Shown piece by piece: positions 1 to 64,000 of a DNA stretch of 64,000 bases. Origin of the DNA: Thermophilibacter mediterraneus (lineage in GTDB: Bacteria; Actinomycetota; Coriobacteriia; Coriobacteriales; Atopobiaceae); NCBI RefSeq assembly GCF_900119385.1, contig NZ_FPKO01000008.1:350382-414381 (forward strand). The letters run 5' to 3'. Position 1 is the stretch's first letter, and every line of letters begins with the position of its first letter. The notes under the pieces were generated by a model, which saw only the letters and a program-made list of their open reading frames with translations, ran no database searches and was not told where the DNA came from. The translations under genes were made by a program, and so were the position numbers.

Positions 1-83
1 ACCGCCACATGGGGCGGGGGCGCCGCACGCCGCCCGCGCCGCCCCCGCCCCATGTGGCGGTTGCGTGCGAGCGCCCCGCGTAG

Positions 84-1160
<1,077 letters not shown>

Positions 1161-1179
1161 GACCGAGGGGAGAAGGACC

Positions 1180-1521
1180 ATGAGCTCCAGGCGGACCCTC
1201 GTCACCGGCTGCTACGGCCAGCTCGGCCGCGCCGTGCGCGCGCTGGCCGCGGCGCGCGGCGTCGCCGGCGACTTCGACTTCTGCGACATCGACACCTTCG
1301 ACATGGGCGACGCGGCGGCCTACGACGGCGTCGACTGGGACGCGTACGGCACGGTCATCAACTGCGGCGCGTTCACCGCGGTCGACGCGGCGGAGACCCC
1401 CGAGGGCCGCGTCAGCTGCTGGCGCGCCAACGCGACCGGCCCGAGCCGGTCATGTCGTAGAGGCCGTAGGGGGCGTCCGCGTCCAGCAGGTGGAAGATCG
1501 CGGCCGCCATCTGGTCGGTGA
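1180..1521 (+). pseudogene. rfbD: Truncated dTDP-4-dehydrorhamnose reductase (left arm copy)
   Basis: Only the first 89 residues are native RfbD, with the nucleotide-binding TGCYGQLG motif at 9-16. At base 1447 the reading frame leaves the gene and enters the antisense strand of the same gene, giving about 24 foreign residues before a stop at 1519-1521. The catalytic YxxxK and substrate-binding regions are missing, so it cannot be a working reductase. The break coincides with the fold point of the large inverted duplication. It therefore reflects that rearrangement or artefact and not ordinary mutational decay. Confidence 0.85.
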
Positions 1522-2098
1522 AGGTGAGGCGGCCCTCCTGGTCGTCGACCACGGTGACCCGCGCGAGCTCGCCGGAGGCCACGCGGTCGGAGAGGCCCCA
1601 CATGGTCCTCACGAAGTTCCTGCCGTCCCCGATGACCCAGGAGCTGCGCAGGATGTAGTGGCGCGGGCAGCCCATGACGGCGAGGTCGCCCGCAGCCTTG
1701 GACTGGCCGTAGACGGAGATCGGCGAGAGGGGTTCCTCCTCGTCGTGCAGCTCGCGCGTGCCGTCGAAGACGTAGTCGGAGCTCACGTGCACGAGGGTGG
1801 CGTCGTGCGCCGCGCACGTGCGGGCGAGCAGGCTCGGGCCGGTCGCGTTGGCGCGCCAGCAGCTGACGCGGCCCTCGGGGGTCTCCGCCGCGTCGACCGC
1901 GGTGAACGCGCCGCAGTTGATGACCGTGCCGTACGCGTCCCAGTCGACGCCGTCGTAGGCCGCCGCGTCGCCCATGTCGAAGGTGTCGATGTCGCAGAAG
2001 TCGAAGTCGCCGGCGACGCCGCGCGCCTCGGCCAGCGCGCGCACGGCGCGGCCGAGCTGGCCGTAGCAGCCGGTGACGAGGGTCCGCCTGGAGCTCAT
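1412..2098 (-). pseudogene. rfbD: dTDP-4-dehydrorhamnose reductase, C-terminus missing
   Basis: Reduces dTDP-4-keto-rhamnose to dTDP-L-rhamnose in intact form. This copy carries about 217 native residues: TGCYGQLG at 9-16, the SSDYVFDG motif, the YGQSK catalytic motif, and sequence up to the YDMTGSG region. It then crosses the fold point at 1447 and ends in about 11 foreign residues. Normal family members run to about 280-300 residues, so the last quarter is absent, and no complete rfbD exists in the window. Its start at 2098 has an AAGGACC-type site 19 bases after rfbB. If the fold is an artefact, the real gene continues off this assembly. Confidence 0.85.
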
Positions 2099-2117
2099 GG
2101 TCCTTCTCCCCTCGGTC

Positions 2118-3194
<1,077 letters not shown>

Positions 3195-3277
3195 CTACGC
3201 GGGGCGCTCGCACGCAACCGCCACATGGGGCGGGGGCGGCGCGGGCGGCGTGCGGCGCCCCCGCCCCATGTGGCGGT

Positions 3278-3404
3278 ACGTGGCATTTTCTGGCTTTGCG
3301 CGGGGGCCTCTCGCGCAGGAAACCCCAATGAGTGGGTATTGATTCACAGGCAGGACACGGGACGCCTCGTCCCGAGACCCGCGCAAAGCCAGAAAATGCC
3401 ACGT
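3278..3404. repeat. Perfect 27-bp inverted repeat
   Basis: Arms at 3278-3304 and 3378-3404 are exact reverse complements of 27 bases, starting ACGTGGCATTTTCTGG, around a 73-base centre that contains GTGGGTATTGATTC. It could form a long hairpin or cruciform between rfbB and rfbA. There is no T-run, so it is not an obvious terminator. Confidence 0.85.
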
Positions 3405-3579
3405 TTCCCGGCCGACTGGGTACTCCAGGGCTCGGAGAGGTCACGCGCCGAGGAAGGCCACCACCCAATCGTAGGGGGTTCGTCGCAAAAACGGCCTCTC
3501 GGAGTGACGCGAGTACCCAATCGCGGCGCCCTCCTGGCACCTCGCGCCCTCCCCCGACGTCGGTCGACCAAAATCGCCC

Positions 3580-3687
3580 GGAGGGCGGCCCGCAACGGGG
3601 AGCCAGCACCGGGGCGCGGCGCCGGAGGGCGGCCCGCAACGGGGAGCCAGCACCGGGGCGCGGCGCCGGAGGGCGGCCCGCAACGGG
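3580..3687. repeat. 44-bp tandem repeat, 2.5 copies
   Basis: A 44-base unit beginning GGAGGGCGGCCCGCAACGGG occupies 3580-3623 and 3624-3667 without difference, with a 20-base partial copy at 3668-3687. It lies just downstream of the rfbA stop and shows no coding signal. Confidence 0.9.
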
Positions 3688-3763
3688 CGGGAGAGAAGGA
3701 CGCGGGGCCGCCCCCGCGCCCCGGCAGGGAGCCGGGCGCCGGACAGCCCCGCGTCCGCCCGGG

Positions 3764-4666
3764 CTAGTCGCGGTAGGGGCGGTCGGGCGCGATCTTGCCC
3801 TCGGCGACGGTGCGCAGATGCGCGCCGTAGTTGGACTTCCCGTAGCGCTCGGCGCACTCGAGCAGGCGCTCGCGGGAGACCCAGCCGTTCTCGTAGGCAA
3901 TCTCCTCGGGCACGCTGACGGGCAGGTCCTGCGCGGTCTCCACCGTGCGGACGAACTGAGAGGCCTCGAAGAGGCTCTCCATGGTGCCGGTGTCGAGCCA
4001 GGCGTAGCCGCGCCCGAGCGTCACCACGTCGAGGCTTCCGTCCTCGAGGTACATGCGGTTGAGGTCGGTGATCTCGTACTCGCCGCGGGCGGAGGGCTCG
4101 ACGGCGGCGGCGAGGTCGCTCACGCGCTCGTCGTAGAAGTACAGGCCCGTGACCGCGTAGCTGCTCTTGGGGTGCGCGGGCTTCTCCTCGATGGAGATGG
4201 CGTTGTAGTTCTCGTCGAACTCCACGACGCCGAAGCGCTCGGGGTCGTCCACGCGGTAGCCGAAGACGGTGGCGCGCCCGCGCTCCGCGTTCGCGGCGGC
4301 GCGGCGCAGGTGGCGCGAGAGCCCGTTGCCGTAGAAGATGTTGTCGCCGAGCACCAGGGCGCAGGCGTCGCCGCCGACGAACTCGCGCCCGATGACGAAG
4401 GCCTGGGCGAGGCCGTTGGGCACGGGCTGCTCCGCGTAGGAGAGCGAGACGCCGAAGTCGGAGCCGTCACCGAGCAGGCGCTCGAAGTTGGGGAGGTCGG
4501 CCGGCGTCGAGATGATCAGGATGTCGCGGATGCCCGCCAGCATGAGGGTGGAGAGCGGGTAGTAGACCATCGGCTTGTCGTAGACGGGCAGCAGCTGCTT
4601 GCTCGTGACCGTGGTCAGCGGGTAGAGACGGGTGCCGGACCCGCCGGCGAGGATGATGCCCTTCAT
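3764..4666 (-). CDS. rfbA: Glucose-1-phosphate thymidylyltransferase
   Basis: Makes dTDP-glucose from dTTP and glucose-1-phosphate, the first step of dTDP-rhamnose synthesis. The 300-residue product matches the family length. It begins MKGIILAGG and carries the nucleotidyltransferase loop [11 protein letters not shown] at 8-18, plus EKPAHPKS and the VTGLYFYD segment typical of RmlA. The ATG at 4666 is preceded by GGGAGG, and the longer open frame upstream has no family similarity. Its neighbours are a GtrA-like gene upstream and, across a repeat region, rfbB and rfbD downstream. Together they feed rhamnose to a surface polysaccharide. Confidence 0.95.
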
Positions 4667-4789
4667 GGGTTGCCTCCCAGGAGATGCCGAGAAAAACGTC
4701 TCGTCCATCATACGACAGCGCGCCGGGGAGCGGCGGCGGTGACGGCGCCCGGTCGCGCGACCGCGCCCGACGGGCCCGCCCCGCGGCAC

Positions 4790-5200
4790 CTACCTGGCCT
4801 CGAGCCAGCGCTTGCGGCTCACGAAGTTCCACACCGCCACCACGACGGTGGCGACGAGCTTGGTCACGGTCACCGCCACGGCCCCGTCCCCGAGGGCGGC
4901 CGTGCCCGCCCAGATCACCGCCGAGTTGATGCCGAGCCCGATGACCGAGAGGGCCACGAAGATGACGAGCTCGCGGCGGCGCGAGAGGTCGTCGCGTCGC
5001 TCGAAGACGAAGTGCATCGACGCGACGTAGTTGAACAGTAGCGACACGACGAACGAGACCACCGACGAGGGCAGCGGGTCCCATCCCACCACCTGCGAGA
5101 GCAGCATGAGGATGCCGTAGTCGATGACGAACGCCACCGCGCCCACGACGCCGAACTTGAGGAACTGCTCAACGAGCGCCCTGAACCCCACCTTCGCCAC
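4790..5200 (-). CDS. GtrA-like polytopic membrane protein
   Basis: A 136-residue protein with four hydrophobic segments, roughly residues 14-36, 42-62, 75-96 and 103-125. Conserved features include the early FLKFGVVGAVAFVID stretch and the closing NFVSRKRW. This is the GtrA family, small membrane proteins thought to move or hold polyprenyl-linked sugars in polysaccharide or teichoic acid glycosylation. It lies 123 bases upstream of rfbA in the same direction, which fits a role in envelope sugar assembly. The actual substrate is not evident. Confidence 0.85.
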   Translation of the reverse strand: MAKVGFRALVEQFLKFGVVGAVAFVIDYGILMLLSQVVGWDPLPSSVVSFVVSLLFNYVASMHFVFERRDDLSRRRELVIFVALSVIGLGINSAVIWAGTAALGDGAVAVTVTKLVATVVVAVWNFVSRKRWLEAR

Positions 5201-5254
5201 CTTTCACGATGGGCGACGCGACGCCGGCGACGTCTCCGCGCCGACAGACAGCAA

Positions 5255-5282
5255 GAGGGGCCCGCGTGAGCGAGCCCCTCCC
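5255..5282 (-). terminator. Possible terminator downstream of the cold-shock gene
   Basis: GAGGGGC and GCCCCTC arms flank a short loop just beyond the cold-shock stop codon. The minus strand continues with a weak T-containing tail (CTTGCTGT). The stem is plausible but the U-tract is poor. Confidence 0.45.
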
Positions 5283-5302
5283 AAGTCGCCCGAGTAAACG
5301 GA

Positions 5303-5506
5303 CTAGAGCTTGCGGACGTTGGAAGCCTGGAGCTTGCCGTTCTGGCCGGTGGTGATGTCGAACTCGACAGCCTGGCCCTCGTCCAGCGTCTTGAAGCCGT
5401 CCATCTGGATCTCGGAGTAGTGGACGAACAGGTCGTCGCCGTCCTCACGAGAGATGAAGCCGTAGCCCTTGTCCGGGTTGAACCACTTGACAGTACCCTG
5501 TGCCAT
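5303..5506 (-). CDS. Cold-shock domain protein
   Basis: A 67-residue single cold-shock domain that binds single-stranded RNA or DNA and acts as an RNA chaperone. RNP1 (KGYGFIS) is at about residues 13-19 and RNP2 (DLFVHYSEI) at about 25-33. The size is standard for CspA-type proteins. The ATG at 5506 is preceded by AGAAAGG. The long leader has a TATCAT -10-like box at 5584-5589 and two small hairpins (5525-5538 and 5564-5576), a structured 5' UTR of the kind these genes often carry. Its role is independent of the polysaccharide genes around it. Confidence 0.95.
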
Positions 5507-5583
5507 GTCGTGCCTTTCTTTCTCTGCCCCGCGGGGCAAAAGCTGCGCTCGCGCGCGATACCCGTGGCGTTGCCACAGGGGAT

Positions 5584-5589
5584 ATGATA
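5584..5589 (-). promoter_or_regulatory. Putative cold-shock gene -10 element
   Basis: On the minus strand the context reads GGGGTATCATA, with TATCAT about 78 bases before the start codon. The same GGGGTATCAT string precedes metK (10930-10935), suggesting a shared promoter style. No clear -35 was found. Confidence 0.4.
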
Positions 5590-5673
5590 CCCCGACACCG
5601 CCCCTCCATCCGCGACAATCCGCTGGGGGACAAAACAGCACCGCCCGTCCGCGCCGGGCGCGCGGGCCGAGGC

Positions 5674-6735
5674 CTAGCCGCGCGGGCAGCCGGCGCGCTC
5701 GGCGAGGCGCCGCACGAGCGAGCCCGCGCCCTTCTCCTGGACGCGCCACGCAGCGGCCATGGCCGTGCGCGCCGCGCGCGAGCGGCAGGTGCGGTAGCAG
5801 GCAAAAAGCGTCATCCGGCGGGTCGCCCGCGGCAGGGGCATGGCCGCCACCTCGTCGCGGGACCAGTACCTCGAGAGGATCTCGCGCAGGCCCTCCGCCA
5901 CGGGAAGGTAGGCGCCGTCATCGAGCTTGAGGGCGTCGTACAGCGAGAAGCCCATGCAGAACCCCACCATCTCCGGCGCGTGCGCGCCGAGGATGCCCTC
6001 GCCGTCCCAGTCGGCGAGGATGCGCTCGAGGACCCGGTTGTGCGCGAGCATCTTGGCGCCGAAGTCGGCGGAGAGGGCGCTCATGAGGGACCCCTCCCGG
6101 CCGACGCGGTACTCGTAGAGACGGTCGGACACGAGCGCGGTGCGACGGGATCGGGGGTACACCGCGAAGCAGAAGACCTGGTCCTCGCCGAAGCGCACGC
6201 CCTCGTCGAACAGGACTCCCCTCGCCTCCAGGAAGTCGCGGCGCAGCGCGATGCGCCACGCGAACGGGCGGGCGCTCTCCCTGAGCAGCAGGTCCATCGA
6301 GAAGCCCTCGTAGATGACGTCGCGCGGGCTCAGCGACTCGAGCATCCACGCGGGGCAGGCCGCCTCGTCCGGGAAGCAGCGCGCCCCGTAGACCATCGCG
6401 TCGGCGCCGGTGCGGTCGAGCACCTCGACGATGCGCCCGCACGCCCCGGGCGCGAGGCGGTCGTCGGAGTCGAGGAAGCACACGTAGTCGCCGCGCGCGG
6501 CGCGGATGCCGGCGTTGCGCGCGCTCGAGAGACCGCCGTTTCGCTGGTCGACCACGCGCACCCGGGCGTCGCGGCGCTCCCATGCCGAGAGGATCTCCCG
6601 CGAGCCGTCCGTGGAGCCGTCGTTGACGCAGACGACCTCGAAGTCGCCGAAGTCCTGCCTGGCGACAGACGAGAGGCACTCGTCGAGGTACTTCTCGACG
6701 TTGTAGACGGGGACGACGACGGTGAGGCGGCTCAT
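5674..6735 (-). CDS. Family 2 glycosyltransferase
   Basis: A 353-residue GT-A fold inverting glycosyltransferase. The N-terminal [20 protein letters not shown] at 38-45 and metal-binding LDSDD at 88-92 are clear. It transfers a sugar from an NDP-sugar to an unidentified acceptor, probably on a lipid-linked polysaccharide intermediate at the inner membrane face. The start at 6735 overlaps the stop of the upstream glycosyltransferase by ATGA, so the two are translationally coupled. The roughly 240-residue C-terminal part resembles other capsule-type GT2 enzymes but does not reveal donor specificity. Confidence 0.9.
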
Positions 6736-7916
6736 GCGGCGGCGCCCCGCCCGTCGATGCGGCGCACCGAGCGCCCGAAGAGCCTGAACCACGCGATGCG
6801 CGCGACGAGCGGCACGCCGCCCATGCGCAGGTAGCGCGCGAGGGTGCCGAGGGCGCCGGGCCGCGCGGCGTAGCGCAGGCGGCAGTAGGCGGCGGGGTCG
6901 GCCACGAGCGCGTCGAGCTCGGCGGCAGCGGCGGGCTCGAAGAGCGCGGGGTCCACGAGGCCCTCGGAGCGGATGCGGCGGAACTCCCCCGCCGCGCGCT
7001 CGGCGAAGGGCCCGCGCAGCTCGGGAGCCAGGCGGTCGAGGTTCCAGAGGTAGCTGTCGAGCCGCATGCGCGCGAGGATCCGCAGCAGCTCGGCCCCCTC
7101 CGCTCCCCCGCGGCCGCGCGCGAACTCCTCCATCGAGGCGTACTCGTCGCAGATGCAGAAGGCCTTGCCGGCGCTGTTGACGGAGGACTGCTCGTTGTCC
7201 TGGCGGTAGTTCAGGACGGGCTCCGAGAGGAACGCGACGCTGCGGGCGGACGCCCAGACCTTGAAGCTGAAGCCGCAGTCCTGGTAGGAGGCGCCGGGCG
7301 TCTCCAGGAAGCGGACCCCGGAGCGCTCGAGGAACTCGCGCCGGTAGAGCGCCGACCAGATGGAGGGCTTGCGGAAGAAGACGGCGAGGTCGTCGAGGGG
7401 GGCGAGGACGCGGGAGGCCTCCCGGTCGTCGACGATGCCGAAGCGCTCGCGGCGCTCGGACGGGCGCGACCAGAAGAGGTAGAAGTCGGCCTTCACGACG
7501 TCGGCCCCCGTGCGCTCGGCCTCGGCGTGGAGCAGCTCGAGCGCGCCGGGCTCGAGGAAGTCGTCGGACTCGAGGATGGCCACGTAGCGACCGCGCGCGG
7601 AGTCGAGGCCGCGGTTCATGGAGGCGCCGTAGCCGGAGTTGGGCTTGTCGATCACGCGGAACCGCGCGTCGGCGTCGAGGAAGCGCTGGACGATGGCGCG
7701 CGAGGCGTCGGTCGATCCGTCGTTCACGCAGATTGCCTCGAAGTCGGCGAAGGTCTGCCCCGCGAGGGAGGACAGGCACCGCTCGAGGTACTTCTCGACG
7801 TTGTAGATGGGAACGAGGACGGAGACCTCGGGGACGCCCCGCGCGCCGTCGGGCACGGAGGGGCGCGGAGGGGCGGCGGCCGCCTGCCCCTGAGGGACCG
7901 GGCTGGTCTGTGCCAT
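6732..7916 (-). CDS. Family 2 glycosyltransferase
   Basis: A 394-residue GT2 enzyme with an Ala/Pro-rich leader of about 28 residues. It has VSVLVPIYNVEKYL from 31, NDGSTD at 65-70 and a LESDD motif at 115-119 in place of the usual DXD. The same ESDD form is common in LPS and capsule transferases that add hexoses. It starts 8 bases after the third glycosyltransferase and overlaps the next gene by 4 bases, so three transferases form one operon. Donor and acceptor are unknown. Confidence 0.9.
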   Translation of the reverse strand: MAQTSPVPQGQAAAAPPRPSVPDGARGVPEVSVLVPIYNVEKYLERCLSSLAGQTFADFEAICVNDGSTDASRAIVQRFLDADARFRVIDKPNSGYGASMNRGLDSARGRYVAILESDDFLEPGALELLHAEAERTGADVVKADFYLFWSRPSERRERFGIVDDREASRVLAPLDDLAVFFRKPSIWSALYRREFLERSGVRFLETPGASYQDCGFSFKVWASARSVAFLSEPVLNYRQDNEQSSVNSAGKAFCICDEYASMEEFARGRGGAEGAELLRILARMRLDSYLWNLDRLAPELRGPFAERAAGEFRRIRSEGLVDPALFEPAAAAELDALVADPAAYCRLRYAARPGALGTLARYLRMGGVPLVARIAWFRLFGRSVRRIDGRGAAA

Positions 7917-7924
7917 CGTCCCCC

Positions 7925-9022
7925 CTAGTCCTCGGGCATGTGACGGCCGGTCACGTGGTTGAAGGCACTCTCGAGCACGAAGGCCGGGCCCTCGGCCGCC
8001 AGCGAGTAGCGCAGCTCAGAGAGCAGGTACGGCAGGCCCGAGGGCTCGGGCAGCCCGCGCCAGTGCGCGAAGAAGCGCTTGTGGTGCGGGGAGATGCGCG
8101 GCGCGCGCTCGACGACGCCCGGGTCCATGAGGGAGACCATCCGCTCGATGCGCTCGACCACGAGCGGGTTGGTCGCGCCGTCGTCGTACATGGCGCCCTC
8201 GGCGTAGTTGAACCCGCGCACGTAGTGGCTCGCGAGGATGCCCTCGTCGGTGACCCCGAGCTCGCCCATGATCTCGAGCATGGTCTCCCAGCGCTCGAAG
8301 GGGCGCGTGACGGCGTCCGCGGTCTTGTGGTTGCGCGTGGACCCGGGGAGGTCGCAGCGGTAGTTGTAGTACGCGCGGTCGAGGTAGAGGATTGAGCGCG
8401 CCTGGCACATGGTCTCGACGAGGAAGGGGTTGTCGGCCCAGCCCGCGCCCGGGTACTCCGGGAAGCGGACGTTGTGCTCGGACAGGAAGTCGCGCCGGTA
8501 GATCGCCGACCAGATCGAGGGGTGGTGCTCGATGAGCTCGGGGTGCTCGGCGAGCGCGAAGGGGCGCTCGGAGGTCGCGAGCTTGCCCTTGAGGCTCGAG
8601 GCGTGGGGGTGCTGGCGCTTGGGGTCGTCCCAGCGGACGATGTCGGTCCAGGGCGTCTTCACGATGTCGATGGGCTCGTCGAAGCGCGAGGCGAGCTCGA
8701 GCATGTCGGCGTACATCCCCGGCTCAATCCAGTCGTCGGGCTCGATGATGGAGACCCAGCGGCCCTGGGCGAGGCTCAGCCCGAGGTTGCAGCCCTGGCC
8801 GTAGCCCCCGTTGGGCTTGTCGACCAGGCGCACCCGGGGGTCGCGGGCGGCGTGGGCGCAGATGATCTCGCGCGACCCGTCGGTCGAGCCGTCGTTGATG
8901 CAGAGGACCTCGATGTCCCGGTGCGTCTGCACCTCGATGCTGTCGAGACACTGGTCGAGGAACTTCTCGACGTTGTAGATGGGCACGATGACGGAGACGA
9001 GCGCCTGGGAGTCGTCACGCAT
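7925..9022 (-). CDS. Family 2 glycosyltransferase
   Basis: A 365-residue GT2 enzyme and the first gene of the three-transferase operon. Motifs are VSVIVPIYNVEKFL (9-22), NDGSTDGS (43-50), and IEPDD (93-97) at the metal-binding position. The ATG at 9022 has a strong GGAGGAAG site; the open frame upstream runs through a hairpin array and is not coding. It shares the body pattern of the downstream gene, including SIWSAIYRRDFL and the Y-N-YR motif, so the two probably arose by duplication. It likely helps build the same rhamnose-containing surface glycan as rfbA and rfbB. Confidence 0.9.
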   Translation of the reverse strand: MRDDSQALVSVIVPIYNVEKFLDQCLDSIEVQTHRDIEVLCINDGSTDGSREIICAHAARDPRVRLVDKPNGGYGQGCNLGLSLAQGRWVSIIEPDDWIEPGMYADMLELASRFDEPIDIVKTPWTDIVRWDDPKRQHPHASSLKGKLATSERPFALAEHPELIEHHPSIWSAIYRRDFLSEHNVRFPEYPGAGWADNPFLVETMCQARSILYLDRAYYNYRCDLPGSTRNHKTADAVTRPFERWETMLEIMGELGVTDEGILASHYVRGFNYAEGAMYDDGATNPLVVERIERMVSLMDPGVVERAPRISPHHKRFFAHWRGLPEPSGLPYLLSELRYSLAAEGPAFVLESAFNHVTGRHMPED

Positions 9023-9548
9023 GCAGCTTCCTCCGGAGGTAGGGGTCGAATGGGGCGCTCCCATAATAGCGCCTCTCGCGGACGTGCAGAAAAAGACCCG
9101 CATTGCCGGGGCGCGGGTGCAGGGGGTGCGGGCGCGGGGGCGGGGTCGTCGAGTGCGCGGCGTTTCCCATGGCGGCGCGCGCACTCGGCGGGGTTCCTGT
9201 CCGCGTGGACAACAACGGGCTCGAGTGCGCGGTGGCCTGCGCGCACTCGGCGGGGTTCCTGTCCGCGAGGACGACAACGGGCTCGAGTGCGCGCTCTTTC
9301 CCATGGCGGGGCGCGCACTCGGCGGGGTTCTTGTCCGCACGGACACGAAAGGGCTCGAGTGCGCGGTGGCCTGCGCGCACTCGGCGGGTTTCCTGTCCGC
9401 GCGGACGACAACGGGCTCGAGCGCGCGGTGGCCGGCGCGCACTCGGCGGGATTCCTGTCCGAACGGACACAAATAGGCTCGAGTGCGCGCTAACCGGCGC
9501 GCACTCGAGCCCATCGCCTCCGCGCCCGGCGCGCGGGCGCCCCCGGCG
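9023..9548. other. Intergenic region holding a hairpin array
   Basis: 526 bases between the glycosyltransferase operon and the metK stop. Apart from the leader of the transferase operon (9023-9110), nearly all of it is the tandem array described at 9147-9512. The overlapping open frames on both strands translate the repeat and are not taken as genes. Confidence 0.75.
9147..9512. repeat. Tandem array of ~62-bp hairpin units
   Basis: Units beginning GCGCACTCGGCGGG start at 9179, 9241, 9313, 9375, 9437 and (partial) 9499, so the spacing is 62 bases with one 72. Each unit can fold: GCGCACTCG near its start pairs with CGAGTGCGC near its end, and an inner GTCCG pairs with CGGAC. The links between hairpins are GGTGGCCT-like, except for a longer one containing TTTCCCATGG. 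It sits between the transferase operon promoter and the metK terminus. Spacers are not unique sequence, so it is not a CRISPR. Confidence 0.9.
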
Positions 9549-10832
9549 CTAGCCCAGCTCCCCCACCGCGGCGCGCAGCTCCTCGGTGCGGTCGCAGCGC
9601 TCCCAGGTGAACTCGGGGAGCTCGCGGCCGAAGTGGCCGTAGGCCGCGGTCTTCTCGTAGATGGGGCGGCGCAGGTCGAGGTCGCGGATGATGGCGCCCG
9701 GACGCAGGTCGAAGACGCGCGTCACGGCCTCCACGATCTTCTCGTCCGCCACCGCGCCGGTACCGAAGGTGTCCACCATCACCGAGAGCGGGTGGCTCAC
9801 GCCGATGGCGTAGGCGAGCTGTATCTCGCAGCGCCTCGCCAGGCCGGCGGCCACCACGTTCTTGGCCACCCAGCGCGCGGCGTAGGCCGCGGAGCGGTCG
9901 ACCTTGGTGCAGTCCTTGCCGGAGAAGCACCCGCCGCCGTGACGCCCCATGCCGCCGTAGGTGTCCACGATGATCTTGCGGCCGGTGAGGCCGGTGTCGC
10001 CCATGGGGCCGCCCACCACGAAGCGACCGGTGGGGTTCACGTAGACGTCGGCGCCGTGCCACTCGATGCCCACCGCGTCCATGACGGGGGCGATCACGTA
10101 GTCGACCATGTCCGCCTTGATGGTGGACATGTCCTCGATGGCGGCGTCGTGCTGCGTGGAGACCACGATGGCGGTGACCTCGACGGGGCGGTCGTCCTCG
10201 TAGCGCACGGTCACCTGGGTCTTGCCGTCCGGGCGCAGGTAGGGGACCTGGCCGTTCCTGCGCACCTCGGCGAGGCGCTCCGCCATGCGGCTCGCCAGGT
10301 AGTGCGGCATCGGCATGAGGACGGGGGTCTCGTCGGTGGCGTAGCCGAACATCATGCCCTGGTCGCCGGCGCCCACGAGGTCGATCGGGTCGGTGGCGCG
10401 ACCGGCCTGGGCGTCGAAGGACTCGTCGACGCCGGCCGCAATGTCGGGGCTCTGCTCGTGGATCATGTTGATGACGCCGCAGGTGTCCGCGTCGAAGCCG
10501 TACTTGGCGCGGTCGTAGCCGATGCGGCGGATGACGTCGCGGGCGATCGTCTGGACGTCGAGGTAGGCCTCGGTCCGGACCTCTCCGGCCACGACGACCG
10601 TGCCCGTGGTCACGAAGGTCTCGCAGGCGCAGCGCACGTTGTCGACGTTGGCGGGCACGCCGGAGGGCGAGACGTAGCCGGCGGCCTGGAGCTCGGCCTC
10701 CTTGGCGAGCAGGGCGTCCAAGATGGCGTCCGAGACCTGGTCGCAGATCTTGTCGGGGTGGCCCTCCGTCACGCTCTCCGAGGTGAAGAGGTAGCTGCGG
10801 GGGGACGCGATGGAACGATCGAGCTGGGACAT
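9549..10832 (-). CDS. metK: S-adenosylmethionine synthetase
   Basis: Makes S-adenosylmethionine from methionine and ATP in the cytoplasm. The 427-residue product has the N-terminal [11 protein letters not shown], the central [12 protein letters not shown] and the [19 protein letters not shown] signature that holds the phosphate-binding loop. The ATG at 10832 follows an AAGGAA site; the longer frame start has no support. It is monocistronic, with a leader of about 90 bases containing a strong hairpin and a TATCAT -10-like box. No recognisable SAM riboswitch was found in that leader. Confidence 0.97.
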
Positions 10833-10884
10833 GTTTCCTTCTTTCGCTCTCGGGGCGGCCGTTACCATTCCGCCCGGAACCTGA

Positions 10885-10926
10885 TGCGCCCGGGCCGGCG
10901 CGCTGGGGGCGCGAGGCTCGGGCGCA
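10885..10926 (-). promoter_or_regulatory. Hairpin in the metK leader
   Basis: TGCGCCCG at 10885-10892 pairs with CGGGCGCA at 10919-10926, with further GC-rich pairing inside. It lies between the likely start of transcription and the metK Shine-Dalgarno site. It may affect metK expression, but it does not show the conserved core of any SAM riboswitch I know. Confidence 0.5.
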
Positions 10927-10929
10927 TAG

Positions 10930-10935
10930 ATGATA
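10930..10935 (-). promoter_or_regulatory. Putative metK -10 element
   Basis: TATCAT within GGGGTATCAT on the minus strand, the same ten bases as upstream of the cold-shock gene. It would place transcription start about 90 bases before the metK ATG. Confidence 0.4.
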
Positions 10936-11069
10936 CCCCATGGGAACGGGCGTCAGACCTCCCCCGCGACAACGCCACACGCCCGCCACGACGCCGCGGG
11001 CGAAGCCCGGGACGGGGCTCGGAGACGGCCCCGACGGGCGAGAAGAACCTCGGGTCGGGACGCACGGGC

Positions 11070-11097
11070 GCCCTCCCCCGCTGCCGCGGGGGAGGGC
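11070..11097. terminator. Strong hairpin after the sugar ABC operon
   Basis: GCCCTCCCCCGC and its exact complement GCGGGGGAGGGC enclose a 4-base loop, a 12-bp GC-only stem 31 bases beyond the permease stop. No U-tract follows on either strand, so it may protect mRNA ends or act in a factor-dependent way. Confidence 0.55.
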
Positions 11098-11127
11098 GGG
11101 AGGATGCGACGCCGGGGCCGGGGCGCG

Positions 11128-12171
11128 CTACGCGCGGCGGCGACGGCTCGCGAGGAACTCCTTGATCTGGGGCCCCGCCACCTGGATCATGATGACCACG
11201 ATCAGGATGATGCCCTTGATGGTGTCCTGGATGAGCGAGTCCATCTTGAGCGCGATGATGATCTTGTCGATGACGTCGTAGGACAGGGCGCCGAAGAGCA
11301 CGCCGACCATGCGCCCGCGCCCGCCGCTCATGCTGATGCCGCCGAGCACCACCGAGGCGATGGCGTACATCTCGTAGCTCGATCCGGTCGTCGCGGGGTC
11401 GGCGGAGGCGTTCATCGCGACCCACAGGAACGCGGAGAGGCCCACGAGCGCGCCGGCGATCGTGAAGACGAGGGTCTTCATGAGCGGGACGCTGATTCCG
11501 GCGAGGTGCGCCGCCCTGGCGTTGGAGCCCACCGCGTAGATCTTCTTTCCGAACTTGGTCGAGGTGCAGAGGAAGACGAAGGCCACGACCGCGAGCACCA
11601 TGACGATGCCGACGATCGGCACGCCCGCCACGCGCGCGTTGCCGAAGGTGTAGAGCGCGTCGTAGGCGTCGAGCTCGTTGGACATGCGGTACACGGAGCT
11701 CCCGTTGCCGATGAGCTCGCCGGGGAGGTGCTGGCAGGCGTACTGCGCGACCGAGCGGTAGATGAGCATCGTCGCGAGGGTCACGATGAACGCGGGCATC
11801 TGCACCACGCCCACGAGCAGGCCGTTCACGAGGCCGCACGCGGCGCCGAACACCAGGGCGAACAGCAGCGTGAGCGGGATGGAGCCGGTCACGTTGAACA
11901 CCACGACCGAGAAGCCCGCCACGAGCGCGAGCATCGACCCCACCGACAGGTCGATCTCGCCGGTGAGGCAGACGATGCCCATGCCGATGGCGATCGTGCC
12001 GATGACCGCGCTGTGGCGCAGGACGTTCATGGCCGCGTTGAGCGTGAGCCCGCCGTTGGCGATGGCGTACACGATGAGGATCGCGAGGAAGACGAGCACG
12101 AAGCTGTACCGCTTCACGAGCCCGAGCGCGCCCGCGAGGCCCGCCCTCTTTGTCGTCGCGTTATCGTTCAC
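11128..12171 (-). CDS. Carbohydrate ABC transporter permease (RbsC/BPD_transp_2 type)
   Basis: A 347-residue polytopic membrane protein with about eight to ten hydrophobic segments. It carries the loop with SVGSMLALVAG and the later VLGGISMSGGRG, typical of ribose/galactose/inositol-class permeases. It forms the channel for the ATPase and binding protein encoded upstream. Two GTG starts are possible. The one at 12171 has GAGGTG seven bases upstream and is used here; the one at 12186 overlaps the ATPase stop (GTGA). It is the last gene of the operon. The transported sugar cannot be read from the sequence. Confidence 0.9.
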   Translation of the reverse strand: MNDNATTKRAGLAGALGLVKRYSFVLVFLAILIVYAIANGGLTLNAAMNVLRHSAVIGTIAIGMGIVCLTGEIDLSVGSMLALVAGFSVVVFNVTGSIPLTLLFALVFGAACGLVNGLLVGVVQMPAFIVTLATMLIYRSVAQYACQHLPGELIGNGSSVYRMSNELDAYDALYTFGNARVAGVPIVGIVMVLAVVAFVFLCTSTKFGKKIYAVGSNARAAHLAGISVPLMKTLVFTIAGALVGLSAFLWVAMNASADPATTGSSYEMYAIASVVLGGISMSGGRGRMVGVLFGALSYDVIDKIIIALKMDSLIQDTIKGIILIVVIMIQVAGPQIKEFLASRRRRA

Positions 12172-12182
12172 GATTATGCACC

Positions 12183-13694
12183 TCACTCATTCGTCTCGAC
12201 CGGGAGGTCGTCGGCTACGGAATTCGTCGAGTAGAGCATGACGGTCTGCTCGTCGATCTCGTCGTGCTCCAGGCGCTTCACGATGCGCCCCTCGTAGAGC
12301 ACGTAGCAGACGTCCGCGACCTCGCGCAGCTCCGGGATCTCGAGCGTGTTGATGACCACGGTCTTGCCCTGGCGCGCGAGCTCGAGGATCAGATGGTAGA
12401 TCTCGGCCTTTGCGCCCACGTCGATGCCCTGCGTGGGGTTGTCGAGGAGCAGCAGCTCGGCCTCGGTGTTGAGCCAGCGCGCCATGAAGACCTTCTGCTG
12501 GTTGCCGCCCGAGAGCGACAGCACGCTGTCGGAGCTCGAGTTGGCCTTGATGCTGAGCAGCCTCTGGTAGCGCTCGAAGCGCTCCTGCTCGGCGGCCCCG
12601 TTGATGACGGGGCGCCTCGCCGAGAGCACGTGCTCGGAGAGGTACATGTTCTCGAGCAGCGACATGTCCGGCACGACCGAGTTCTCCTTGCGGTCGGACG
12701 GCAGCATCGCGACGCCCGCCTTCATGGCCTCGTGGATCGAGCCGCCCGAGAGCCTCCTGCCGAACACCTCGACCGAGCCGGACGTGGGGCGCGTCAGCCC
12801 GAAGAGGCACTGCATGAGCTCCGTGCTGCCGCAGCCCATGAGGCCCGTGAGGCCGATGACCTGGCCGCGCCTGACCTCCATGGAGACGTCCGAGAAGCCC
12901 GGGCCGCTGAGGTGGTCGAGCAAGAGCACGCGCTCCCCCGTCTCGCGGGGCTCCCAGGCGCCGCGCTCCGAGATGGCGGCGCCGACCATCATGCCGGTGA
13001 CCTCGCGCGGCGTGGTGTCGGCGATCTTTCCCTCGGCCACGAACGAGCCGTTGCGCAGCACCGTGTACGTGTCGCAGAGCTCGAAGACCTCGGGCATCTT
13101 GTGGGAGATGAAGATGAACGAGGTGCCCTGGTCGCGCAGGGCGCGGACGATCCGGAACAGGTGCTCGACCTCGGCGGTGTTGAGCGCCGTGGTGGGCTCG
13201 TCGAGGATGAGCAGGCGCGCGTTGAAGAAGAGCGCGCGGCTGATCTCGAGGAGCTGCTTCTGGCTCTGCTTGAGGTCGGCGACGAGCGCGGTGGGGTCGA
13301 TGTCGACGCCCAGCCGGTCGAAGAGGTCGCGCGCCTTCTCGATCATGCTCCGCTTCCTGAGCGAGAAGAGCGGTCCGGTCTCCTCCTGCCCCAGGAAGAT
13401 GTTCTCGTACGCGAGAAGGTCGTTGAAGAGGTTGAGCTCCTGGTGGACGAAGGCGATGCCCGCCCTCTCGACCGCCTTGATCGAGGCGCCGGTGATGTCG
13501 CGCCCGTCGAAGGTGACGGTGCCGGCGTCGGCCGCGTACGAGCCGGTGAGGATGTTCATGAGGGTGGACTTGCCGGCGCCGTTCTCGCCCAGGAGGGCGT
13601 GAACCTCGCCGCGCGCCACGTGGAGGTCGACGCCGCTCAGGACGGGAACGCCGCTGAACGACTTGCGGATGCCGCTCATGGTGAGAAGGTCCAT
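12183..13694 (-). CDS. Sugar ABC transporter ATP-binding protein (RbsA/MglA type)
   Basis: A 503-residue protein with two fused ABC domains, the standard layout for ribose/galactose-class importers. Domain 1 has Walker A GENGAGKST at 36-44 and LILDEPTTAL. Domain 2 has the usual degenerate Walker A (GLMGCGST, no Lys), the signature LSGGNQQK, and LLLLDNPTQGIDVGAK. Domain 1 is therefore expected to do most of the hydrolysis, as in RbsA. The ATG at 13694 is preceded by GGAAGGAG. It lies downstream of the binding-protein gene, separated by two strong hairpins, and overlaps the permease region. Confidence 0.95.
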   Translation of the reverse strand: MDLLTMSGIRKSFSGVPVLSGVDLHVARGEVHALLGENGAGKSTLMNILTGSYAADAGTVTFDGRDITGASIKAVERAGIAFVHQELNLFNDLLAYENIFLGQEETGPLFSLRKRSMIEKARDLFDRLGVDIDPTALVADLKQSQKQLLEISRALFFNARLLILDEPTTALNTAEVEHLFRIVRALRDQGTSFIFISHKMPEVFELCDTYTVLRNGSFVAEGKIADTTPREVTGMMVGAAISERGAWEPRETGERVLLLDHLSGPGFSDVSMEVRRGQVIGLTGLMGCGSTELMQCLFGLTRPTSGSVEVFGRRLSGGSIHEAMKAGVAMLPSDRKENSVVPDMSLLENMYLSEHVLSARRPVINGAAEQERFERYQRLLSIKANSSSDSVLSLSGGNQQKVFMARWLNTEAELLLLDNPTQGIDVGAKAEIYHLILELARQGKTVVINTLEIPELREVADVCYVLYEGRIVKRLEHDEIDEQTVMLYSTNSVADDLPVETNE

Positions 13695-13758
13695 AGCGCT
13701 CCTTCCGTGCCGTTGTCGGGCCCAGCCGCGCGGCGGGCATCCTGCCGCGCGGGGTGCG

Positions 13759-13839
13759 TATGCGCTTGCCAGACGCAGCACGGGTCTGGCAAGCGCATAG
13801 GAGGGGCGCCCGAGCGCGTGCTGCGGCGCTCGGGCGCCC
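13759..13839 (-). promoter_or_regulatory. Twin hairpins between binding-protein and ATPase genes
   Basis: The first hairpin has a perfect 15-bp stem (13759-13773 with 13785-13799, TATGCGCTTGCCAGA). The second has a 14-bp stem (13804-13817 with 13826-13839, GGGCGCCCGAGCGC). Neither has a clear U-tract. Such structures after binding-protein genes commonly protect that transcript and reduce expression of the membrane components, giving excess binding protein. That role is inferred here. Confidence 0.65.
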
Positions 13840-13854
13840 TGCCTGCCTACTCGA

Positions 13855-14961
13855 TCACTCGAAGCCCACGTAGTCGGCAACGTTGTCGGACGTGACGTTC
13901 TCGCAGGCGATGACGTGGTCCTGGGTGACCTCCTCGCCGTCGAGGTAGTCGACCATGTCCTGGATGGCGGTCTGGATCATGGACGGCGAGTAGGTGACGG
14001 ACATGACGCCGCCGAGGTTGGAGACGATGTCCTGGTAGGACTCGCCGCCGATGACGTCGTAGTACTCCTGCAGGCCGCCGCAGCCGGTGATGAACGGCTT
14101 GGTGGCGTAGAAGGCCTCCTTGGCGGAGTCGGAGATGCCGCCGCCGTTGAGGGCCTCGAGGATGCCCATGGCGAGCTCGTCGTCCTCGGCGTACCACCAC
14201 TTGATCTGCGCGTTCGCCTCGTCGCCGAGCAGCGCCTCGAAGGCGGCCTTGGTGTCGGAGCGGCTCCAGTTCATGGCGCCGGACTTGGTGATGGCGGAGT
14301 CGATCTGCTCCTGGGTCCACTTGGACTCCTCGGGGACGGTCTCGCCGTCGAACTCGAGGTTGCCGAGCAGGTACTCGGTGAAGCCGTTGTCGCGCAGGGT
14401 GGTCACCGACGAGGTGTCGCCCTGGTAGATGTAGACGGGGTCGCCCGGCTTCATGCCGTTGGCGACGAAGTACGCGGCGGAGCCGGCGCCGATGCCCTCG
14501 TTGTCGCCCTTGACGTTGGCGACGGCGGAGTCCTGGACGGCCTCGATGATGCGGTCGAACGCGACGTAGGGCACGCCCGCGTCGACGATCTGCTGGATGG
14601 CGGACTGGACGGTGTCGTCGAGCGGCTGGATGACGATGCCCGCGACGTCGGAGAGGTCGCCGGCGAGGATGTCCTCGACCTGGGCGATCTGGTCGGCGGC
14701 CGCGCCGGCGGTCTGGAGCTCGGCGGTGTAGGTGCCCGCCTCGTTGACCTCGTCGACCTTCTCCTGGGCGAAGACGCCGACCTGGCCCGTCCAGCCGTGG
14801 TCGGGCGACGCGGTCAGCACGTAGATGTGCTTGCCGCCGGCCTCGGTGGTGGCGTCGTCGGCAGCGGGCTCCTGGGTGCCGGAGTCGCAGCCGGCGAGAA
14901 AGACGCTGAGCAGCGTGGCGCTCGAACCGGCGAGGAACGTACGACGCGAGATGGTGCTCAT
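13855..14961 (-). CDS. Sugar ABC transporter substrate-binding lipoprotein
   Basis: A 368-residue periplasmic-binding-protein-type receptor (Peripla_BP_4 class) that captures a carbohydrate outside the cell for the adjacent permease and ATPase. The N-terminus MSTISRRTFLAG fits a twin-arginine (SRRxFL) signal, followed by a hydrophobic stretch and the lipobox LAGC with the lipidated Cys at about residue 25. The mature chain has the alternating Rossmann pattern, including GIVIQPLDD and the VPYVAFDR turn seen in ribose/galactose/xylose receptors. It precedes the ATPase, separated by twin hairpins. Confidence 0.9.
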   Translation of the reverse strand: MSTISRRTFLAGSSATLLSVFLAGCDSGTQEPAADDATTEAGGKHIYVLTASPDHGWTGQVGVFAQEKVDEVNEAGTYTAELQTAGAAADQIAQVEDILAGDLSDVAGIVIQPLDDTVQSAIQQIVDAGVPYVAFDRIIEAVQDSAVANVKGDNEGIGAGSAAYFVANGMKPGDPVYIYQGDTSSVTTLRDNGFTEYLLGNLEFDGETVPEESKWTQEQIDSAITKSGAMNWSRSDTKAAFEALLGDEANAQIKWWYAEDDELAMGILEALNGGGISDSAKEAFYATKPFITGCGGLQEYYDVIGGESYQDIVSNLGGVMSVTYSPSMIQTAIQDMVDYLDGEEVTQDHVIACENVTSDNVADYVGFE

Positions 14962-15098
14962 GATGGTTCCCTTCTCCTGTGCCTGTGCGGCAGCTATCCC
15001 TTCCCCACCCGTTCCCTCCCGGACGGGGCCTTTCCCTGTGGCGCGCGGGGCGGGGCGCCCCGGCCGTCGGCGCGCCCGACCGAGCGGGCGCGCGGGAG

Positions 15099-16019
15099 CT
15101 AGACGATGAACTGCTCCATGTAGCGCTTGGCGAGCTCGACGCCCTTGATCAGGTGCTCGCGGCTGTCCTCGAAGAAGCGGTCCTCGATCTCGAGGCAGCA
15201 GTCGCCGTCATAGCCGACCATGGAGAGCTGCGCGACGAACTCCGCCCAGTCGACGTCCCCGTAGCCCGGGATCTTGGGGTCCATGATGTCGAGCGGGTAG
15301 GCCATGACGCCGCGGCGGGCGAGCTGCTCGGGCTTGAGCTTGATGTCCTTGAGGTGCACGTGGTAGATCCTGTCGGCGAACTCCCTGATGGCGGCGGAGC
15401 AGTCGACCATCTGCCAGACGAAGTGGCTCGGGTCGAGCGCAAGTCCCAGGCTCCTGCTCGGCAGGACCTCGAAGACGCGCTCCCAGTTGGCGGGCGTGGT
15501 CATGATGTTCTGGCCGCCGGGCCAGTTGGACGCGTCGAAGAGCATCGGGCAGTTCTCGATGCACACGAGCACGCCCTCAGCCTCGGCCACCTCGAGGATG
15601 GGGTTCCAGACCTCCGGGACGATCTCGAGGTTCTCCTCGAGGGTCATGTCCGTCACGCGGCCGATGAAGGTGGTGACCTTGGGCACGCCGAGCCTGGCCG
15701 CGGCGCGGATGGTGGCGACGAGGTGGTCGTTGAAGGTCCGGCGACGCTCGAGGTCGGGGTCGAGGTTGTTGGGGTAGTAGGCGAGGGCGCAGATCTCCAC
15801 GTTCTTCTCGGCGGCATAGTCGAGCACGTGACGGGCGTAGGCCTCGTCCTCGAGCACGCGCTCGGTCTCGATGTGGGTCACCCCACCGTACTTGCGCTCC
15901 GCCTTGCCCCGGGGCCAGCAGGCCACCTCGACGCACTCGATGCCCATGCGGGCGACCTCGTCGATCATCTCCTCGTAGGTCCAGCCGTCGAGCAGCGACG
16001 TGATGAATCCCATCTTCAT
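15099..16019 (-). CDS. Sugar phosphate isomerase/epimerase (IolE-like TIM barrel)
   Basis: A 306-residue xylose-isomerase-like TIM-barrel protein. Likely metal ligands lie in ENCPMLFD, ALDPSHFVWQ, YHVHLKD and the late CCLEIED segment. Family members isomerise, epimerise or dehydrate sugars and inositols. It follows the oxidoreductase gene with a short gap and precedes the binding-protein gene, so it probably acts on the imported sugar after the oxidoreductase step. The exact reaction is not determined; an IolE-type dehydratase or a 3-keto-sugar isomerase would both fit. Confidence 0.8.
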   Translation of the reverse strand: MKMGFITSLLDGWTYEEMIDEVARMGIECVEVACWPRGKAERKYGGVTHIETERVLEDEAYARHVLDYAAEKNVEICALAYYPNNLDPDLERRRTFNDHLVATIRAAARLGVPKVTTFIGRVTDMTLEENLEIVPEVWNPILEVAEAEGVLVCIENCPMLFDASNWPGGQNIMTTPANWERVFEVLPSRSLGLALDPSHFVWQMVDCSAAIREFADRIYHVHLKDIKLKPEQLARRGVMAYPLDIMDPKIPGYGDVDWAEFVAQLSMVGYDGDCCLEIEDRFFEDSREHLIKGVELAKRYMEQFIV

Positions 16020-16052
16020 GGTCTTGCTCCTTGTCTCTTGCGGCGGCAGGGC

Positions 16053-17093
16053 CTAGTCCTGCGTGATCTGAATCGTCGTTCCCGTCTTGCTGGACTCCAC
16101 GCTGGCAAAGACCGCGCGCATGGCGGCGAGCACGCTCTCGCCGGAGACCGCTGGCTCGACATCGCACTCGAGGCAGTCGACGAACGCGTCGATCACGCCC
16201 GAGGCGGTCTGGTTGTCGTTGGTCTGGATGGCCTCGACGTCGTAGTACTCGGTCTCGCCGCACTTGAGGTCGACCTCGATCGAGTGGGCCGGGTCGGCGT
16301 AGATGCGCATGATGCCCTTGGTGCCGTAGAGGACCGTGGAGTTGTCCTCGGGGCCGTAGTAGGTCCAGCTCGCGGTCATGGTGCCCATGGCGCCGCCGTC
16401 CATCGTGTAGATGACCAGGGCGTTGTCGTCGACGCCCACGAGGTTGCCCTCGGCGTCGCGCTTGTCAAGCGTGGCAACCCTGGCCGTGGCGGAGACGACC
16501 CTCTGGCCGATGAGCCACTGCACGAGGTCGGTCTTGTGAACACCGAGGTCGGCCATCGCGCCCATCGCGGCGCGCTTGGGGTCAAAGAACCAGCTCCCGG
16601 TGCCCGGGTCGACGCTCCAGGTCTCGGGCCCTCCGTGGCCAAAGGTGGTGCGGAAGGTGAGCACGTCGCCGATCTTGCCGGCGTCAAGAAGCTCCTTGGC
16701 GCGGACGTGCGCGCGGGCGAAGCGCTGGTTCTGGTCGATCATGAGCTTGAGGCCGGCCTCGCGCGCGGCGGCGACCATGGCCTCGCACTCCTCGATCGTG
16801 ATGGCCATGGGCTTCTCACACAGCACGTGCTTGCCGGCCTTGAGCGCGGCGATCGTGCTCTCGGCGTGCGTGGCGTTGGAGGTGCAGACACTCACGGCGT
16901 CGATCTTGGGGTCGGCGAGAAGATCCTCGAGGGTGTCGTAGGCACGGCAGCCGTGCTCGGCCGCAAGGGCGCGGGCGCGCTCGACGTTCACGTCAAAGAG
17001 GCCGACGAGCTGGGCGTTGGGGTTTGCCTCGTACTCGGGGATGTGGCGGACCTGGGCGATCTTGCCGCAGCCAATGATGCCGATCCTGACCAT
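16053..17093 (-). CDS. Gfo/Idh/MocA family oxidoreductase
   Basis: A 346-residue NAD(P)-dependent sugar or cyclitol dehydrogenase. The Rossmann motif GIIGCGKIAQVRH is at 4-16, the family CEKPMAIT lies in the mid N-terminal half, and the catalytic region holds DLGVHKTDLVQWL. The ATG at 17093 has a strong GAGGAGGT site. It is the first gene of the sugar operon and faces lacI across about 300 bases that include two operator-like palindromes. Together with the IolE-like gene it suggests oxidation and then rearrangement of an imported polyol or sugar. Confidence 0.88.
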   Translation of the reverse strand: MVRIGIIGCGKIAQVRHIPEYEANPNAQLVGLFDVNVERARALAAEHGCRAYDTLEDLLADPKIDAVSVCTSNATHAESTIAALKAGKHVLCEKPMAITIEECEAMVAAAREAGLKLMIDQNQRFARAHVRAKELLDAGKIGDVLTFRTTFGHGGPETWSVDPGTGSWFFDPKRAAMGAMADLGVHKTDLVQWLIGQRVVSATARVATLDKRDAEGNLVGVDDNALVIYTMDGGAMGTMTASWTYYGPEDNSTVLYGTKGIMRIYADPAHSIEVDLKCGETEYYDVEAIQTNDNQTASGVIDAFVDCLECDVEPAVSGESVLAAMRAVFASVESSKTGTTIQITQD

Positions 17094-17137
17094 TGCGACC
17101 TCCTCGTCTGGGGCGCCGGGCGCCCCGTCCCGCTGGC

Positions 17138-17152
17138 TGAAACGAGTTTTCA
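17138..17152. promoter_or_regulatory. Candidate LacI operator O1
   Basis: TGAAA-N5-TTTCA palindrome 45 bases before the oxidoreductase start. It matches the arms and spacing of the second palindrome at 17297-17311, supporting a shared regulator. It sits where repression of the sugar operon would be expected. Confidence 0.55.
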
Positions 17153-17295
17153 TTCGTAATGCCGCATATCTTTCAGCACCGATGCTATGAGGTTTTCATT
17201 CTTCGCGTCGCGGACATTCCCCGAACGTTAGGTTTTTACCGGTGAAATTGCATTTGCTACCGCTTGCCGACGTATGCTCGCACTCACCCGCTGTT

Positions 17296-17312
17296 ATGAA
17301 AGATTCTTTCAT
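17296..17312. promoter_or_regulatory. Candidate LacI operator O2
   Basis: ATGAAAGATTCTTTCAT is a perfect 17-base palindrome (8+1+8) about 95 bases upstream of lacI. It shares TGAAA-N5-TTTCA with the site at 17138. A TAATAT -10-like box for lacI follows at about 17352, so this site could give autoregulation. Confidence 0.6.
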
Positions 17313-17407
17313 TGAGGCTGTTTTAGGAACGCTTCGGCACGGCCCGTTCATAATATACTGATGAGAAGGACCGGCGGGAGCGCCCGCGAGCACGTGGAAG
17401 GGACCCC

Positions 17408-18430
17408 ATGGCCGTCAACAGAAGGGTCACCATCGCGCAGATCGCCGAGAGCGCCGGGGTCTCCCCCGCCACGGTGTCGCGCGCGCTCAACCATCCCGAG
17501 CTCGTCAACGACCGCACGCTCGGACGCATCAACTCAAGCATCCGCAACCTTGGCTACGGCGGCCCGGTCGATCAGTATCGCGAGGGGTCCCCGGACTGCC
17601 GCGGGCTCGTGGTGGTCAACCTCCCCTGGCTCGACAACCCCTTCTACAGCGAGATCGTCCACGGCGTGCGCGTGGCCGCGAACAACGCCGGCTACGACAC
17701 GCTCATCTCCTGGGACAACATCACCAACGAGACCGCCCGCTCGTTTTGCTCGATGCTGCGCCGCTGCGGCGCGAGCGGCGTCATCACCACCTCTCCCCTC
17801 TCGGCGAGGGCCATCCAGGCGGTCGAGGCCGTGGTGCCGCTCGTGCAGTGCGCGGAGAGCCGCCCGGACGTTGACGCGCCCTACGTCACCATCGACGACC
17901 ACCTGGCGGCGAGCAGGGCGACGGAGCACCTCATCTCCTGCGGGTGCAAGCGGCTCGCCATCGTGGCGGGCTCCAACGAGTTCAAGTTCTCGCGCGAGCG
18001 CCTCGAGGGGTTTCTCGACACCACGGCAAGAAGCGACGTGCGCGTGCTTCCCGGCTGGATCCTGCAGATCCCGGACAACAGCTACGCGCTCGCCTACTCC
18101 GCGCTCACGCACCTCTTTGACTCCGGCGAGGTCCCCGACGGCATCTTTGCCGTCTCGGACACCTTTGGCGCGGCGGTTGTTCGCGCGGCCCACACCACCG
18201 GCATAGAGATCCCGCGCGACCTCAAGGTCGTGGGCTTTGACAACGCCGAGCTCTCCACGATGCTCACGCCCACGCTCACCACGGTCAACCAGCCGCGCTA
18301 CCGCATGGGCTACTCCGCCTGCAGGATTCTCATCGACCTTCTCGCCGGAAACGAGCTGGGGTCGCGCTCGATGGTCCTCGAGACGGAGCTGATCGTTCGC
18401 GAGTCCACCGCGGGCGAGGCGGTCACCTAG
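17408..18430 (+). CDS. LacI family transcriptional regulator
   Basis: A 340-residue repressor with an N-terminal helix-turn-helix (TIAQIAESAGVSPATVSRALN, about 8-28), the hinge region, and a periplasmic-binding-protein-like effector domain. The effector domain includes PRDLKVVGFDNAELSTMLTPTLTTV, characteristic of LacI/GalR. The ATG at 17408 follows GGAAGGGA. It is divergent from the carbohydrate operon at 11128-17093, which it most likely controls in response to the sugar, and it may control itself. Its stop codon overlaps that of the convergent tetR gene in CTAG. Confidence 0.93.
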   Translation: MAVNRRVTIAQIAESAGVSPATVSRALNHPELVNDRTLGRINSSIRNLGYGGPVDQYREGSPDCRGLVVVNLPWLDNPFYSEIVHGVRVAANNAGYDTLISWDNITNETARSFCSMLRRCGASGVITTSPLSARAIQAVEAVVPLVQCAESRPDVDAPYVTIDDHLAASRATEHLISCGCKRLAIVAGSNEFKFSRERLEGFLDTTARSDVRVLPGWILQIPDNSYALAYSALTHLFDSGEVPDGIFAVSDTFGAAVVRAAHTTGIEIPRDLKVVGFDNAELSTMLTPTLTTVNQPRYRMGYSACRILIDLLAGNELGSRSMVLETELIVRESTAGEAVT

Positions 18431-19056
18431 GCGTCAGGGCCTGCCGCCGCGGTCGAGCCCGCGCCCGCAAACCTCTCCCGCCCTGCATTGGTCCCGATCC
18501 CGCAGAGCGCGAGGCCCAGGACGTCCTCAGCGGTCGCCCGCACGTCCACCCGCTCGAAGACCAGGAAGGCGCCCGCGACCGCCGCCGCGGCGAGGCGCGC
18601 GTTGACCTCGGGGCGCACGAGCCCCTCCGCCTTTGCGCGCTCGATCTGGGCCTCCAGCACGTCCACTATGCGCGCGAGGCGCGGCCCCTCGACCGGAGTG
18701 GAGCCGGCACCCGCCCCGGCAACGGCCAGCATGAGCGGGCCTCCCGGGCGGGTGGCCTCGGCGAGGGCGTCGAGCAGGCCGGCGATGGAGTCCGCTGCTG
18801 AGGGCGCCGTGGAGACGATCCTCTCGACGCTTGCCACCAGGTCGTCCACCGCGCGGTCGAGCACCGCGCGAACGAGCTCAGCGCGGTCGGAGAAGTAGTA
18901 GTAGAGCGAGCCCTTGGACATGCCGCAGCGGGCAGAGACCTCCGCCATCTGAAAGTCCGCCGAGCCGCGCTCCGCCATGAGGGAGGTCGCGGTCGCCATG
19001 ATCTTCTCGCGCGTGGCCGCGCTCTTGGGCGTTGCCGTGCCGGGCCTTGCCGCCAT
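18427..19056 (-). CDS. TetR family transcriptional regulator
   Basis: A 209-residue repressor. The N-terminal TetR DNA-binding helices include the recognition segment SARCGMSKGSLYYYFSDRAEL at about 43-63, followed by an alpha-helical Ala-rich ligand domain with no assignable ligand. The ATG at 19056 follows GGAGAAGG. It is divergent from two YhgE/Pip genes with about 180 bases between, containing a GTTCA-N7-TGAAC palindrome. Control of those membrane proteins is the obvious inference. It converges on lacI with stop codons overlapping. Confidence 0.92.
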   Translation of the reverse strand: MAARPGTATPKSAATREKIMATATSLMAERGSADFQMAEVSARCGMSKGSLYYYFSDRAELVRAVLDRAVDDLVASVERIVSTAPSAADSIAGLLDALAEATRPGGPLMLAVAGAGAGSTPVEGPRLARIVDVLEAQIERAKAEGLVRPEVNARLAAAAVAGAFLVFERVDVRATAEDVLGLALCGIGTNAGRERFAGAGSTAAAGPDA

Positions 19057-19123
19057 GTCCTTCTCCGTTCCCTCGTGCCGCGCCGCCAGGCGCCGTCGTG
19101 CCAACGCGTCAATCTTAGCATCT

Positions 19124-19140
19124 GTTCAGGTGTTTTGAAC
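19124..19140. promoter_or_regulatory. Candidate TetR operator
   Basis: GTTCA-N7-TGAAC, an interrupted 17-base palindrome in the divergent tetR/yhgE region. A promoter-like TTGGCT (19141-19146), 17 bases, TGAATA (19164-19169) begins right beside it for the plus-strand genes. Binding here would cover the -35. Confidence 0.5.
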
Positions 19141-19237
19141 TTGGCTCAAAATCATTGGACTCCTGAATAAAACTCGCCCCGCGGGGTACCTCTTGAGCCA
19201 TTGAACGCGTAACACGTCTCGCTCAAGGGAGCCTCTC

Positions 19238-21832
19238 ATGGGAACCATCGCGCGCATCCTCGGCCGCGACCTCAAGCGCCTGGCGGCAAGCCCCGTCGCC
19301 CTGGTGGTGGCGGTTGGGGTCTGCCTCGTCCCCGCGCTCTACGCGTGGGTGAACATCCTTGCCAACTGGGACCCGTACCAGAGCACCTCCACCGTGCCCG
19401 TGGCCGTGGTCGTGGAGGACAAAGGCGCCGAGGTCCCCGGCATGGGAGAGGTCAACGCCGGCGACATGGTAAGGGAGAGGCTCGAGGAGAACCACCAGCT
19501 CGGCTGGACCTTCGTGGACCAGGACGAGGCGCTCGAAGGCGTCCGCGCCGGCCGCTACTACGCCGCCTTTGTCATACCGCCCGACTTCACCTCGACCCTC
19601 GCGGGCGTGCTGGACGGCCACCCCACGCAGGCCCGCATTGGCTACTACGTCAACGAGAAGGCCAACGCGGTGGCGCCCAAGGTGACGGACACGGGGGCGA
19701 CCACGCTCGAGGACCAGATCGCCGGGCAGTTTGTGTCGCTCGCCGGTAAGACCGTCACGCAGAGGCTCCAGGGCGCGGTGGGGTCCGCCGCGGGGGACGT
19801 CGACGGGGCGAGGTCGTCCGCGCTGAGGAGCCTCCGCGCCACGCAGGGGCGCCTCGACGACCTGGCGGACTCCCTCGAGGACGCGGGCGGGACCGTGGAC
19901 GCAGCGCGCGAGGCCGTGGGCCGTGCGCGTGAGACGCTCTCCGCCACGGCGGACGCGGCGGGAGGGCTCGCCTCGTCGATGGACTCCGCGCTCGGGTCGC
20001 TCGCCGGCGCGCGCGAGGGGCTGCGCTCCTTTGCCCGCGGCCTCGACGACAGGCTGGGCGAGGGCGCCTCCGCGATCTCCGGGCTGTCCTCGACGGCGAG
20101 CCAGGACATCGGCCGCATCGCCGGGGACGTGGGCTGGGCGCAGGGGCGCCTCGACGCGGCGCTCTCGCGCCTGCGGGCGGCAAACGACGACGTGGCGGGC
20201 ATGGCGGAGTCGCTCGGGGCGGCGCGCGACGAGGTCGCCTCCCTCGAGCCCGCCGACGACGCGCAGCGCGCCCTCCAGCAGCAGGTGGTCTCCGCGCTCG
20301 ACGAACAGGTGGCGCTTCTCGAGGGGCTTGCCAGCGGGCAGGCCTCCGCCCTCGACGAGCTCCAGGGGATAAGCAACGAGGTGAGCGACGGGGCCAAGAG
20401 CGTGGACGGGCTCGCCACCTCGGTGAACGACGCCGTCCAGGCGGGCGCTGGCTCGATCGACGCCCTGCGGACGGACCTCGCCACGGGCGCGGCGCCCGAG
20501 CTCTCCTCCGCGCTCGACGCCCTCGCGGACGCGGGCGGTCGCCTTGCCGGCGGCACGGGCTCGCTCGTGCCGATGATCGAGCAGGCGGACGCCGGGCTCG
20601 CCCAGCTCGACGCGCTTCTCGCCCAGAGCCAGTCCACCCTGGCGGACACCGCCGACTCCCTGAGGGGCTCCGCCGATCGCATGGGCGCGCTGGCAGACGA
20701 CCTCGCCGCCGTGCAGAGCGCCCGTGCCCTGCCCGCCGTGGACGACGTCCTCTCCCTCGACCCCGCCTCCACGGGCGCGGCGCTGGGCTCGCCGGTCAAG
20801 ATGGTCGACGAGCCGGTGTTCCCCGTTGCCAACTACGGCTCCGGGGTGGCGCCGTTCTACACCAACCTCGCGCTGTGGGTGGGCGGCTTCGTGCTCGTGG
20901 CCATCTACAAGCTGGAGGTGGACCGCGAGGGGCTGGGCGACGTCGAGGTCACGCCCACGCAGGCGTTCTTTGGGCGCTGGCTCCTGCTCGCCCTCCTCGG
21001 CCAGGTGCAGGCCCTGACGTGCTGCATGGGCGACCTGGCGCTTGGCGTCCAGTGCGTCTCCCCCGTTGCGTTTGTGCTCGCGGGCATGGCGGCGTCGCTG
21101 GTCTACGTGCTCGTGGTCTACTCGCTCGCCGTGGCGCTCAAGCACGTTGGCAAGGCGCTCGCGGTGCTGCTGGTGGTGCTGCAGATCCCCGGGGCGTCCG
21201 GCCTCTACCCCATCCAGATGCAGCCCGCCTTCTTCCGGGCCCTGGGGCCGTGGCTCCCCTTCACCTACGGGATCGGCGCCATGCGCGAGGCGGTGGCGGG
21301 CTTCTATGGAGCAAACTACGCGCGCGACCTCGCCGTCCTTGCGCTCTTTGCCGTTCCCGCGCTGCTTCTGGGCGTGGTCGCCAGAAGGCGGCTCCTTGGG
21401 GCAAACGCGCTCTTTGACCGCAAGATGGCCCAGACGGACCTCCTTGTGACCGAGCGTGACGGCGAGAAGGACGCCGGGCGCCTGGCGCTCCTGGTGGACG
21501 CGCTCGCCTCCTCCCCCGCCCACCGCGAGGCGTTCCTGGCCCGGGCCGCGCGCTTTGAGCTGGCGTACCCGCGCCGCGTGCGGCGCGGGGTCGTGGCGCT
21601 GCTGGCCGTGCCGCTGGTCCTTCTCGCCCTGCTCTTTGCCCACCCGGCAAAGCTGTTGCTGCTGAGCCTGTGGGTGGTCTCCCTGGTTGCCGCGAGCGCG
21701 TACCTCATCTGGCTGGAGTACGTGCACGAGCGGCTGGCGGAGCGCGCCGGGCTGGCACGGATGGACAGAGACGAGCTGGTCGCGCTGGCCGAGGACGCCG
21801 CGCGGGCCGAGAAGGGAGGCGAGGCGCGATGA
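19238..21832 (+). CDS. YhgE/Pip domain membrane protein
   Basis: An 864-residue membrane protein. An N-terminal membrane segment (VALVVAVGVCLVPALYAW) precedes a conserved extracytoplasmic YhgE domain containing LANWDPY, YYAAFVIPPDFT and the NEKANAVAPKV motif. A long Ala-rich helical region of about 350 residues follows, then an ABC-2-like block of about five to six membrane segments near 540-740. A basic C-terminal cytoplasmic part carries two more segments. This matches the YhgE/Pip/EsaA-like family, linked to export or phage-receptor roles in Gram-positives. It is coupled by ATGA to a paralogue and lies next to tetR. Confidence 0.88.
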   Translation: MGTIARILGRDLKRLAASPVALVVAVGVCLVPALYAWVNILANWDPYQSTSTVPVAVVVEDKGAEVPGMGEVNAGDMVRERLEENHQLGWTFVDQDEALEGVRAGRYYAAFVIPPDFTSTLAGVLDGHPTQARIGYYVNEKANAVAPKVTDTGATTLEDQIAGQFVSLAGKTVTQRLQGAVGSAAGDVDGARSSALRSLRATQGRLDDLADSLEDAGGTVDAAREAVGRARETLSATADAAGGLASSMDSALGSLAGAREGLRSFARGLDDRLGEGASAISGLSSTASQDIGRIAGDVGWAQGRLDAALSRLRAANDDVAGMAESLGAARDEVASLEPADDAQRALQQQVVSALDEQVALLEGLASGQASALDELQGISNEVSDGAKSVDGLATSVNDAVQAGAGSIDALRTDLATGAAPELSSALDALADAGGRLAGGTGSLVPMIEQADAGLAQLDALLAQSQSTLADTADSLRGSADRMGALADDLAAVQSARALPAVDDVLSLDPASTGAALGSPVKMVDEPVFPVANYGSGVAPFYTNLALWVGGFVLVAIYKLEVDREGLGDVEVTPTQAFFGRWLLLALLGQVQALTCCMGDLALGVQCVSPVAFVLAGMAASLVYVLVVYSLAVALKHVGKALAVLLVVLQIPGASGLYPIQMQPAFFRALGPWLPFTYGIGAMREAVAGFYGANYARDLAVLALFAVPALLLGVVARRRLLGANALFDRKMAQTDLLVTERDGEKDAGRLALLVDALASSPAHREAFLARAARFELAYPRRVRRGVVALLAVPLVLLALLFAHPAKLLLLSLWVVSLVAASAYLIWLEYVHERLAERAGLARMDRDELVALAEDAARAEKGGEAR

Positions 21833-24057
21833 GAGGGGTCTGGGAGCTTGTGCGCCGCGACGCGCGTCACGTGCGGGCCAACGCCATCGCACTAGTGGTC
21901 TTTGTGGGAATCGTCGCCGTGCCGTCCTTCTACGCGTGGTTCAACATCGCGGGCAGCTGGGACCCGTACGGCAACACGGGCAACATCCGCGTGGCCGTTG
22001 CCAACGAGGACGAGGGCTACTCCGGGGAGCTGGTGCCCCTGACCGTCAACATGGGCGAGCGCGTGGTGGCCGAGCTGCAGGGTTCCGACTCCATTGGGTA
22101 CGTGGTCACCTCGGAGGCCGACGCCGTCGAGGGCGTGCGCTCGGGCGAGTACTACGCGGCCGTGGTGATTCCGCCGGACTTCTCGCGCGACATGATGACC
22201 ACCTTCTCCGCCGATCCCGTCCGTGCCGATGTGCGCTTCTACCAGAACGAGAAGGCAAACGCCATCGCCACCATAGTCACCGACAAGGCGTCCTCGGCCG
22301 TGATGGCGCAGATCGACTCCGGATTTGCCGAGGCGGTGAGCGCCGTTGGCGCGGGCGGCCTCAAGGAGCTGGGCTCCGCGCTCGACGACGACGCGGTGAC
22401 GGGCCTCGCGGCGCGCCTCGACGCCGCGGTGACGGACTCCGCCGACACACTCTCCGAAACGGCGGGCTCCGTAAGGGACTTCGCGGACCTGCTCGAGTCG
22501 ACGCGCGGGCTTCTGGGCAGCGGCGCGGGGGTGGCAGACGCGGCGCTCTCCCCCGCGGCGGACGCCGGCGAGGTGCTGCGCGAGACGGCGTCGGGCCTTG
22601 CGGGGGCCGGGTCGGCGATAGACGACGCGGAGACGTCCGTGGCAGGCGCGCTCGAGTCCGCGGGCGCGGGGCTCGACGGCGTGGACGCGGCGATAGACGA
22701 CGCACTCGACGTCGCGGGCGCGCAGGAGGCAAGGATCCAGAAGGGCCTCTCCGCCGCGCGGGACGCCGTGGGCGAGCAGATCGGTGCGCTCGAGCGGCTG
22801 GACGGCGCGCTTGGGGAGCAGCTCGACCTCATGCGCGAGCTCGAGGGGACGCTTCCCGAGGGCAGCCCCGTGCGCGAGGGGCTCGGCAGCGCGATTGCGG
22901 GCGTGGGCGGTCTGCGCGACCGCGTTGACCAGGCGCTCGTTGAGCTGCGCGACCTCTCTGACGGGCTGGGCCAGACGATGGGCGACCTCGACGCCGGGGC
23001 AGCGGACGCCGAGGAGGCGCGCGAGCGGCTCAAGGGCCTCGTGGACGAGGCGCGCACGGCGGTGGGCGGCGCGGGGCAGCTCTACGACGACGAGGTGCGC
23101 GGCAGCCTCGGGAACCTTGCGGGGCAGGTGGCCGAGGCCGCCGAGCAGGCGGACGCGATCGAAGGGAACCTCGCCGGGACCCTTGCGGCCGTGGACTCCG
23201 CGGCAAAGGACGCGCGCGACGGGCTCGCCGGGGCGCGCGACGATCTCGACGAGACCGCGGACAGCCTGGACGCGGCGGCCGAGAAGCTCGATGGCCTGCA
23301 CGAGCGGCTGCGCTCCGCACTTGACTCGGGCGACGCGCGGCAGGTGAGGGAGGTCCTGGCGTCTGGCCCGGAGGGGCTCGCCGAGTTTGTGGCGGCGCCG
23401 GTCTCGGTCGAGCGCACGGCTGTGTTTCCCGTTGAGAACAACGGCTCGGCGATGGCGCCCTTCTACACGACGCTTGCCATCTGGATTGGCGGGGTGGTGC
23501 TCGCGGCGCTGGTGCGCGCGACGCCCTCCGAGGCCGCGCTCGAGGAGACGGGCTGCTCGCACGCGCAGGCCTACGTGGGACGCCTTGCGCTCTTTGTTGC
23601 CGTGGGGCTGGCCCAGGCGGCGCTCATCTGCGGCGGAGACCTCTTCTACCTGGGAGTTCAGTGCGAGCACCCGTGGCTCATGCTGCTTGCGTGCCTGGCG
23701 TCGTCGCTCGTCTACGTCAACTTGATCTTCTCGCTCACGGCGTCCTTTGGCGACGTGGGCAAGGCCGTTGCCGTGGTGCTCATGGTGGTCCAGGTGGCCG
23801 GCTCGGGCGGCACGTTCCCGCCCGAGATGCTGCCCGCTCCGTTCCAGGCGGTCTACTCGTGGCTGCCGTTTGTGCACAGCGAGGCGGCGCTGCGGGCGGC
23901 GATGTTTGGGGTCTGGGACGGAGACTTCTGGCGCGAGCTTGGCGTTCTTCTCGCCTACCTGGTGCCGGCGCTGCTCCTGGGCCTGGTGCTGCGCCGTCCC
24001 GTGATCCGCCTGAACGAGTGGTTTGAGCACCGCCTGGAGCGCACGCGACTCATGTGA
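21829..24057 (+). CDS. YhgE/Pip domain membrane protein (second paralogue)
   Basis: A 742-residue protein whose ATG overlaps the upstream yhgE stop. It has the same architecture: N-terminal membrane segment (ALVVFVGIVAVPSFYAWFN), YhgE domain with YYAAVVIPPDF and FYQNEKANAIATI, a long helical Ala/Asp-rich stalk, and a C-terminal set of about six membrane segments. It lacks the extra C-terminal cytoplasmic region of its partner. Tandem paralogues under one TetR suggest a heteromeric complex that moves or senses a membrane-active compound. That is inference from architecture and context only. Confidence 0.88.
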   Translation: MRGVWELVRRDARHVRANAIALVVFVGIVAVPSFYAWFNIAGSWDPYGNTGNIRVAVANEDEGYSGELVPLTVNMGERVVAELQGSDSIGYVVTSEADAVEGVRSGEYYAAVVIPPDFSRDMMTTFSADPVRADVRFYQNEKANAIATIVTDKASSAVMAQIDSGFAEAVSAVGAGGLKELGSALDDDAVTGLAARLDAAVTDSADTLSETAGSVRDFADLLESTRGLLGSGAGVADAALSPAADAGEVLRETASGLAGAGSAIDDAETSVAGALESAGAGLDGVDAAIDDALDVAGAQEARIQKGLSAARDAVGEQIGALERLDGALGEQLDLMRELEGTLPEGSPVREGLGSAIAGVGGLRDRVDQALVELRDLSDGLGQTMGDLDAGAADAEEARERLKGLVDEARTAVGGAGQLYDDEVRGSLGNLAGQVAEAAEQADAIEGNLAGTLAAVDSAAKDARDGLAGARDDLDETADSLDAAAEKLDGLHERLRSALDSGDARQVREVLASGPEGLAEFVAAPVSVERTAVFPVENNGSAMAPFYTTLAIWIGGVVLAALVRATPSEAALEETGCSHAQAYVGRLALFVAVGLAQAALICGGDLFYLGVQCEHPWLMLLACLASSLVYVNLIFSLTASFGDVGKAVAVVLMVVQVAGSGGTFPPEMLPAPFQAVYSWLPFVHSEAALRAAMFGVWDGDFWRELGVLLAYLVPALLLGLVLRRPVIRLNEWFEHRLERTRLM

Positions 24058-24445
24058 GGCCGCGCGGGCGACGCGCGGTGCCGGTGGAGCCGAGAAACCC
24101 GCTCGGTTGCGACGGACTCGCCGGGCGCGAGCCCGGAATCGGCCGTGGTTGCGACGGGCTCGCTGGACGCGAGCCCAAAATCGGCCGCGGTTGCGACGAA
24201 ATCAGGGCGATCGCGTCGCAGCCACGGCGGATTCCAGGCTCATCACGGGCCACGACCGGGCATCACCGTCGCAGTCGTGGGCAAAACCGGGCTCGGCGCC
24301 GGAGCACGCGTCGCCGCACGTCGCAGTCGCCGGCGATTCCGGGCTCGTGGTTGCCGTGCGGACATCGTCGGGACGTCGCCGCCCTTCTCGCCGGCGCTGT
24401 ATACTAGGCGCGTATGTGACGATAAGAACCACGGAGAGGAACCTC
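24058..24445. repeat. Intergenic region with 42-bp tandem repeats before gltX
   Basis: A unit starting GGTTGCGACGG occupies 24105-24146 and 24147-24188 (42 bases each), with a third start at 24189. Each unit contains an inner ACTCGCCGGGCGCGAG-type palindrome and ends AATCGGCCG. More diverged GTCGCA and GATTCC fragments in both orientations continue to about 24360. A TATACT -10-like box at 24400-24405 probably drives gltX. No gene is evident. Confidence 0.7.
24400..24405 (+). promoter_or_regulatory. Putative gltX -10 element
   Basis: TATACT lies 41 bases upstream of the gltX ATG, giving a leader of about 34 bases. No strong -35 was found, which is common in high-GC actinobacteria. Confidence 0.5.
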
Positions 24446-25930
24446 ATGTCCGAGACCCCCGTTCGCGTGCGCTTTGCGCCCTCGCCCACCGGCAAGCTCC
24501 ACGTTGGCGGCGCGCGCACCGCAATCTACAACTGGGCGTTTGCCCGCGCCAACCACGGCACCTTCATCCTGCGCATCGACGATACCGACCCCGAGCGCTC
24601 CACCGAGGAGAACACCCAGATCATCCTGCGCGCCATGCGCTGGCTGGGTCTCGACTGGGACGAGGGCCCGGAGGTGGGCGGCGACTTTGGCCCCTACAAG
24701 CAGACCGAGCGCGCCCAGATGTATCGCGACGCCGCGCAGCGCCTCTGGGATGAGGGCAAGGCCTACCCGTGCTTCTGCACGCCCGAGCAGCTGGCCGCCG
24801 ACCGCGAGGCCGCGCAGGCGCGCAAGGACCCCTTCCAGGGCTACCAGCGCCGCTGCCGCGACCTCGACCCCGAGGAGGCGCGCGCCCGTATTGCCGCCGG
24901 CGAGCCGTACGTCCTGCGCATCAAGGTGCCCGAGGACCGCGGCGACGTGGTGGTGCGCGACGCGGTCCACGGCGACGTGACCTTTGCCGCCCGCGAGCTC
25001 GATGACTTTGTCATCCAGCGCACCGACGGCACGCCGACCTACAACTTCGCCACGGTCGTTGACGACGCCGCCATGGGCATCACCCACGTCATCCGCGGCG
25101 ACGACCACCTCTCCAACACGCCGCGCCAGGTCATCGTCTACGAGGCCCTGGGCGCGCCGGTGCCCACCTTCGCGCACATCTCCATGATCTTGGGCGCGGA
25201 CGGCAAGAAGCTCTCCAAGCGCCACGGCGCCACCAACGTGGAGGAGTACCGCGACGCGGGCTATCTTTCGGATGCGTTTGTCAACTACCTGGCGCTTCTG
25301 GGCTGGTCGCTCGACGGCGAGACCACGATCATCCCGCGCGATGTCCTGGCCCGCGAGTTCTCGCTCGACCACGTGTCCAAGAACCCGGCGACCTTTGACC
25401 CCAAGAAGCTCGACTGGATCCAGGCGGAGTACATCCACGCCATGAGCGACCAGGAGTTTGCGGACGAGGTCATGCTTCCCGAGCTCCACGAGGCCGGCGT
25501 CATCGGGGGCGACTTCGAGGCCGACGAGGAGTGGGTCGACGCGCTCGCGGCCATCGTGAAGCCGCGCACCAAGTTCCCCGCCGACGTGGTGGGGGTGGCC
25601 GCGCCCGTCTTCGCGACGGCGCAGACGCTGGAGTACGACGAGAAGTCCGTGGCCAAGGGCCTCGTCAAGGAGGGCATGGGCGCGGTCGTCGACGCGGCGC
25701 GCGAGGTCCTTCTCGCCCTGCCCGCGGACGGCTGGTCCGCAGGGGCCATCGACGCCGCACTCGAGACGCTGCCCGAGCGGCTCGACCTCAAGAAGCGCCT
25801 CGTCTTCCAGGCGGTTCGCGTCGCCGTGTGCGGCAACCTGGTGTCCCCGCCGCTCGGGGAGACCATGGCGCTCGTCGGTCGCGAGGACTGCCTCGCGCGC
25901 CTCGAGCGCGCCCGCGCCATGGCGCTGTAG
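24446..25930 (+). CDS. gltX: Glutamyl-tRNA synthetase
   Basis: Charges tRNA-Glu with glutamate, and in bacteria lacking GlnRS also tRNA-Gln. The 494-residue class I synthetase starts MSETPVRVRFAPSPTGKLHVGG with the HIGH-like motif HVGG, and has the KMSKS-equivalent KKLSKRHG, the VIRGDDHLSNTPRQ segment and an anticodon-binding C-terminal half. The ATG at 24446 follows GGAGAGG; upstream in-frame sequence is repeat DNA. A Glu/Gln tRNA cluster lies about 5 kb away. It is monocistronic and followed by a strong terminator. Confidence 0.97.
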   Translation: MSETPVRVRFAPSPTGKLHVGGARTAIYNWAFARANHGTFILRIDDTDPERSTEENTQIILRAMRWLGLDWDEGPEVGGDFGPYKQTERAQMYRDAAQRLWDEGKAYPCFCTPEQLAADREAAQARKDPFQGYQRRCRDLDPEEARARIAAGEPYVLRIKVPEDRGDVVVRDAVHGDVTFAARELDDFVIQRTDGTPTYNFATVVDDAAMGITHVIRGDDHLSNTPRQVIVYEALGAPVPTFAHISMILGADGKKLSKRHGATNVEEYRDAGYLSDAFVNYLALLGWSLDGETTIIPRDVLAREFSLDHVSKNPATFDPKKLDWIQAEYIHAMSDQEFADEVMLPELHEAGVIGGDFEADEEWVDALAAIVKPRTKFPADVVGVAAPVFATAQTLEYDEKSVAKGLVKEGMGAVVDAAREVLLALPADGWSAGAIDAALETLPERLDLKKRLVFQAVRVAVCGNLVSPPLGETMALVGREDCLARLERARAMAL

Positions 25931-25959
25931 CGCCGGCGACGCGCTCTTCTCGCCCGCGT

Positions 25960-26010
25960 GACGCCCGGGCCCGCAGCCACGCCGTGCGCCTGCGGGCCCG
26001 GGCGTCTTTT
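25960..26010 (+). terminator. Rho-independent terminator of gltX
   Basis: GACGCCCGGGCCCGCAG at 25960-25976 is the exact complement of 25990-26006, a 17-bp stem with a 13-base loop, followed directly by TTTT. It lies 30 bases after the gltX stop. Confidence 0.9.
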
Positions 26011-26037
26011 GCGTTCCGGCCGCGGGCCGCGCGCGTA

Positions 26038-26143
26038 GGCGCCTGCCGACAGTCTGCGGGCCCAAAACGTCGTTTGGCTCCTACAAGTCGCAACCTGTAG
26101 GAGCCAAACGACACTTCTGGGAGCAAGACTGTCGGCGGGCGCC
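26038..26143. repeat. Nested palindrome between gltX and pcp
   Basis: The inner stem is a perfect 17 bp (26069-26085 with 26096-26112, GTCGTTTGGCTCCTACA) around a 10-base loop. The outer imperfect arms (26038-26055 with 26126-26143) share GCCGACAGTCT and AGACTGTCGGC. The inner stem has less GC than its surroundings. There is no adjacent U-tract, so it looks like a mobile palindromic repeat or a structured RNA rather than a terminator. Confidence 0.8.
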
Positions 26144-26212
26144 CACACTCTCCCGTGGGCCGTCGCGCCCGCGGCGGCCGGCGCCGCGCGGTCGGAAGAC
26201 GGGAGGAACCGC

Positions 26213-26857
26213 CTACTGCTCGGTGCCCTCGCCGGCGCGCACCTCGTCGTCCGAGCCGCTCACCGCCGCCCCGATCATGGCCGTGAGGCCGGCGACCATC
26301 ATGTCGACGCTCATCGAGGCCGTGCCCTCGCCCATCGAGAGCGCCTGCTCTGCGGCGTACGGGACGTGCACGAACCCGCCGCGAACGCCGGGGTGGCGCG
26401 TGGCCAGGCAGTGCATCAGCTCGTAGAGGACCTCGTTGCAGCAGAAGGTTCCCGCGGTGTACGAGACGGCGGCCGGCACGCCCGCGGCGCGGCAGGCGTC
26501 GACCATCGCGAAGACGGGCAGCGTGGCGAAGTAGGCGTCGGGGCCGTCGGCCTCGAGCCTGCCCACGGGCTGGTTGCCCTCGTTGTCGGGAATGCGCGCG
26601 TTGGCGTAGTTGATGCCCACGAACTCGGGGGTGATGTGGGAGCGGCCCCCCGCCTGGCCCACGCAGACGACGACGTCGGGCGCGTGCTCGTCGATGGCCG
26701 CCTCGACGGCGGCGCTGTCCTTGCCAAAGACCACGGGAATCTGGACGGTGACGACCTCGGCGCCGGCGATCTGGCGCGGCAGGCGCTGCACGGCCTCGAG
26801 CGCGGGGTTGATGGTGGCGCCGCCGAAGGGCTCGAACCCGGTGACCAGTACCTTCAT
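26213..26857 (-). CDS. pcp: Pyroglutamyl-peptidase I
   Basis: A 214-residue cytosolic cysteine peptidase (family C15) that removes N-terminal pyroglutamate from peptides. It starts MKVLVTGFEPFGG and has the GINYANARIPDNEGNQP segment with the catalytic Glu region upstream. The Cys motif SYTAGTFCCNEVLYELMH and the His in GGFVHVPY complete the triad. The length is typical. It follows the DUF969/DUF979 membrane genes in the same direction after about 70 bases, suggesting that imported pyroglutamyl peptides or 5-oxoproline are handled here. Confidence 0.96.
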   Translation of the reverse strand: MKVLVTGFEPFGGATINPALEAVQRLPRQIAGAEVVTVQIPVVFGKDSAAVEAAIDEHAPDVVVCVGQAGGRSHITPEFVGINYANARIPDNEGNQPVGRLEADGPDAYFATLPVFAMVDACRAAGVPAAVSYTAGTFCCNEVLYELMHCLATRHPGVRGGFVHVPYAAEQALSMGEGTASMSVDMMVAGLTAMIGAAVSGSDDEVRAGEGTEQ

Positions 26858-26924
26858 GGGTGTGCTTCCTTTCGTTGGGTCGTGGGCGTGATGCGGGACG
26901 GGGCGGTGGCGCGCCCCGCCGCCG

Positions 26925-27887
26925 TCACAGCGCGGTCATGACGATCATGTAGACGATCTGCGCCGCGAGCATGATGAGCGCGATGGGGACCTGCTTCTTG
27001 ATGACGCCGTAGGAGTCCTTCATCTCGAGGATCGCCACGGGTAGGATGTTGAAGTTGGCCGCCATGGGCGTCATGAGCGTCCCGCAGAAGCCGCAGGTGA
27101 GCGCGACCGAGCCCACGAGGGCGGGGTCGGCGCCGAGCGACAGGACGAACGGGGCGCCGATGCCCACCGTGAGCACGGTGATGGCGCCGTAGGCGTTGCC
27201 CATGACCATGGTGAACACCGCCATGCCGATGGCGTAGACGATGATGCCCACCACGAGGTTGCCCTGGGGGATGACCCCAGAGACGAGATGTGAGATGACG
27301 TCGCCCACGCCCGCCGCGGTGAAGATGGAGCCGAGGGCCGCCAGCAGGATCGGCAGCATGGACAGCGGGCCCACCGCGTCGAGCATGCGGCGCGTGTCGT
27401 TGAGGAAGACCCTCGGGGTGTTGGCGTGGGAGAAGGCGAAGAGCATGAGGCCGCCCACGACCACGCCGAAGGTCAGGCCGACGAGCGAGCTGATGTTGGT
27501 GAAGAGCGCGAAGACGAGCGCCATGACGCCGAGCGACAGGGCGGGCACGAAGAGCTTCATGCCGATCCTCTCGTAGTTGCCCTGCATCTCCTCGGCGGTG
27601 GGCTCGTCGCCCGTCCCCCGGCCCACCTGCTTGCAGATGGCCGGGATCACCATGACGATCACGAGCGCGCCCGTGACGGTGCTCGGGACCCAGCGTCCCA
27701 CGATGAAGAGCATGCCGCACACCACCCAGAAGATCGCCGTCCCCACGCGCTTGGGGTTGGTGCGGTCGACGGCGTTGCGCACGCCCGCGTAGACCGCGAT
27801 GAGGCCCATGACGATGTAGGCCACCTCGAGGAGCTTGTCGGAGAGCGTCACGTCGGCGCTCTGGAAGAACTGGATGAACTCCGTCAC
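26925..27887 (-). CDS. DUF979 family membrane protein
   Basis: A 320-residue very hydrophobic protein with about eight to ten membrane segments. Recognisable features are the N-terminal LEVAYIVMGLIAVYAGVRN, the MVMGNAYGAITVLTVGIG stretch, and a C-terminal TPMAANFNILPVAILEMKD motif. This is the DUF979 family, which almost always occurs beside DUF969. It starts with GTG overlapping the DUF969 stop (GTGA), so the two are coupled and probably form one transporter. The adjacent pcp suggests 5-oxoproline or a pyroglutamyl compound as substrate, which is inference. Confidence 0.85.
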   Translation of the reverse strand: MTEFIQFFQSADVTLSDKLLEVAYIVMGLIAVYAGVRNAVDRTNPKRVGTAIFWVVCGMLFIVGRWVPSTVTGALVIVMVIPAICKQVGRGTGDEPTAEEMQGNYERIGMKLFVPALSLGVMALVFALFTNISSLVGLTFGVVVGGLMLFAFSHANTPRVFLNDTRRMLDAVGPLSMLPILLAALGSIFTAAGVGDVISHLVSGVIPQGNLVVGIIVYAIGMAVFTMVMGNAYGAITVLTVGIGAPFVLSLGADPALVGSVALTCGFCGTLMTPMAANFNILPVAILEMKDSYGVIKKQVPIALIMLAAQIVYMIVMTAL

Positions 27888-28663
27888 GCCCCGTCACCGC
27901 CCCTCTTCTCGTCCGCGGCCTCGGCCGCCTCGGCGGCCTGCGCGGCGCCGTGCTCGTAGGACGCGGCACCGGCCTTCTTGATGAGCCGCTCGCGGCGGGC
28001 CATGAGGCGCCGGTCGATCACGTTGTAGTAGACGACGGCGACGAGCATGGCCGCCACGGCAACGGGGATCTGCACGGCGGCGAGGTCGACGAGGCTCACG
28101 TCGTAGCCGAGGCCGGCGAGGGTGCCCTGGACGAGCAGGCCGCCCGAGCCGCCCACGAAGAGCACCTGGCCGAAGAACCAGGCGACGTTGTCCATGCCCG
28201 ACGAGATGCCCTTGAGCTCCTCGAGGTGCTTCTCGCCGATCCGCTTGCCGTCGCGCTCGACGGCGGCCTGCGCCATGGGCATGATGACGGGGCGCACGAA
28301 GCCCGCCACGCCGCCGAAGTTGATGTTGAACGCAGCGAACAGCACGCGCACCACGCCGTAGGCCGAGATGATGATGCCCGACGTCGCGTTCCTGAGCTTG
28401 CGGATGAGCGCCGCGGCGGCCTGCCGCAGGCCGTTTCGCTCGAGCGTGCCGGTGAGCACGAACGTCATGATGAAGATGCACATGCTCCGGTTAGACACGA
28501 AGCTCGTGCCGAGTGTGTCCAGGAACGACACCGCGTCCATCCCGCCCACCACGGCGGTCGCCACGGCAGCCACCATGATGATGAGGATGGAGTCGAGCTT
28601 GAGGGCAAACCCGACCACGACGATGACGATTCCCAGGAGCTTGAGCAGCTCTGCGGGGTCCAT
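27884..28663 (-). CDS. DUF969 family membrane protein
   Basis: A 259-residue protein with about six membrane segments. It includes KLLGIVIVVVGFALKLDS at the N-terminus, MCIFIMTFVLTGTLERNGLR and INFGGVAGFVRPVIMPMA, followed by a hydrophilic Ala/Glu C-terminal tail. This is the DUF969 family, obligate partner of DUF979. The ATG at 28663 follows an AAGGAGG Shine-Dalgarno. It is the first gene of the DUF969-DUF979-pcp unit and is divergent from the L-serine dehydratase gene, sharing a short promoter region of about 150 bases. The transport function is inferred from context. Confidence 0.85.
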   Translation of the reverse strand: MDPAELLKLLGIVIVVVGFALKLDSILIIMVAAVATAVVGGMDAVSFLDTLGTSFVSNRSMCIFIMTFVLTGTLERNGLRQAAAALIRKLRNATSGIIISAYGVVRVLFAAFNINFGGVAGFVRPVIMPMAQAAVERDGKRIGEKHLEELKGISSGMDNVAWFFGQVLFVGGSGGLLVQGTLAGLGYDVSLVDLAAVQIPVAVAAMLVAVVYYNVIDRRLMARRERLIKKAGAASYEHGAAQAAEAAEAADEKRGGDGA

Positions 28664-28677
28664 CGGTCCTCCTTTTC

Positions 28678-28706
28678 TTGACATTGCGACTAGGGTATCG
28701 TAGCGA
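28678..28706 (+). promoter_or_regulatory. Putative promoter of L-serine dehydratase
   Basis: TTGACA (28678-28683), a 17-base spacer and TAGCGA (28701-28706). The -35 is perfect, the -10 weak. It lies 15 bases beyond the divergent DUF969 start, so expression of the two units may interfere. Confidence 0.45.
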
Positions 28707-28818
28707 CCGGACAGAGATTCGGCGCGCGCCGTGCCCAAACCGAAACATGCGCGCCGCCCCGGCCGAGCCGGCCGCGAGAAGAACGAGGCGCCCCGCGCCG
28801 CGAGCGGAAAGGACCCCC

Positions 28819-30426
28819 ATGGCGTCCAAGCCCCAGACCCTTGCCACGACCTCGGCGTTCGAGGTGCTCGGCCCCGTGATGGTGGGGCCCTCCTCCTCCC
28901 ACACGGCCGGGGCCCTGCGCTGCGCGCGCGTCGCCGCCTCCCTGCTCGAGGGGCGCGTCGTCGGCGTGCGCTTCACCCTGTGGAACTCGTTCTCGCACAC
29001 CTACCACGGGCACGGGACGGACCGCGCGCTCGTGGCGGGCATCCTCGGGCTCGACACCGACGACGAGCGCATCCGCGACGCCTTCGACCTCGCGCGCGAG
29101 GCCGGCCTCGACTACGCCTTCGTCGAGGCGGGCGACGACGCGTCGGTGCACCCCAACACCGTCGACATCGACATGGTCGCCGAGGGCGGCGCGCGCTGCC
29201 AGGTGCGCGGCGAGAGCCTCGGCGGCGGCAAGATGCGCATCAGCCGCATCGACGGCGTGGGCGTGGACATCACCGGCGCCTACGCCACGCTCTTCGTGGC
29301 GCACCGGGACGCCCCGGGCATCCTCGCCTCGCTCACGCACCTGCTCGCGATGGCGGAGGTCAACATCGCCTTCTGCCGCACCTATCGCACCGAGCAGGGC
29401 GGCCGCGCCTACTCCGTCTTCGAGACCGACGGCGCGCCCGACGCCTCCGTGCTGCCCATGATCCGCCGCATCCGCGACGTGAGCTTCGCGACCTTCATCT
29501 CGGTCCCCGGCTCGGCCTCCGCGGTCTCCCCGGGCGTGACGGCCGAGGAGCTCTTCGACGACGGCGCGCAGCTGCTCGACGCCTGCGCCGAGCGCGGACT
29601 GTCGATCGGCGCCGTCATGCGCCTGCGCGAGGAGGGGCTCTCCGGCGCCGGGCGCGCCGACGAGGCCATGCGGCGCGTCATCGAGGTCATGCGCGACGAG
29701 ACGAGTGCGCCGGTCAGGGAGCCCTCGCGCTCGCTCGGCGGCTTCATCGGCGGCGAGGCGCGCCTCGTCGACGCCGGCAAGGCCCGATGGGCGAAACCGC
29801 TCATGGGCGCGACCCAGACCGACGCCGTGGCCCGCGCGATGGCGGTGCTCGAGCGCTCGGCGGCGATGGGCGTGATCGTGGCGGCCCCGACGGCGGGGTC
29901 GGCAGGCGTGGTGCCGGGGTGCGTGCTCGCCGCGGCGGACGCGACCGGCGCGGGCGACGACGAGGTCGCCTCCGCGCTGTGGTGCGCGGCGGCGGTGGGG
30001 CTCAACATCCAGACGCACGCGTGCGTTGCCGGCGCCGAGGGCGGCTGCCAGGCCGAGGTGGGGTCGGCGGCGGCGATGGCCGCCGCGGCGCTCGTGGAGC
30101 TGCTCGGCGGGACCCCCGAGCAGGCGCTGACGGCGAGCTCGCTCGCGATCTCCAACCTGCTGGGGCTCGTCTGCGACCCGGTGGGGGGCCTCGTCGAGGT
30201 GCCCTGCCAGGCGAGAAACGCCATCGGCGTGGCGGCCGCCTTCTCCGCGGCTCAGCTCGCCCTCTCGGGCGTCGAGTGGCTCGTGCCCTTTGACCAGGTC
30301 GTCGCGGCGATGGCCGAGGTCGGGCACGCCCTGCCCTCGCGCCTGCGCGAGACGGCCCGCGGCGGCCTCGCCGCGACGCCGGCGGCAACGAGCGCCTGCG
30401 CGACCTGCGGAGGGTGCGGGAGGTAG
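28819..30426 (+). CDS. L-serine ammonia-lyase, iron-sulfur type, fused beta-alpha chain
   Basis: Deaminates L-serine to pyruvate using a 4Fe-4S cluster. The 535-residue chain starts with the beta domain (VLGPVMVGPSSSHTAGALR). An ACT-like segment around 170-205 follows, including APGILASLTHLL. The alpha domain has AAPTAGSAGVVPGC, the THACVAGAEGGCQAEVGSA cysteine motif and LVEVPCQARNAIG. The two-subunit enzyme of many Gram-positives is here one polypeptide. It ends in a Cys-rich CATCGGC tail that may supply a cluster ligand. The ATG at 28819 follows GGAAAGGA. It is divergent from the DUF969 operon. Confidence 0.93.
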   Translation: MASKPQTLATTSAFEVLGPVMVGPSSSHTAGALRCARVAASLLEGRVVGVRFTLWNSFSHTYHGHGTDRALVAGILGLDTDDERIRDAFDLAREAGLDYAFVEAGDDASVHPNTVDIDMVAEGGARCQVRGESLGGGKMRISRIDGVGVDITGAYATLFVAHRDAPGILASLTHLLAMAEVNIAFCRTYRTEQGGRAYSVFETDGAPDASVLPMIRRIRDVSFATFISVPGSASAVSPGVTAEELFDDGAQLLDACAERGLSIGAVMRLREEGLSGAGRADEAMRRVIEVMRDETSAPVREPSRSLGGFIGGEARLVDAGKARWAKPLMGATQTDAVARAMAVLERSAAMGVIVAAPTAGSAGVVPGCVLAAADATGAGDDEVASALWCAAAVGLNIQTHACVAGAEGGCQAEVGSAAAMAAAALVELLGGTPEQALTASSLAISNLLGLVCDPVGGLVEVPCQARNAIGVAAAFSAAQLALSGVEWLVPFDQVVAAMAEVGHALPSRLRETARGGLAATPAATSACATCGGCGR

Positions 30427-30956
30427 CGGGCGCGCCGCGCGGGCGCCGGGCGGGTGCGACGCGCGGGGCGCCGCGGCCGTGCGGCGAGCCCCGCGCCCAG
30501 ACGCGGCGATTCTGTCCGCTCGCCCCCGCGTCACCTCGTTGCGGCGATTCTGTCCGCTCGCCCCCGCGATTGGGTATAACCTTTGATGTTCCCAGGAGCA
30601 GGCGATTCCGTGTTACAGCACGGACTAACCTCTTACATGTTCTTCTCGTCCTCTTATTTTGTGACGAGGCTTCTGTGAGGTAGTCGCACCTCTCCCGAGC
30701 GGCACTCTCGGCACGGGAGAGTACCCAATCGGAGGGGTCTCCTGACAAATTCGCCCCTTCCGAAAACGCGAGGACCTCATAATACCCAACGACGCAGAGA
30801 ATGTGGCGCAGGGCCCGCGACAGCCGCGACAGGGCCCGCGACAGCCGAGCCAGGGGCGAGTTCTTGCGCCGCTCGTCTGGCCGGCCGCGCCCGAGTCGCA
30901 ACCGGCCCGAGAGCTGACAGTCCAAACCATAATGAACATATACTCGCGCATGAAAA
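30427..30956. other. Intergenic region with direct repeats and palindromic fragments
   Basis: About 530 bases with no supported gene. It holds a 28-base direct repeat (GCGGCGATTCTGTCCGCTCG at 30503-30530 and 30541-30568), a palindromic element with GATTGGGTA and TACCCAATC motifs (about 30562-30800) related to the one near 3.4 kb, and a 21-base direct repeat (30811-30831, 30832-30852). Parts of 30570-30680 are AT-richer than the rest of the window. Confidence 0.65.
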
Positions 30957-30976
30957 AGGGCCCCTCTCGGGGCCCT
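30953..30976 (-). terminator. Terminator of the tRNA cluster
   Basis: AGGGCCCC pairs with GGGGCCCT across a TCTC loop (30957-30976), followed on the minus strand by a run of five T residues. It lies a few bases after the last tRNA-Glu, a classic intrinsic terminator. Confidence 0.9.
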
Positions 30977-30983
30977 GAACGTT

Positions 30984-31060
30984 TGGTAGCCCGTACCAGA
31001 TTCGAACTGGTGATCTCCGCCTTGAGAGGGCGGCGTCCTGAACCGCTAGACGAACGGGCC
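30984..31060 (-). tRNA. tRNA-Glu (CTC), copy 2
   Basis: A 77-base gene including an encoded CCA. The acceptor stem GGCCCGT pairs with ACGGGCT (first pair G-U), and the anticodon loop CTCTCAA gives anticodon CTC inside a CCGCC/GGCGG stem. The T-arm loop is TTCGAAT. Identical to the copy at 31064-31140, three bases upstream. Confidence 0.97.
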
Positions 31061-31063
31061 AAA

Positions 31064-31140
31064 TGGTAGCCCGTACCAGATTCGAACTGGTGATCTCCGC
31101 CTTGAGAGGGCGGCGTCCTGAACCGCTAGACGAACGGGCC
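31064..31140 (-). tRNA. tRNA-Glu (CTC), copy 1
   Basis: Identical in all 77 bases to the tRNA at 30984-31060, with encoded CCA. Two adjacent identical copies in one transcript with tRNA-Gln upstream suggest a local tandem duplication to raise the dose of the GAG-reading tRNA in a high-GC genome. Confidence 0.97.
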
Positions 31141-31165
31141 ACATATACGATTGTCAGACGGCAAA

Positions 31166-31239
31166 TGGCTGGGGTGGAGAGAGTCGAACTCCCGCTGACG
31201 GAACCAGAATCCGCTGTCCTACCACTAGACGACACCCCA
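31166..31239 (-). tRNA. tRNA-Gln (CTG)
   Basis: A 74-base gene with encoded CCA. The acceptor TGGGGTG pairs with CACCCCA, and the anticodon loop TTCTGGT gives CTG for CAG codons. It is first in a Gln-Glu-Glu cluster read on the minus strand. Confidence 0.96.
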
Positions 31240-31391
31240 ATGTTGCCATCCGTGCGCCTCTCAGCGCGGGAAAACACTATACGGGAAAGGCGACGGCCAT
31301 GCAAGCGTGATTTTTGGAAAAGTTGTGGCGCCCGCGGGACGGCGGCGCCGACCGCAAAAGGCGGCTCCCCGGGCGGGCGCGGGACGCGCGC

Positions 31392-32783
31392 CTACCAGCG
31401 CAGCCACGCGAGCTCGGCCTCGCGGTCGTTCTCGAGCTCCCCCGCCATCACCGCGGCCAGCAGCTGCTCGAGCACCATCCCCACGCCCGGCCCCGGCTCG
31501 ACGCCGCGCTCGCGAATCACGTCGGCGCCGCCCACGGCGAGGTCGCGGACGCGCCAGACCCCTCCGGCGGCGAGCTCCTCGCGCAGGGCCCGCGTCATGG
31601 CGTCGAGCTCGACGGCGTAGCCCATGCACGCGCTCGCCTTGGCGACGGCGTCGGAGCGCTTGAGGTCGAGCAGGGCAAACGAGAGCTCCCGGGCGCGCCC
31701 GGGGCAGGCGTGCTCGAGCTCGGCGAGCATCCTGCGCATGGAGGCGCGCGTGGGGCGGATCTCGAAGTCATGGAGAAGGACGAGCGCGCGGGCGGCCCGC
31801 ACGGTCTCGCCCGGGACGGCCAGGCGCCCCATCACCTCGCGCAGCACGCGCGCGCCGGCAGCGGGGTGACCGAAGAAGTGACCCCTGCCCGAGACGTCCT
31901 CGCTCCAGCACGCGGGCTTCGCGACGTCGTGCAGCAGCGCCGCCCAGCGCAGCGCCTGCGACGCCGCGCCGCCCGTGAACTCCTCGACGCCGGCGCAGAC
32001 GCGCGCGGTGTGCTCGAGGACGTCGTGGGCGTGATAGGGACTCCGCTGCTCGAACCCCTCCATCGGGGCGAGCTCGGGGACCGCGGCTGCCATGACGGCG
32101 AACTCGCCGCGCAGCGCCCGGGCGACGCGCCCCGTGGCGAGGATGCCGTCGAGCTCCTGCCCCACGCGCTCCCGGGCGATGTCGGCGAGCCCCCCGGCGC
32201 GCTCGACGAGCGCCTCCCGCGTGCGGGGCTCGATCCTCGCGTCGAGCCGGCAGGCGAAGCGCACCGCGCGCAGGACGCGCAGCGCGTCCTCCTCGAAGCG
32301 CCGCCTGGGGTCGCCCACCGCTCGGATGACGCGCGCCCCGAGGTCCCCCCGCCCGCCGAAGGGGTCGAGCAGCCCCCGCTTGGGGTGGAAGGCCATCGCG
32401 TTGACCGTGAAGTCGCGGCGGGCCAGGTCCTCACGCACGTCCGTGACGAAGCGGACCTCGTCGGGGTGACGGCGGTCCGAGTAGGCGCCCTCCACGCGGT
32501 AGGTGGTCGTCTCGACCGGCCTGCCGTCCACGACGGCGGTCAGCGTGCCGTGCGCGACGCCGGTCTCGTGGACGTCCGCGCCCGCGGCGCGCAGCACGCG
32601 CTCGGCCTCGGGCCACGGCGCGGAGGTGGTCACGTCGACGTCGTGGCCGGGGCGTCCGAGCAGGGCGTCGCGCACCCAGCCGCCCACGACCCACGCCTCG
32701 AAGCCCGCCGCCTCGAGCGCGTCGACGACGCGCCGGGCGTAGGCCGGCAGCTCGCGCGCGAGGCGCTCCTCGGTGGCGTCCAT
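31392..32783 (-). CDS. cca: CCA tRNA nucleotidyltransferase with HD domain
   Basis: Adds or repairs the 3' CCA of tRNAs. The 463-residue class II enzyme has the nucleotidyltransferase signature VVGGWVRDALLGR followed by the DVD metal-binding pair at about 35-52, the RRDFTVNAMAFHP motif, and the DPRRRFEEDALRVLRAVRFA nucleotide-selection helix. A C-terminal HD domain carries ALLHDVAKP. The HD domain suggests added 2',3'-phosphodiesterase or phosphatase activity. Its position beside a tRNA cluster is functionally apt, although those tRNAs already encode CCA. Confidence 0.93.
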   Translation of the reverse strand: MDATEERLARELPAYARRVVDALEAAGFEAWVVGGWVRDALLGRPGHDVDVTTSAPWPEAERVLRAAGADVHETGVAHGTLTAVVDGRPVETTTYRVEGAYSDRRHPDEVRFVTDVREDLARRDFTVNAMAFHPKRGLLDPFGGRGDLGARVIRAVGDPRRRFEEDALRVLRAVRFACRLDARIEPRTREALVERAGGLADIARERVGQELDGILATGRVARALRGEFAVMAAAVPELAPMEGFEQRSPYHAHDVLEHTARVCAGVEEFTGGAASQALRWAALLHDVAKPACWSEDVSGRGHFFGHPAAGARVLREVMGRLAVPGETVRAARALVLLHDFEIRPTRASMRRMLAELEHACPGRARELSFALLDLKRSDAVAKASACMGYAVELDAMTRALREELAAGGVWRVRDLAVGGADVIRERGVEPGPGVGMVLEQLLAAVMAGELENDREAELAWLRW

Positions 32784-32861
32784 GCGCCTCCCTCCCGACG
32801 TTCTTCTCCCCTTCCACTCCCGCCAATTCTAGCAGCGCGGCGCGCCGCCGGCGCCCCCTTC

Positions 32862-32943
32862 GTGCAAAGGGGACAGGCACTTTTGTACGCCGCCTTCGGC
32901 CGTGCAAAAGTGCCTGTCCCCTTTGCACGTGTCCCCTTTGCAC
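32862..32943. repeat. AAAGGGGACAGGCACTTTT palindrome, copy 1
   Basis: Arms of 23 bases (32862-32884 and 32906-32928) are exact complements, beginning GTGCAAAGGGGACAGGC, with a further GTCCCCTTTGCAC half-copy to 32943. The same palindrome occurs at 35906-35963. The two copies bracket the PepC gene pair. The motif resembles widespread REP-type elements. Confidence 0.9.
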
Positions 32944-33040
32944 GGCGCCCCCTTCGCGGCGCCAAATTCGGGCGCGTCCGTGCAGGCCAGCGTGCTACCC
33001 TAGTGCGCTGTCGGATCATCGAACGAACGGGAGGACAGAG

Positions 33041-34399
33041 ATGGACGATATGACGAGCGTCACCGCCGACGACCTTGCCCGCGCACGCGAGGAGTTCTTC
33101 TCCGAGCGCGCCAACGTCGTCGCCAAGAACGCCGTGAGCTCGGTGGGCGTCCGCGCGGCCGCGCGCGTGCCCGAGGGCGTCGCCGCGAACGCCATGACCT
33201 TCGACGTCGAGGTCAGCCAGGGCGAGCGCTGCGACCAGCAGCGCTCCGGCCGCTGCTGGATGTTCGCGAGCCTGAACACCATGCGCTACCGCGTCATCAA
33301 GAAGTACGGCCTCAAGAGCTTCGAGCTCTCCCAGGCCTACCCGCTCTTCTGGGACAAGCTCGAGAAGAGCAACTGGTTCTTCGAGAACATCCTCGACACG
33401 CTCGACGAGCCGCTCTCCGGCCGCCTCGTGGCCTACCTGCTCAGCGACCCCGTCGGCGACGGCGGGCAGTGGGACATGTTCAAGAGCCTCGTCAAGAAGT
33501 ACGGCGTCTGCCCCAAGGAGGCCATGCCCGAGACCGCCTGCTCGCGCAACACCTCCGAGCTGCACGCCTACCTCACGCGCTACCTGCGCGGCGCGGCCAA
33601 GCGCCTGCGCCAGAGCCACGAGGCGGGCGTGGGGCGCGACGAGCTCGAGGAGATGAAGAAGGAGATGATGGGCGACGTCTACCGCCTGCTCGTCACCTGC
33701 CTCGGCGAGCCGCCCGCGTCCTTCGAGGTCCGTCTGCGCGACAAGGACGACAACCTGGCGCTCTCCGGCACCTTCACCCCGCTCGAGTTCTTCTCCGAGG
33801 CCGTGGGCATGAACGTCGACGACTACGTGAGCCTCATCTCGGCCCCCACCGCCGACAAGCCCTTCGGCCACACCTACACCGTGAGCCGCCTCGGCAACGT
33901 CGTCGAGGACGGCGGCGTGCGCTACCTCAACCTTCCGATCGAGCGCCTCAAGGACGCCGCGATCGCGCAGCTGCGCGACGACCTGCCCGTGTGGTTCGGC
34001 TGCGACGTGGGCCAGAGCTTCATCCGCGAGGAGGGCATCATGGACACCGCGGCGCTTGACGTCGACGGCCTCTTCGGCTTCGAGGTCGAGGGCTGCATGG
34101 ACCGCGCCGAGCGGCTCGACTACGGCGAGTCGCTCATGACCCACGCCATGGTCCTCGAGGGCGTGAACCTCGACGCCGACGGCCGCCCGACGCTCTGGAA
34201 GGTCGAGAACAGCTGGGGCAAGGACCACGGCCGCAACGGCTTCGACACCCTCTCCGACCCGTGGTTCGACGAGTACGTCTACCAGGTCGTCGTTGACAAG
34301 AAGTACCTGAGCGACGACGAGCGGGCCACCTACGAGGGCGAGGATCCCACGGTGCTCGCGCCCTGGGACCCCATGGGCTCGCTCGCCCGCGTGCGCTAG
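33041..34399 (+). CDS. pepC: Aminopeptidase C (bleomycin hydrolase family C1B), first copy
   Basis: A 452-residue papain-fold cysteine aminopeptidase that trims peptides in the cytoplasm. The catalytic Cys72 is in SGRCWMF, the His in THAMVLEGV and the Asn in VENSWG; the oxyanion Gln lies just before the Cys. The length fits the homohexameric PepC/Blh family. The ATG at 33041 follows GGGAGG, with another in-frame Met at residue 4. It is followed after 9 bases by a paralogue, so they are co-transcribed. Confidence 0.93.
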   Translation: MDDMTSVTADDLARAREEFFSERANVVAKNAVSSVGVRAAARVPEGVAANAMTFDVEVSQGERCDQQRSGRCWMFASLNTMRYRVIKKYGLKSFELSQAYPLFWDKLEKSNWFFENILDTLDEPLSGRLVAYLLSDPVGDGGQWDMFKSLVKKYGVCPKEAMPETACSRNTSELHAYLTRYLRGAAKRLRQSHEAGVGRDELEEMKKEMMGDVYRLLVTCLGEPPASFEVRLRDKDDNLALSGTFTPLEFFSEAVGMNVDDYVSLISAPTADKPFGHTYTVSRLGNVVEDGGVRYLNLPIERLKDAAIAQLRDDLPVWFGCDVGQSFIREEGIMDTAALDVDGLFGFEVEGCMDRAERLDYGESLMTHAMVLEGVNLDADGRPTLWKVENSWGKDHGRNGFDTLSDPWFDEYVYQVVVDKKYLSDDERATYEGEDPTVLAPWDPMGSLARVR

Positions 34400-34408
34400 G
34401 GAGGCGGC

Positions 34409-35854
34409 ATGAGAGACTACTCCGCGGGCGCCATCGCGCCGCAGTCCGTCGACGAGCTCACCGCGTCCTTCTCGGCTGATCGCGCCAACCGCGTGGCGAG
34501 AAACGCCGTGACCTCGATGAACGTCCACGCCGCCGCGCGCGACGTGGCGCGCATGCGCACCTACCACGACACCTTCGGGGTCTCGCGCAAGCGCACGGGC
34601 AAGGTCACCAACCAGCGCCACTCCGGGCGCTGCTGGATGTTCTCGGCCTTCAACGTGGCCCGCGCGGCCACGATGGAGCTGCTCGACGTCGACGACTTCG
34701 AGTTCTCGCAGGCCTTCGGCTTCTTCTACGACAAGCTCGAGAAGTTCAACGTCGGCCTCGAGTACGTCATCGAGACCGCCGGCCTGCCCATCGACTCGCG
34801 CGAGGTCGCCGACCTGCTCGAGCACTCGATGGGCGACGGCAACTACTACCCCGCCGCGATGAACATCATCAGGAAGTGGGGGCTCGTCCCCAAGGACGCC
34901 ATGCCCGAGAGCGCCTGCACCAAGGACGCGGACCAGATGAACGCCCAGCTCGAGCGCCTGTTCCGCAAGAGCGCGATGGAGCTGCGCCGCCTGGTGGCGG
35001 GCGGCGCCGACATGGACGCGGTGCGCGCGGCCAAGGACTCGATGGTGGCGCAGTGCCACCAGGTGCTCGCCGTGTGCCTGGGCGAGCCGCCGCTGACGAT
35101 CGACGTCGAGGTCGTCGTGGGCAAGGCGTGCAAGGTGGACCCGGCGCGCCTCGTCGTGCAGGAGGGCGCAGAGGCGGACGAGAAGGACGGCCCGCGCCGC
35201 CTGCTCGTCGACCGCGGCATCACGCCGCGGGAGTTCGCCGAGCGCTACGTGCCCTTTGACCCGAGCGACTACGTGCAGCTCGAGCACCTCCCCGGCGAGA
35301 GCCGCCCGTTCGGCACCGTGTACCACCGGCGCTTCTCGGACACCATGGCCGGCGGCGTGCCGGTGCGCTTCCTCAACGTGCCGTTCGAGGTGCTCGAGGA
35401 CGCGGCGGTGGCGTCGCTGCGCGCGGGCGTGCCGTGCGAGATGGCCTGCGACGTGGGCCAGCAGTTCCCGCGGCGCATCGAGGACTTCCCCGGCGTGCTC
35501 GCGTGCGACACGATGGACTACGAGGGCCTCTTCGGCGTGGACCTCTCCATGAGCCGCGAGGACATGCTCGACGCCCGCGAGACGCGCAACACCCACGCGA
35601 TGACCTTCCAGGGCGTGCAGCTCGGCGACGACGGGTGCCCCGTGGCCTGGCGCATCGAGAACAGCTGGGGCGAGGACAGCTGCAAGGACGGCTACCTCGT
35701 GGCGAGCGCTGACTGGTACCGCACCTACGGCGGCGAGGTCGTGGTGAGGCGCGAGTTCGTGCCGGCCGAGTACCTCGAGCTGTGGGACAGCGCCCCCGTC
35801 GTGGAGGTCGAGCCCTGGACCAACGTCGGCTGCGCCCTGGCCCCGCGCGTGTGA
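34409..35854 (+). CDS. pepC: Aminopeptidase C (bleomycin hydrolase family C1B), second copy
   Basis: A 481-residue paralogue of the preceding gene with all catalytic residues: Cys75 in HSGRCWMF, His in THAMTFQGV and Asn in IENSWGED. It differs by an insertion of about 30 residues around 230-265 (KACKVDPARLVVQEGAEADE region) and by a longer C-terminus. Since the C-terminus enters the active site in this family and fixes exopeptidase behaviour, the two proteins may differ in cleavage preference. The ATG at 34409 follows GGGAGG. A REP-like palindrome follows 50 bases after the stop. Confidence 0.92.
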   Translation: MRDYSAGAIAPQSVDELTASFSADRANRVARNAVTSMNVHAAARDVARMRTYHDTFGVSRKRTGKVTNQRHSGRCWMFSAFNVARAATMELLDVDDFEFSQAFGFFYDKLEKFNVGLEYVIETAGLPIDSREVADLLEHSMGDGNYYPAAMNIIRKWGLVPKDAMPESACTKDADQMNAQLERLFRKSAMELRRLVAGGADMDAVRAAKDSMVAQCHQVLAVCLGEPPLTIDVEVVVGKACKVDPARLVVQEGAEADEKDGPRRLLVDRGITPREFAERYVPFDPSDYVQLEHLPGESRPFGTVYHRRFSDTMAGGVPVRFLNVPFEVLEDAAVASLRAGVPCEMACDVGQQFPRRIEDFPGVLACDTMDYEGLFGVDLSMSREDMLDARETRNTHAMTFQGVQLGDDGCPVAWRIENSWGEDSCKDGYLVASADWYRTYGGEVVVRREFVPAEYLELWDSAPVVEVEPWTNVGCALAPRV

Positions 35855-35905
35855 CACAGGGGGACAGCCCGGCCGCCGCGCGTTCTTCTCGACGCGCGGC
35901 GGCCC

Positions 35906-35963
35906 GTGCAAAGGGGACAGGCACTTTTGCACGGTCGTGCAAAAGTGCCTGTCCCCTTTGCAC
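35906..35963. repeat. AAAGGGGACAGGCACTTTT palindrome, copy 2
   Basis: 23-base arms (35906-35928 and 35941-35963) identical in sequence to those at 32862-32928, plus a CCCTTTGCAC remnant running to the yigZ stop. It lies between convergent pepC and yigZ and may serve as a shared transcript end, although it lacks a U-tract. Confidence 0.9.
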
Positions 35964-35974
35964 CCCTTTGCACG

Positions 35975-36616
35975 CTAGAACTGCGCGAAGCGCGGCTCGC
36001 CCGCGCGGGCGAGCTCCTCGCCGTTCGCCAGCTCGCGCACCGAGGACACGAAGCGCGCCTCGTCGCCGGCGCGAAACGCGCAGGTGAGCTGCACGTCCTG
36101 CGCGAAGAGCGAGTCGCTCACCTTGCCCCCCGCGTCCGCGCACAGGCGCGTCACGCAGTCGTAGAGCGCGTAGGGCAGCTGCACGGTCACGGGCGTCACG
36201 AGCGTCATCTCGACGACCAGGCCGTCCCGCTCGGCAGCCGCCACCGCGGCCTGCGCGGCGGCCGTGTACGCGCGCACCAGGCCGCCCGGCCCCAGGAGCG
36301 TGCCGCCGAAGTAGCGCGTCACCACGCAGCAGACGTCGGCCAGGCCCGCTCCGCGCAGGACGTCGAGCACGGGCATCCCGCTCGTCCGGCTCGGCTCGCC
36401 GTCGTCCGAGCAGCGCTCGCGCCCGTCCGCCAGGACCCATGCGGGGACGTTGTGGCGCGCGTCGTGGTGGCGCGAGCGGACCTCCGCGACGAACGCCTCG
36501 GCCTCCGCCTCGCCCCCGACGTGCGCGAGCTGCGCGATGAAGCGACTGCGCCGGTCCTCGAACTCCCCGCGCGCCTCGGCGCCCCGGGCGAGCGTCAGGT
36601 AGCCCTCCCCCGTCAC
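35975..36616 (-). CDS. YigZ/IMPACT family protein
   Basis: A 213-residue protein with the UPF0029 N-terminal domain: SRFIAQLAHVGGEAEAEAF, RHHDARHNVPAWVL, then DDGEPSRTSGMPVLDVL and VTRYFGGTLLGPGGLVRAYT. A DUF1949-type C-terminal domain follows. Members of this family bear on translation control or protein turnover, but the biochemical role is not settled. The GTG start at 36616 overlaps the stop of the PTS EIIA gene (GTGA), so they are co-translated. The family signature is complete. Confidence 0.9.
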   Translation of the reverse strand: MTGEGYLTLARGAEARGEFEDRRSRFIAQLAHVGGEAEAEAFVAEVRSRHHDARHNVPAWVLADGRERCSDDGEPSRTSGMPVLDVLRGAGLADVCCVVTRYFGGTLLGPGGLVRAYTAAAQAAVAAAERDGLVVEMTLVTPVTVQLPYALYDCVTRLCADAGGKVSDSLFAQDVQLTCAFRAGDEARFVSSVRELANGEELARAGEPRFAQF

Positions 36617-37146
36617 CGCTCGCACCTGAGCAGCTCGGACCCCGCCGAGACCTCGCCCGCGCACACCGGCTCCACCGCGGCGAACGCGTCGGAGTTGGTC
36701 ACGGTCACGACCACCGTGTCGTCGAGCCCGCGCTCCGCCATGAGCGAGCGGTCGAAGCTCATCACCGGCTGGCCGGCGCGCACGTCGTCGCCCTTGCGGA
36801 CGTAGGTCCTGAACCCCGCCCCGCGCAGGCGCACGGAGTCGAGCCCCACGTGCAGCAGGACCTCGGCGCCGCACTCGGCGCGTATGAGCAGCGCGTGCTT
36901 CGTCTTGACGTCGGCAACCACCGTGCCCGACACCGGGGCGAACGCGACGTCGCCCTCCGCCTTGATCCCCACGCCGCGCCCGAGCATCCCCTGCGCGAAG
37001 GCCGGGTCCGCCACGGCGTCGAGCGCCACCACGCTGCCTGCCACCGGGGCAAAGACGGTCTGGGGGTCCTGTGCCACCGTCACCGCGTCGGGCACCTGCC
37101 TGCGCGCCCCCGGGAGGGTGCGGCTCAGCTTGTCGAACAGGCCCAC
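36613..37146 (-). CDS. PTS system EIIA(Glc)-type protein
   Basis: A 177-residue glucose-class IIA domain. The phosphorylated His is His99 in VLLHVGLDSV, with the partner His84 in KTKHALLI. It has the VFAPVAGSVVALD opening, the MLGRGVGIK segment and the DVRAGQPVMSFD C-terminal motif. It passes phosphate from HPr to an EIIB/C elsewhere, or acts as a regulator. The start is GTG at 37146 with AGGAAAGG upstream. No EIIB or EIIC gene is near, so it is a stand-alone EIIA. The coupling to yigZ is unexplained. Confidence 0.93.
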   Translation of the reverse strand: MGLFDKLSRTLPGARRQVPDAVTVAQDPQTVFAPVAGSVVALDAVADPAFAQGMLGRGVGIKAEGDVAFAPVSGTVVADVKTKHALLIRAECGAEVLLHVGLDSVRLRGAGFRTYVRKGDDVRAGQPVMSFDRSLMAERGLDDTVVVTVTNSDAFAAVEPVCAGEVSAGSELLRCER

Positions 37147-37265
37147 GTGACAAACCTTTCCTCGCCTTGCCGCCGGGGGGACGGCGTGCGTGCATTTTTC
37201 CACGACGTATTGTAGTCCAAGCGGAGCGGGGCGGGCGAGCCGCGTTTCATGGTAGAATCCTGTCC

Positions 37266-37628
37266 GCGAGGTGGGCCAGGCGACCGCGGGGCTCCCCGGA
37301 GACGGGGCGCCATGAGGAAAGTCCGGGCTCCACAGGGCAGGAAGCCGGCTAACGGCCGGGCGGGGTAACCCGACGGAAAGCGCCGCAGAAAAGAAGACTC
37401 CCGCTGGCGGGCACGTCCCGTTGAGGGAAAAGCTGAAACGGTGGTGTAAGAGACCACCAGCGTCGTGGCAACACGGCGGCTTGGCAAGCCCCTTCCGGAG
37501 CAAACGCAAATAGGAGCGCCATGGTGTGGCCCGCACCGCGCTCGGGTTGCGCGCTCGAGGCGACCGGAGACGGTCGTCCTAGATAAATGGCCGCCCACGA
37601 CAGAACCCGGCTTATCGGCCCACCTCGC
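37266..37628 (+). ncRNA. rnpB: RNase P RNA, bacterial class A
   Basis: About 363 bases with the conserved features: the terminal helix GCGAGGTGGGCC and GGCCCACCTCGC, GAGGAAAGTCCGGGCTCC early on, the GGGTAACCCGACGG region, AAGAGACCACCAGC, GCAAACGCAAATAGGAG, and GACAGAACCCGGCTTATCGG near the 3' end. It is the catalytic RNA that matures tRNA 5' ends. It lies between the EIIA gene (divergent) and the radical-SAM gene (same strand). Confidence 0.96.
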
Positions 37629-37763
37629 ACCTCCACCCTCCCCGAGCAGGCCCGTCGCGGCCCCTGTCACCGCAGCCGCCGGCGAGAAGAACCTCGGCTC
37701 GAACATGTGTCCGGTCCCTGTGCTACCCTGTTCACAAACAGGTGTTCGGGACTGGGAGGCACG

Positions 37764-39200
37764 ATGGACACGCTCGACAAGCTCGCGATCCTCGCCGAGG
37801 CGGCGCGCTACGACGCCGCGTGCACCTCGTCGGGGGCGTCGCGCGCCCCGCGCGCGGGCGCGCTCGGGACCGCGCAGCCGGCAGGCTGCTGCCACGCGTT
37901 CACGCCGGACGGGCGCTGCGTCACCCTGCTCAAGGTCCTCATGTCCAACGCCTGCAGCCACGACTGCGCCTACTGCGTGAGTCGCAGCTCGGCCTCGTGC
38001 GCGCGGGCCACCTTCTCCCCGCGCGAGCTCGCCGAGCTCACGGTCGACTTCTACCGGCGCAACTACGTCGAGGGGCTCTTCCTCTCGTCCGGCGTGCTCG
38101 GGACCCCAGACGCCACCACCGAGCGCATGCTGGCGTGCCTGCGCATCCTGCGCAACGACCTGCGCTTCAACGGCTACGTGCACGCCAAGGTCATCCCCGG
38201 GACCTCGCCGGAGCTCGTCGGGGAGCTCGGGGTGCTGGCGGACCGCCTCTCCGTGAACATCGAGCTCCCCAGCGCCGCCTCGCTCGAGTCACTCTGCCCC
38301 CAGAAGCGCCGCGACGAGGTCCTGCGACCCATGGCCCAGATCCGCGCGCGACGCGCCGACGAGGAGCGGCGCCTTCTCGAGGAGCGGGGGCGCGGCGCGG
38401 GAGGGCGGCTCCCGGGTCGCGCCCCCGGGGATCAGCCCGGCCTCCCCGGCCACGCCGGGAGGGGCGGGGCGCGCCGAGCACGGGGCCCGATGCCGCTGCT
38501 CGCGGCGGGCTCGGGCTCGGCGCTCGGCCTCACCCTGCGGAGGCGCCCCGTGGGCCCGCGCGGGCGCTCGTTCGCCCCGGCGGGGCAGTCCACGCAGCTC
38601 ATCGTCGGCGCCACCCCCGAGGACGACAACCGGGTCCTCACGCTCTCGAAGGCGCTCTATGACCGCTTCGACCTGAGGCGCGTGTTCTTCTCGGCCTACA
38701 TGCCCATGCTCGACGACGCGCGGCTCCCGGACCGCGGCTCGCCCGTTCCGCTCCGTCGCGAGCACCGGCTCTACCAGGCGGACTGGCTCATGCGCTACTA
38801 CGGCTTCGAACCCTCCGAGCTCGTCACGCCCGAGGAGCCCTGGCTCGACCTCGATCTCGACCCCAAGCTCGCGTGGGCCCTGCGCAACCTGGACCGCTTC
38901 CCCGTCGAGGTCATGGACGCGCCGCTCGAGCTGCTGCTGCGCGTGCCGGGGGTGGGCCCGGTCGGCGCGCGGCGCATCGTGGCCGCCCGGGCGCGCGGCC
39001 CCGTGACCTTTGACGACCTGCGCGCCCTGCGCGTCACGCTCGGGAGGGCGCGCCACTTCCTCACGTGCGGGGGGCGACGAGACGACCAGAGCCCGCTCGA
39101 CGCGGAGCTCATCCGGGAGAGGGTGACGAGCGATGCCAGGTCAGGTGCCTACAACTGCAGGAGACGCGAGCTCGAGGGAGGTCAGCTCCGCCTCTTCTGA
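37764..39200 (+). CDS. Putative DNA modification/repair radical SAM protein
   Basis: A 478-residue radical-SAM protein. Its 4Fe-4S ligands are Cys64, Cys68 and Cys71 in ACSHDCAYC (a CX3CX2C arrangement). LFLSSGVLGTPDATTERM and the FAPAGQSTQLIVGATPEDD segment follow, and LLLRVPGVGPVGARRI forms a C-terminal helix-hairpin-helix. This matches the uracil-DNA-glycosylase-linked radical-SAM family (TIGR03916-like). Residues about 205-267 are a Gly/Arg/Pro-rich insertion not expected in the family. The ATG at 37764 follows GGGAGG. The next gene is its usual DUF4130 partner. The reaction is unknown. Confidence 0.9.
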   Translation: MDTLDKLAILAEAARYDAACTSSGASRAPRAGALGTAQPAGCCHAFTPDGRCVTLLKVLMSNACSHDCAYCVSRSSASCARATFSPRELAELTVDFYRRNYVEGLFLSSGVLGTPDATTERMLACLRILRNDLRFNGYVHAKVIPGTSPELVGELGVLADRLSVNIELPSAASLESLCPQKRRDEVLRPMAQIRARRADEERRLLEERGRGAGGRLPGRAPGDQPGLPGHAGRGGARRARGPMPLLAAGSGSALGLTLRRRPVGPRGRSFAPAGQSTQLIVGATPEDDNRVLTLSKALYDRFDLRRVFFSAYMPMLDDARLPDRGSPVPLRREHRLYQADWLMRYYGFEPSELVTPEEPWLDLDLDPKLAWALRNLDRFPVEVMDAPLELLLRVPGVGPVGARRIVAARARGPVTFDDLRALRVTLGRARHFLTCGGRRDDQSPLDAELIRERVTSDARSGAYNCRRRELEGGQLRLF

Positions 39201-39210
39201 GGTGGGGCGC

Positions 39211-40131
39211 ATGGTCTCGGCGCTCGCCGAGACGACGAGGCGCTACGGCGTCCTGCTCGCCTGCGAGCCCACGGCCGAGGGAATCGTCGCCTCGGTGGGC
39301 GCGGGCTACCTCGCGCACGTGCGGGAGGCCCAGCTCGAGCTCTGTCGCGCCGACGGGTGCCAGCCCCGGCTGGGGCAGGTCGCGCTCGGCCCGCTCGACG
39401 ACTCCAGCGACGAGGTCGTCGCGCTCTCGCGACGCGTGCTCGTGGGGTTTCGCCGCAGGGCGGGGCGCGAGTGCGCGCGGCGGGCGGTGCTCGCCTGCGC
39501 CTCGGACGAGGGGTGCGCGCCGGAGGCGGTCCACCGCTACCTCAGGCTGGGCTTCTCGCGCCCCTGGGAGCTTCACGCCCGCGCCACGGACAAGCGCGTG
39601 CTCGCCGTCGACGACCTCGCGCGCCGCGTGCTGGGAGAGGTGGAGCGCACCCGCCAGTTCGTGCGCTTCTCGCACCTCGCCGACGGCTCGTGGGTCGCGG
39701 CGTTCGAGCCGGCCGCCAGCACCGTGCCCCTCGTCGCCGACCACTTCGCGCGGCGCATGGGCACCGAGCGCTTCTGCCTCGTGGACCCGCGGCACCACAT
39801 GGCCGCCTTCCACGAGGCGCGCAGCCCGCGCTGCGCGGTCGTGCGCCTCGACGAGGCGCTCTGCCAGCGCCTGCTCGAGCTCGAGACCGAGGGCCTCGCA
39901 GAGGACGAGCGCTACGTCCGCGCCCTGTGGAGGCGCTTCTTCGACCACGTCTCGCTGCCCGGGCGCGGTCCCGGGGAGCGCGGCTACGACCTGCAGTCCC
40001 GGCACGTCCCCGCTCGGCTGCGCGGCCGCATGGCCGAGTTCGACCCCCGCTCCGCCGACCCCGGCGGAGCGGCCCCCGAGCGCTACGCGGGCGGCGCCGG
40101 GCGCCTCGCGGGGACGGGGGGCGGGGCCTAG
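39211..40131 (+). CDS. DUF4130 family probable DNA metabolism protein
   Basis: A 306-residue protein of the family paired with the radical-SAM gene upstream (TIGR03915-like). Family features are the YGVLLACEPTAEGIVASVGAGY opening, the KRVLAVDDLARRVLGEVERTRQFVRFSHLADG core, ADHFARRMGTERFCLVDPRHHMAAF, and the LWRRFFDHVSLPGR segment. Many relatives carry a C-terminal uracil-DNA-glycosylase domain; this one does not. I used the ATG at 39211 with a GAGGTGGGG site, 10 bases after the radical-SAM stop. An ATG at 39133 overlapping that gene is an alternative. Confidence 0.88.
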   Translation: MVSALAETTRRYGVLLACEPTAEGIVASVGAGYLAHVREAQLELCRADGCQPRLGQVALGPLDDSSDEVVALSRRVLVGFRRRAGRECARRAVLACASDEGCAPEAVHRYLRLGFSRPWELHARATDKRVLAVDDLARRVLGEVERTRQFVRFSHLADGSWVAAFEPAASTVPLVADHFARRMGTERFCLVDPRHHMAAFHEARSPRCAVVRLDEALCQRLLELETEGLAEDERYVRALWRRFFDHVSLPGRGPGERGYDLQSRHVPARLRGRMAEFDPRSADPGGAAPERYAGGAGRLAGTGGGA

Positions 40132-40200
40132 GCGGCCGCGGGCGGCGCCTGTGGCGGGACCAAGCGGGCGCGGCATCGATCCCTCAGGAGCTCCACCGGC

Positions 40201-40285
40201 TCGAGCGTGCCAGAATGCACGGTTTGGCCCCCTCTCTCCCCCCGTTCTGTGCAATATGGCAGACTGTGCGACGTGGCATGCTCGA
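40201..40285. repeat. Dispersed ~80-bp palindromic element, copy A
   Basis: The ends TCGAGCGTGCC and GGCATGCTCGA are near-perfect complements, with inner TGCAC and GTGCA arms around a pyrimidine-rich centre. Related copies lie at 41549-41626 and 41755-41838. This copy is just downstream of the AbiEi/DUF559-like gene. Confidence 0.85.
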
Positions 40286-40333
40286 CAACCAAGGAGGCGG
40301 GCGACGGGGCGTGGCGTCGCGACAACCGGAGGC

Positions 40334-41443
40334 TCACGCGGCGACGACGCGATAGCGGACGTGCATCCCCTCGGGCGTCACGAAGTCATCCTCCCCCAGG
40401 CCCGGCCGCCACCCCTCGACATGCGCTCGGAAGACGGGTATGCCGTGGACCTTCTCCGGCGCGGGCCCGTAGGGAATCCGATAGAGCTCGATGATCTTCC
40501 AGAAGCTCTCGTCATTTCGGACCTCGTCGAGCGAGAAGCGCGCGACCCGCGCGTCGTAGGCGGTTACCCGCGCCTCGCGCCGACGCTCGCCGCGCAGAAC
40601 GTCATCAAGCGTCATGGCGTCCGAGAACAGCTCGCCGGTGTACTTGATAAGGCCGTCGAGCTCACCAATCGAGGGCCTTCCGTCCTTGCCGAGCCACGAG
40701 AAGTCAACGCGAAACCTGCGGCGCTCGTCGAGCGGGTCGACGAGCTCGACCTGGAGCGCCGGAAGCGCGACGCCCCGCTCGATCATGATTGCCCGCGCGA
40801 CGGACTCCCCTCCGTTCTCGGGACGCGGGTCCGCCCAGCAGCAGGTAGCGAGCACGCGGGCGATGCCTCGACGCCCTCGAAAGTCGCGCCGCATGAGGCT
40901 CATGAGCGTCGTGTTGCGCATGCCCGACAGGCGCAGCACCGAGTCGGCGATGGCGAGCGCGTCCGGAAAGTCCATGACGGACATGCAGTCGAACGCGGCC
41001 CTCAGCGCCGACGTGACGCGCAGGCCAGCCACGACCTGCGGCTCCTCCCCTTCGATCTGATGGCGGACAATCCGCCCGGAGAGGCGGCGGCCATCGCGCG
41101 GCCCGCAGATGACGTGCACCCTGCGCAGCTCTGACCACGAGACCGACAGGCCGTGGACCATCGCGGCCGAGGGACCGCAGAACACCCAGTCGGGGTGGAG
41201 GGCGGCGAGCCCGCGCATGAGGTGCAGGCACCGTGCCGGCTGCTTGAGGAGGCGCCAGTGCGCCCAGCGAACGTAGAGGCCGGGCATCGGGGAGATGATT
41301 CGCCGCTCGGGATTGTCTCGCACGTGACCCAGCCGCCGCTCGAGAGCGGCGCGGTCGGCGCGGCTCGTCGGGCACAGGCACGATCCGGCCGCCTCGGCAC
41401 GGGCAAGCTCCCGGGCTATCCTCCGCTCGACTTCCTTGCTCAT
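40334..41443 (-). CDS. AbiEi antitoxin-like protein with DUF559-like nuclease fold
   Basis: A 369-residue protein of a type common in actinobacteria. An N-terminal region (about 80-150) resembles the AbiEi-associated domain, with GPSAAMVHGLSVSW and VRHQIEGEEPQVVAGLRVTSALRAAFD. A C-terminal part is like the Vsr/DUF559 endonuclease fold, with residues VDFSWLGKDGRPSIGELDGLIKYTGE arranged as a D-x-E-x-DG-x-K-type core. No AbiEii-type nucleotidyltransferase toxin is next to it. It may be an orphan defence or DNA-processing protein. It is flanked on both sides by copies of one palindromic element. The ATG at 41443 follows GGGGGAGG. Confidence 0.65.
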   Translation of the reverse strand: MSKEVERRIARELARAEAAGSCLCPTSRADRAALERRLGHVRDNPERRIISPMPGLYVRWAHWRLLKQPARCLHLMRGLAALHPDWVFCGPSAAMVHGLSVSWSELRRVHVICGPRDGRRLSGRIVRHQIEGEEPQVVAGLRVTSALRAAFDCMSVMDFPDALAIADSVLRLSGMRNTTLMSLMRRDFRGRRGIARVLATCCWADPRPENGGESVARAIMIERGVALPALQVELVDPLDERRRFRVDFSWLGKDGRPSIGELDGLIKYTGELFSDAMTLDDVLRGERRREARVTAYDARVARFSLDEVRNDESFWKIIELYRIPYGPAPEKVHGIPVFRAHVEGWRPGLGEDDFVTPEGMHVRYRVVAA

Positions 41444-41548
41444 GGTACCCCCTCCCCCGAAGATGAAAATGCACAGATTCTCTCACGGGCGCCGCTGCCG
41501 ACGACCACGTCATCGGCCAGCGGCACGAGGGGAAAACACGCCCCTCAG

Positions 41549-41626
41549 TCGAGCATGCCAAAGTGCACGGCCTAGTCCTCCCGCAACCCTCTCAAAGGGA
41601 GAATTGCGTGCGATATGGCATGCTCG
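41549..41626. repeat. Dispersed palindromic element, copy B
   Basis: TCGAGCATGCCAAAGTGCAC opens the element and GCGATATGGCATGCTCG closes it, with a short stem (CCCTCTCAAAGGGAG) at the centre. It is the shortest of three copies, upstream of the AbiEi-like gene. Confidence 0.85.
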
Positions 41627-41754
41627 TCAGTTTGGGACGTCAGTGCGATTTCGGCGAACGGCACCTGCGCAGGAAGGGTCTCGGGGCAGCGGGGAACACG
41701 GGATTGCGGGTGGCGCGGCAGGGGCAAGGGCCAGGCGGCGACGCGGCGGGCGAG

Positions 41755-41838
41755 TCGAGCATGCCTAGAGACACAGTTCCGCCCCCTCCGGGACCCCGTT
41801 CTGTGCAATATGGCAGTCTGGACGATATGGCATGCTCG
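41755..41838. repeat. Dispersed palindromic element, copy C
   Basis: It opens TCGAGCATGCC and closes GATATGGCATGCTCG. Its central stretch CCCCGTTCTGTGCAATATGG is shared exactly with copy A, so A and C are closer to each other than to B. Confidence 0.85.
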
Positions 41839-41911
41839 GCCACCCGGCAGCTCGGCCACCCGACCACCCGGCCACCCGGCAGCCCGGCCACCCGGCCACC
41901 CGGCCGCTCGC
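41837..41911. repeat. GGCCACCCG minisatellite
   Basis: About eight imperfect copies of GGCCACCCG and CGGCAGCCC-type units in 75 bases, directly following palindrome copy C. Probably prone to length change by slippage. Confidence 0.85.
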
Positions 41912-42016
41912 CAGATCACCCGCAGGCCGCCAACGCGACGCGGCGCGCCCGCCGCGCACGAAGGCGGCCCCGCGCCGGGAAGGCACGAGGCCGCTCGAAC
42001 TCGCAGTGCGAGGCTC

Positions 42017-42679
42017 CTAGTCGAGGTCGCCGAAGTCGCCGAGGTTGACGGCGGAGGCGGCGGGCGGCGTCACGGGCGCGGGGGCGGACACCGGCGCGTC
42101 GGCGTGCGTGGTGCCGGAGGAGCCGTTGGGAGCGCTCGAGAAGGACACCTGCGCCGGGAACATGGCCTCGGCGTCGTCCATGAAGTGCTGCAGGAGCTTC
42201 TTGTACTCGGCGCGGAACTCCTCGCGGGAGGCCTTGAGGCGGTCGATCTCGTCGAGCTCGTTCTGCTTCTCGGCGAGCGCCTGGCGGATGACCTCGCGCG
42301 CCTTGGCGTCGGCGTCGTTGCGGATCTTCTCGGCGTTGTCGCGCGCGTCGGCCACGAGCTTGTCGGCGGACTGCTGGGCGACGATGAGCACCTGGGAGAT
42401 CTGGCGCTCGGAGGCGGTGATGGAGTCGGAGGGCGCCGGGGCGACGGGGGCGGCCACGGTCACGGAGCCGCGCTCCTCGAGGCTGGCGATCTGCGCCTGG
42501 GCGGCGGAGAGCTGCTGCTCGGTGGAGGTCAGGCGGCCCTTCAGGTCGGCCATCTTCTTGAACATGGCGTCGACCTCGGTCGCGAGCTGCTCGAGGAAGG
42601 CGTCGACCTCCTCGGTGTCGTAGCCGTGCTTGGAGGGAGAGAAGGTCTGCTGTTCGATGTCTGCGGCTGTGATTGCCAT
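42017..42679 (-). CDS. divIVA: DivIVA domain protein
   Basis: A 220-residue coiled-coil protein that marks curved membrane and poles and organises division and polar wall growth. The N-terminal DivIVA segment ADIEQQTFSPSKHGYDTEEVDAFLEQLATEVDAMF is followed by long coiled-coil stretches at about 40-75 and 105-165 and an Ala/Pro-rich C-terminus ending LGDFGDLD. The ATG at 42679 follows AAAGGGA. It is last in the division cluster, downstream of yggT, as in many Gram-positives. Confidence 0.95.
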   Translation of the reverse strand: MAITAADIEQQTFSPSKHGYDTEEVDAFLEQLATEVDAMFKKMADLKGRLTSTEQQLSAAQAQIASLEERGSVTVAAPVAPAPSDSITASERQISQVLIVAQQSADKLVADARDNAEKIRNDADAKAREVIRQALAEKQNELDEIDRLKASREEFRAEYKKLLQHFMDDAEAMFPAQVSFSSAPNGSSGTTHADAPVSAPAPVTPPAASAVNLGDFGDLD

Positions 42680-42736
42680 TCTTGTTCCCTTTCGCTTCGC
42701 AGGGCGCGGGCGCGCCCGCGCAATACAAACCCTAGT

Positions 42737-43000
42737 CTACAGAATCGCGGTGAGAAGCACCCGCTCAACGAGGCTGAGCACCAAGATTGCAATAACGGGC
42801 GAGAAGTCGATGCCCATGAGCGGCGGGACGAATCGCCTGAAGAGGTTGAGGTAGGGCTCCACGAGCGTGGCGATGGCCGCGCGGACGTCCTCGAACAGGC
42901 CCGAGCCCGTCCGAGGCACCCACGACAGGATGCACCAGATGACGATCAGCCAGCCGTAGATGTCGCAGAGCCGCTGGATAAGGACGACGAAGTTGAGCAT
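42737..43000 (-). CDS. yggT: YggT family membrane protein
   Basis: An 87-residue protein with two membrane segments, about 8-27 and 65-84. The YggT pattern is clear: LIVIWCILSWVPR between the segments and EPYLNLFRRFVPPLMGIDFSPVIAILVL. The family (YlmG in Gram-positives and chloroplasts) affects division-ring or nucleoid placement. The ATG at 43000 follows AAAGGTAGGG. It sits in the usual order between proC/sepF and divIVA. Confidence 0.93.
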   Translation of the reverse strand: MLNFVVLIQRLCDIYGWLIVIWCILSWVPRTGSGLFEDVRAAIATLVEPYLNLFRRFVPPLMGIDFSPVIAILVLSLVERVLLTAIL

Positions 43001-43068
43001 TCCCTACCTTTCGGAGCGTTGTTCGGACGCGACGGCGCGAAGCGCCGACACCCTCATCGTACCCAGCA

Positions 43069-43878
43069 TCACGCCCCGGCAAGCTCTCGCGTCCTGGCGA
43101 GCGCCGCGTCGACGGCCTCCTCGGTCCCCTCCACGAGCAGCGGCTCGAGCTCGCGCAGCGCGGCCACCGTCGTGCCACCCGGCGAGGTGACGCGCTCCAT
43201 GTAGGCGCGCGGGTGGACGCCCTCGGAGAGGAGCTGCTCCGCGCAGCCCAGCATCGTGGTCTCGAGCAGCTCGCGGCACGCCTGCGCCGGCATGCCGGCG
43301 CGGACGCCCGCCCGCGTGAGCGCGTCGACGAACAGCGAGAAGAACGCGGGGGCGGTGCCCACCACGGCGCCCGCGGCGTCGAGCTGGTCCTCCCTCACGA
43401 CGCAGGCGGTGCCGAGGGCCGCGAAGAGCTCGCGGACGAGCTCGACGTCGGCACCGGTCGCGCGGGGGCCGGCGCAGACCGTCGAGGCGCCGGAGCGCAC
43501 CTGCACCGGCAGGTTGGGCATCACGCGCACGACGCGCGCCGCGGGCAGCGACGCCGCGATTGCGGCGGTGGTGACCCCGGCGGCGATCGACACGACGAGC
43601 GTGCCCTCGCAGCAGTCGGCGACCTCCTCCATGACGCTCCCGATGACCTGCGGCTTCACCGCGAGGACGAGCACGTCGGGACCCTCCGCGAGAAGCTCGC
43701 GCGCGCTCGCGACGATGCGGGCGCCCAGCGCCGCGAGCCCCTCGGCGCGCGACGGGTCGGGGTCGCACGCGAGGAGGCGGGCCGCCTCGATGGTGCCGGA
43801 CTCGACGAGGCCGCGGGCGATGGAGCCACCCATGGCGCCGACGCCGACGACGCCGACGGTGACGTCAAGCTGTGCCAT
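43069..43878 (-). CDS. proC: Pyrroline-5-carboxylate reductase
   Basis: Reduces pyrroline-5-carboxylate to proline with NADPH. The 269-residue enzyme has the N-terminal GVVGVGAMGGSIARGL Rossmann motif (9-24), VKPQVIGSVM, and the C-terminal signature region EGVHPRAYMERVTSPGGTTVAALREL. The ATG at 43878 follows GGGGGGAG, 10 bases after sepF. A proline-biosynthesis gene between sepF and yggT is a recurring arrangement in Gram-positive division clusters. Confidence 0.96.
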   Translation of the reverse strand: MAQLDVTVGVVGVGAMGGSIARGLVESGTIEAARLLACDPDPSRAEGLAALGARIVASARELLAEGPDVLVLAVKPQVIGSVMEEVADCCEGTLVVSIAAGVTTAAIAASLPAARVVRVMPNLPVQVRSGASTVCAGPRATGADVELVRELFAALGTACVVREDQLDAAGAVVGTAPAFFSLFVDALTRAGVRAGMPAQACRELLETTMLGCAEQLLSEGVHPRAYMERVTSPGGTTVAALRELEPLLVEGTEEAVDAALARTRELAGA

Positions 43879-43888
43879 GCGCTCCCCC

Positions 43889-44548
43889 CTAGCGGACGAG
43901 GTCGCCGTCGGCGACGAGCTTGTCGATGTCGGCGCGCGTCAGCTCGATGCCGGCCGGGAGCACCGCGAAGACGCGGTCACCGAGCTCGCTGACCTCGCCG
44001 CCGATGCCGAAGGAGAGGCCGAACGAGAAGTCGAGGATGCGCTTCGCGGTCTCGATGTTGGTGTTCCGGAAGACGAGCACGACCGGCTGGCCCGTGCGGA
44101 CGCGGCGAACCACGGTCTGGACGTCGTCGTAGGAGACGGGCTTCAGGACGTAGGGCGGCAGCTGGCCGGAGCTCACGCGCGGGATGGTGCGCGGCCCGAG
44201 GTCGCCGGGGGTCGGCGCGGAGACGGGGCGCATGACCGTGGTGGCGTCGTGGGAGGCGGCGGGACCGGGCTCGGGCGCGGGGTGGTAGCTCGGCTGCGGC
44301 GTCGGCGCGGGCGCCGGGCGCGCGCTCACCGGGCGACCGGAGCGCGTGTAGACCGAGACGCTCTCCGCCTCGGGGCGCGGGGTGTTGCCGAGCAGCCGCG
44401 GGCTCGAGCCGGGGTCGCGGCGGCGCGCGTCGTGCGCGTACCCGCCGGCCTCGCCCTCGTAGCCGTCGCCCTCGTCGTAGTAGTCATCGTCGTAGTAGTC
44501 GTCCGACCCGCCGCGCAGGCGGTCCTTGATAGAGTCGAGAAAGCCCAT
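43889..44548 (-). CDS. sepF: Cell division protein SepF
   Basis: A 219-residue FtsZ-binding membrane anchor. MGFLDSIKDRLRGG forms the amphipathic membrane-targeting helix. An acidic Tyr/Asp linker of about 100 residues follows, then the SepF core (residues about 125-205) with SYDDVQTVVRRVRTGQPVVL, NTNIETAKRILDFSFGLSFG and the VFAVLPAGIEL strand. In bacteria without FtsA it tethers FtsZ to the membrane; no ftsA lies in this cluster. The ATG at 44548 has a strong AAGGAGAG site. Confidence 0.96.
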   Translation of the reverse strand: MGFLDSIKDRLRGGSDDYYDDDYYDEGDGYEGEAGGYAHDARRRDPGSSPRLLGNTPRPEAESVSVYTRSGRPVSARPAPAPTPQPSYHPAPEPGPAASHDATTVMRPVSAPTPGDLGPRTIPRVSSGQLPPYVLKPVSYDDVQTVVRRVRTGQPVVLVFRNTNIETAKRILDFSFGLSFGIGGEVSELGDRVFAVLPAGIELTRADIDKLVADGDLVR

Positions 44549-44593
44549 GTTCTTCTCTCCTTCTTCTCATGCGCCGCCGCGCGGCGCGAACTC

Positions 44594-45322
44594 TCACCTG
44601 CTCAGGGCGTAGCCCTGGTCGAACACGCATCGTCCCAGGCGGATGAGGGTCGAGCCCTCCTCCACCGCGACCTCGAAGTCGTCGCTCATGCCGCACGAGA
44701 GGGTCGGCAGGGCGAGCCCCGTGCGACCTCGCAGCTCCGCGGCGAGCTCGCGCAGGCCCGAGAAGGTCCGGCGCGCCGCGTCCGCGTCGCGGGCGGGGGC
44801 CATCGTCATGAGGCCGAGCACGCGGATGCCCGGCAGCGCCGCGATGCCCTCGGCACCGGTGCGCGCCTCGTCGGGCGAGAGGCCGGACTTGGTCGCCTCG
44901 CCGGAGACGTTGACCTCGAGCAGGACGTCGGCCACGATCCCGCGCGCCACGCAGCGCGAAGAGATCGCCTCGGCGAGGTGGGCCGAGGACACGGAGTGGA
45001 TGAGCGCGGCGCGGCCGATGACCTGGTTGATCTTGTTCTTCTGGAGGTTGCCGATCATGTCGAAGCGCGCCCCCGCCATGTCGGGCTCGCCGGAGAGCGC
45101 CTCGAGCTTGCGGACCAGCTCCTGGGGGCGGTTCTCGCCGAACGCCGACCAGCCCGCCCGCTTCGCGAGCAGGACCTCCTCCGGCCCGACGGTCTTGGAG
45201 ACCGCGATCGCCTCGACCTCGCTCGCGTCGCGGCCCGCGCGAGCCGCCGCGCGCGCCACCCGCTCGAGGACCTCCCGGCGCCGTTCGCCCAGGAAGGACT
45301 CGTAGGAGAAAACGTCGCTCAT
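44594..45322 (-). CDS. yggS: YggS family PLP-binding protein (PLPBP)
   Basis: A 242-residue single-domain TIM-barrel protein that binds pyridoxal phosphate and buffers PLP and amino-acid pools. The PLP lysine is in EAIAVSKTVGPE, and GENRPQELVRKLEAL, MIGNLQKNKINQVIG, the NVSGEATKSG loop and the LSCGMSDDFEVAVEEGSTLIRLG phosphate-binding end are intact. The start at 45322 overlaps the pgeF stop (ATGA). The order ftsZ-pgeF-yggS-sepF is standard. Confidence 0.95.
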   Translation of the reverse strand: MSDVFSYESFLGERRREVLERVARAAARAGRDASEVEAIAVSKTVGPEEVLLAKRAGWSAFGENRPQELVRKLEALSGEPDMAGARFDMIGNLQKNKINQVIGRAALIHSVSSAHLAEAISSRCVARGIVADVLLEVNVSGEATKSGLSPDEARTGAEGIAALPGIRVLGLMTMAPARDADAARRTFSGLRELAAELRGRTGLALPTLSCGMSDDFEVAVEEGSTLIRLGRCVFDQGYALSR

Positions 45323-46143
45323 AGACCCCTCGCCTCCCCGTTGACGTCGCCCGCGCGCATGCACGCGAGCGCCCCGTGCCGGCCGCAGGACCCGCCCTCG
45401 GCGCGGTACGAGAAGAACCTGTCGGTCGAGCTCGCCGTGGACGCCGCGCACCAGGCGACGGCGTCGGGGGCGACCCCCTCCTCCTCGAGCGTCAGAGCGA
45501 TCGCGCGCGAGAGGTCGAGCCGGCGCCCGCGGACGACCTGCGGGCCGAACTCGGACGCGAAGCTCGCGGCGAGCTCCTCGGAGACCTCGTAGTCGTCCAC
45601 GAGGACGTGGGGGCCCACGTACGCGCGCACGTCCTCGGCTGCCGCCCCCGTGGCCTCGCAAAGCGCGCGGACGGTCGCGGCCGAGATCCTCGCCATCGTG
45701 CCGCGCCAGCCGGAGTGCGCCACGGCGAAGCCGCCCGGCGCGACGAGCACCACCGGGACGCAGTCCGCGAAGCACAGCAGCACCGGCACGTCGCGCGCCG
45801 TGCACACCACGGCGTCCGCGCCGGCCTCGGCCTCGCGCTGGGCGGCGCGGACGGACGCGTCATCGGAGGAGGTCACGCCGACCACGCGCGCGCCGTGGAC
45901 CTGGCGCGGGCAGACGAGACGCCCGGCGAGGTCGCCGGCGCCGATCGCGGCGAGGGCGCGGCGGCGGTTCTCGGCGACCGCGGCGGGGTCGTCCCCGCAC
46001 GAGGAGCCAAGGTTGAGCGAGGCGAAGTCTCCCCTCGACACGCCGCCCGTGCGCTCGGTGAAGGCGAACGAGACCCCGCCCCCGACGCGCGCGTCGGTGA
46101 GCAGGGTCACGCCGCCGACCTGGTGTCTCTCGAGGGCGGGCAT
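45319..46143 (-). CDS. pgeF: Purine nucleoside phosphorylase / laccase-domain peptidoglycan editing factor PgeF
   Basis: A 274-residue YfiH/DUF152 protein. It has the early SFAFTERTGGVS, CPRQVHGARV, the CADCVPVVLVAPGG zinc-binding motif with AVAHSGWRGTM, and the late STDRFFSYRAEGGSCGRHGALACM. Members hydrolyse or phosphorolyse purine nucleosides; the E. coli protein prevents mis-incorporation of non-alanine residues into muropeptides. The ATG at 46143 lies two bases after the ftsZ stop. The upstream open frame is antisense to ftsZ and was discarded. Confidence 0.94.
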   Translation of the reverse strand: MPALERHQVGGVTLLTDARVGGGVSFAFTERTGGVSRGDFASLNLGSSCGDDPAAVAENRRRALAAIGAGDLAGRLVCPRQVHGARVVGVTSSDDASVRAAQREAEAGADAVVCTARDVPVLLCFADCVPVVLVAPGGFAVAHSGWRGTMARISAATVRALCEATGAAAEDVRAYVGPHVLVDDYEVSEELAASFASEFGPQVVRGRRLDLSRAIALTLEEEGVAPDAVAWCAASTASSTDRFFSYRAEGGSCGRHGALACMRAGDVNGEARGL

Positions 46144-46145
46144 CG

Positions 46146-47270
46146 CTAGATGCGGCTGCGCTTCAGGAAGTCGGGGATGTCGAACTCCTTGTCGTTGGAG
46201 GACGAGGAGCGGCTCGTGGACGGAGCGGGGGCCGGGGCCGGGCGCGAGGCCGGCTGGGCAGCCGGGCGCGAGACGGGCATGGACATGGACGGCAGCGTCT
46301 GCTGGACGTTGGCGTCGCTGAAGCCCGTGGCGATGACGGTCACGCGCACCTGGTCGCCCAGGGACTCGTCGACGACGGTGCCGAAGATGATGTTGGCCTC
46401 GGGGTCGACGTTCTTGGCGACGAGGTCCGCGGCGTCGTTGATCTCCTGGATGCCGAGGTCCTTGTTGCCGGCGATGGAGAGCAGCACGCGGGTGGCGCCG
46501 TCGATGGAGCTCTCGAGCAGGCGGCTGGAGATGGCCTCCTCGGCCGCGTCGGTGGCGCGGTTGTCGCCGGAGGCGATGCCGATGCCCATCATGGCCGTGC
46601 CCGCGCCCTTCATGATGGTGCAGACGTCGGCGAAGTCGAGGTTGATGAGGCCCGGGACCGTGATGAGGTCGGTGATGCCCTGGGTGCCCTGGCACAGCAC
46701 GTCGTCGGCCATGCGGAAGGCCTCAAGCATGGTGGTCTTCTTCTCGGAGAGGTCGAGCAGGCGGTCGTTGGGGATCACGATGAGCGTGTCGACGTTCTCG
46801 GAGAGGTTCTTGATGCCCTCCATGGCCGAGCCGTAGCGCTTGCGGCCCTCGAAGGCGAAGGGCTTGGTGACGACGCCCACGGTGAGGGCGCCAACGTCGT
46901 TCTTGGCGATGTCCGCGACGACCGGCGCGGCGCCGGTGCCGGTGCCGCCGCCCTCGCCAGCGGTGATGAAGACCATGTCGGAGCCGGCGAGCGCCGCCTT
47001 GAGCTCGTCGCGCGAGTCCTCGGCCGCCTCCTTGCCGACCTCGGGGTTGGCGCCGGCGCCGAGGCCCTTGGTGATGTCCGTGCCGATGTGGACCTTGATG
47101 TCGGCGTCGGAGATGGCGAGCGCCTGGGCGTCCGTGTTGACGGCCACGAACTCGACACCGCGAATCCCCTCCTCGATCATGCGGTTCACGGCGTTGGTGC
47201 CGCCTCCGCCCACGCCCACGACCTTGATGACGGCGAGGTAGTTGTTGAGGGTGTCGGTGTCCTTGATCAT
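46146..47270 (-). CDS. ftsZ: Cell division protein FtsZ
   Basis: The tubulin-like GTPase that forms the division ring. The 374-residue chain has the nucleotide-binding [13 protein letters not shown] at 19-31, the tubulin signature GGGTGTG at 107-113, and the T7-loop region NLDFADV. A short Ser/Pro/Ala linker leads to the conserved C-terminal peptide [15 protein letters not shown] that binds SepF. The ATG at 47270 follows GGAGGACAC. A 280-base gap separates it from ftsQ and contains promoter-like AT-richer sequence, so ftsZ probably has its own promoter. Confidence 0.98.
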
Positions 47271-47550
47271 CGTGTCCTCCTCGAAGGGCCTTGGCTCCAG
47301 TGCTCCTACGTTTCTGTGTCTGTGCTCGCCGCGGCGTCAAAACCCTAAAGCTCAGGTTAACCTCAACGCTTTGGATTAAGCGACGTATATTGGCACACTT
47401 GAGGGTCCGCCGTCAAACAGTTTGGCGAATTCGTGGAGTTCCCAGCTCAGAGGGGCTACCGTTTACCGAAAAAGCCTCAGCCTAAGGGTCAGGGTCGAGG
47501 GTCTGGCCCGCTCCCGAGCGCGCTCGCCGCGCCCCGGGAGTCGCGGCGGG
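47271..47550 (-). promoter_or_regulatory. ftsQ-ftsZ intergenic region, probable ftsZ promoter
   Basis: 280 bases, less GC-rich than its surroundings. On the minus strand a TTGACG (47411-47416) precedes CAATAT by 18 bases, a possible -35/-10 pair. The decamer ACCCTCAAGT lies between them (47397-47406) and recurs in the ftsL upstream gap. TGACCCT and GACCCTCG-type repeats lie just after ftsQ. No terminator or gene is apparent. Confidence 0.5.
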
Positions 47551-48789
47551 TCACCCCTCGGAGGGGGTCCCCGAGCCGTCCGAGGACTGCCCGTCCGCGG
47601 ATGCGCCGTCCGAGCCGGCGGCGCCGTCGCCGGAGGCGTCACCCTCGGCGGAGCCGGACGACCCGTCCGCCGACGACACGTCCGAGCCCTCCGACGTCGC
47701 GTCGGCGCCGGAGGAGGACACCACGCCCGAGCCCTCCTGGACCGTCTCGGACCCCACCGACCGGAAGGACGCGCCCTTCTCGGTGGGGACGTGCACGTCG
47801 ATGTAGAAGACCGACCCCGAGGGCTGCTCCGCAAGGATCCGCTCCACGAGCGCCTGCTTGGTGGAGATGTCGGTCGGCGCGCCGAGAAGGACCTCGACCC
47901 CGCTCTGCAGCGTGCAGGTGATGGCGTCCTCGCTCGGGGCGGAGAAGCTCACAATCTGGGACGCGAAGTCGTCGGAGAACCCCTCGCGGAAGGCCTCGAC
48001 CGCGGCGAGCACCCCGTCGGTCGCCTCGGAGCCGGCGACCGGCGAGACGGTGGCGGGAACGTCGGTGATGAGCAGGCACCCGTCGGAGAGCGCCTGCGCG
48101 AGGGCGGCGTCGTTGACGGACTGGCCCTCCGCCGCCTCGACGCTGGTCGGCTGGATCCAGGCGCCCGCGTCGCCCAGGTACCAGGCGATCGACCCCGAGC
48201 TCATGACCACGAGGGCGTCGACCGCCTGCTCCCTGATCGTCATGCGGAGCGTGTGTGGGAACACACGCTCGAAGTCGGCCCCCGCGACCCACGGGTCCCT
48301 CTTGAGCGCCTGCTCGATGGACGAGAGGTCGACGTTGAGCAGCGTCGAGCCCGCGGGCACCTTCACGAGGTTCTGGATGTCCTGCTCCGTCACGTGGGCG
48401 GTGGGCTCGACCTCGACGGAGTCGATGGAGAAGACCGACGAGTCACGCAGCGCGAAGAGCGCGACGGCCGCCACGAGCAGCAGCGCGGCGACGGCGCCGG
48501 CCACCACGAGAACGAGGCGCAGCGCCTGGCCGCGCTGGTGGCGCTGCCGGCGCTCGCGTCCGTCCCGCGCGGGCGCGCCGCCGCGGGCACGGCCGAGCAC
48601 GCGCCCGATCGAGCCCGCAGCCGTGGCGACGCCGCCCACCGCGGCGGCGCGGGCGGGCGAGGCCGCGGACGGGCGGGATGCCGCCCGCAGGGTCCTTCTC
48701 GCCTGGTTGCGCGGTGCCGGCCCCGAGGGGGGCGCGGAAAGGGGCGTCCTCTGGCGCCTGGTGGGGCGCCTGCCGTCGTCGCGTGCCAT
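47551..48789 (-). CDS. ftsQ: Cell division protein FtsQ/DivIB
   Basis: A 412-residue bitopic protein of the divisome. A basic cytoplasmic N-terminus of about 85 residues is followed by one membrane segment (VLVVAGAVAALLLVAAVALFAL, about 94-115) and a POTRA domain (VFSIDSVEVEPTAHVTEQDIQNL). The beta domain contains the VFPHTLRMTIREQ motif. The C-terminal 70 residues are an unusual acidic Ser/Gly/Asp/Ala tail that would lie outside the membrane. It follows murB with a short gap and precedes ftsZ. Confidence 0.9.
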   Translation of the reverse strand: MARDDGRRPTRRQRTPLSAPPSGPAPRNQARRTLRAASRPSAASPARAAAVGGVATAAGSIGRVLGRARGGAPARDGRERRQRHQRGQALRLVLVVAGAVAALLLVAAVALFALRDSSVFSIDSVEVEPTAHVTEQDIQNLVKVPAGSTLLNVDLSSIEQALKRDPWVAGADFERVFPHTLRMTIREQAVDALVVMSSGSIAWYLGDAGAWIQPTSVEAAEGQSVNDAALAQALSDGCLLITDVPATVSPVAGSEATDGVLAAVEAFREGFSDDFASQIVSFSAPSEDAITCTLQSGVEVLLGAPTDISTKQALVERILAEQPSGSVFYIDVHVPTEKGASFRSVGSETVQEGSGVVSSSGADATSEGSDVSSADGSSGSAEGDASGDGAAGSDGASADGQSSDGSGTPSEG

Positions 48790-48799
48790 GCGAGGCCCC

Positions 48800-49714
48800 C
48801 TACGCCCCGAAGCCGAGCAGCTTGACCTCGCACGCGAGGTCGATGCCGTAGCGCTCGCGCACCGCGTCGTGGGCGCGCGAGATGAGCGCGATGACGTCGG
48901 CGGCCGTGGCGCCGCCGCGGTTGACGATGAAGTTGGCGTGCTCGGGGGAGATCTGCGCGCCGCCGTGGGTGGCGCCCTTGAGCCCGCAGGACTCGATGAG
49001 GATCCCCGCGGAGCGCCCGGGCGGGTTGCGGAAGACCGACCCGCAGCTCGGCGCGCCGAGGGGCTGGACCTCGCGGCGCCTGCGCAGGCGCGCCTCCATG
49101 TCGGCGGAGATCTCGGCGCTCGGGCGCGGCTCGAGGTCGAGGGTGGCCTCGAGCACGATCTCGGAGGTGGGGATCGAGGTGGCGCGGTAGCCCCACGTCA
49201 CGTCGGCGCCGCCGTAGCGGTGCAGCCCCTCCCCGGGTCGCAGGACCACGAGGTCGCGGACGCGCCGGCCGATCCACTCGTCGCGCGTGCCCGCGTTCAT
49301 GGAGACGGCGCCGCCGAACGTGCCGGGAATGCCGACGCACGGCTCGAGGCCGGAGAGCCCCGCCTTGAGGGCCTCGTTGACGAGCCGGGACAAGATCGTG
49401 CCCGCACCGGCCGTGACCGAGCCGTCGTCGCCGAACGAGATGCGCGAGAACTCGCCGTCGAGCACGATGACGCAGCCCTCGTAGCCGGCGTCCGACACGA
49501 GCAGGTTGGAGCCTTTCCCCACGATGACCCACTCGACGCGCTCCGCGGCGAGCACCGAGATCGTCCTCGCGAGCGCAGCGTAGCTGTGGCAGGCGACGAA
49601 CAGCGCCGCCGGGCCGCCGATGCGATAGGTGGTCCGCCTCGAGAGGCGCTCGTCGCGCAGGACGTCCGCGTCGATGGCGCCGGAGAGGGTCATGTACGCG
49701 TTGAATACGCTCAC
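48800..49714 (-). CDS. murB: UDP-N-acetylenolpyruvoylglucosamine reductase
   Basis: Reduces UDP-GlcNAc-enolpyruvate to UDP-MurNAc with NADPH and FAD. The 304-residue type II MurB has TTYRIGGPAALFV, the FAD-binding VIVGKGSNLLVSD, GLEPCVGIPGTFGGAVSMNAG and the catalytic SCGSVFRNP. A GTG at 49714 overlaps the murC stop (GTGA) and is used as start; an ATG at 49693 is possible. Placement after murC is typical of Gram-positive clusters. Confidence 0.95.
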   Translation of the reverse strand: MSVFNAYMTLSGAIDADVLRDERLSRRTTYRIGGPAALFVACHSYAALARTISVLAAERVEWVIVGKGSNLLVSDAGYEGCVIVLDGEFSRISFGDDGSVTAGAGTILSRLVNEALKAGLSGLEPCVGIPGTFGGAVSMNAGTRDEWIGRRVRDLVVLRPGEGLHRYGGADVTWGYRATSIPTSEIVLEATLDLEPRPSAEISADMEARLRRRREVQPLGAPSCGSVFRNPPGRSAGILIESCGLKGATHGGAQISPEHANFIVNRGGATAADVIALISRAHDAVRERYGIDLACEVKLLGFGA

Positions 49715-51138
49715 TTGTCGCGACCGCCCTCGCGCTCGCGCATGGCAGCGATGAAGTCGGGGCCCACGGTGGTCACGTCGCCGGCCCCCTGCGTGATGAG
49801 CAGGTCGCCGGGGCGGCAGGTCTCGCAGAGCCCCTCGATCAGCTCGCGGCGGCTCGGCACGTACGCGACGTCGGCGACGTGGCCGTCGGCGCGCACGGCG
49901 TTGGCGACGGTCTTGCCCGAGACGCCCGGGATGGGCATCTCGCCGGCGGAGAAGACGTCCATGACGCGCAGGACGTCCGCGCTGTCGAAGGCGCGGCCGA
50001 ACTCCTTGGCGAGGGCCTGCGTGCGGCTGTAGCGATGGGGCTGGAAGACGCAGACGATTCGCTTGAAGCCGAGGTCGGCGGCGGCGCCGAGCGTGACGGA
50101 GATCTCGGTGGGGTGGTGGCCGTAGTCGTCGACCACGGTCACGCCCGCGACGTCGCCCACGTGCGTGAAGCGCCGGCGCGCGCCGCGGAACTCGCTCAGG
50201 GCGGCGGCGGCCGCGACGGGGTCGAGGCCGAGGGCGTCGGCGACGGCGATCGCCGCGGTGGCGTTGGCCATGTTGTGGCGGCCGGGGTTGGAGCTGATGG
50301 TCACGCGCACGTCCTTCTCGCCGCCGGGGAGGCGCACGGAGAAGGTGCTCGCGAGGGCATGGTGGGAGTCCTCGGGCAGGCAGACGTAGTCGCAGGAGGG
50401 GTCGAAGCCGTAGGTGAGCACGTGGCGGCCCGTGGAGCGGGCGAGCTCGACGTAGCGGGGCACGTCGCCGTTCACGACGACGGTGCCCTCCTCGCCGACG
50501 AGGCCCATGAAGGTGCAGAAGGTCCGCTCGATGTTCTCGAGCGTCCCATAGTGGTCGAGGTGGTCGGCCTCGATGTTGGTGACCACGACGACGCTCGGGT
50601 CGAGGTAGAGGAAGGACCCGTCGGACTCGTCCGCCTCGCAGACGAAGTGCTCGCCGGAGCCGTTGCGGCCGTTGGTGCCGTAGCCCTCCACGACCCCGCC
50701 GATGAGGAAGGAGGGGTCGAGCCCCATCTTGTCGAGCATCGTGGCGACCATTGAGGACGTGGTGGTCTTGCCGTGCGTGCCCGCCACCGCGATGGTGCGC
50801 TGCGTGCCCGAGAGCCACGAGAGCATCTTGGCGCGCGGCCAGATGGGGATGCCGAGCTCGCGGGCGCGCACGACCTCGGGGTTGGTCTCGGGGATGGCGG
50901 TGGAGGTGACGACGACCTGCGGCATGGCCTCGTCGATCGTGGCCGCGTCGTGGCCGACGCGCACGGGAATGCCGGCGGCCTCGAGCTCGCGGACGTAGTG
51001 GGAGCTCTTGAGGTCGCTGCCGGTGACGCGGCAGCCGCGCTCGTGCAGCACGAGGGCGATGCCGCTCATGCCGGCGCCGCCGATGCCGATGAAGTGGGCG
51101 CTCGTGACGTTCTTGATGTCGTCGTTCTTGTCGACCAT
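49711..51138 (-). CDS. murC: UDP-N-acetylmuramate-L-alanine ligase
   Basis: Adds L-Ala to UDP-MurNAc using ATP. The 475-residue Mur ligase begins with the HFIGIGGAGMSGIA motif. The ATP loop AVAGTHGKTTTSSM is followed by NIEADHLDHYGT, the NPGRHNMANATAAIA segment, and the C-terminal VVDDYGHHPTEI and FQPHRYSRT motifs. The ATG at 51138 has GGAGGCGG just upstream; an in-frame ATG nine codons earlier is less well placed. It follows a 310-base gap with a three-unit repeat array that splits it from murG. Confidence 0.96.
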   Translation of the reverse strand: MVDKNDDIKNVTSAHFIGIGGAGMSGIALVLHERGCRVTGSDLKSSHYVRELEAAGIPVRVGHDAATIDEAMPQVVVTSTAIPETNPEVVRARELGIPIWPRAKMLSWLSGTQRTIAVAGTHGKTTTSSMVATMLDKMGLDPSFLIGGVVEGYGTNGRNGSGEHFVCEADESDGSFLYLDPSVVVVTNIEADHLDHYGTLENIERTFCTFMGLVGEEGTVVVNGDVPRYVELARSTGRHVLTYGFDPSCDYVCLPEDSHHALASTFSVRLPGGEKDVRVTISSNPGRHNMANATAAIAVADALGLDPVAAAAALSEFRGARRRFTHVGDVAGVTVVDDYGHHPTEISVTLGAAADLGFKRIVCVFQPHRYSRTQALAKEFGRAFDSADVLRVMDVFSAGEMPIPGVSGKTVANAVRADGHVADVAYVPSRRELIEGLCETCRPGDLLITQGAGDVTTVGPDFIAAMREREGGRDK

Positions 51139-51448
51139 GAAACCGCCTCCGACGGGATTTTCCATGACACCCTACTCTATCCCAAAAGCAGGCGTCCTGC
51201 GTCGGCTCCCCAAAACCCCCGCGAGCGAGGCCGCCCCGCGTCGGGCGCGGCGAGAAGTACGTGCGGGTTGCGGACGGTTCTGGGCCGGATTCCGTCCGCA
51301 GCCAGCACGTACCCCAGACACGTGCGGGTTGCGGACGGTCTGCGGGCCGGTTCCGACCGGAACCCGCACGTACCCCAGACACATGCGGGTTGCGGACGGT
51401 CCGAGGGCCGATTCCGACCGGAACCAGCACGTACCCCAGGCAGGCCGG
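51139..51448. other. murG-murC intergenic region
   Basis: 310 bases in an otherwise tightly packed operon. 51259-51441 is the 61-bp triple repeat. The rest (51139-51258) is the murC leader, with no clear promoter and no gene. Confidence 0.7.
51259..51441. repeat. Three tandem 61-bp hairpin units between murG and murC
   Basis: Units at 51259-51319, 51320-51380 and 51381-51441, each exactly 61 bases, begin ACGTGCGGGTTGCGGACGG (ACATGCGG in the third) and end CACGTACCCCAGAC or a close variant. Within a unit GTGCGGG pairs with CCCGCAC and an inner GGTC/GACC region gives a second stem. The differences between units cluster in the loop regions. Confidence 0.93.
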
Positions 51449-52576
51449 CTAGGCCCGCGCCGCGCGCTCGACCTCGTCGGCGAGCGCCGCCGCGGCGTCG
51501 CTGCCGCCGAGCCCCCGGGCCGCGGCGCGCATCTCGTCGCGCCGCGCCGGGTCGTCGAGCAGCCCGAGCAGGGTCTCGGCGAAGACGGGCTCGTCGAGCC
51601 GGTCGTCCGCGACGAGCGCGGCGGCACCGGCGTCGGTGAGGAAGCGGGCGTTGGTGGTCTGGTGGTCGGCGGTGGCGCGCGGGTAGGGCACGAGCAGGCT
51701 CGGCACCGCGAGCGCGGCGATCTCGGCGATCGACGACGCCCCGGCGCGGCTGACCACGAGGTCGGCCGCCGCGAGCGCCTCGCCCATGTTCGAGATGTAG
51801 GGCATGACGCGCCAGCGCAGCTGCTCCTCGGGCGTGAGGGCGAGGTCGCCGACCGTGTCGTCGAAGCCGTCGGCCCCCGTCGAGTGCACCACGACGAGCC
51901 CCTCGCGGGAGAGCAGCTCCCCCTTGAGGCGGCAGACCGCCTCGTTCACGTGGGCGGCCCCGAGCGAGCCGCCAAAGACGAGCAGCATCGTCTGCCCCTC
52001 GCGCACGCCGAACGCGGCGCGCCCGGCCTCGCGGCTCGCCGCGACCACGCTCCTGCGCACGGGGTTGCCCGTGAGCACCACGCCGCGCGCGGGGCGCCGC
52101 TCGCGCTCGAACGCGTCGCGCGCCGCCGGCACCGAGATGCACACCTCCTCCGCGTGCGGGGCGAGCGCCTTGTTGGCGAGGCCCGGCACGGAGTTCTGCT
52201 CGTGCAGCAGGTACGGCACGCCCATGCGATGACAGCAGTTGAGCAACGGCATCTCGACGTAGGCGCCAAAGCCCACCGCCACGTCGGGCGCCCCCGAGGC
52301 GCAGAAGCGGCGCGCGATCTGCGACTGCGCCCGGCGCATGCGGGCGAGCGAGCTCACGAGCGTCCAGGGCCGCGCGCGGTCGAAGCCGCTCACCACCACC
52401 GGGACGAGCTCGAAGCCCGCCTCGGGCACGAGCCTCCCCTCGAGCTTGGCGGTCTGCCCGAAGAACGTCACGTGGTGGCCGCGGTCGCGCAGCTCCTCCG
52501 CGAGCGCGAGCGCGGGGTTGATGTGCCCGGCCGTCCCGCCCGCGGCGATGACGACCTCGAGGTCCCTCTTGTCCAT
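51449..52576 (-). CDS. murG: Lipid II synthase (UDP-GlcNAc:lipid I GlcNAc transferase)
   Basis: Transfers GlcNAc to lipid I on the inner membrane face. The 375-residue GT-B enzyme has AAGGTAGHINPALALAEEL, the membrane-association region, HEQNSVPGLANKALA, VFGGSLGAAHVNE, VVSRAGASSIAEIAALAVPSLLVPYP and the HQTTNA donor-site motif. The ATG at 52576 follows GGGGAGG, 9 bases after ftsW. Downstream lies a hairpin array before murC. Confidence 0.96.
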   Translation of the reverse strand: MDKRDLEVVIAAGGTAGHINPALALAEELRDRGHHVTFFGQTAKLEGRLVPEAGFELVPVVVSGFDRARPWTLVSSLARMRRAQSQIARRFCASGAPDVAVGFGAYVEMPLLNCCHRMGVPYLLHEQNSVPGLANKALAPHAEEVCISVPAARDAFERERRPARGVVLTGNPVRRSVVAASREAGRAAFGVREGQTMLLVFGGSLGAAHVNEAVCRLKGELLSREGLVVVHSTGADGFDDTVGDLALTPEEQLRWRVMPYISNMGEALAAADLVVSRAGASSIAEIAALAVPSLLVPYPRATADHQTTNARFLTDAGAAALVADDRLDEPVFAETLLGLLDDPARRDEMRAAARGLGGSDAAAALADEVERAARA

Positions 52577-52585
52577 GTGCCTCCC

Positions 52586-54133
52586 CTATCTCCTGCCCCT
52601 CGGGCCGCCGCGACGGTCGCGCAGCCGCTCCGACGCGCTCGGCCCGAGGTCGATCCTTCCGCGCTGCCCCCTGCCGGTCGTGCCGCGACCGGGCGCGCCC
52701 CTGCCTGACGAGCCGCGACCGGAGCGCCCGGAGCCGCCCTCCATGACGGTGAGGCCCCCTCTCGCGCCGCCGCGGGACCCGGCCGGCCCGCCGCTCCCCG
52801 CACGCCGGCCGACCGCGTCGTCGCGCCGGGGGCGCTGCGAGCGGGCGACGGGCTCCCCGACGAAGGAGAGCCCCGCGTCGTAGCCGCCCGGCTCGCCCGG
52901 CGCGACCTGCCACGAGCGGCGCATGCCGTCGTGCGAGGTCTCCGGCAGCCTCGAGTGGATCGAGACCGAGAGGATCAGCCCCACGAGCATGAGGCTCGCG
53001 ATGATCGACGAGCCGCCGTAGCTGATGAAGGGGATCGGCTTGCCCGAGAGCGGGAAGATCCCGAGCACGCCGCTGACGTTGAGCAGCATCTGGATGACCA
53101 CGAGCGAGGTGCACCCGGCCGCGAGCAGCCGCCCCGAGAGGTCCGGGGCGTAGCGCGCGATCTGCAGGCCCGCCCAGAGGAAGACCGCGAACCCCGCGAG
53201 CACCCCGAGCGTGCCGACCAGCCCGCACTCCTCGCCGATCACGGCGAAGATGAAGTCGTTGTGCGCCATGGGCAGGTAGGAGTACTTCTGGCGCGAGAAG
53301 CCCAGCCCAACGCCGAACAGCCCGCCCGACCCGAAGGCGTAGAAGCCCTGCAGGATCTGGTAGCCGCTGCGGAAGGGGTCGGACTCGGGGTCGAGCATCG
53401 TGAGCAGGCGCTGGCGCGAGTAGTCGTCCTTGAGCGAGAGCGCGAGAAACGCCGCCACCCCCAGGAACAGGACGATTCCCAGGTAGGCGCGCGGCACGCC
53501 CGCGAGGTAGCCCATCACGATGATCGTGAGGCCCAAGACGAGCGTCGAGCCCTTGTCGGGCTGGATGATGATGAGCAAAAGCGGCAGGCCCACGCCGGCC
53601 GCGAGGAGCTTGAGGAACCCCCACCAGTCGAGCGTGCCGCGCTCGAAGTAGCTCTCCGCCAGGTTGGCCGCCGTGAAGACGATGGTGATCTTGGCGAACT
53701 CCGACGGCTGCAGGTCGAAGAAGCCGAGGTTGATCCAGCGGGTGGCGCCCATGTCGTTGTCGGTGCCCGCCACGATGACGAGCGCGAGCAGCAGCGCCGT
53801 GACGATCCAGATGGGGACGAGGAAGCGCTGCACCCAGATGTGGTAGTCGAGCACGGCGAGCGCGAGGGCCGCCACGAGGCCCACCGCGAGGAACATGAGC
53901 TCGCGCTTGAGGTAGTAGGCGGCGTCACCCGTGTCCGCGAGCGCGGTCACCGACGAGGCCGAGTAGACCATGAGCACGCCGAAGGCGACGAGGATCCCCA
54001 CACAGAGCGCAAGGACGATCCGCGGGCGCATGAAGCGCTCGGGCACGCCGAGCACCGTGCGCTCGCCGCCCGCCCCCCTGTCGCGCCGCGCGGGGCGGCC
54101 CGCCACCGCCTGGGCTGCCTGACGGTACGCCAT
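52586..54133 (-). CDS. ftsW: Peptidoglycan glycosyltransferase FtsW
   Basis: A SEDS-family polymerase that polymerises lipid II at the septum with its class B PBP partner. The 515-residue chain has about ten membrane segments. They include YSASSVTALADTGDAAYYLKRELMF, the NLGFFDLQPSEFAKI motif, PDKGSTLVLG, FSRQKYSYLPMAHNDFIFAVIGEECGL and GKPIPFISYGGSSI. About 115 C-terminal residues form a basic Arg/Gly-repeat tail in the cytoplasm. The ATG at 54133 is three bases after the murD stop; a second Met at residue 35 is just before the first membrane segment. Confidence 0.95.
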   Translation of the reverse strand: MAYRQAAQAVAGRPARRDRGAGGERTVLGVPERFMRPRIVLALCVGILVAFGVLMVYSASSVTALADTGDAAYYLKRELMFLAVGLVAALALAVLDYHIWVQRFLVPIWIVTALLLALVIVAGTDNDMGATRWINLGFFDLQPSEFAKITIVFTAANLAESYFERGTLDWWGFLKLLAAGVGLPLLLIIIQPDKGSTLVLGLTIIVMGYLAGVPRAYLGIVLFLGVAAFLALSLKDDYSRQRLLTMLDPESDPFRSGYQILQGFYAFGSGGLFGVGLGFSRQKYSYLPMAHNDFIFAVIGEECGLVGTLGVLAGFAVFLWAGLQIARYAPDLSGRLLAAGCTSLVVIQMLLNVSGVLGIFPLSGKPIPFISYGGSSIIASLMLVGLILSVSIHSRLPETSHDGMRRSWQVAPGEPGGYDAGLSFVGEPVARSQRPRRDDAVGRRAGSGGPAGSRGGARGGLTVMEGGSGRSGRGSSGRGAPGRGTTGRGQRGRIDLGPSASERLRDRRGGPRGRR

Positions 54134-54136
54134 GGC

Positions 54137-55546
54137 CTAGGCCCCCTCGCCGGACAGCTCGCGCACGAGCCGCTTGAAGAGGCGGCCGCGCTCGGCCATG
54201 TTGGAGAACTCGTCGAAGGAGGAGCACGCCGGGGAGAGAAGGACCGTCTCGCCCGGGCGCGCCGACGCGACCGCCGCGTCGAAGGCCTCGCGCAGGTGGG
54301 GGGCGCGCAGGACGGCGAGCCCGGAGCCCGAGGCGGCGCGCGCGGCCTCGAGCGCCGCGGCGATGCGCTCGCCCGCCTCGCCGAAGCACACCGCGACGCG
54401 GCAGCGCGCGCAGACCGCGGACGCGAGCGACGAGAGGTCGGTCATCTTGTCGTGCCCGCCCAGCATGAGGACCACCGTCCCCGCGGGGAACGCCGTGAGG
54501 GCCTTCTCCACGGAGTCGGTGTTGGTGGCCTTGGAATCGTTCACGTAGCGCACGCCGCCGACCTCGCCGGCGGGCTCGATGCGGTGCTCGATGGGCGAGA
54601 AGGACCTCAGCCCGGAGCGGACGAGCTCGTCGGCGACGCCGAGCTCGAGGGCGCACGCGGCGGCCGCGAGGGCGTTCTCGGCGTTGTGCGTGCCGAAGAT
54701 CTTGAGCTCGGAGGCGTCGAGCAGGACGTGCTCCGCGCCGTCGAGGCGCACGACGAGCGTCCCCTCGCGCAGGAACGCCGCGCACGGGGAGCCGGGGTCG
54801 CCGGCCGTCGAGAGCCGGCAGACCCTGAGGCCGCGCTCCTCGCAGCGCCTGGCCGCGGCGCGGCACCAGTCGTCGTCGACGGAGACCACGGCGAGGTCGG
54901 CGGCGCCGAGGTTGGCGAGGGCGCGCTCCTTGGCGGCGGCGTACGCCTCCATGGTGTGGTGCCACTCGAGGTGGTCGGGGGTCACGTTGAGCAGGACGGC
55001 GACGCGCGGGTGGAAGCTCGTCGTCGCGGCGAGCTGGAAGCTCGAGAGCTCGGCCACGAGCCAGCCCCCCGCGGGGCGACCGGCGACGAGCTCGGTCGGC
55101 GGGGTGCCGATGTTGCCCACCGAGCTCGCCTCGAGCCCGCCCTCGCGCAGGAGGTGCGTGACGAGCGAGGTGGTGGTGGTCTTGCCGTTGGTGCCCGTCA
55201 CGGCGACCCAGCGCTCGGGGCTCTCGCGGAAGGCGAGCTCCACCTCGCCGACGAGCTCGCGGGAGCACGCCGCCGCCGAGCGCGCGAACGGGGCGTCGAG
55301 GGGGATGCCCGGCGACGTCACGGCGAGGTCGAACGAGCCGCTCACCTCCTCGGTCCCGGTGACCACGCGCACGCCCGCGGCCTCGAGCGCGCGGGTGCGC
55401 TCGCCCTCGGCCGAGGACGCGCCCCCGTAGAGCGTCACGGACCGCACGCGACCGGGCGCCAGGGACGCGAGGTAGCGCGCCGCGGCCTCCCCGGTGCGCC
55501 CGAGGCCGAGGACGACGACGTCGCCGAGCAGCCGAGCGGATGACAT
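54137..55546 (-). CDS. murD: UDP-N-acetylmuramoylalanine-D-glutamate ligase
   Basis: Adds D-Glu to UDP-MurNAc-L-Ala. The 469-residue Mur ligase has VVVLGLGRTGEAAARYL, VAVTGTNGKTTTTSLVTHLL, NVTPDHLEWHHTMEAYAAAK, the HNAENALAAAACA region, YVNDSKATNTDSVEKAL and the LSPACSSFDEFSNMAERG end. Two ATGs, at 55546 and 55564, each follow a GGGGGA(A/G)A-AAGAAC leader; the nearer one matches family N-termini. It lies between mraY and ftsW. The DNA between the alternative starts looks like a short duplication of AAGAACATG. Confidence 0.95.
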   Translation of the reverse strand: MSSARLLGDVVVLGLGRTGEAAARYLASLAPGRVRSVTLYGGASSAEGERTRALEAAGVRVVTGTEEVSGSFDLAVTSPGIPLDAPFARSAAACSRELVGEVELAFRESPERWVAVTGTNGKTTTTSLVTHLLREGGLEASSVGNIGTPPTELVAGRPAGGWLVAELSSFQLAATTSFHPRVAVLLNVTPDHLEWHHTMEAYAAAKERALANLGAADLAVVSVDDDWCRAAARRCEERGLRVCRLSTAGDPGSPCAAFLREGTLVVRLDGAEHVLLDASELKIFGTHNAENALAAAACALELGVADELVRSGLRSFSPIEHRIEPAGEVGGVRYVNDSKATNTDSVEKALTAFPAGTVVLMLGGHDKMTDLSSLASAVCARCRVAVCFGEAGERIAAALEAARAASGSGLAVLRAPHLREAFDAAVASARPGETVLLSPACSSFDEFSNMAERGRLFKRLVRELSGEGA

Positions 55547-55592
55547 GTTCTTCTCCCCCGCCATGTTCTTTCCCCCCAATGCGGACGTGCGG

Positions 55593-56624
55593 CTAGCCGA
55601 GCTGGAAGTAGAGCGCGAACCCGAGCGCGGCGAAGGCCGCCGAGATGATCCAGAAGCGGATGACGACCTTGTTCTCGGCCCAGCCGATCTTCTCGAAGCT
55701 GTGGTGGATCGGCGTCATGGGGAAGACGCGCCTCCCGGTGAGCTTGAAGCTCGCCACCTGGATGATGACCGAGAGGGCCTCGCAGATGAACAGGCCGCCC
55801 ATGATGAGCGAGGTGACCTCGGTCTTGGTGAGGACGGCGAGCGCCGCGAAGGCGGCGCCGAGCGCGAGCGAGCCGGTGTCGCCCATGAAGATCGAGGCGG
55901 GGTAGCAGTTGTGCCAGAGGAACCCCACGCACGCGCCCGCGATCGAGGCGGCGAAGATCGCGAGGTTGACCTCCTCGTAGCGGAAGGCGACCATCGCCAT
56001 CGCGAGCATGACGACCATCGAGCAGCCGCCCGCGAGGCCGTCGAGGCCGTCGGTGAGGTTGACGGCGTTGGAGAGGCCCGCCATGAGCAGGAAGACGAAG
56101 AAGAGGTAGAGCCACGGCACCTCGACGGTGACGCCGCCGAGCTCGAGGGTCGTGGTGAGCACCCCGAGGTCGACAGAGAGGCCGCCGGGGAAGCGCACCT
56201 CGGCGGGCACGCCGCAGGCGTTGACCGCCACGAGGCAGAACGCCACCGAGATCAGGATGAGGCCCGCCATCTTCTGGGAGGGCGTGAGGCCGAGCGAGCG
56301 CCCGTGCGCCACGGACTCGATGTCGTCGAGCAGGCCGAGCGAGCCGGTGACGAGCGTGACGACGACGGCGGCCGTGAGCCCGGCCGTCCACTCGGCGAGA
56401 AGGGCCGTGGTCACGAGGACGCCCACGAGCATGACGATGCCCCCCATGGTGGGGGTCCCCTGCTTGACGAGGTGGCGCTGCGGCCCGTCGGCGCGGACCT
56501 GCTGGCCCACCCCCTCGTGGCGCATGAGGCGGATGAAGGGGGCGGTGAGCAGGCCGGTCACGATCGCGGCGAGGCCCACGGCGAGAAACACCTGGTAGGT
56601 GGGATATGCGGGGTTTCCGATCAT
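55593..56624 (-). CDS. mraY: Phospho-N-acetylmuramoyl-pentapeptide transferase
   Basis: Joins UDP-MurNAc-pentapeptide to undecaprenyl phosphate, forming lipid I. The 343-residue protein has ten membrane segments and the conserved HLVKQGTPTMGGI and LLDDIESV (Asp pair). NLTDGLDGLAGG, WHNCYPASIFMGDTGSLALGAA and the FPMTPIHHSFEKIGW histidine motif are also present. The ATG at 56624 overlaps the murF stop (ATGA), as in most clusters. Confidence 0.97.
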   Translation of the reverse strand: MIGNPAYPTYQVFLAVGLAAIVTGLLTAPFIRLMRHEGVGQQVRADGPQRHLVKQGTPTMGGIVMLVGVLVTTALLAEWTAGLTAAVVVTLVTGSLGLLDDIESVAHGRSLGLTPSQKMAGLILISVAFCLVAVNACGVPAEVRFPGGLSVDLGVLTTTLELGGVTVEVPWLYLFFVFLLMAGLSNAVNLTDGLDGLAGGCSMVVMLAMAMVAFRYEEVNLAIFAASIAGACVGFLWHNCYPASIFMGDTGSLALGAAFAALAVLTKTEVTSLIMGGLFICEALSVIIQVASFKLTGRRVFPMTPIHHSFEKIGWAENKVVIRFWIISAAFAALGFALYFQLG

Positions 56625-58060
56625 CGCTGGAGCACTCCCCTCACGAAGCCGTCGAGCCCGGCGGCGCGACTTGCCTTGACGAGCACGAGGTCGCCCGCGC
56701 CGAGCACGGGCGCGATGACGCGCACCGCGTCCTCGACGGTGGCGAGCCGCTCGACGCGGTCCTCCGAGAGGCCCATCGTGCGCGCCGCCTCGGCCATGGC
56801 GTCGGCGAGCTCCCCGCCGATGAGGACGAGCAGGTCGACGCCCTTGGCGGCGGCGTAGGCGCCCACGTACCCGTGCAGGCGCACCGCCTCCCCCCCGAGC
56901 TCGCCCATCTCGCCGAGGACCGCGACGCGGCGTCCCGGGCAGGCCATCTGGGCGAGCACGTCGAGCGAGGAGGCCATCGACGCGGGGGCGGCGTTGTAGG
57001 AGTCGTCGATCACGCGCGCGCCGCAGGGCGCCTCGCGCACGTCGAGCCGCATGCTCGTCGCCGTCATGGCGGCGACGGCGTCGAGGGCGGCGTCGCGGTC
57101 GAGCCCGGCGCGCCAGACGAGCGCCACGGCGAGCAGCAGGTCGTCGACGGCGGCGCGGCCCGGGACGCTCAGCGTGACCTCGCGCGACCAGCCGTCCGAG
57201 CACAGGACGCGCGCGGTCGGGCGACCCTCGTCGTCGAGGGAGACGGACTCCGCGCGGACGGCGTCTGCGGGCGCGGCGCCCACGCGCACGACCTCGACCC
57301 CGGCGGGGCGGGCGAAGCCCTCCTCGATGAAGGGCGTGTAGTCGCACGAGCTCGTGAGCGCGAGCGTCCGCGGGAGCTCGCCGAGGGCGCGCATGCCCGA
57401 GACGATCTCCGCCTTGGCGCGCGCGATGTTCTCGCGGCTCCCGAGGATGCCGATGTGGCTCGTCCCCACGTTGGTGATGGCGGCGAGCGCGGGCTGGCAG
57501 GCGGCCGCGAGGCGCTCGATCTCGTGCGGGTGGTTCATGCCGAGCTCGCAGACGAGCACCTCGGTGTCGTCCGGCGCCGAGAGCACCGTGAGCGGGCCGC
57601 CGATGAGGTTGTTGAGGTTGCCGCGCGTGGCGTGGCAGCGGCGCTGCGACCCGAAGGCGGCGGCGAGCATCTCCTTGGTCGTGGTCTTGCCCACGGACCC
57701 GGTCACCGCGACGACGAGCCAGTCGGGGTGCGCCTCGCGCCAGGCCCGCGCCAGGCGCAGCAGGAACTCCTCGCAGTCGTCCCCCTCGGCGCGGAGCACC
57801 GCGCACCCGCACTCGCGGGCCTCGGCGAGGGCCTCGGGGGCGGGCTCCGCCGACGCCACCACCGCGGCGGCGCCGAGCCGCGCGGCGGCGCCGAGGTAGG
57901 CGTTGCCGTCGACGCGCTCGCCGGCGAAGGCCACGAAGAGGCCGCCGGGCGCCGCGAGGCGCGAGTCTATGACGACCTCGCCGGCGACGTCGACGGAGCC
58001 CGGCAGGAGCACCTCCGCGCCCGTCGCGCGCGCGACATCGTCGACTGACATGTGAATCAT
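56621..58060 (-). CDS. murF: UDP-N-acetylmuramoyl-tripeptide-D-alanyl-D-alanine ligase
   Basis: Adds D-Ala-D-Ala to the UDP-MurNAc-tripeptide. The 479-residue Mur ligase has the N-terminal DSRLAAPGGLFVAFAGERVDGN, VAVTGSVGKTTTKEML and ATRGNLNNLIGGPLTVL. ELGMNHPHEIERLAAACQP and VIDDSYNAAPASMASSLDVL follow. The start is ATG at 58060; a second ATG nine bases later is possible. murE, which should act before it, is not in this cluster and must be elsewhere. It lies between ftsI and mraY. Confidence 0.96.
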   Translation of the reverse strand: MIHMSVDDVARATGAEVLLPGSVDVAGEVVIDSRLAAPGGLFVAFAGERVDGNAYLGAAARLGAAAVVASAEPAPEALAEARECGCAVLRAEGDDCEEFLLRLARAWREAHPDWLVVAVTGSVGKTTTKEMLAAAFGSQRRCHATRGNLNNLIGGPLTVLSAPDDTEVLVCELGMNHPHEIERLAAACQPALAAITNVGTSHIGILGSRENIARAKAEIVSGMRALGELPRTLALTSSCDYTPFIEEGFARPAGVEVVRVGAAPADAVRAESVSLDDEGRPTARVLCSDGWSREVTLSVPGRAAVDDLLLAVALVWRAGLDRDAALDAVAAMTATSMRLDVREAPCGARVIDDSYNAAPASMASSLDVLAQMACPGRRVAVLGEMGELGGEAVRLHGYVGAYAAAKGVDLLVLIGGELADAMAEAARTMGLSEDRVERLATVEDAVRVIAPVLGAGDLVLVKASRAAGLDGFVRGVLQR

Positions 58061-58147
58061 CGTCCGACCTTTCGCTCTTGGGCGCCGGGGCGCCCGGGTG
58101 GTTACGGCTCGGGGCGCCGGGGCGCCCGCGGGGCCCCTGGGCGCCCC

Positions 58148-60001
58148 CTACGACGTCGGCGAGACGCCGAGGATGGTCACCGCCTGGGACATGACGTCGT
58201 GGAACACGTTGGCCGCGGACTGCGACGCGAGGTGGGGGATGTGGTTGAGGCCCACGTAGACGAGGACCTCCGGCTCGTCCGCGTTGGCGAAGCCGCACAG
58301 GGAGGCCACGAAGGACCCCTCGAGGTAGCCCCCCTCCTCGGAGGCCTGCTCGCCCGTGCCGGTCTTGCCCGCGATGTCGTACCCCTCGATCTGGGCGTTG
58401 CGCCCCGTGCCCTCGGCCACGACCGTCCTCATGATGTCGACCTCCTGCGCGGCTGTCTCGGCGGAGATGATCCTGTCCCCCGCGGGCCAGTCCACCTCCT
58501 CCCCGCCCCTTGTCACGAGGAAGTGGGGCGTGGTGGGGACGCCGCCGTTTGCGACGGCGCCGTAGGCGCGCACGATCTGGACCATGGGGATGGCGAGCGC
58601 CTGGCCGAAGGCCATCGAGCCCGCCGTGGACCCGTCGTACTCGGCGAGGGTCTTGACGAGGCCCGACGCCTCCCCCGGGTAGTCGATGCCGGTGACGTGC
58701 CCGATGCCGAAGCGATCGACCCCCTCCGCGAAGGCCTCGGGGCCGATCACCTCGCTCACGAGCATGGCCATGGCGGCGTTCGAGGAGCGCCGCATCATCT
58801 CGCGCACGGTCATGTCCATGGTGTAGTCGCGCGCGTCGTCGTCGGTCACGTAGTCGTCGCCGACCTTGTACGCGGCGGGCACGGAGTAGCTCGTCTCGGG
58901 GCCGTAGAGCCCGCGGTCGAGCCCTATCGAGGTCGTGATGACCTTGAAGACCGAGCCGGGCTCGAAGGAGCTCGACACGAGCTTGAGGTTGAGGGCCGCG
59001 GAGTCACTCAGGTCGTCGAAGTCCGCGAGCGGGGTCGAGCACGCCGCGAGGACCTCGCCCGTCGTCGGGTCGGTGACCATGACGGAGCCGGATTCGGCCT
59101 CGTAGGTGTCGACCGCGGCCTCGATGATGGACTCGCACGCCTGCTGGAGGTCCACGTCGAGCGAGATCACGATGTCGGTGCCGTTGACGGCCTCGGTCAC
59201 CTGCGAGGCGCCGCCCGCGATGGGCGTGCCGGTGAGGCCCGTCTCGACGATCATCTCGCCGTCGGTGCCCGTGAGCAGGTCGTTGTACTGGTACTCGAGG
59301 CCCGTGGTGCCCACGCCGTCGGCGTTCACGAAGCCGAGCACCTGCTGGCCCACCGCCCCGTACGGGTAGGTGCGCTTGGTGTCGGCGAGGAAGTAGACCC
59401 CCGTGAGCTCATCCTCGTCGAGCGAGGAGGAGAGCGCGTCGGCGACGTCCTGGTCGACCTGGCGCCTGAGGTAGACGAACGTGGTGTCGGGGGTGGTGAG
59501 CAGGTCCATGTAGTCCTGCTTGTCCCCGCCGAGCGCGTCGACGAGCAGGTCGGCGACGCCCGAGGGGTCGGAGACCTCCTCGGGGTTGCAGTAGATGGTC
59601 TCGCACTCCTCGCTCATGGCGAGGACGTTGCCGTTGCGGTCGTAGATGGTGCCGCGGCGCGCGTGGAGCGGGATCGTGTTGGTGCGCTGCTCCTCGGCGC
59701 GCTTGGCGAGCCGCGGGGCGTCGACGACCTGGAGCCACCCCAGGCGCAGCGCCACGATCCCGAAGAGGGCGAGAAAGACCCTGCGCGTCACGGACAGTCC
59801 GCGGTCCGAGCCGCCGCCCCCCGACCCCCCGGGGCGCGACGCTCGAACACGGTACCGCGCACGAGAGGCCTCGTCGTACGAGGCCTCCGGTCGCTCGCGC
59901 CGCACGGGGCGGCTCTGTCTGTCTCTCGTTCTCACGCTAGCAAGTCTAGCCGAGGTCCGCCTGCGCGCCCGCCTCTTCCGCGCCCTGCGCAGCATCACCA
60001 T
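58148..60001 (-). CDS. ftsI: Class B penicillin-binding protein, FtsI/PBP3 type
   Basis: A septal transpeptidase. The 617-residue chain has a basic cytoplasmic N-terminus of about 70 residues, one membrane segment (about 74-90), a dimerisation domain starting RRGTIYDRNGNVLA, and a transpeptidase domain. The transpeptidase domain holds SVFK at 350-353 (active Ser350), SSN at 406-408 and KTGT at 546-549. The start at 60001 overlaps ftsL by 56 bases, an unusually long overlap that rests on the ATG with the basic leader; a later start is possible. No PASTA domains are present. Confidence 0.95.
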   Translation of the reverse strand: MVMLRRARKRRARRRTSARLASVRTRDRQSRPVRRERPEASYDEASRARYRVRASRPGGSGGGGSDRGLSVTRRVFLALFGIVALRLGWLQVVDAPRLAKRAEEQRTNTIPLHARRGTIYDRNGNVLAMSEECETIYCNPEEVSDPSGVADLLVDALGGDKQDYMDLLTTPDTTFVYLRRQVDQDVADALSSSLDEDELTGVYFLADTKRTYPYGAVGQQVLGFVNADGVGTTGLEYQYNDLLTGTDGEMIVETGLTGTPIAGGASQVTEAVNGTDIVISLDVDLQQACESIIEAAVDTYEAESGSVMVTDPTTGEVLAACSTPLADFDDLSDSAALNLKLVSSSFEPGSVFKVITTSIGLDRGLYGPETSYSVPAAYKVGDDYVTDDDARDYTMDMTVREMMRRSSNAAMAMLVSEVIGPEAFAEGVDRFGIGHVTGIDYPGEASGLVKTLAEYDGSTAGSMAFGQALAIPMVQIVRAYGAVANGGVPTTPHFLVTRGGEEVDWPAGDRIISAETAAQEVDIMRTVVAEGTGRNAQIEGYDIAGKTGTGEQASEEGGYLEGSFVASLCGFANADEPEVLVYVGLNHIPHLASQSAANVFHDVMSQAVTILGVSPTS

Positions 60002-60440
60002 CTGACGTCGCCGCCGAGGCGTCGTCGCCCTGGGAGAGCGAGACCGTCACGTGGTCGCTCGGCAGCACCATGCCGTAGTTCTGGGTCGCGATGCGGCTGA
60101 TGCGCGCGTTGCTCGAGAGCACGGACCGCTCGATGCGGAGGTCCGAGCTCAGCTTCTCGGCCTCCTCGATCTGCGTCGTGAGGTCGGAGTTGGTCTGGAG
60201 CACGGCGACGGTCGCCGCGGAGAGCGCCACGCGGGCGAGGCCGAGGACGAAGAGGAAGAGCGCGACCGCCGCGACCGTGCGCGCGCGGGCGAGGAACTCG
60301 TGGGAGACGCCCCGGCGCGCCTGGGCGTCGAGGCCGCCGCCCGAGACGACCTCGAACGACGTCGCGGGACGCTCGTACGGGCGCTCCAGCTCCCGCTCGG
60401 CCGCCCTCATGCTGTATGCCTCAGATCCCTGGTACCTCAT
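59946..60440 (-). CDS. ftsL: FtsL-like divisome protein
   Basis: A 164-residue bitopic protein. The cytoplasmic part is about 50 residues, followed by one membrane segment (TVAAVALFLFVLGLARVAL, about 55-73), a leucine-zipper-like coil (TTQIEEAEKLSSDLRIERSVLSS), the short IATQNYGMVLPS end typical of FtsL, and an acidic tail. It overlaps ftsI and follows rsmH, the standard FtsL position. The sequence family is poorly conserved, so the call rests on topology and position. The ATG at 60440 follows GAGGAAAG. Confidence 0.85.
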   Translation of the reverse strand: MRYQGSEAYSMRAAERELERPYERPATSFEVVSGGGLDAQARRGVSHEFLARARTVAAVALFLFVLGLARVALSAATVAVLQTNSDLTTQIEEAEKLSSDLRIERSVLSSNARISRIATQNYGMVLPSDHVTVSLSQGDDASAATSDGDAAQGAEEAGAQADLG

Positions 60441-60680
60441 GCATCTTTCCTCGGTTGCGCGCGACTCATGCCGCTAGGTGAGCACATCATGGCAGGTACG
60501 CTGGGGACTTGAGGGTTACTTGATACTTCCCCTCGAGTAGAGCTTGAGCGTCCTTAAGAGTTACTTCAGAGTAGGTTGACGGTACGTTTAGTCTTCGTTG
60601 GTAGTGCGTTTGAGCTGCGATCTTCGTGCGTTGGTGGTGCGATTCTATGTAGACGGCGGATGCCGGCTACCCCCTGTTGC
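60441..60680 (-). promoter_or_regulatory. AT-richer gap between rsmH and ftsL
   Basis: 240 bases inside an otherwise compact operon. On the minus strand there is an imperfect direct repeat (CGCACCACCAACG and CGCACTACCAACG) and the decamer ACCCTCAAGT (60507-60516), which also lies upstream of ftsZ. It may hold a second promoter for ftsL-ftsI-murF or a regulatory leader. No reading frame with a ribosome-binding site was seen. Confidence 0.45.
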
Positions 60681-61643
60681 TCATCCGGTGGCGTCGAGCT
60701 TGACCGCCACGCGCATGAGGGCGCTCCGCGACCGCGGGTTGGTCGCGACCTCCTCCTCGGAGGCGACGAGCGGCTTTCTGGTCCTGACCCTGAGCACCGG
60801 CACGTGACCGCAGACGCACACCGGGAGGTCCGGCGGGCAGGTGCACCCCTGGGACAGCTCCGAGAAGACGTGCTTCACGATGCGGTCCTCGAGCGAGTGG
60901 TAGGAGATGACGCAGATCCTCCCGCCCGGGTTCGCCCAGCGAGCCGCGGCGCGCAGGCCGCGATCGAGGACGTCGAGCTCGTGGTTGACCTCGATGCGCA
61001 GCGCCTGGAAGGTCCGACGGGCCGGGTGCCCGCCCGTCCTTCTCGCCGCTGCGGGGATCGCAGCCTTGACGACGTCGACGAGCTGCAGGGTCGTCTCGAT
61101 CGGCGCCTTGGCGCGGGTCTCGACGATGCGCCGGGCGATGCGCGACGCAAAGCGCTCGTCCCCGTAGACGCGAAGGATTCGGGCGAGGTCTGCTTCGTTG
61201 TAGGTGTTCACGACCTCAGCTGCGGTTAGGGTGTGGTTGCCCGAATTCATGCGCATGTCGAGCGGGGCGTCCTCGTGATACGAGAACCCGCGCTCCGGGA
61301 TGTCAAGCTGCGGCGACGAGACGCCGAGGTCGAACAGGAAGCAGTCGACCCCGGGTACCTCAGCCTCGACGAGCAGGTCGTCGAGGTCGCCGAAGTTCCC
61401 CTTGAGGGGCTTGACGCTCGCCTCGGGCACCTCGCGGGAGAGGCGCTCCGTCGCGGCCGCGAGGGCCATGTCGTCCTGGTCGATCCCAAGCGACAGGCCG
61501 TCCGGGGCCACGCGGCGCGCAAGCTCGACGGAGTGTCCCGCACCACCGAGGGTGCAGTCGCACACCACCTCCCCCGGCTGGGGGTCGAGCTCGGCGAGGA
61601 CCTCGGCGAGCATCACGGGTACGTGCCGATATTCTGCTGTCAT
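60681..61643 (-). CDS. rsmH: 16S rRNA (cytosine-1402-N4)-methyltransferase
   Basis: N4-methylates C1402 of 16S rRNA. The 320-residue enzyme begins RHVPVMLAEVLAEL, then has the SAM-binding VVCDCTLGGAGHSVEL, LFDLGVSSPQLDIPERGFSYHEDAPLDMRM and FQALRIEVNHEL. It ends with the RICVISYHSLEDRIVKHVF motif and a zinc-ribbon-like CTCPPDLPVCVCGH region. The ATG at 61643 follows a GGGGTGGGG stretch, 17 bases after mraZ. Its place directly after mraZ is nearly universal. Confidence 0.97.
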   Translation of the reverse strand: MTAEYRHVPVMLAEVLAELDPQPGEVVCDCTLGGAGHSVELARRVAPDGLSLGIDQDDMALAAATERLSREVPEASVKPLKGNFGDLDDLLVEAEVPGVDCFLFDLGVSSPQLDIPERGFSYHEDAPLDMRMNSGNHTLTAAEVVNTYNEADLARILRVYGDERFASRIARRIVETRAKAPIETTLQLVDVVKAAIPAAARRTGGHPARRTFQALRIEVNHELDVLDRGLRAAARWANPGGRICVISYHSLEDRIVKHVFSELSQGCTCPPDLPVCVCGHVPVLRVRTRKPLVASEEEVATNPRSRSALMRVAVKLDATG

Positions 61644-61660
61644 GGACCCCACCCCCTTCG

Positions 61661-62119
61661 TCAGTCGTGATAGAGGAGCGCGTCGAGCTCGTCGTCGAGG
61701 CTCTCCTGCGCCGCGTTCCACTGCTCGGTGTTCCACACCTCGAAGTGGTCCCCGGCACCCACGATCGTGACGTCGCCCGTGAGGCCGTAGCGCTCGCGCG
61801 TCCCCGCCTTGGAGACGTCGAGCTTTCCGAGCGCCACGCGGCCGGCCGAGTCGATGTCGACCTCGACCGCACGGGCCCAGAGCGCCCTCTTGAGACGGAC
61901 GTCGTTGCGACTGCGGGGATCAAAGCGATCGTCGCCGTGATCGAAGAGCGCGTCGACGTAGGCCGTGAACCCCTCGGGAGTGAAGCCGCTCACGCTCTCG
62001 CTCAGGGGCACAAGGTATATCGTCTTCTTGTCGCCATCCACGAGCTGCTTGCGGAAGACGGCCGGCAGGGTGACGCGCGCCTTGGCATCCACGGACATCG
62101 GATACGTGCCGGCGAGCAT
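61661..62119 (-). CDS. mraZ: Transcriptional regulator MraZ
   Basis: The first gene of the division cluster. The 152-residue product has two AbrB-like SpoVT domains: YPMSVDAKARVTLPAVFRKQL at 6-26 and VEVDIDSAGRVALGKLDVSKAG in the second half. MraZ forms a ring and represses its own operon by binding short G-rich repeats upstream. Four GTG repeats with 10-base spacing lie about 70 to 105 bases before the start. The ATG at 62119 follows CGAGGGGAGG. Confidence 0.97.
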   Translation of the reverse strand: MLAGTYPMSVDAKARVTLPAVFRKQLVDGDKKTIYLVPLSESVSGFTPEGFTAYVDALFDHGDDRFDPRSRNDVRLKRALWARAVEVDIDSAGRVALGKLDVSKAGTRERYGLTGDVTIVGAGDHFEVWNTEQWNAAQESLDDELDALLYHD

Positions 62120-62171
62120 GTCACCCTCCCCTCGAGAGACAAGGACCCTGCCCCGAACGGAGCGTGCGAAT

Positions 62172-62177
62172 ACTATA
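62172..62177 (-). promoter_or_regulatory. Putative dcw-operon -10 element
   Basis: TATAGT on the minus strand, 53 bases before the mraZ start. The GTG-repeat array lies directly upstream and would overlap the -35 area, so MraZ binding would block this promoter. Confidence 0.6.
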
Positions 62178-62189
62178 CGTCATCGGCGA

Positions 62190-62222
62190 CACTTTGCGAC
62201 ACCAAAAAACACTTTGCCACAC
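62190..62222 (-). promoter_or_regulatory. MraZ box: four GTG repeats at 10-bp spacing
   Basis: On the minus strand GTG occurs at 62222, 62212, 62202 and 62192, exactly 10 bases apart. Two of the repeats are preceded by CAAA, giving CAAAGTGT twice. MraZ operators in other bacteria are direct repeats of a short G-rich core once per helical turn. The position upstream of mraZ fits autoregulation. Confidence 0.75.
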
Positions 62223-62532
62223 CCTGCGGTTGAAATATGGGTTTGGACGGTCCGTCCCGACCGCGCGAGCCCCCAGATGTAGCGTCGTTGGGGCAGGGAG
62301 GACACAAGAGGGCGCACGGTGTTCGGGACGCCGGCAAACGATTTGTGGCGCTGGGATGAAGGTGCAGCTCACGGGTGGTATGTAGCGCGAGCGACAGAAA
62401 AAGTACTGCTCAGAGTGGCAGCAGCGGGCACAAGGGCGCTCGGGCGGGGCGCCTCGGCACGGCGCGGTGGGGCGCTCGGGCGGGGCGCTCCCCCACCGCG
62501 CCCCACGCGCGGCGGACAAGGGCCCTCGGCCG

Positions 62533-62572
62533 CCCCACACCGCGCCCCACACTGTGCCCCACACCGCGCCCC
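62533..62572 (-). repeat. Four G4 tracts at 12-bp spacing
   Basis: CCCC on the plus strand at 62533, 62545, 62557 and 62569, with 8-base spacers of ACACCGCG type. On the minus strand these are four GGGG runs that could form a G-quadruplex downstream of xerD. Confidence 0.8.
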
Positions 62573-62644
62573 ACCAAGACGACGAAGCCCGTGACGGGAG
62601 GGACCGGCGAGCGGGGCTGCGGGGACGGTCGCCGGTGCCGCGCG

Positions 62645-63541
62645 CTACGACCGCGCGCGGGGATGCGCCGCGAGGTACACGCGGCGGATGTGGCTTCGGT
62701 CGACGTGCGTGTAGAGCTGGGTCGTCGCCACGTTGGCGTGGCCGAGCAGCTCCTGCACCGCGCGCAGGTCCGCCCCGCCCTCGAGAAGGTGGGTGGCGAA
62801 GCTGTGGCGCAGCGTGTGCGGGTGGAGGCCGCGAATCCCCACGACCCGACCGTACTTCTCCACGATTGCATGGACCGACTGACGCGTGAGCCGGCCCCCG
62901 CGCGCGTTGAGGAAGACCGCCTGGGTCGGCCTGCGCCCCTCGAGCGCCCCGCGCCCGCGCTCGAGGTAGGCGCCGAGCGCCTCGGCCGCGGTGCCGAGGA
63001 TCGGCACCACGCGCTCCTTCTCGCCCTTTCCAAAGACCCTCAGCAGCTCCTCGTCGAGCAGGACCGCGCGCAGGTCGAGCCCCGTGAGCTCGCTCGCGCG
63101 AAGCCCGCAGCCGTAGAGCACCTCCAGGACAGCTCGGTCGCGCAGGCCCGTGGGCGTCCGTGGGAACGGCTGGTCGAGCAGCCTCCCGGCGTCCTCCACG
63201 GAGATCACGTCCGGCAGGCGCGCGGGCTTCGCGGGGAGCGGCAGGTCGGAGGTCGGATGGGCCGAGCAGATCCCGTCGCTCACCATGAAGCGGTGGAGCC
63301 CCTTGATCGCCGAGACGGCGCGCTCGACCGAGGCCGGCGCGAGGCCGGTCTCGGTAAGCTCAGCCACGTGCGCCTCCACGAGCTCGCGCGTGACGTCCTC
63401 GGGGTCGCTCACGCCGAGCTCGGCGAGCCAGGACACGTAGCGCCGCAGGTCGCGCCCGTACGCGGCGACGGTGTTGCCGGAGCTCCCGCGCTCGACGGCG
63501 AGGTACCCCAGGTACTCCCTGCGCGCCGCCTCGAGGTCCAC
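62645..63541 (-). CDS. xerD: Site-specific tyrosine recombinase XerD
   Basis: Resolves chromosome dimers at dif with XerC at the division site. The 298-residue protein has the N-terminal SAM-like core-binding domain (about 1-90) and a catalytic domain. The catalytic domain holds the Arg in GLRASELTGL, HPHTLRHSFATHLLEGGADLRAVQELLGHANVATTQLYTHV with the His-x-x-Arg and His, and the nucleophile Tyr. Its position two genes from the division cluster and next to pyrG matches many actinobacteria. The xerC versus xerD call is by overall sequence only. Confidence 0.93.
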   Translation of the reverse strand: MDLEAARREYLGYLAVERGSSGNTVAAYGRDLRRYVSWLAELGVSDPEDVTRELVEAHVAELTETGLAPASVERAVSAIKGLHRFMVSDGICSAHPTSDLPLPAKPARLPDVISVEDAGRLLDQPFPRTPTGLRDRAVLEVLYGCGLRASELTGLDLRAVLLDEELLRVFGKGEKERVVPILGTAAEALGAYLERGRGALEGRRPTQAVFLNARGGRLTRQSVHAIVEKYGRVVGIRGLHPHTLRHSFATHLLEGGADLRAVQELLGHANVATTQLYTHVDRSHIRRVYLAAHPRARS

Positions 63542-63550
63542 GGCCCGCCC

Positions 63551-64000
63551 CTACGGGAGCGTGGTCACGTCGCGGCGCCCCACGCCCTCGTGGCGGGCGA
63601 TCGCGGCGCGCACGAACTCGCGGAAGAGCGGCGCCGGGCGGTCCGGCCGGCTCTTGAACTCGGGGTGGGCCTGGCTCGCCACGAACCAGGGGTGGACGTC
63701 CTCGGGAAGCTCGACCATCTCGACGAGGCGACCGTCCGGCGAGGTGCCCGACACCACGAGCCCCGCGGCCGCGAGCTCCTCGCGGTAGGCGTTGCTGACC
63801 TCGTAGCGGTGGCGGTGGCGCTCGTAGACGAGGGGCTCGCCGTAGGCCTCGGCGGCGAGCGTGCCCTCGGCGACCTTGCACGGGTAGGCGCCGAGGCGCA
63901 TGGTCGCGCCCTTGTCGGTGACGCCGGCCTGCTCCGGCATGAGGTCGATCACCGGGTAGGCGCAGGTCGGCTCGAACTCGGTCGAGCTCGCCCCCTCCAT
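63551..64000 (-). CDS. pyrG: CTP synthase, C-terminal part (gene runs off the window)
   Basis: The last 149 residues of CTP synthase, which makes CTP from UTP with ammonia from its glutaminase domain. Visible are the [17 protein letters not shown] region, [35 protein letters not shown] and the [11 protein letters not shown] segment containing the glutaminase His and Glu. The synthase domain and the nucleophile Cys lie beyond base 64000. The Met at the window edge is probably internal. It is followed by xerD after 9 bases, so the two are likely co-transcribed. Confidence 0.95.

Follow-up and report, generated by a model that had tools for sequence, protein, structure and literature searches.

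In the 64,000-nucleotide stretch of Thermophilibacter mediterraneus DNA analysed here (the window), two adjacent genes probably encode an SOS-induced DNA-lesion enzyme, in which a radical-SAM protein is tethered to the sliding clamp and a DUF4130 protein serves as its dedicated partner. The clamp motif, the SOS boxes, the coupling of a Cys-His pair to DUF4130 and a predicted DHH-like fold of the partner are what this reading adds to the first-pass annotation, which had described a CX3CX2C radical-SAM protein with a helix-hairpin-helix (HhH) next to a DUF4130 partner, of DNA-repair flavour and with no known reaction. That description proved correct in each of these respects. The radical-SAM protein scored above the NCBIfam cut-off of TIGR03916 (547.9 bits, cut-off 343.5), as did the partner with TIGR03915 (128.3 bits, cut-off 112.25) and DUF4130 (111.2 bits, cut-off 27), and the gene order is the same as in relatives. 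The identity of the pair is thus confirmed far beyond chance.

The pair and its glycosylase-free partner

The features of the locus are collected in Table 1. The radical-SAM reading frame spans 37587-39200 with its start ATG at 37764; for DUF4130, the sequence favours a start at the in-frame ATG at 39211, 10 nt past the radical-SAM stop codon. The Pfam matches of the radical-SAM protein, Radical_SAM (28.3 bits) and HHH_3 (17 bits), were both under the Pfam cut-offs. In a profile search of PDB sequences, its HhH resembled that of a ComEA-related protein (E 0.00058), and RuvA matched weakly (E at least 0.27).

Table 1. Features of the radical-SAM/DUF4130 locus (positions in the window)
Feature	Position	Strand	Remark
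Three one-mismatch GAAC-N4-GTTC matches: 37689-37700, 37701-37712, 37736-37747	37689..37747	+	upstream of radical-SAM start
Radical-SAM/HhH protein (TIGR03916)	37764..39200	+	478 aa
Extra conserved cysteines: C20 37821-37823, C43-H44 37890-37895, C52 37917-37919	37821..37919	+	
CX3CX2C radical-SAM cluster motif, C64/C68/C71	37953..37976	+	
F96-N100-Y101-E103 patch (FYRRNYxE)	38049..38072	+	altered upon DUF4130 loss, as C43-H44
Long low-complexity insertion	38340..38570	+	pLDDT low at centre; variable form in host's own family
Helix-hairpin-helix motif (RVPGVGPVGARRI)	38934..38999	+	Pfam, PDB profile search
QLRLF, sliding-clamp-binding-type pentapeptide	39183..39197	+	extreme C-terminus of radical-SAM protein
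DUF4130 protein (TIGR03915), without UDG domain	39133..40131	+	ORF; likelier start 39211

Compared with other TIGR03916/TIGR03915 pairs, the host's own family differs by its long low-complexity insertion, and the DUF4130 protein is divergent here (17-31% identity to the other 63 aligned rows). A double frameshift at the site of the insertion was considered and rejected, because all 14 readable own-family relatives (16 fetched) carry a variable insertion there with intact flanks. TIGR03915 was above its cut-off in 80 of the 246 genomes of the host's class, and 81 of the 83 DUF4130 genomes of that class also had a radical-SAM match, as did 17/17 in a draw across the phylum. Both families were also matched in the laboratory organism Caulobacter vibrioides, which served as a control. 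The host genome has a single DUF4130 match.

The first-pass annotation had rightly stated that the partner lacks a uracil-DNA glycosylase (UDG) domain: ORF 39133-40131 gave no UDG match in NCBIfam or Pfam. To regard it as a stripped-down special case was an overstatement, since in 107/107 loci, mainly from Firmicutes and Coriobacteriia, the DUF4130 frame reaches at most 61 residues beyond the domain and leaves no space for a UDG. The further claim that a UDG is often fused to the partner held for the proteobacterial plasmid copies (UdgX by annotation in 5/5, with UdgX and TIGR03915 both found in the 2 fusions that were rescored) but for none of the 107 frames. Because these frames and 5 annotated plasmid copies from Bacteroidota and Firmicutes are unfused, UdgX is not needed for the core function of the pair. 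A stand-alone UdgX-like gene, for which a search of the host genome had been proposed, was not found: the sole match of the UdgX model TIGR03914 was a family-4 UDG at 121.3 bits, below the cut-off of 189.95. The two UDG-superfamily matches elsewhere in the host genome are this enzyme (TIGR00758, 195.4 bits, cut-off 125.3) and a DNA-deoxyinosine glycosylase (TIGR04274, 129.4 bits, cut-off 80); both belong to other families, and no UdgX was found. The family-4 UDG sits on another contig than the pair, beside what we take to be an alanine-racemase-like and a tsaE-like frame.

These findings bear on whether the pair processes uracil- or AP-DNA produced by a UDG acting in trans (here family 4) or, in Proteobacteria, by the fused UdgX. 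The proteobacterial fusions and the presence of a family-4 UDG in the host favour such a function, which we nevertheless consider unlikely given the lack of room for a UDG in all 107 frames and the location of the host UDG, which is not UdgX, away from the pair. The proteobacterial operon shares with the present pair the radical-SAM part, the DUF4130 part, an SOS box and a QLxLF-type tail, and differs in its fused UdgX domain. Because DUF4130 is fused to UdgX there, the proteobacterial module may additionally handle uracil or abasic DNA. The TIGR03916 radical-SAM protein linked to UDG is presumably COG4277. Two papers on UdgX (PMC10776899, PMC10359453) make no mention of radical SAM, DUF4130, an operon or SOS.

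SOS boxes and the clamp-type tail

All three boxes upstream of the radical-SAM gene carry one mismatch, as in the host's own lexA promoter. The boxes at 37701-37712 and 37736-37747 recur at the same positions (-99 and -64) in the genus members L161 and L162, and L160 has two boxes of this type at -97/-62. Within 300 bp upstream, an exact GAAC-N4-GTTC was present at 36 of the 80 named loci (0.2% of control windows), a match with at most one mismatch at 63/80 (control 8.8%), and at least two boxes at 41/80 (control 0.5%). Shuffled upstream stretches of the named loci, taken with earlier anchors, gave 4.9% exact and 25% one-mismatch matches, which is above the control windows. In the host's own family, a box with at most one mismatch was found at 17/17 loci (control 6.4%), and 16/17 had at least two, compared with 0/543 control windows. 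Proteobacterial copies have box types of their own (5/5), namely the alpha-type GAAC-N7-GAAC in 4/4 and CTGT-N8-ACAG in 1/1. GAAC-N4-GTTC with at most one mismatch was absent from 7/7 other DUF4130-positive Actinomycetota, its exact form occurred in the DUF4130-less set in only 3/16 copies, and 3/3 Bacteroidota copies were without an exact match to any of the patterns tried. These counts started from 162 radical-SAM sequences; L051 (short) and L151 (no anchor) were skipped, and L152-L154 (Firmicutes plasmid) were assigned to no group.

SOS control of such pairs is a prediction that was already in print before the present box counts: excerpts of the earlier literature place CAC3343-CAC3344 of C. 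acetobutylicum under predicted LexA control, and likewise COG1573-COG4277 in Bacteroidetes. Nothing on the pair was found in the excerpt of the Caulobacter repair-gene paper PMC1839093.

The QLRLF end of the radical-SAM protein resembles the published clamp-binding consensus, given as QL[S/D]LF or QxxLF in an excerpt of PMC12309361 (see also PMC4549789). The tail that holds it is modelled with a pLDDT below 50 and is otherwise variable across the family. In the C-terminal 110 aa of TIGR03916-type sequences, Q[LM][SD]LF was found in 93/160, QxxLF in 120/160 and a wider form in 144/160, and shuffled tails gave 0.0%, 1.7% and 3.8%, respectively; 16/160 tails lacked even the wide form. The 160 tails include the window's own, and 2 of 162 were left out (L103, at a contig end, and L051, with tail QMSLF). 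The canonical motif occurred in 0/927 other ORF tails (last 60 aa) of the same loci. Clamp-type tails were also present in Proteobacteria, in Spirosoma (Bacteroidota) and in a distant Gemmatirosa copy. By its sequence, QLRLF thus qualifies the protein as a candidate DnaN client, and the short motif suggests binding to DnaN itself. A C-terminal QLxLF pentapeptide is also found in sliding-clamp clients, for instance PolC with its QLSLF end; the radical-SAM protein, unlike PolC, is not a polymerase. Among the papers searched, none mentioned both radical SAM and a clamp-binding motif.

The pentapeptide could instead dock DUF4130 or another protein, given that the DnaN reading is drawn only from similarity to the clamp consensus. 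We regard this as quite improbable: the motif survives in 12 of the 17 tails whose copies lack, or probably lack, DUF4130, and the tails with the exact consensus number 93 of 160.

The N-terminal site and its coupling to DUF4130

Cys43-His44 was intact in 143/143 radical-SAM copies with DUF4130 in the genome and broken in 15/15 readable copies judged to lack it. L083 and L103, both at contig ends, retain Cys43-His44, and DUF4130 was not found in either draft genome. C20, C43 and C52 occurred together in 140/141 loci with DUF4130 in reach; the remaining copy has Thr in place of C52, which speaks against a strict three-Cys cluster. On a tree of 80 rows, built by a quick method with L101 scored as DUF4130-negative, 5 changes were counted. 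Since the genomes of L101 and L108 proved to carry DUF4130 at another site, this number drops, by our count on that tree, to about 4: one split deep in the tree and three losses inside its main clade. So few independent events do not suffice for a sign test of the coupling, and the test on independent pairs fell short of significance (p 0.5). The sequences were used unthinned; L041 and L093, for example, seem to be one contig.

The closest solved fold to the radical-SAM model, among the matches listed, was lipoyl synthase (LipA; Z 18.1 over 228 residues), with the alignment starting at model residues 1-2. LipA has an N-terminal cysteine motif that belongs to its auxiliary cluster. The present protein likewise has three Cys N-terminal to CX3CX2C, but differs from LipA in Cys spacing, in its HhH domain and in its clamp-type tail.

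For the DUF4130 protein, a search of PDB sequences to an E of 1 found no relative. Its structure model (pLDDT 90.8) matched DHH proteins or replisome chains, which we take to be Cdc45, in its best 29 structural matches (Z 5.9-8.9). The comparison with DHH/DHHA1 gave Z 8.9 over 205 aligned residues (rmsd 5.3), where the comparison tool's own null is 7-8, and Foldseek gave E 3.4e-4 and TM 0.42. DHH homology by sequence was rejected, as hhalign against NrnA, family-II pyrophosphatase and RecJ returned probabilities of 0.1-0.2%, equal to an unrelated radical-SAM control. DUF4130 is predicted to fold like DHH/DHHA1 proteins (PAP phosphatase, RecJ, NrnA, Cdc45), with a predicted two-domain fold resembling theirs over model residues 2-227, without sequence support: it differs from them in lacking both profile-profile similarity and, in the consensus of 64 sequences, the catalytic DHH motif.

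Proposed mechanism, alternatives and meaning

In a clamp-tethered lesion enzyme, the radical-SAM subunit would generate a 5'-deoxyadenosyl radical via CX3CX2C, as expected from its superfamily, its HhH domain would grip DNA, and the sliding clamp would carry it by the QLRLF tail. Instead of acting as a phosphoesterase, DUF4130 would most likely bind DNA or present the substrate. It may dock on the radical-SAM subunit at C43-H44 and the F96/N100/Y101/E103 patch; alternatively, these residues may join C20 and C52 in an auxiliary Fe-S site near the N-terminus, comparable to that of lipoyl synthase. The most likely reaction would be one in which a damaged base, on stalled or freshly replicated DNA, is reversed or processed by radical chemistry. 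A more specific version is tentative and rather doubtful: a DnaN-loaded SOS radical-SAM enzyme would act with an inactive DHH-type partner that presents DNA and with a LipA-like Cys site needed only in the presence of the partner, and the whole would constitute a new type of radical DNA repair, to which Proteobacteria later added UdgX as a trap for uracil sites.

That the pair installs a radical-made DNA base modification, and does not act in repair, seems to us less probable still than docking of the tail elsewhere. Some radical-SAM enzymes do modify nucleic acids, such a role would be compatible with the name of the family ("putative DNA modification/repair"), lipoyl synthase as the nearest fold is a sulphur-inserting enzyme, and a DUF4130-less relative weakly matches the lipoyl synthase LipS2 (20.6 bits). 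However, the SOS boxes and the clamp motif better fit a damage response, and neither a PADLOC match nor an IMG/VR relative was found. Equally improbable is a repair of thymine lesions in the manner of spore photoproduct lyase (SPL). It would accord with the combination of radical SAM, DNA and SOS and with an earlier proposal, in an excerpt of PMC3765255, which associates DUF4130 with UDGs and SplB-like radical-SAM proteins as possible modifiers of thymines. Against it, SPL was not among the best 50 structural matches of the radical-SAM model, which were led by LipA, HydE, BioB and HydG (an absence that is not decisive), and no SPL model was among the NCBIfam matches; moreover, gut anaerobes, among which the module is common, would meet little light. 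A phage or defence gene was rejected, with no convincing relative in IMG/VR (12 pattern matches, none confirmed), PADLOC (no family with an E of 1 or below) or PHROGs (only two matches, weak, E 0.02 and 0.085). A phage collection had 10 matching records: 8 unannotated fecal ones under the name "Bacteriophage sp." and, at 240 kb, two from Acinetobacter phages, which may be host DNA.

This widespread pair has until now been listed as "putative DNA repair", with no reaction assigned to it. The clamp-type tail points to its place of action and the SOS boxes to its time of action, and C43-H44 with the F96/N100/Y101/E103 patch provides residues worth mutating, so that the function of the pair can be tested ahead of knowing the lesion. 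If the proposed reading is true, radical chemistry would be added to the repair activities borne by the sliding clamp, and a long-unsolved gene family would gain a site of action at the DNA copying machine.

Composition and distribution of the gene pair

The first-pass annotation had proposed a radical-SAM/DUF4130 pair of unknown DNA chemistry, and the pair was confirmed by its TIGR03916, TIGR03915 and Pfam DUF4130 scores (see table). The helix-hairpin-helix of the radical-SAM protein matched a ComEA-related protein (E 0.00058) and, weakly, RuvA. Because a DUF4130 start at 39133 would overlap the radical-SAM gene by 68 nt, the in-frame ATG at 39211, 10 nt past the radical-SAM stop, is the likelier start. 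The genome (2.37 Mb, 9 contigs) has a single DUF4130 match. The 12-mer GGGGACAGGCAC had six matches at up to one mismatch in the window (four exact), against 0.66 expected, and appears to represent a family of palindromic repeats between genes.

Features of the window at and around the radical-SAM/DUF4130 pair
Feature	Position	Strand	Evidence or remark
Second inverted pair, of the 12-mer GGGGACAGGCAC	32869-32921		~3 kb from the 28-nt repeat
C1-like peptidase gene, first of tandem	33041-34399		Peptidase_C1_2, 548 bits
C1-like peptidase gene, second of tandem	34409-35854		Peptidase_C1_2, 387 bits; diverged
Perfect 28-nt inverted repeat with GGGGACAGGCAC	35906-35963		
Radical-SAM protein, 478 residues	37764-39200	+	TIGR03916, 547.9 bits
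DUF4130 protein	39133-40131	+	TIGR03915, 128.3 bits; Pfam DUF4130, 111.2 bits
105-nt direct repeat	40201-40305 and 41755-41859		73% identical; flanks the next frame
Open frame	40334-41443		No Pfam match
Tandem 8-bp units (CGGCCACC-like)	41837-41908		Downstream of minus-strand DivIVA gene

Within the class, TIGR03915 matched in 83 and TIGR03916 in 86 of 246 genomes, with both in 81. Of the five radical-SAM-only genomes, two have divergent copies and three match only very weakly; the two DUF4130-only genomes (G237, G038) gave a sub-cut-off partial match and a contig-edge match (62% complete genome). In a wider draw from the phylum, all 17 DUF4130 genomes fell within the 35 of 296 having a radical-SAM match. 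A genome scan with the radical-SAM alignment gave at least 587 confirmed relatives, of which the best 80, chiefly from Clostridia with some Coriobacteriia, are the named loci; together with 30 class loci and the window they form a set of 111. A DUF4130 frame lay near the radical-SAM gene in 107 of these. L101 and L108 had no adjacent DUF4130, yet it occurred elsewhere in both genomes; in L083 and L103 the sequence stops less than 150 nt from the radical-SAM gene, and DUF4130 was not found in either draft genome.

Lack of a uracil-DNA glycosylase (UDG) domain had been taken to mark the partner as a stripped-down version. This view did not hold, as all 107 frames extend at most 61 residues beyond DUF4130, and the absence of UDG in the window protein is not special. 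Nor was a stand-alone UdgX found in its own genome. Fusion to UdgX, a UDG type, was annotated in 5/5 proteobacterial plasmid copies (two were rescored as TIGR03914 plus TIGR03915), and annotated plasmid copies from Bacteroidota and Firmicutes were unfused (5/5). Two relatives (L217-L220; G084, G244) have their radical-SAM gene broken across two contigs where the low-complexity insertion lies, so this stretch is probably hard to assemble.

LexA-type boxes upstream of the radical-SAM gene

GAAC-N4-GTTC is the Gram-positive LexA box and GAAC-N7-GAAC the alpha-type box. Within 300 bp upstream of the radical-SAM gene, the former was exact in 36 of the 80 named loci (0.2% of the 2975 control windows drawn from these loci), present with at most one mismatch in 63 (8.8%), and present at least twice in 41 (0.5%). 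Against this enrichment, shuffling the upstream stretches of the named loci (on older anchors) produced a higher background, with exact boxes at 4.9% and one-mismatch boxes at 25%. Among the Coriobacteriia (L035-L064, n=29) the corresponding counts were 5, 28 and 22. Enrichment was also seen in the window's own family, with exact boxes in 9/17 (control 0.9%), boxes with at most one mismatch in 17/17 (6.4%) and two or more in 16/17 (0/543 control windows). The window boxes carry one mismatch each; the organism's own lexA promoter has three one-mismatch boxes and its recA an exact one. These boxes suggest that LexA may repress the window pair.

In Proteobacteria the box type differed. No GAAC-N4-GTTC type stood upstream of the five proteobacterial copies; GAAC-N7-GAAC preceded 4/4 alpha copies (one elsewhere in 35564 bp) and CTGT-N8-ACAG the single beta copy. 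Speaking against SOS control, GAAC-N4-GTTC boxes with at most one mismatch were found in 0/7 other DUF4130-positive Actinomycetota, and exact boxes in only 3/16 copies of the DUF4130-less set and 0/3 Bacteroidota copies.

We take COG4277 to be the radical-SAM family of the window. SOS control of the pair has already been predicted in print and is not new: excerpts of earlier work predict LexA control of CAC3343-CAC3344 in Clostridium acetobutylicum (PMC3828012) and of COG1573-COG4277 in Bacteroidetes (PMC8565304), the latter citing reports for Verrucomicrobia and Alphaproteobacteria. Further excerpts describe an Acinetobacter copy upregulated at 8% humidity (PMC13130816) and name DUF4130 a predicted mutagenesis-related enzyme beside an SplB-like radical SAM and a UDG (PMC3765255).

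The clamp-type tail of the radical-SAM protein

The window radical-SAM protein ends in EGGQLRLF, in a tail predicted by the structure model to be disordered. In excerpts of PMC12309361 and PMC4549789, the bacterial sliding-clamp motif is given as QL[S/D]LF, more generally QxxLF, often C-terminal, and QLSLF as the C-terminal end of PolC. The last 110 residues were compared for 160 of 162 family sequences, the window protein being one of them. The canonical Q[LM][SD]LF occurred in 93, QxxLF in 120 and a broader pattern in 144, compared with 0.0%, 1.7% and 3.8% of shuffled tails; the canonical motif occurred in 0/927 other ORF tails (last 60 residues) from the same loci. Its glutamine is the last invariant column in an alignment of 35, and Q[LMP]xLF ends the window protein and 16/16 own-family relatives fetched. 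Proteobacterial tails read QLTLF, QLSLF, QLSLL and QLSLI, that of Spirosoma QLSLF and that of a distant Gemmatirosa copy QLSLW; the Bacteroides and Parabacteroides ends (RQLLLDFGE, RQLILPFID) fit no pattern used.

The tail would thus be a candidate for binding DnaN, the sliding clamp. Since 12 of 17 tails of copies lacking, or probably lacking, DUF4130 (counting L286) keep the motif, clamp tethering is suggested to be an older and wider trait than the DUF4130 partnership. Our literature search found no paper joining radical SAM with a clamp-binding motif.

Coupling of radical-SAM residues to DUF4130

Besides CX3CX2C (C64/C68/C71), three cysteines are near-universal in the radical-SAM protein: C20, C43 (with H44) and C52. 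The model (pLDDT 80.7) was nearest to lipoyl synthase (Z 18.1). HydE came next, and MqnE, HydG and biotin synthase ranked only slightly lower. Three N-terminal cysteines are also present in lipoyl synthase, where they bind an auxiliary cluster.

C43-H44 co-varied with DUF4130, being present in 141/141 loci with DUF4130 in reach and 2/2 with it elsewhere (143/143 unthinned sequences, L041 and L093 apparently being one contig). Against this coupling, the contig-end loci L083 and L103 keep C43-H44 although their draft genomes yielded no DUF4130. Among 16 loci judged DUF4130-less, one without the N-terminus, C43 was lost in 14 of the 15 readable. The fifteenth, L282 (G407), keeps C43 and has lost H44; a probable DUF4130 remnant (1375-2283 of the locus, 13.2 bits) lies 3' of its otherwise intact radical-SAM gene, pointing to a likely recent loss. 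A seventeenth locus, L286, has Tyr-Tyr at these positions and ends too soon for DUF4130 to be judged; its genome falls outside the 17 in which the phylum draw found DUF4130. In family f38, three DUF4130-less radical-SAM genes (L283, L285, L287) have downstream of them a similar frame that carries ferredoxin-type cysteine repeats at its end.

As a control we used the 128 columns conserved at 95% or more in DUF4130-positive copies. All six nearest DUF4130-less relatives, five of them one clade, had changed at only five: C43, F96, N100, Y101 and E103. H44 had changed in five of the six. In L282 only F96 and H44 deviate among the 128 columns, and both belong to this patch. The tree supports about three DUF4130 losses plus one deep split, too few for a sign test to reach significance. 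Because the patch changes when DUF4130 is absent, these residues may either dock DUF4130 or make up an active site that is required only alongside it.

In Foldseek the DUF4130 model (alignment of 64 sequences; pLDDT 90.8, pTM 0.87) came closest to a PAP phosphatase (E 3.4e-4, TM 0.42); a DHH-domain protein and RecJ were the next hits. The 29 best rows of the VIA table were DHH proteins (PAP phosphatase, RecJ, DhhP, others) or replisome-entry chains, presumably Cdc45, at Z 5.9-8.9, mostly ~200 aligned residues and rmsd 5-7, near the tool's null. DHH proteins and Cdc45 belong to one superfamily. Given these near-null scores, the empty profile-profile comparison to DHH proteins and the absence of the DHH motif from the 64-sequence consensus, the likeness is a fold hint only, pointing to possible nucleic-acid binding without catalysis.

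The best-supported reading is that the radical-SAM protein would be an SOS-induced, radical-generating enzyme that reaches DNA lesions by riding the sliding clamp. DUF4130 would be its partner in one mode of reaction, and UdgX would be an addition made in Proteobacteria.
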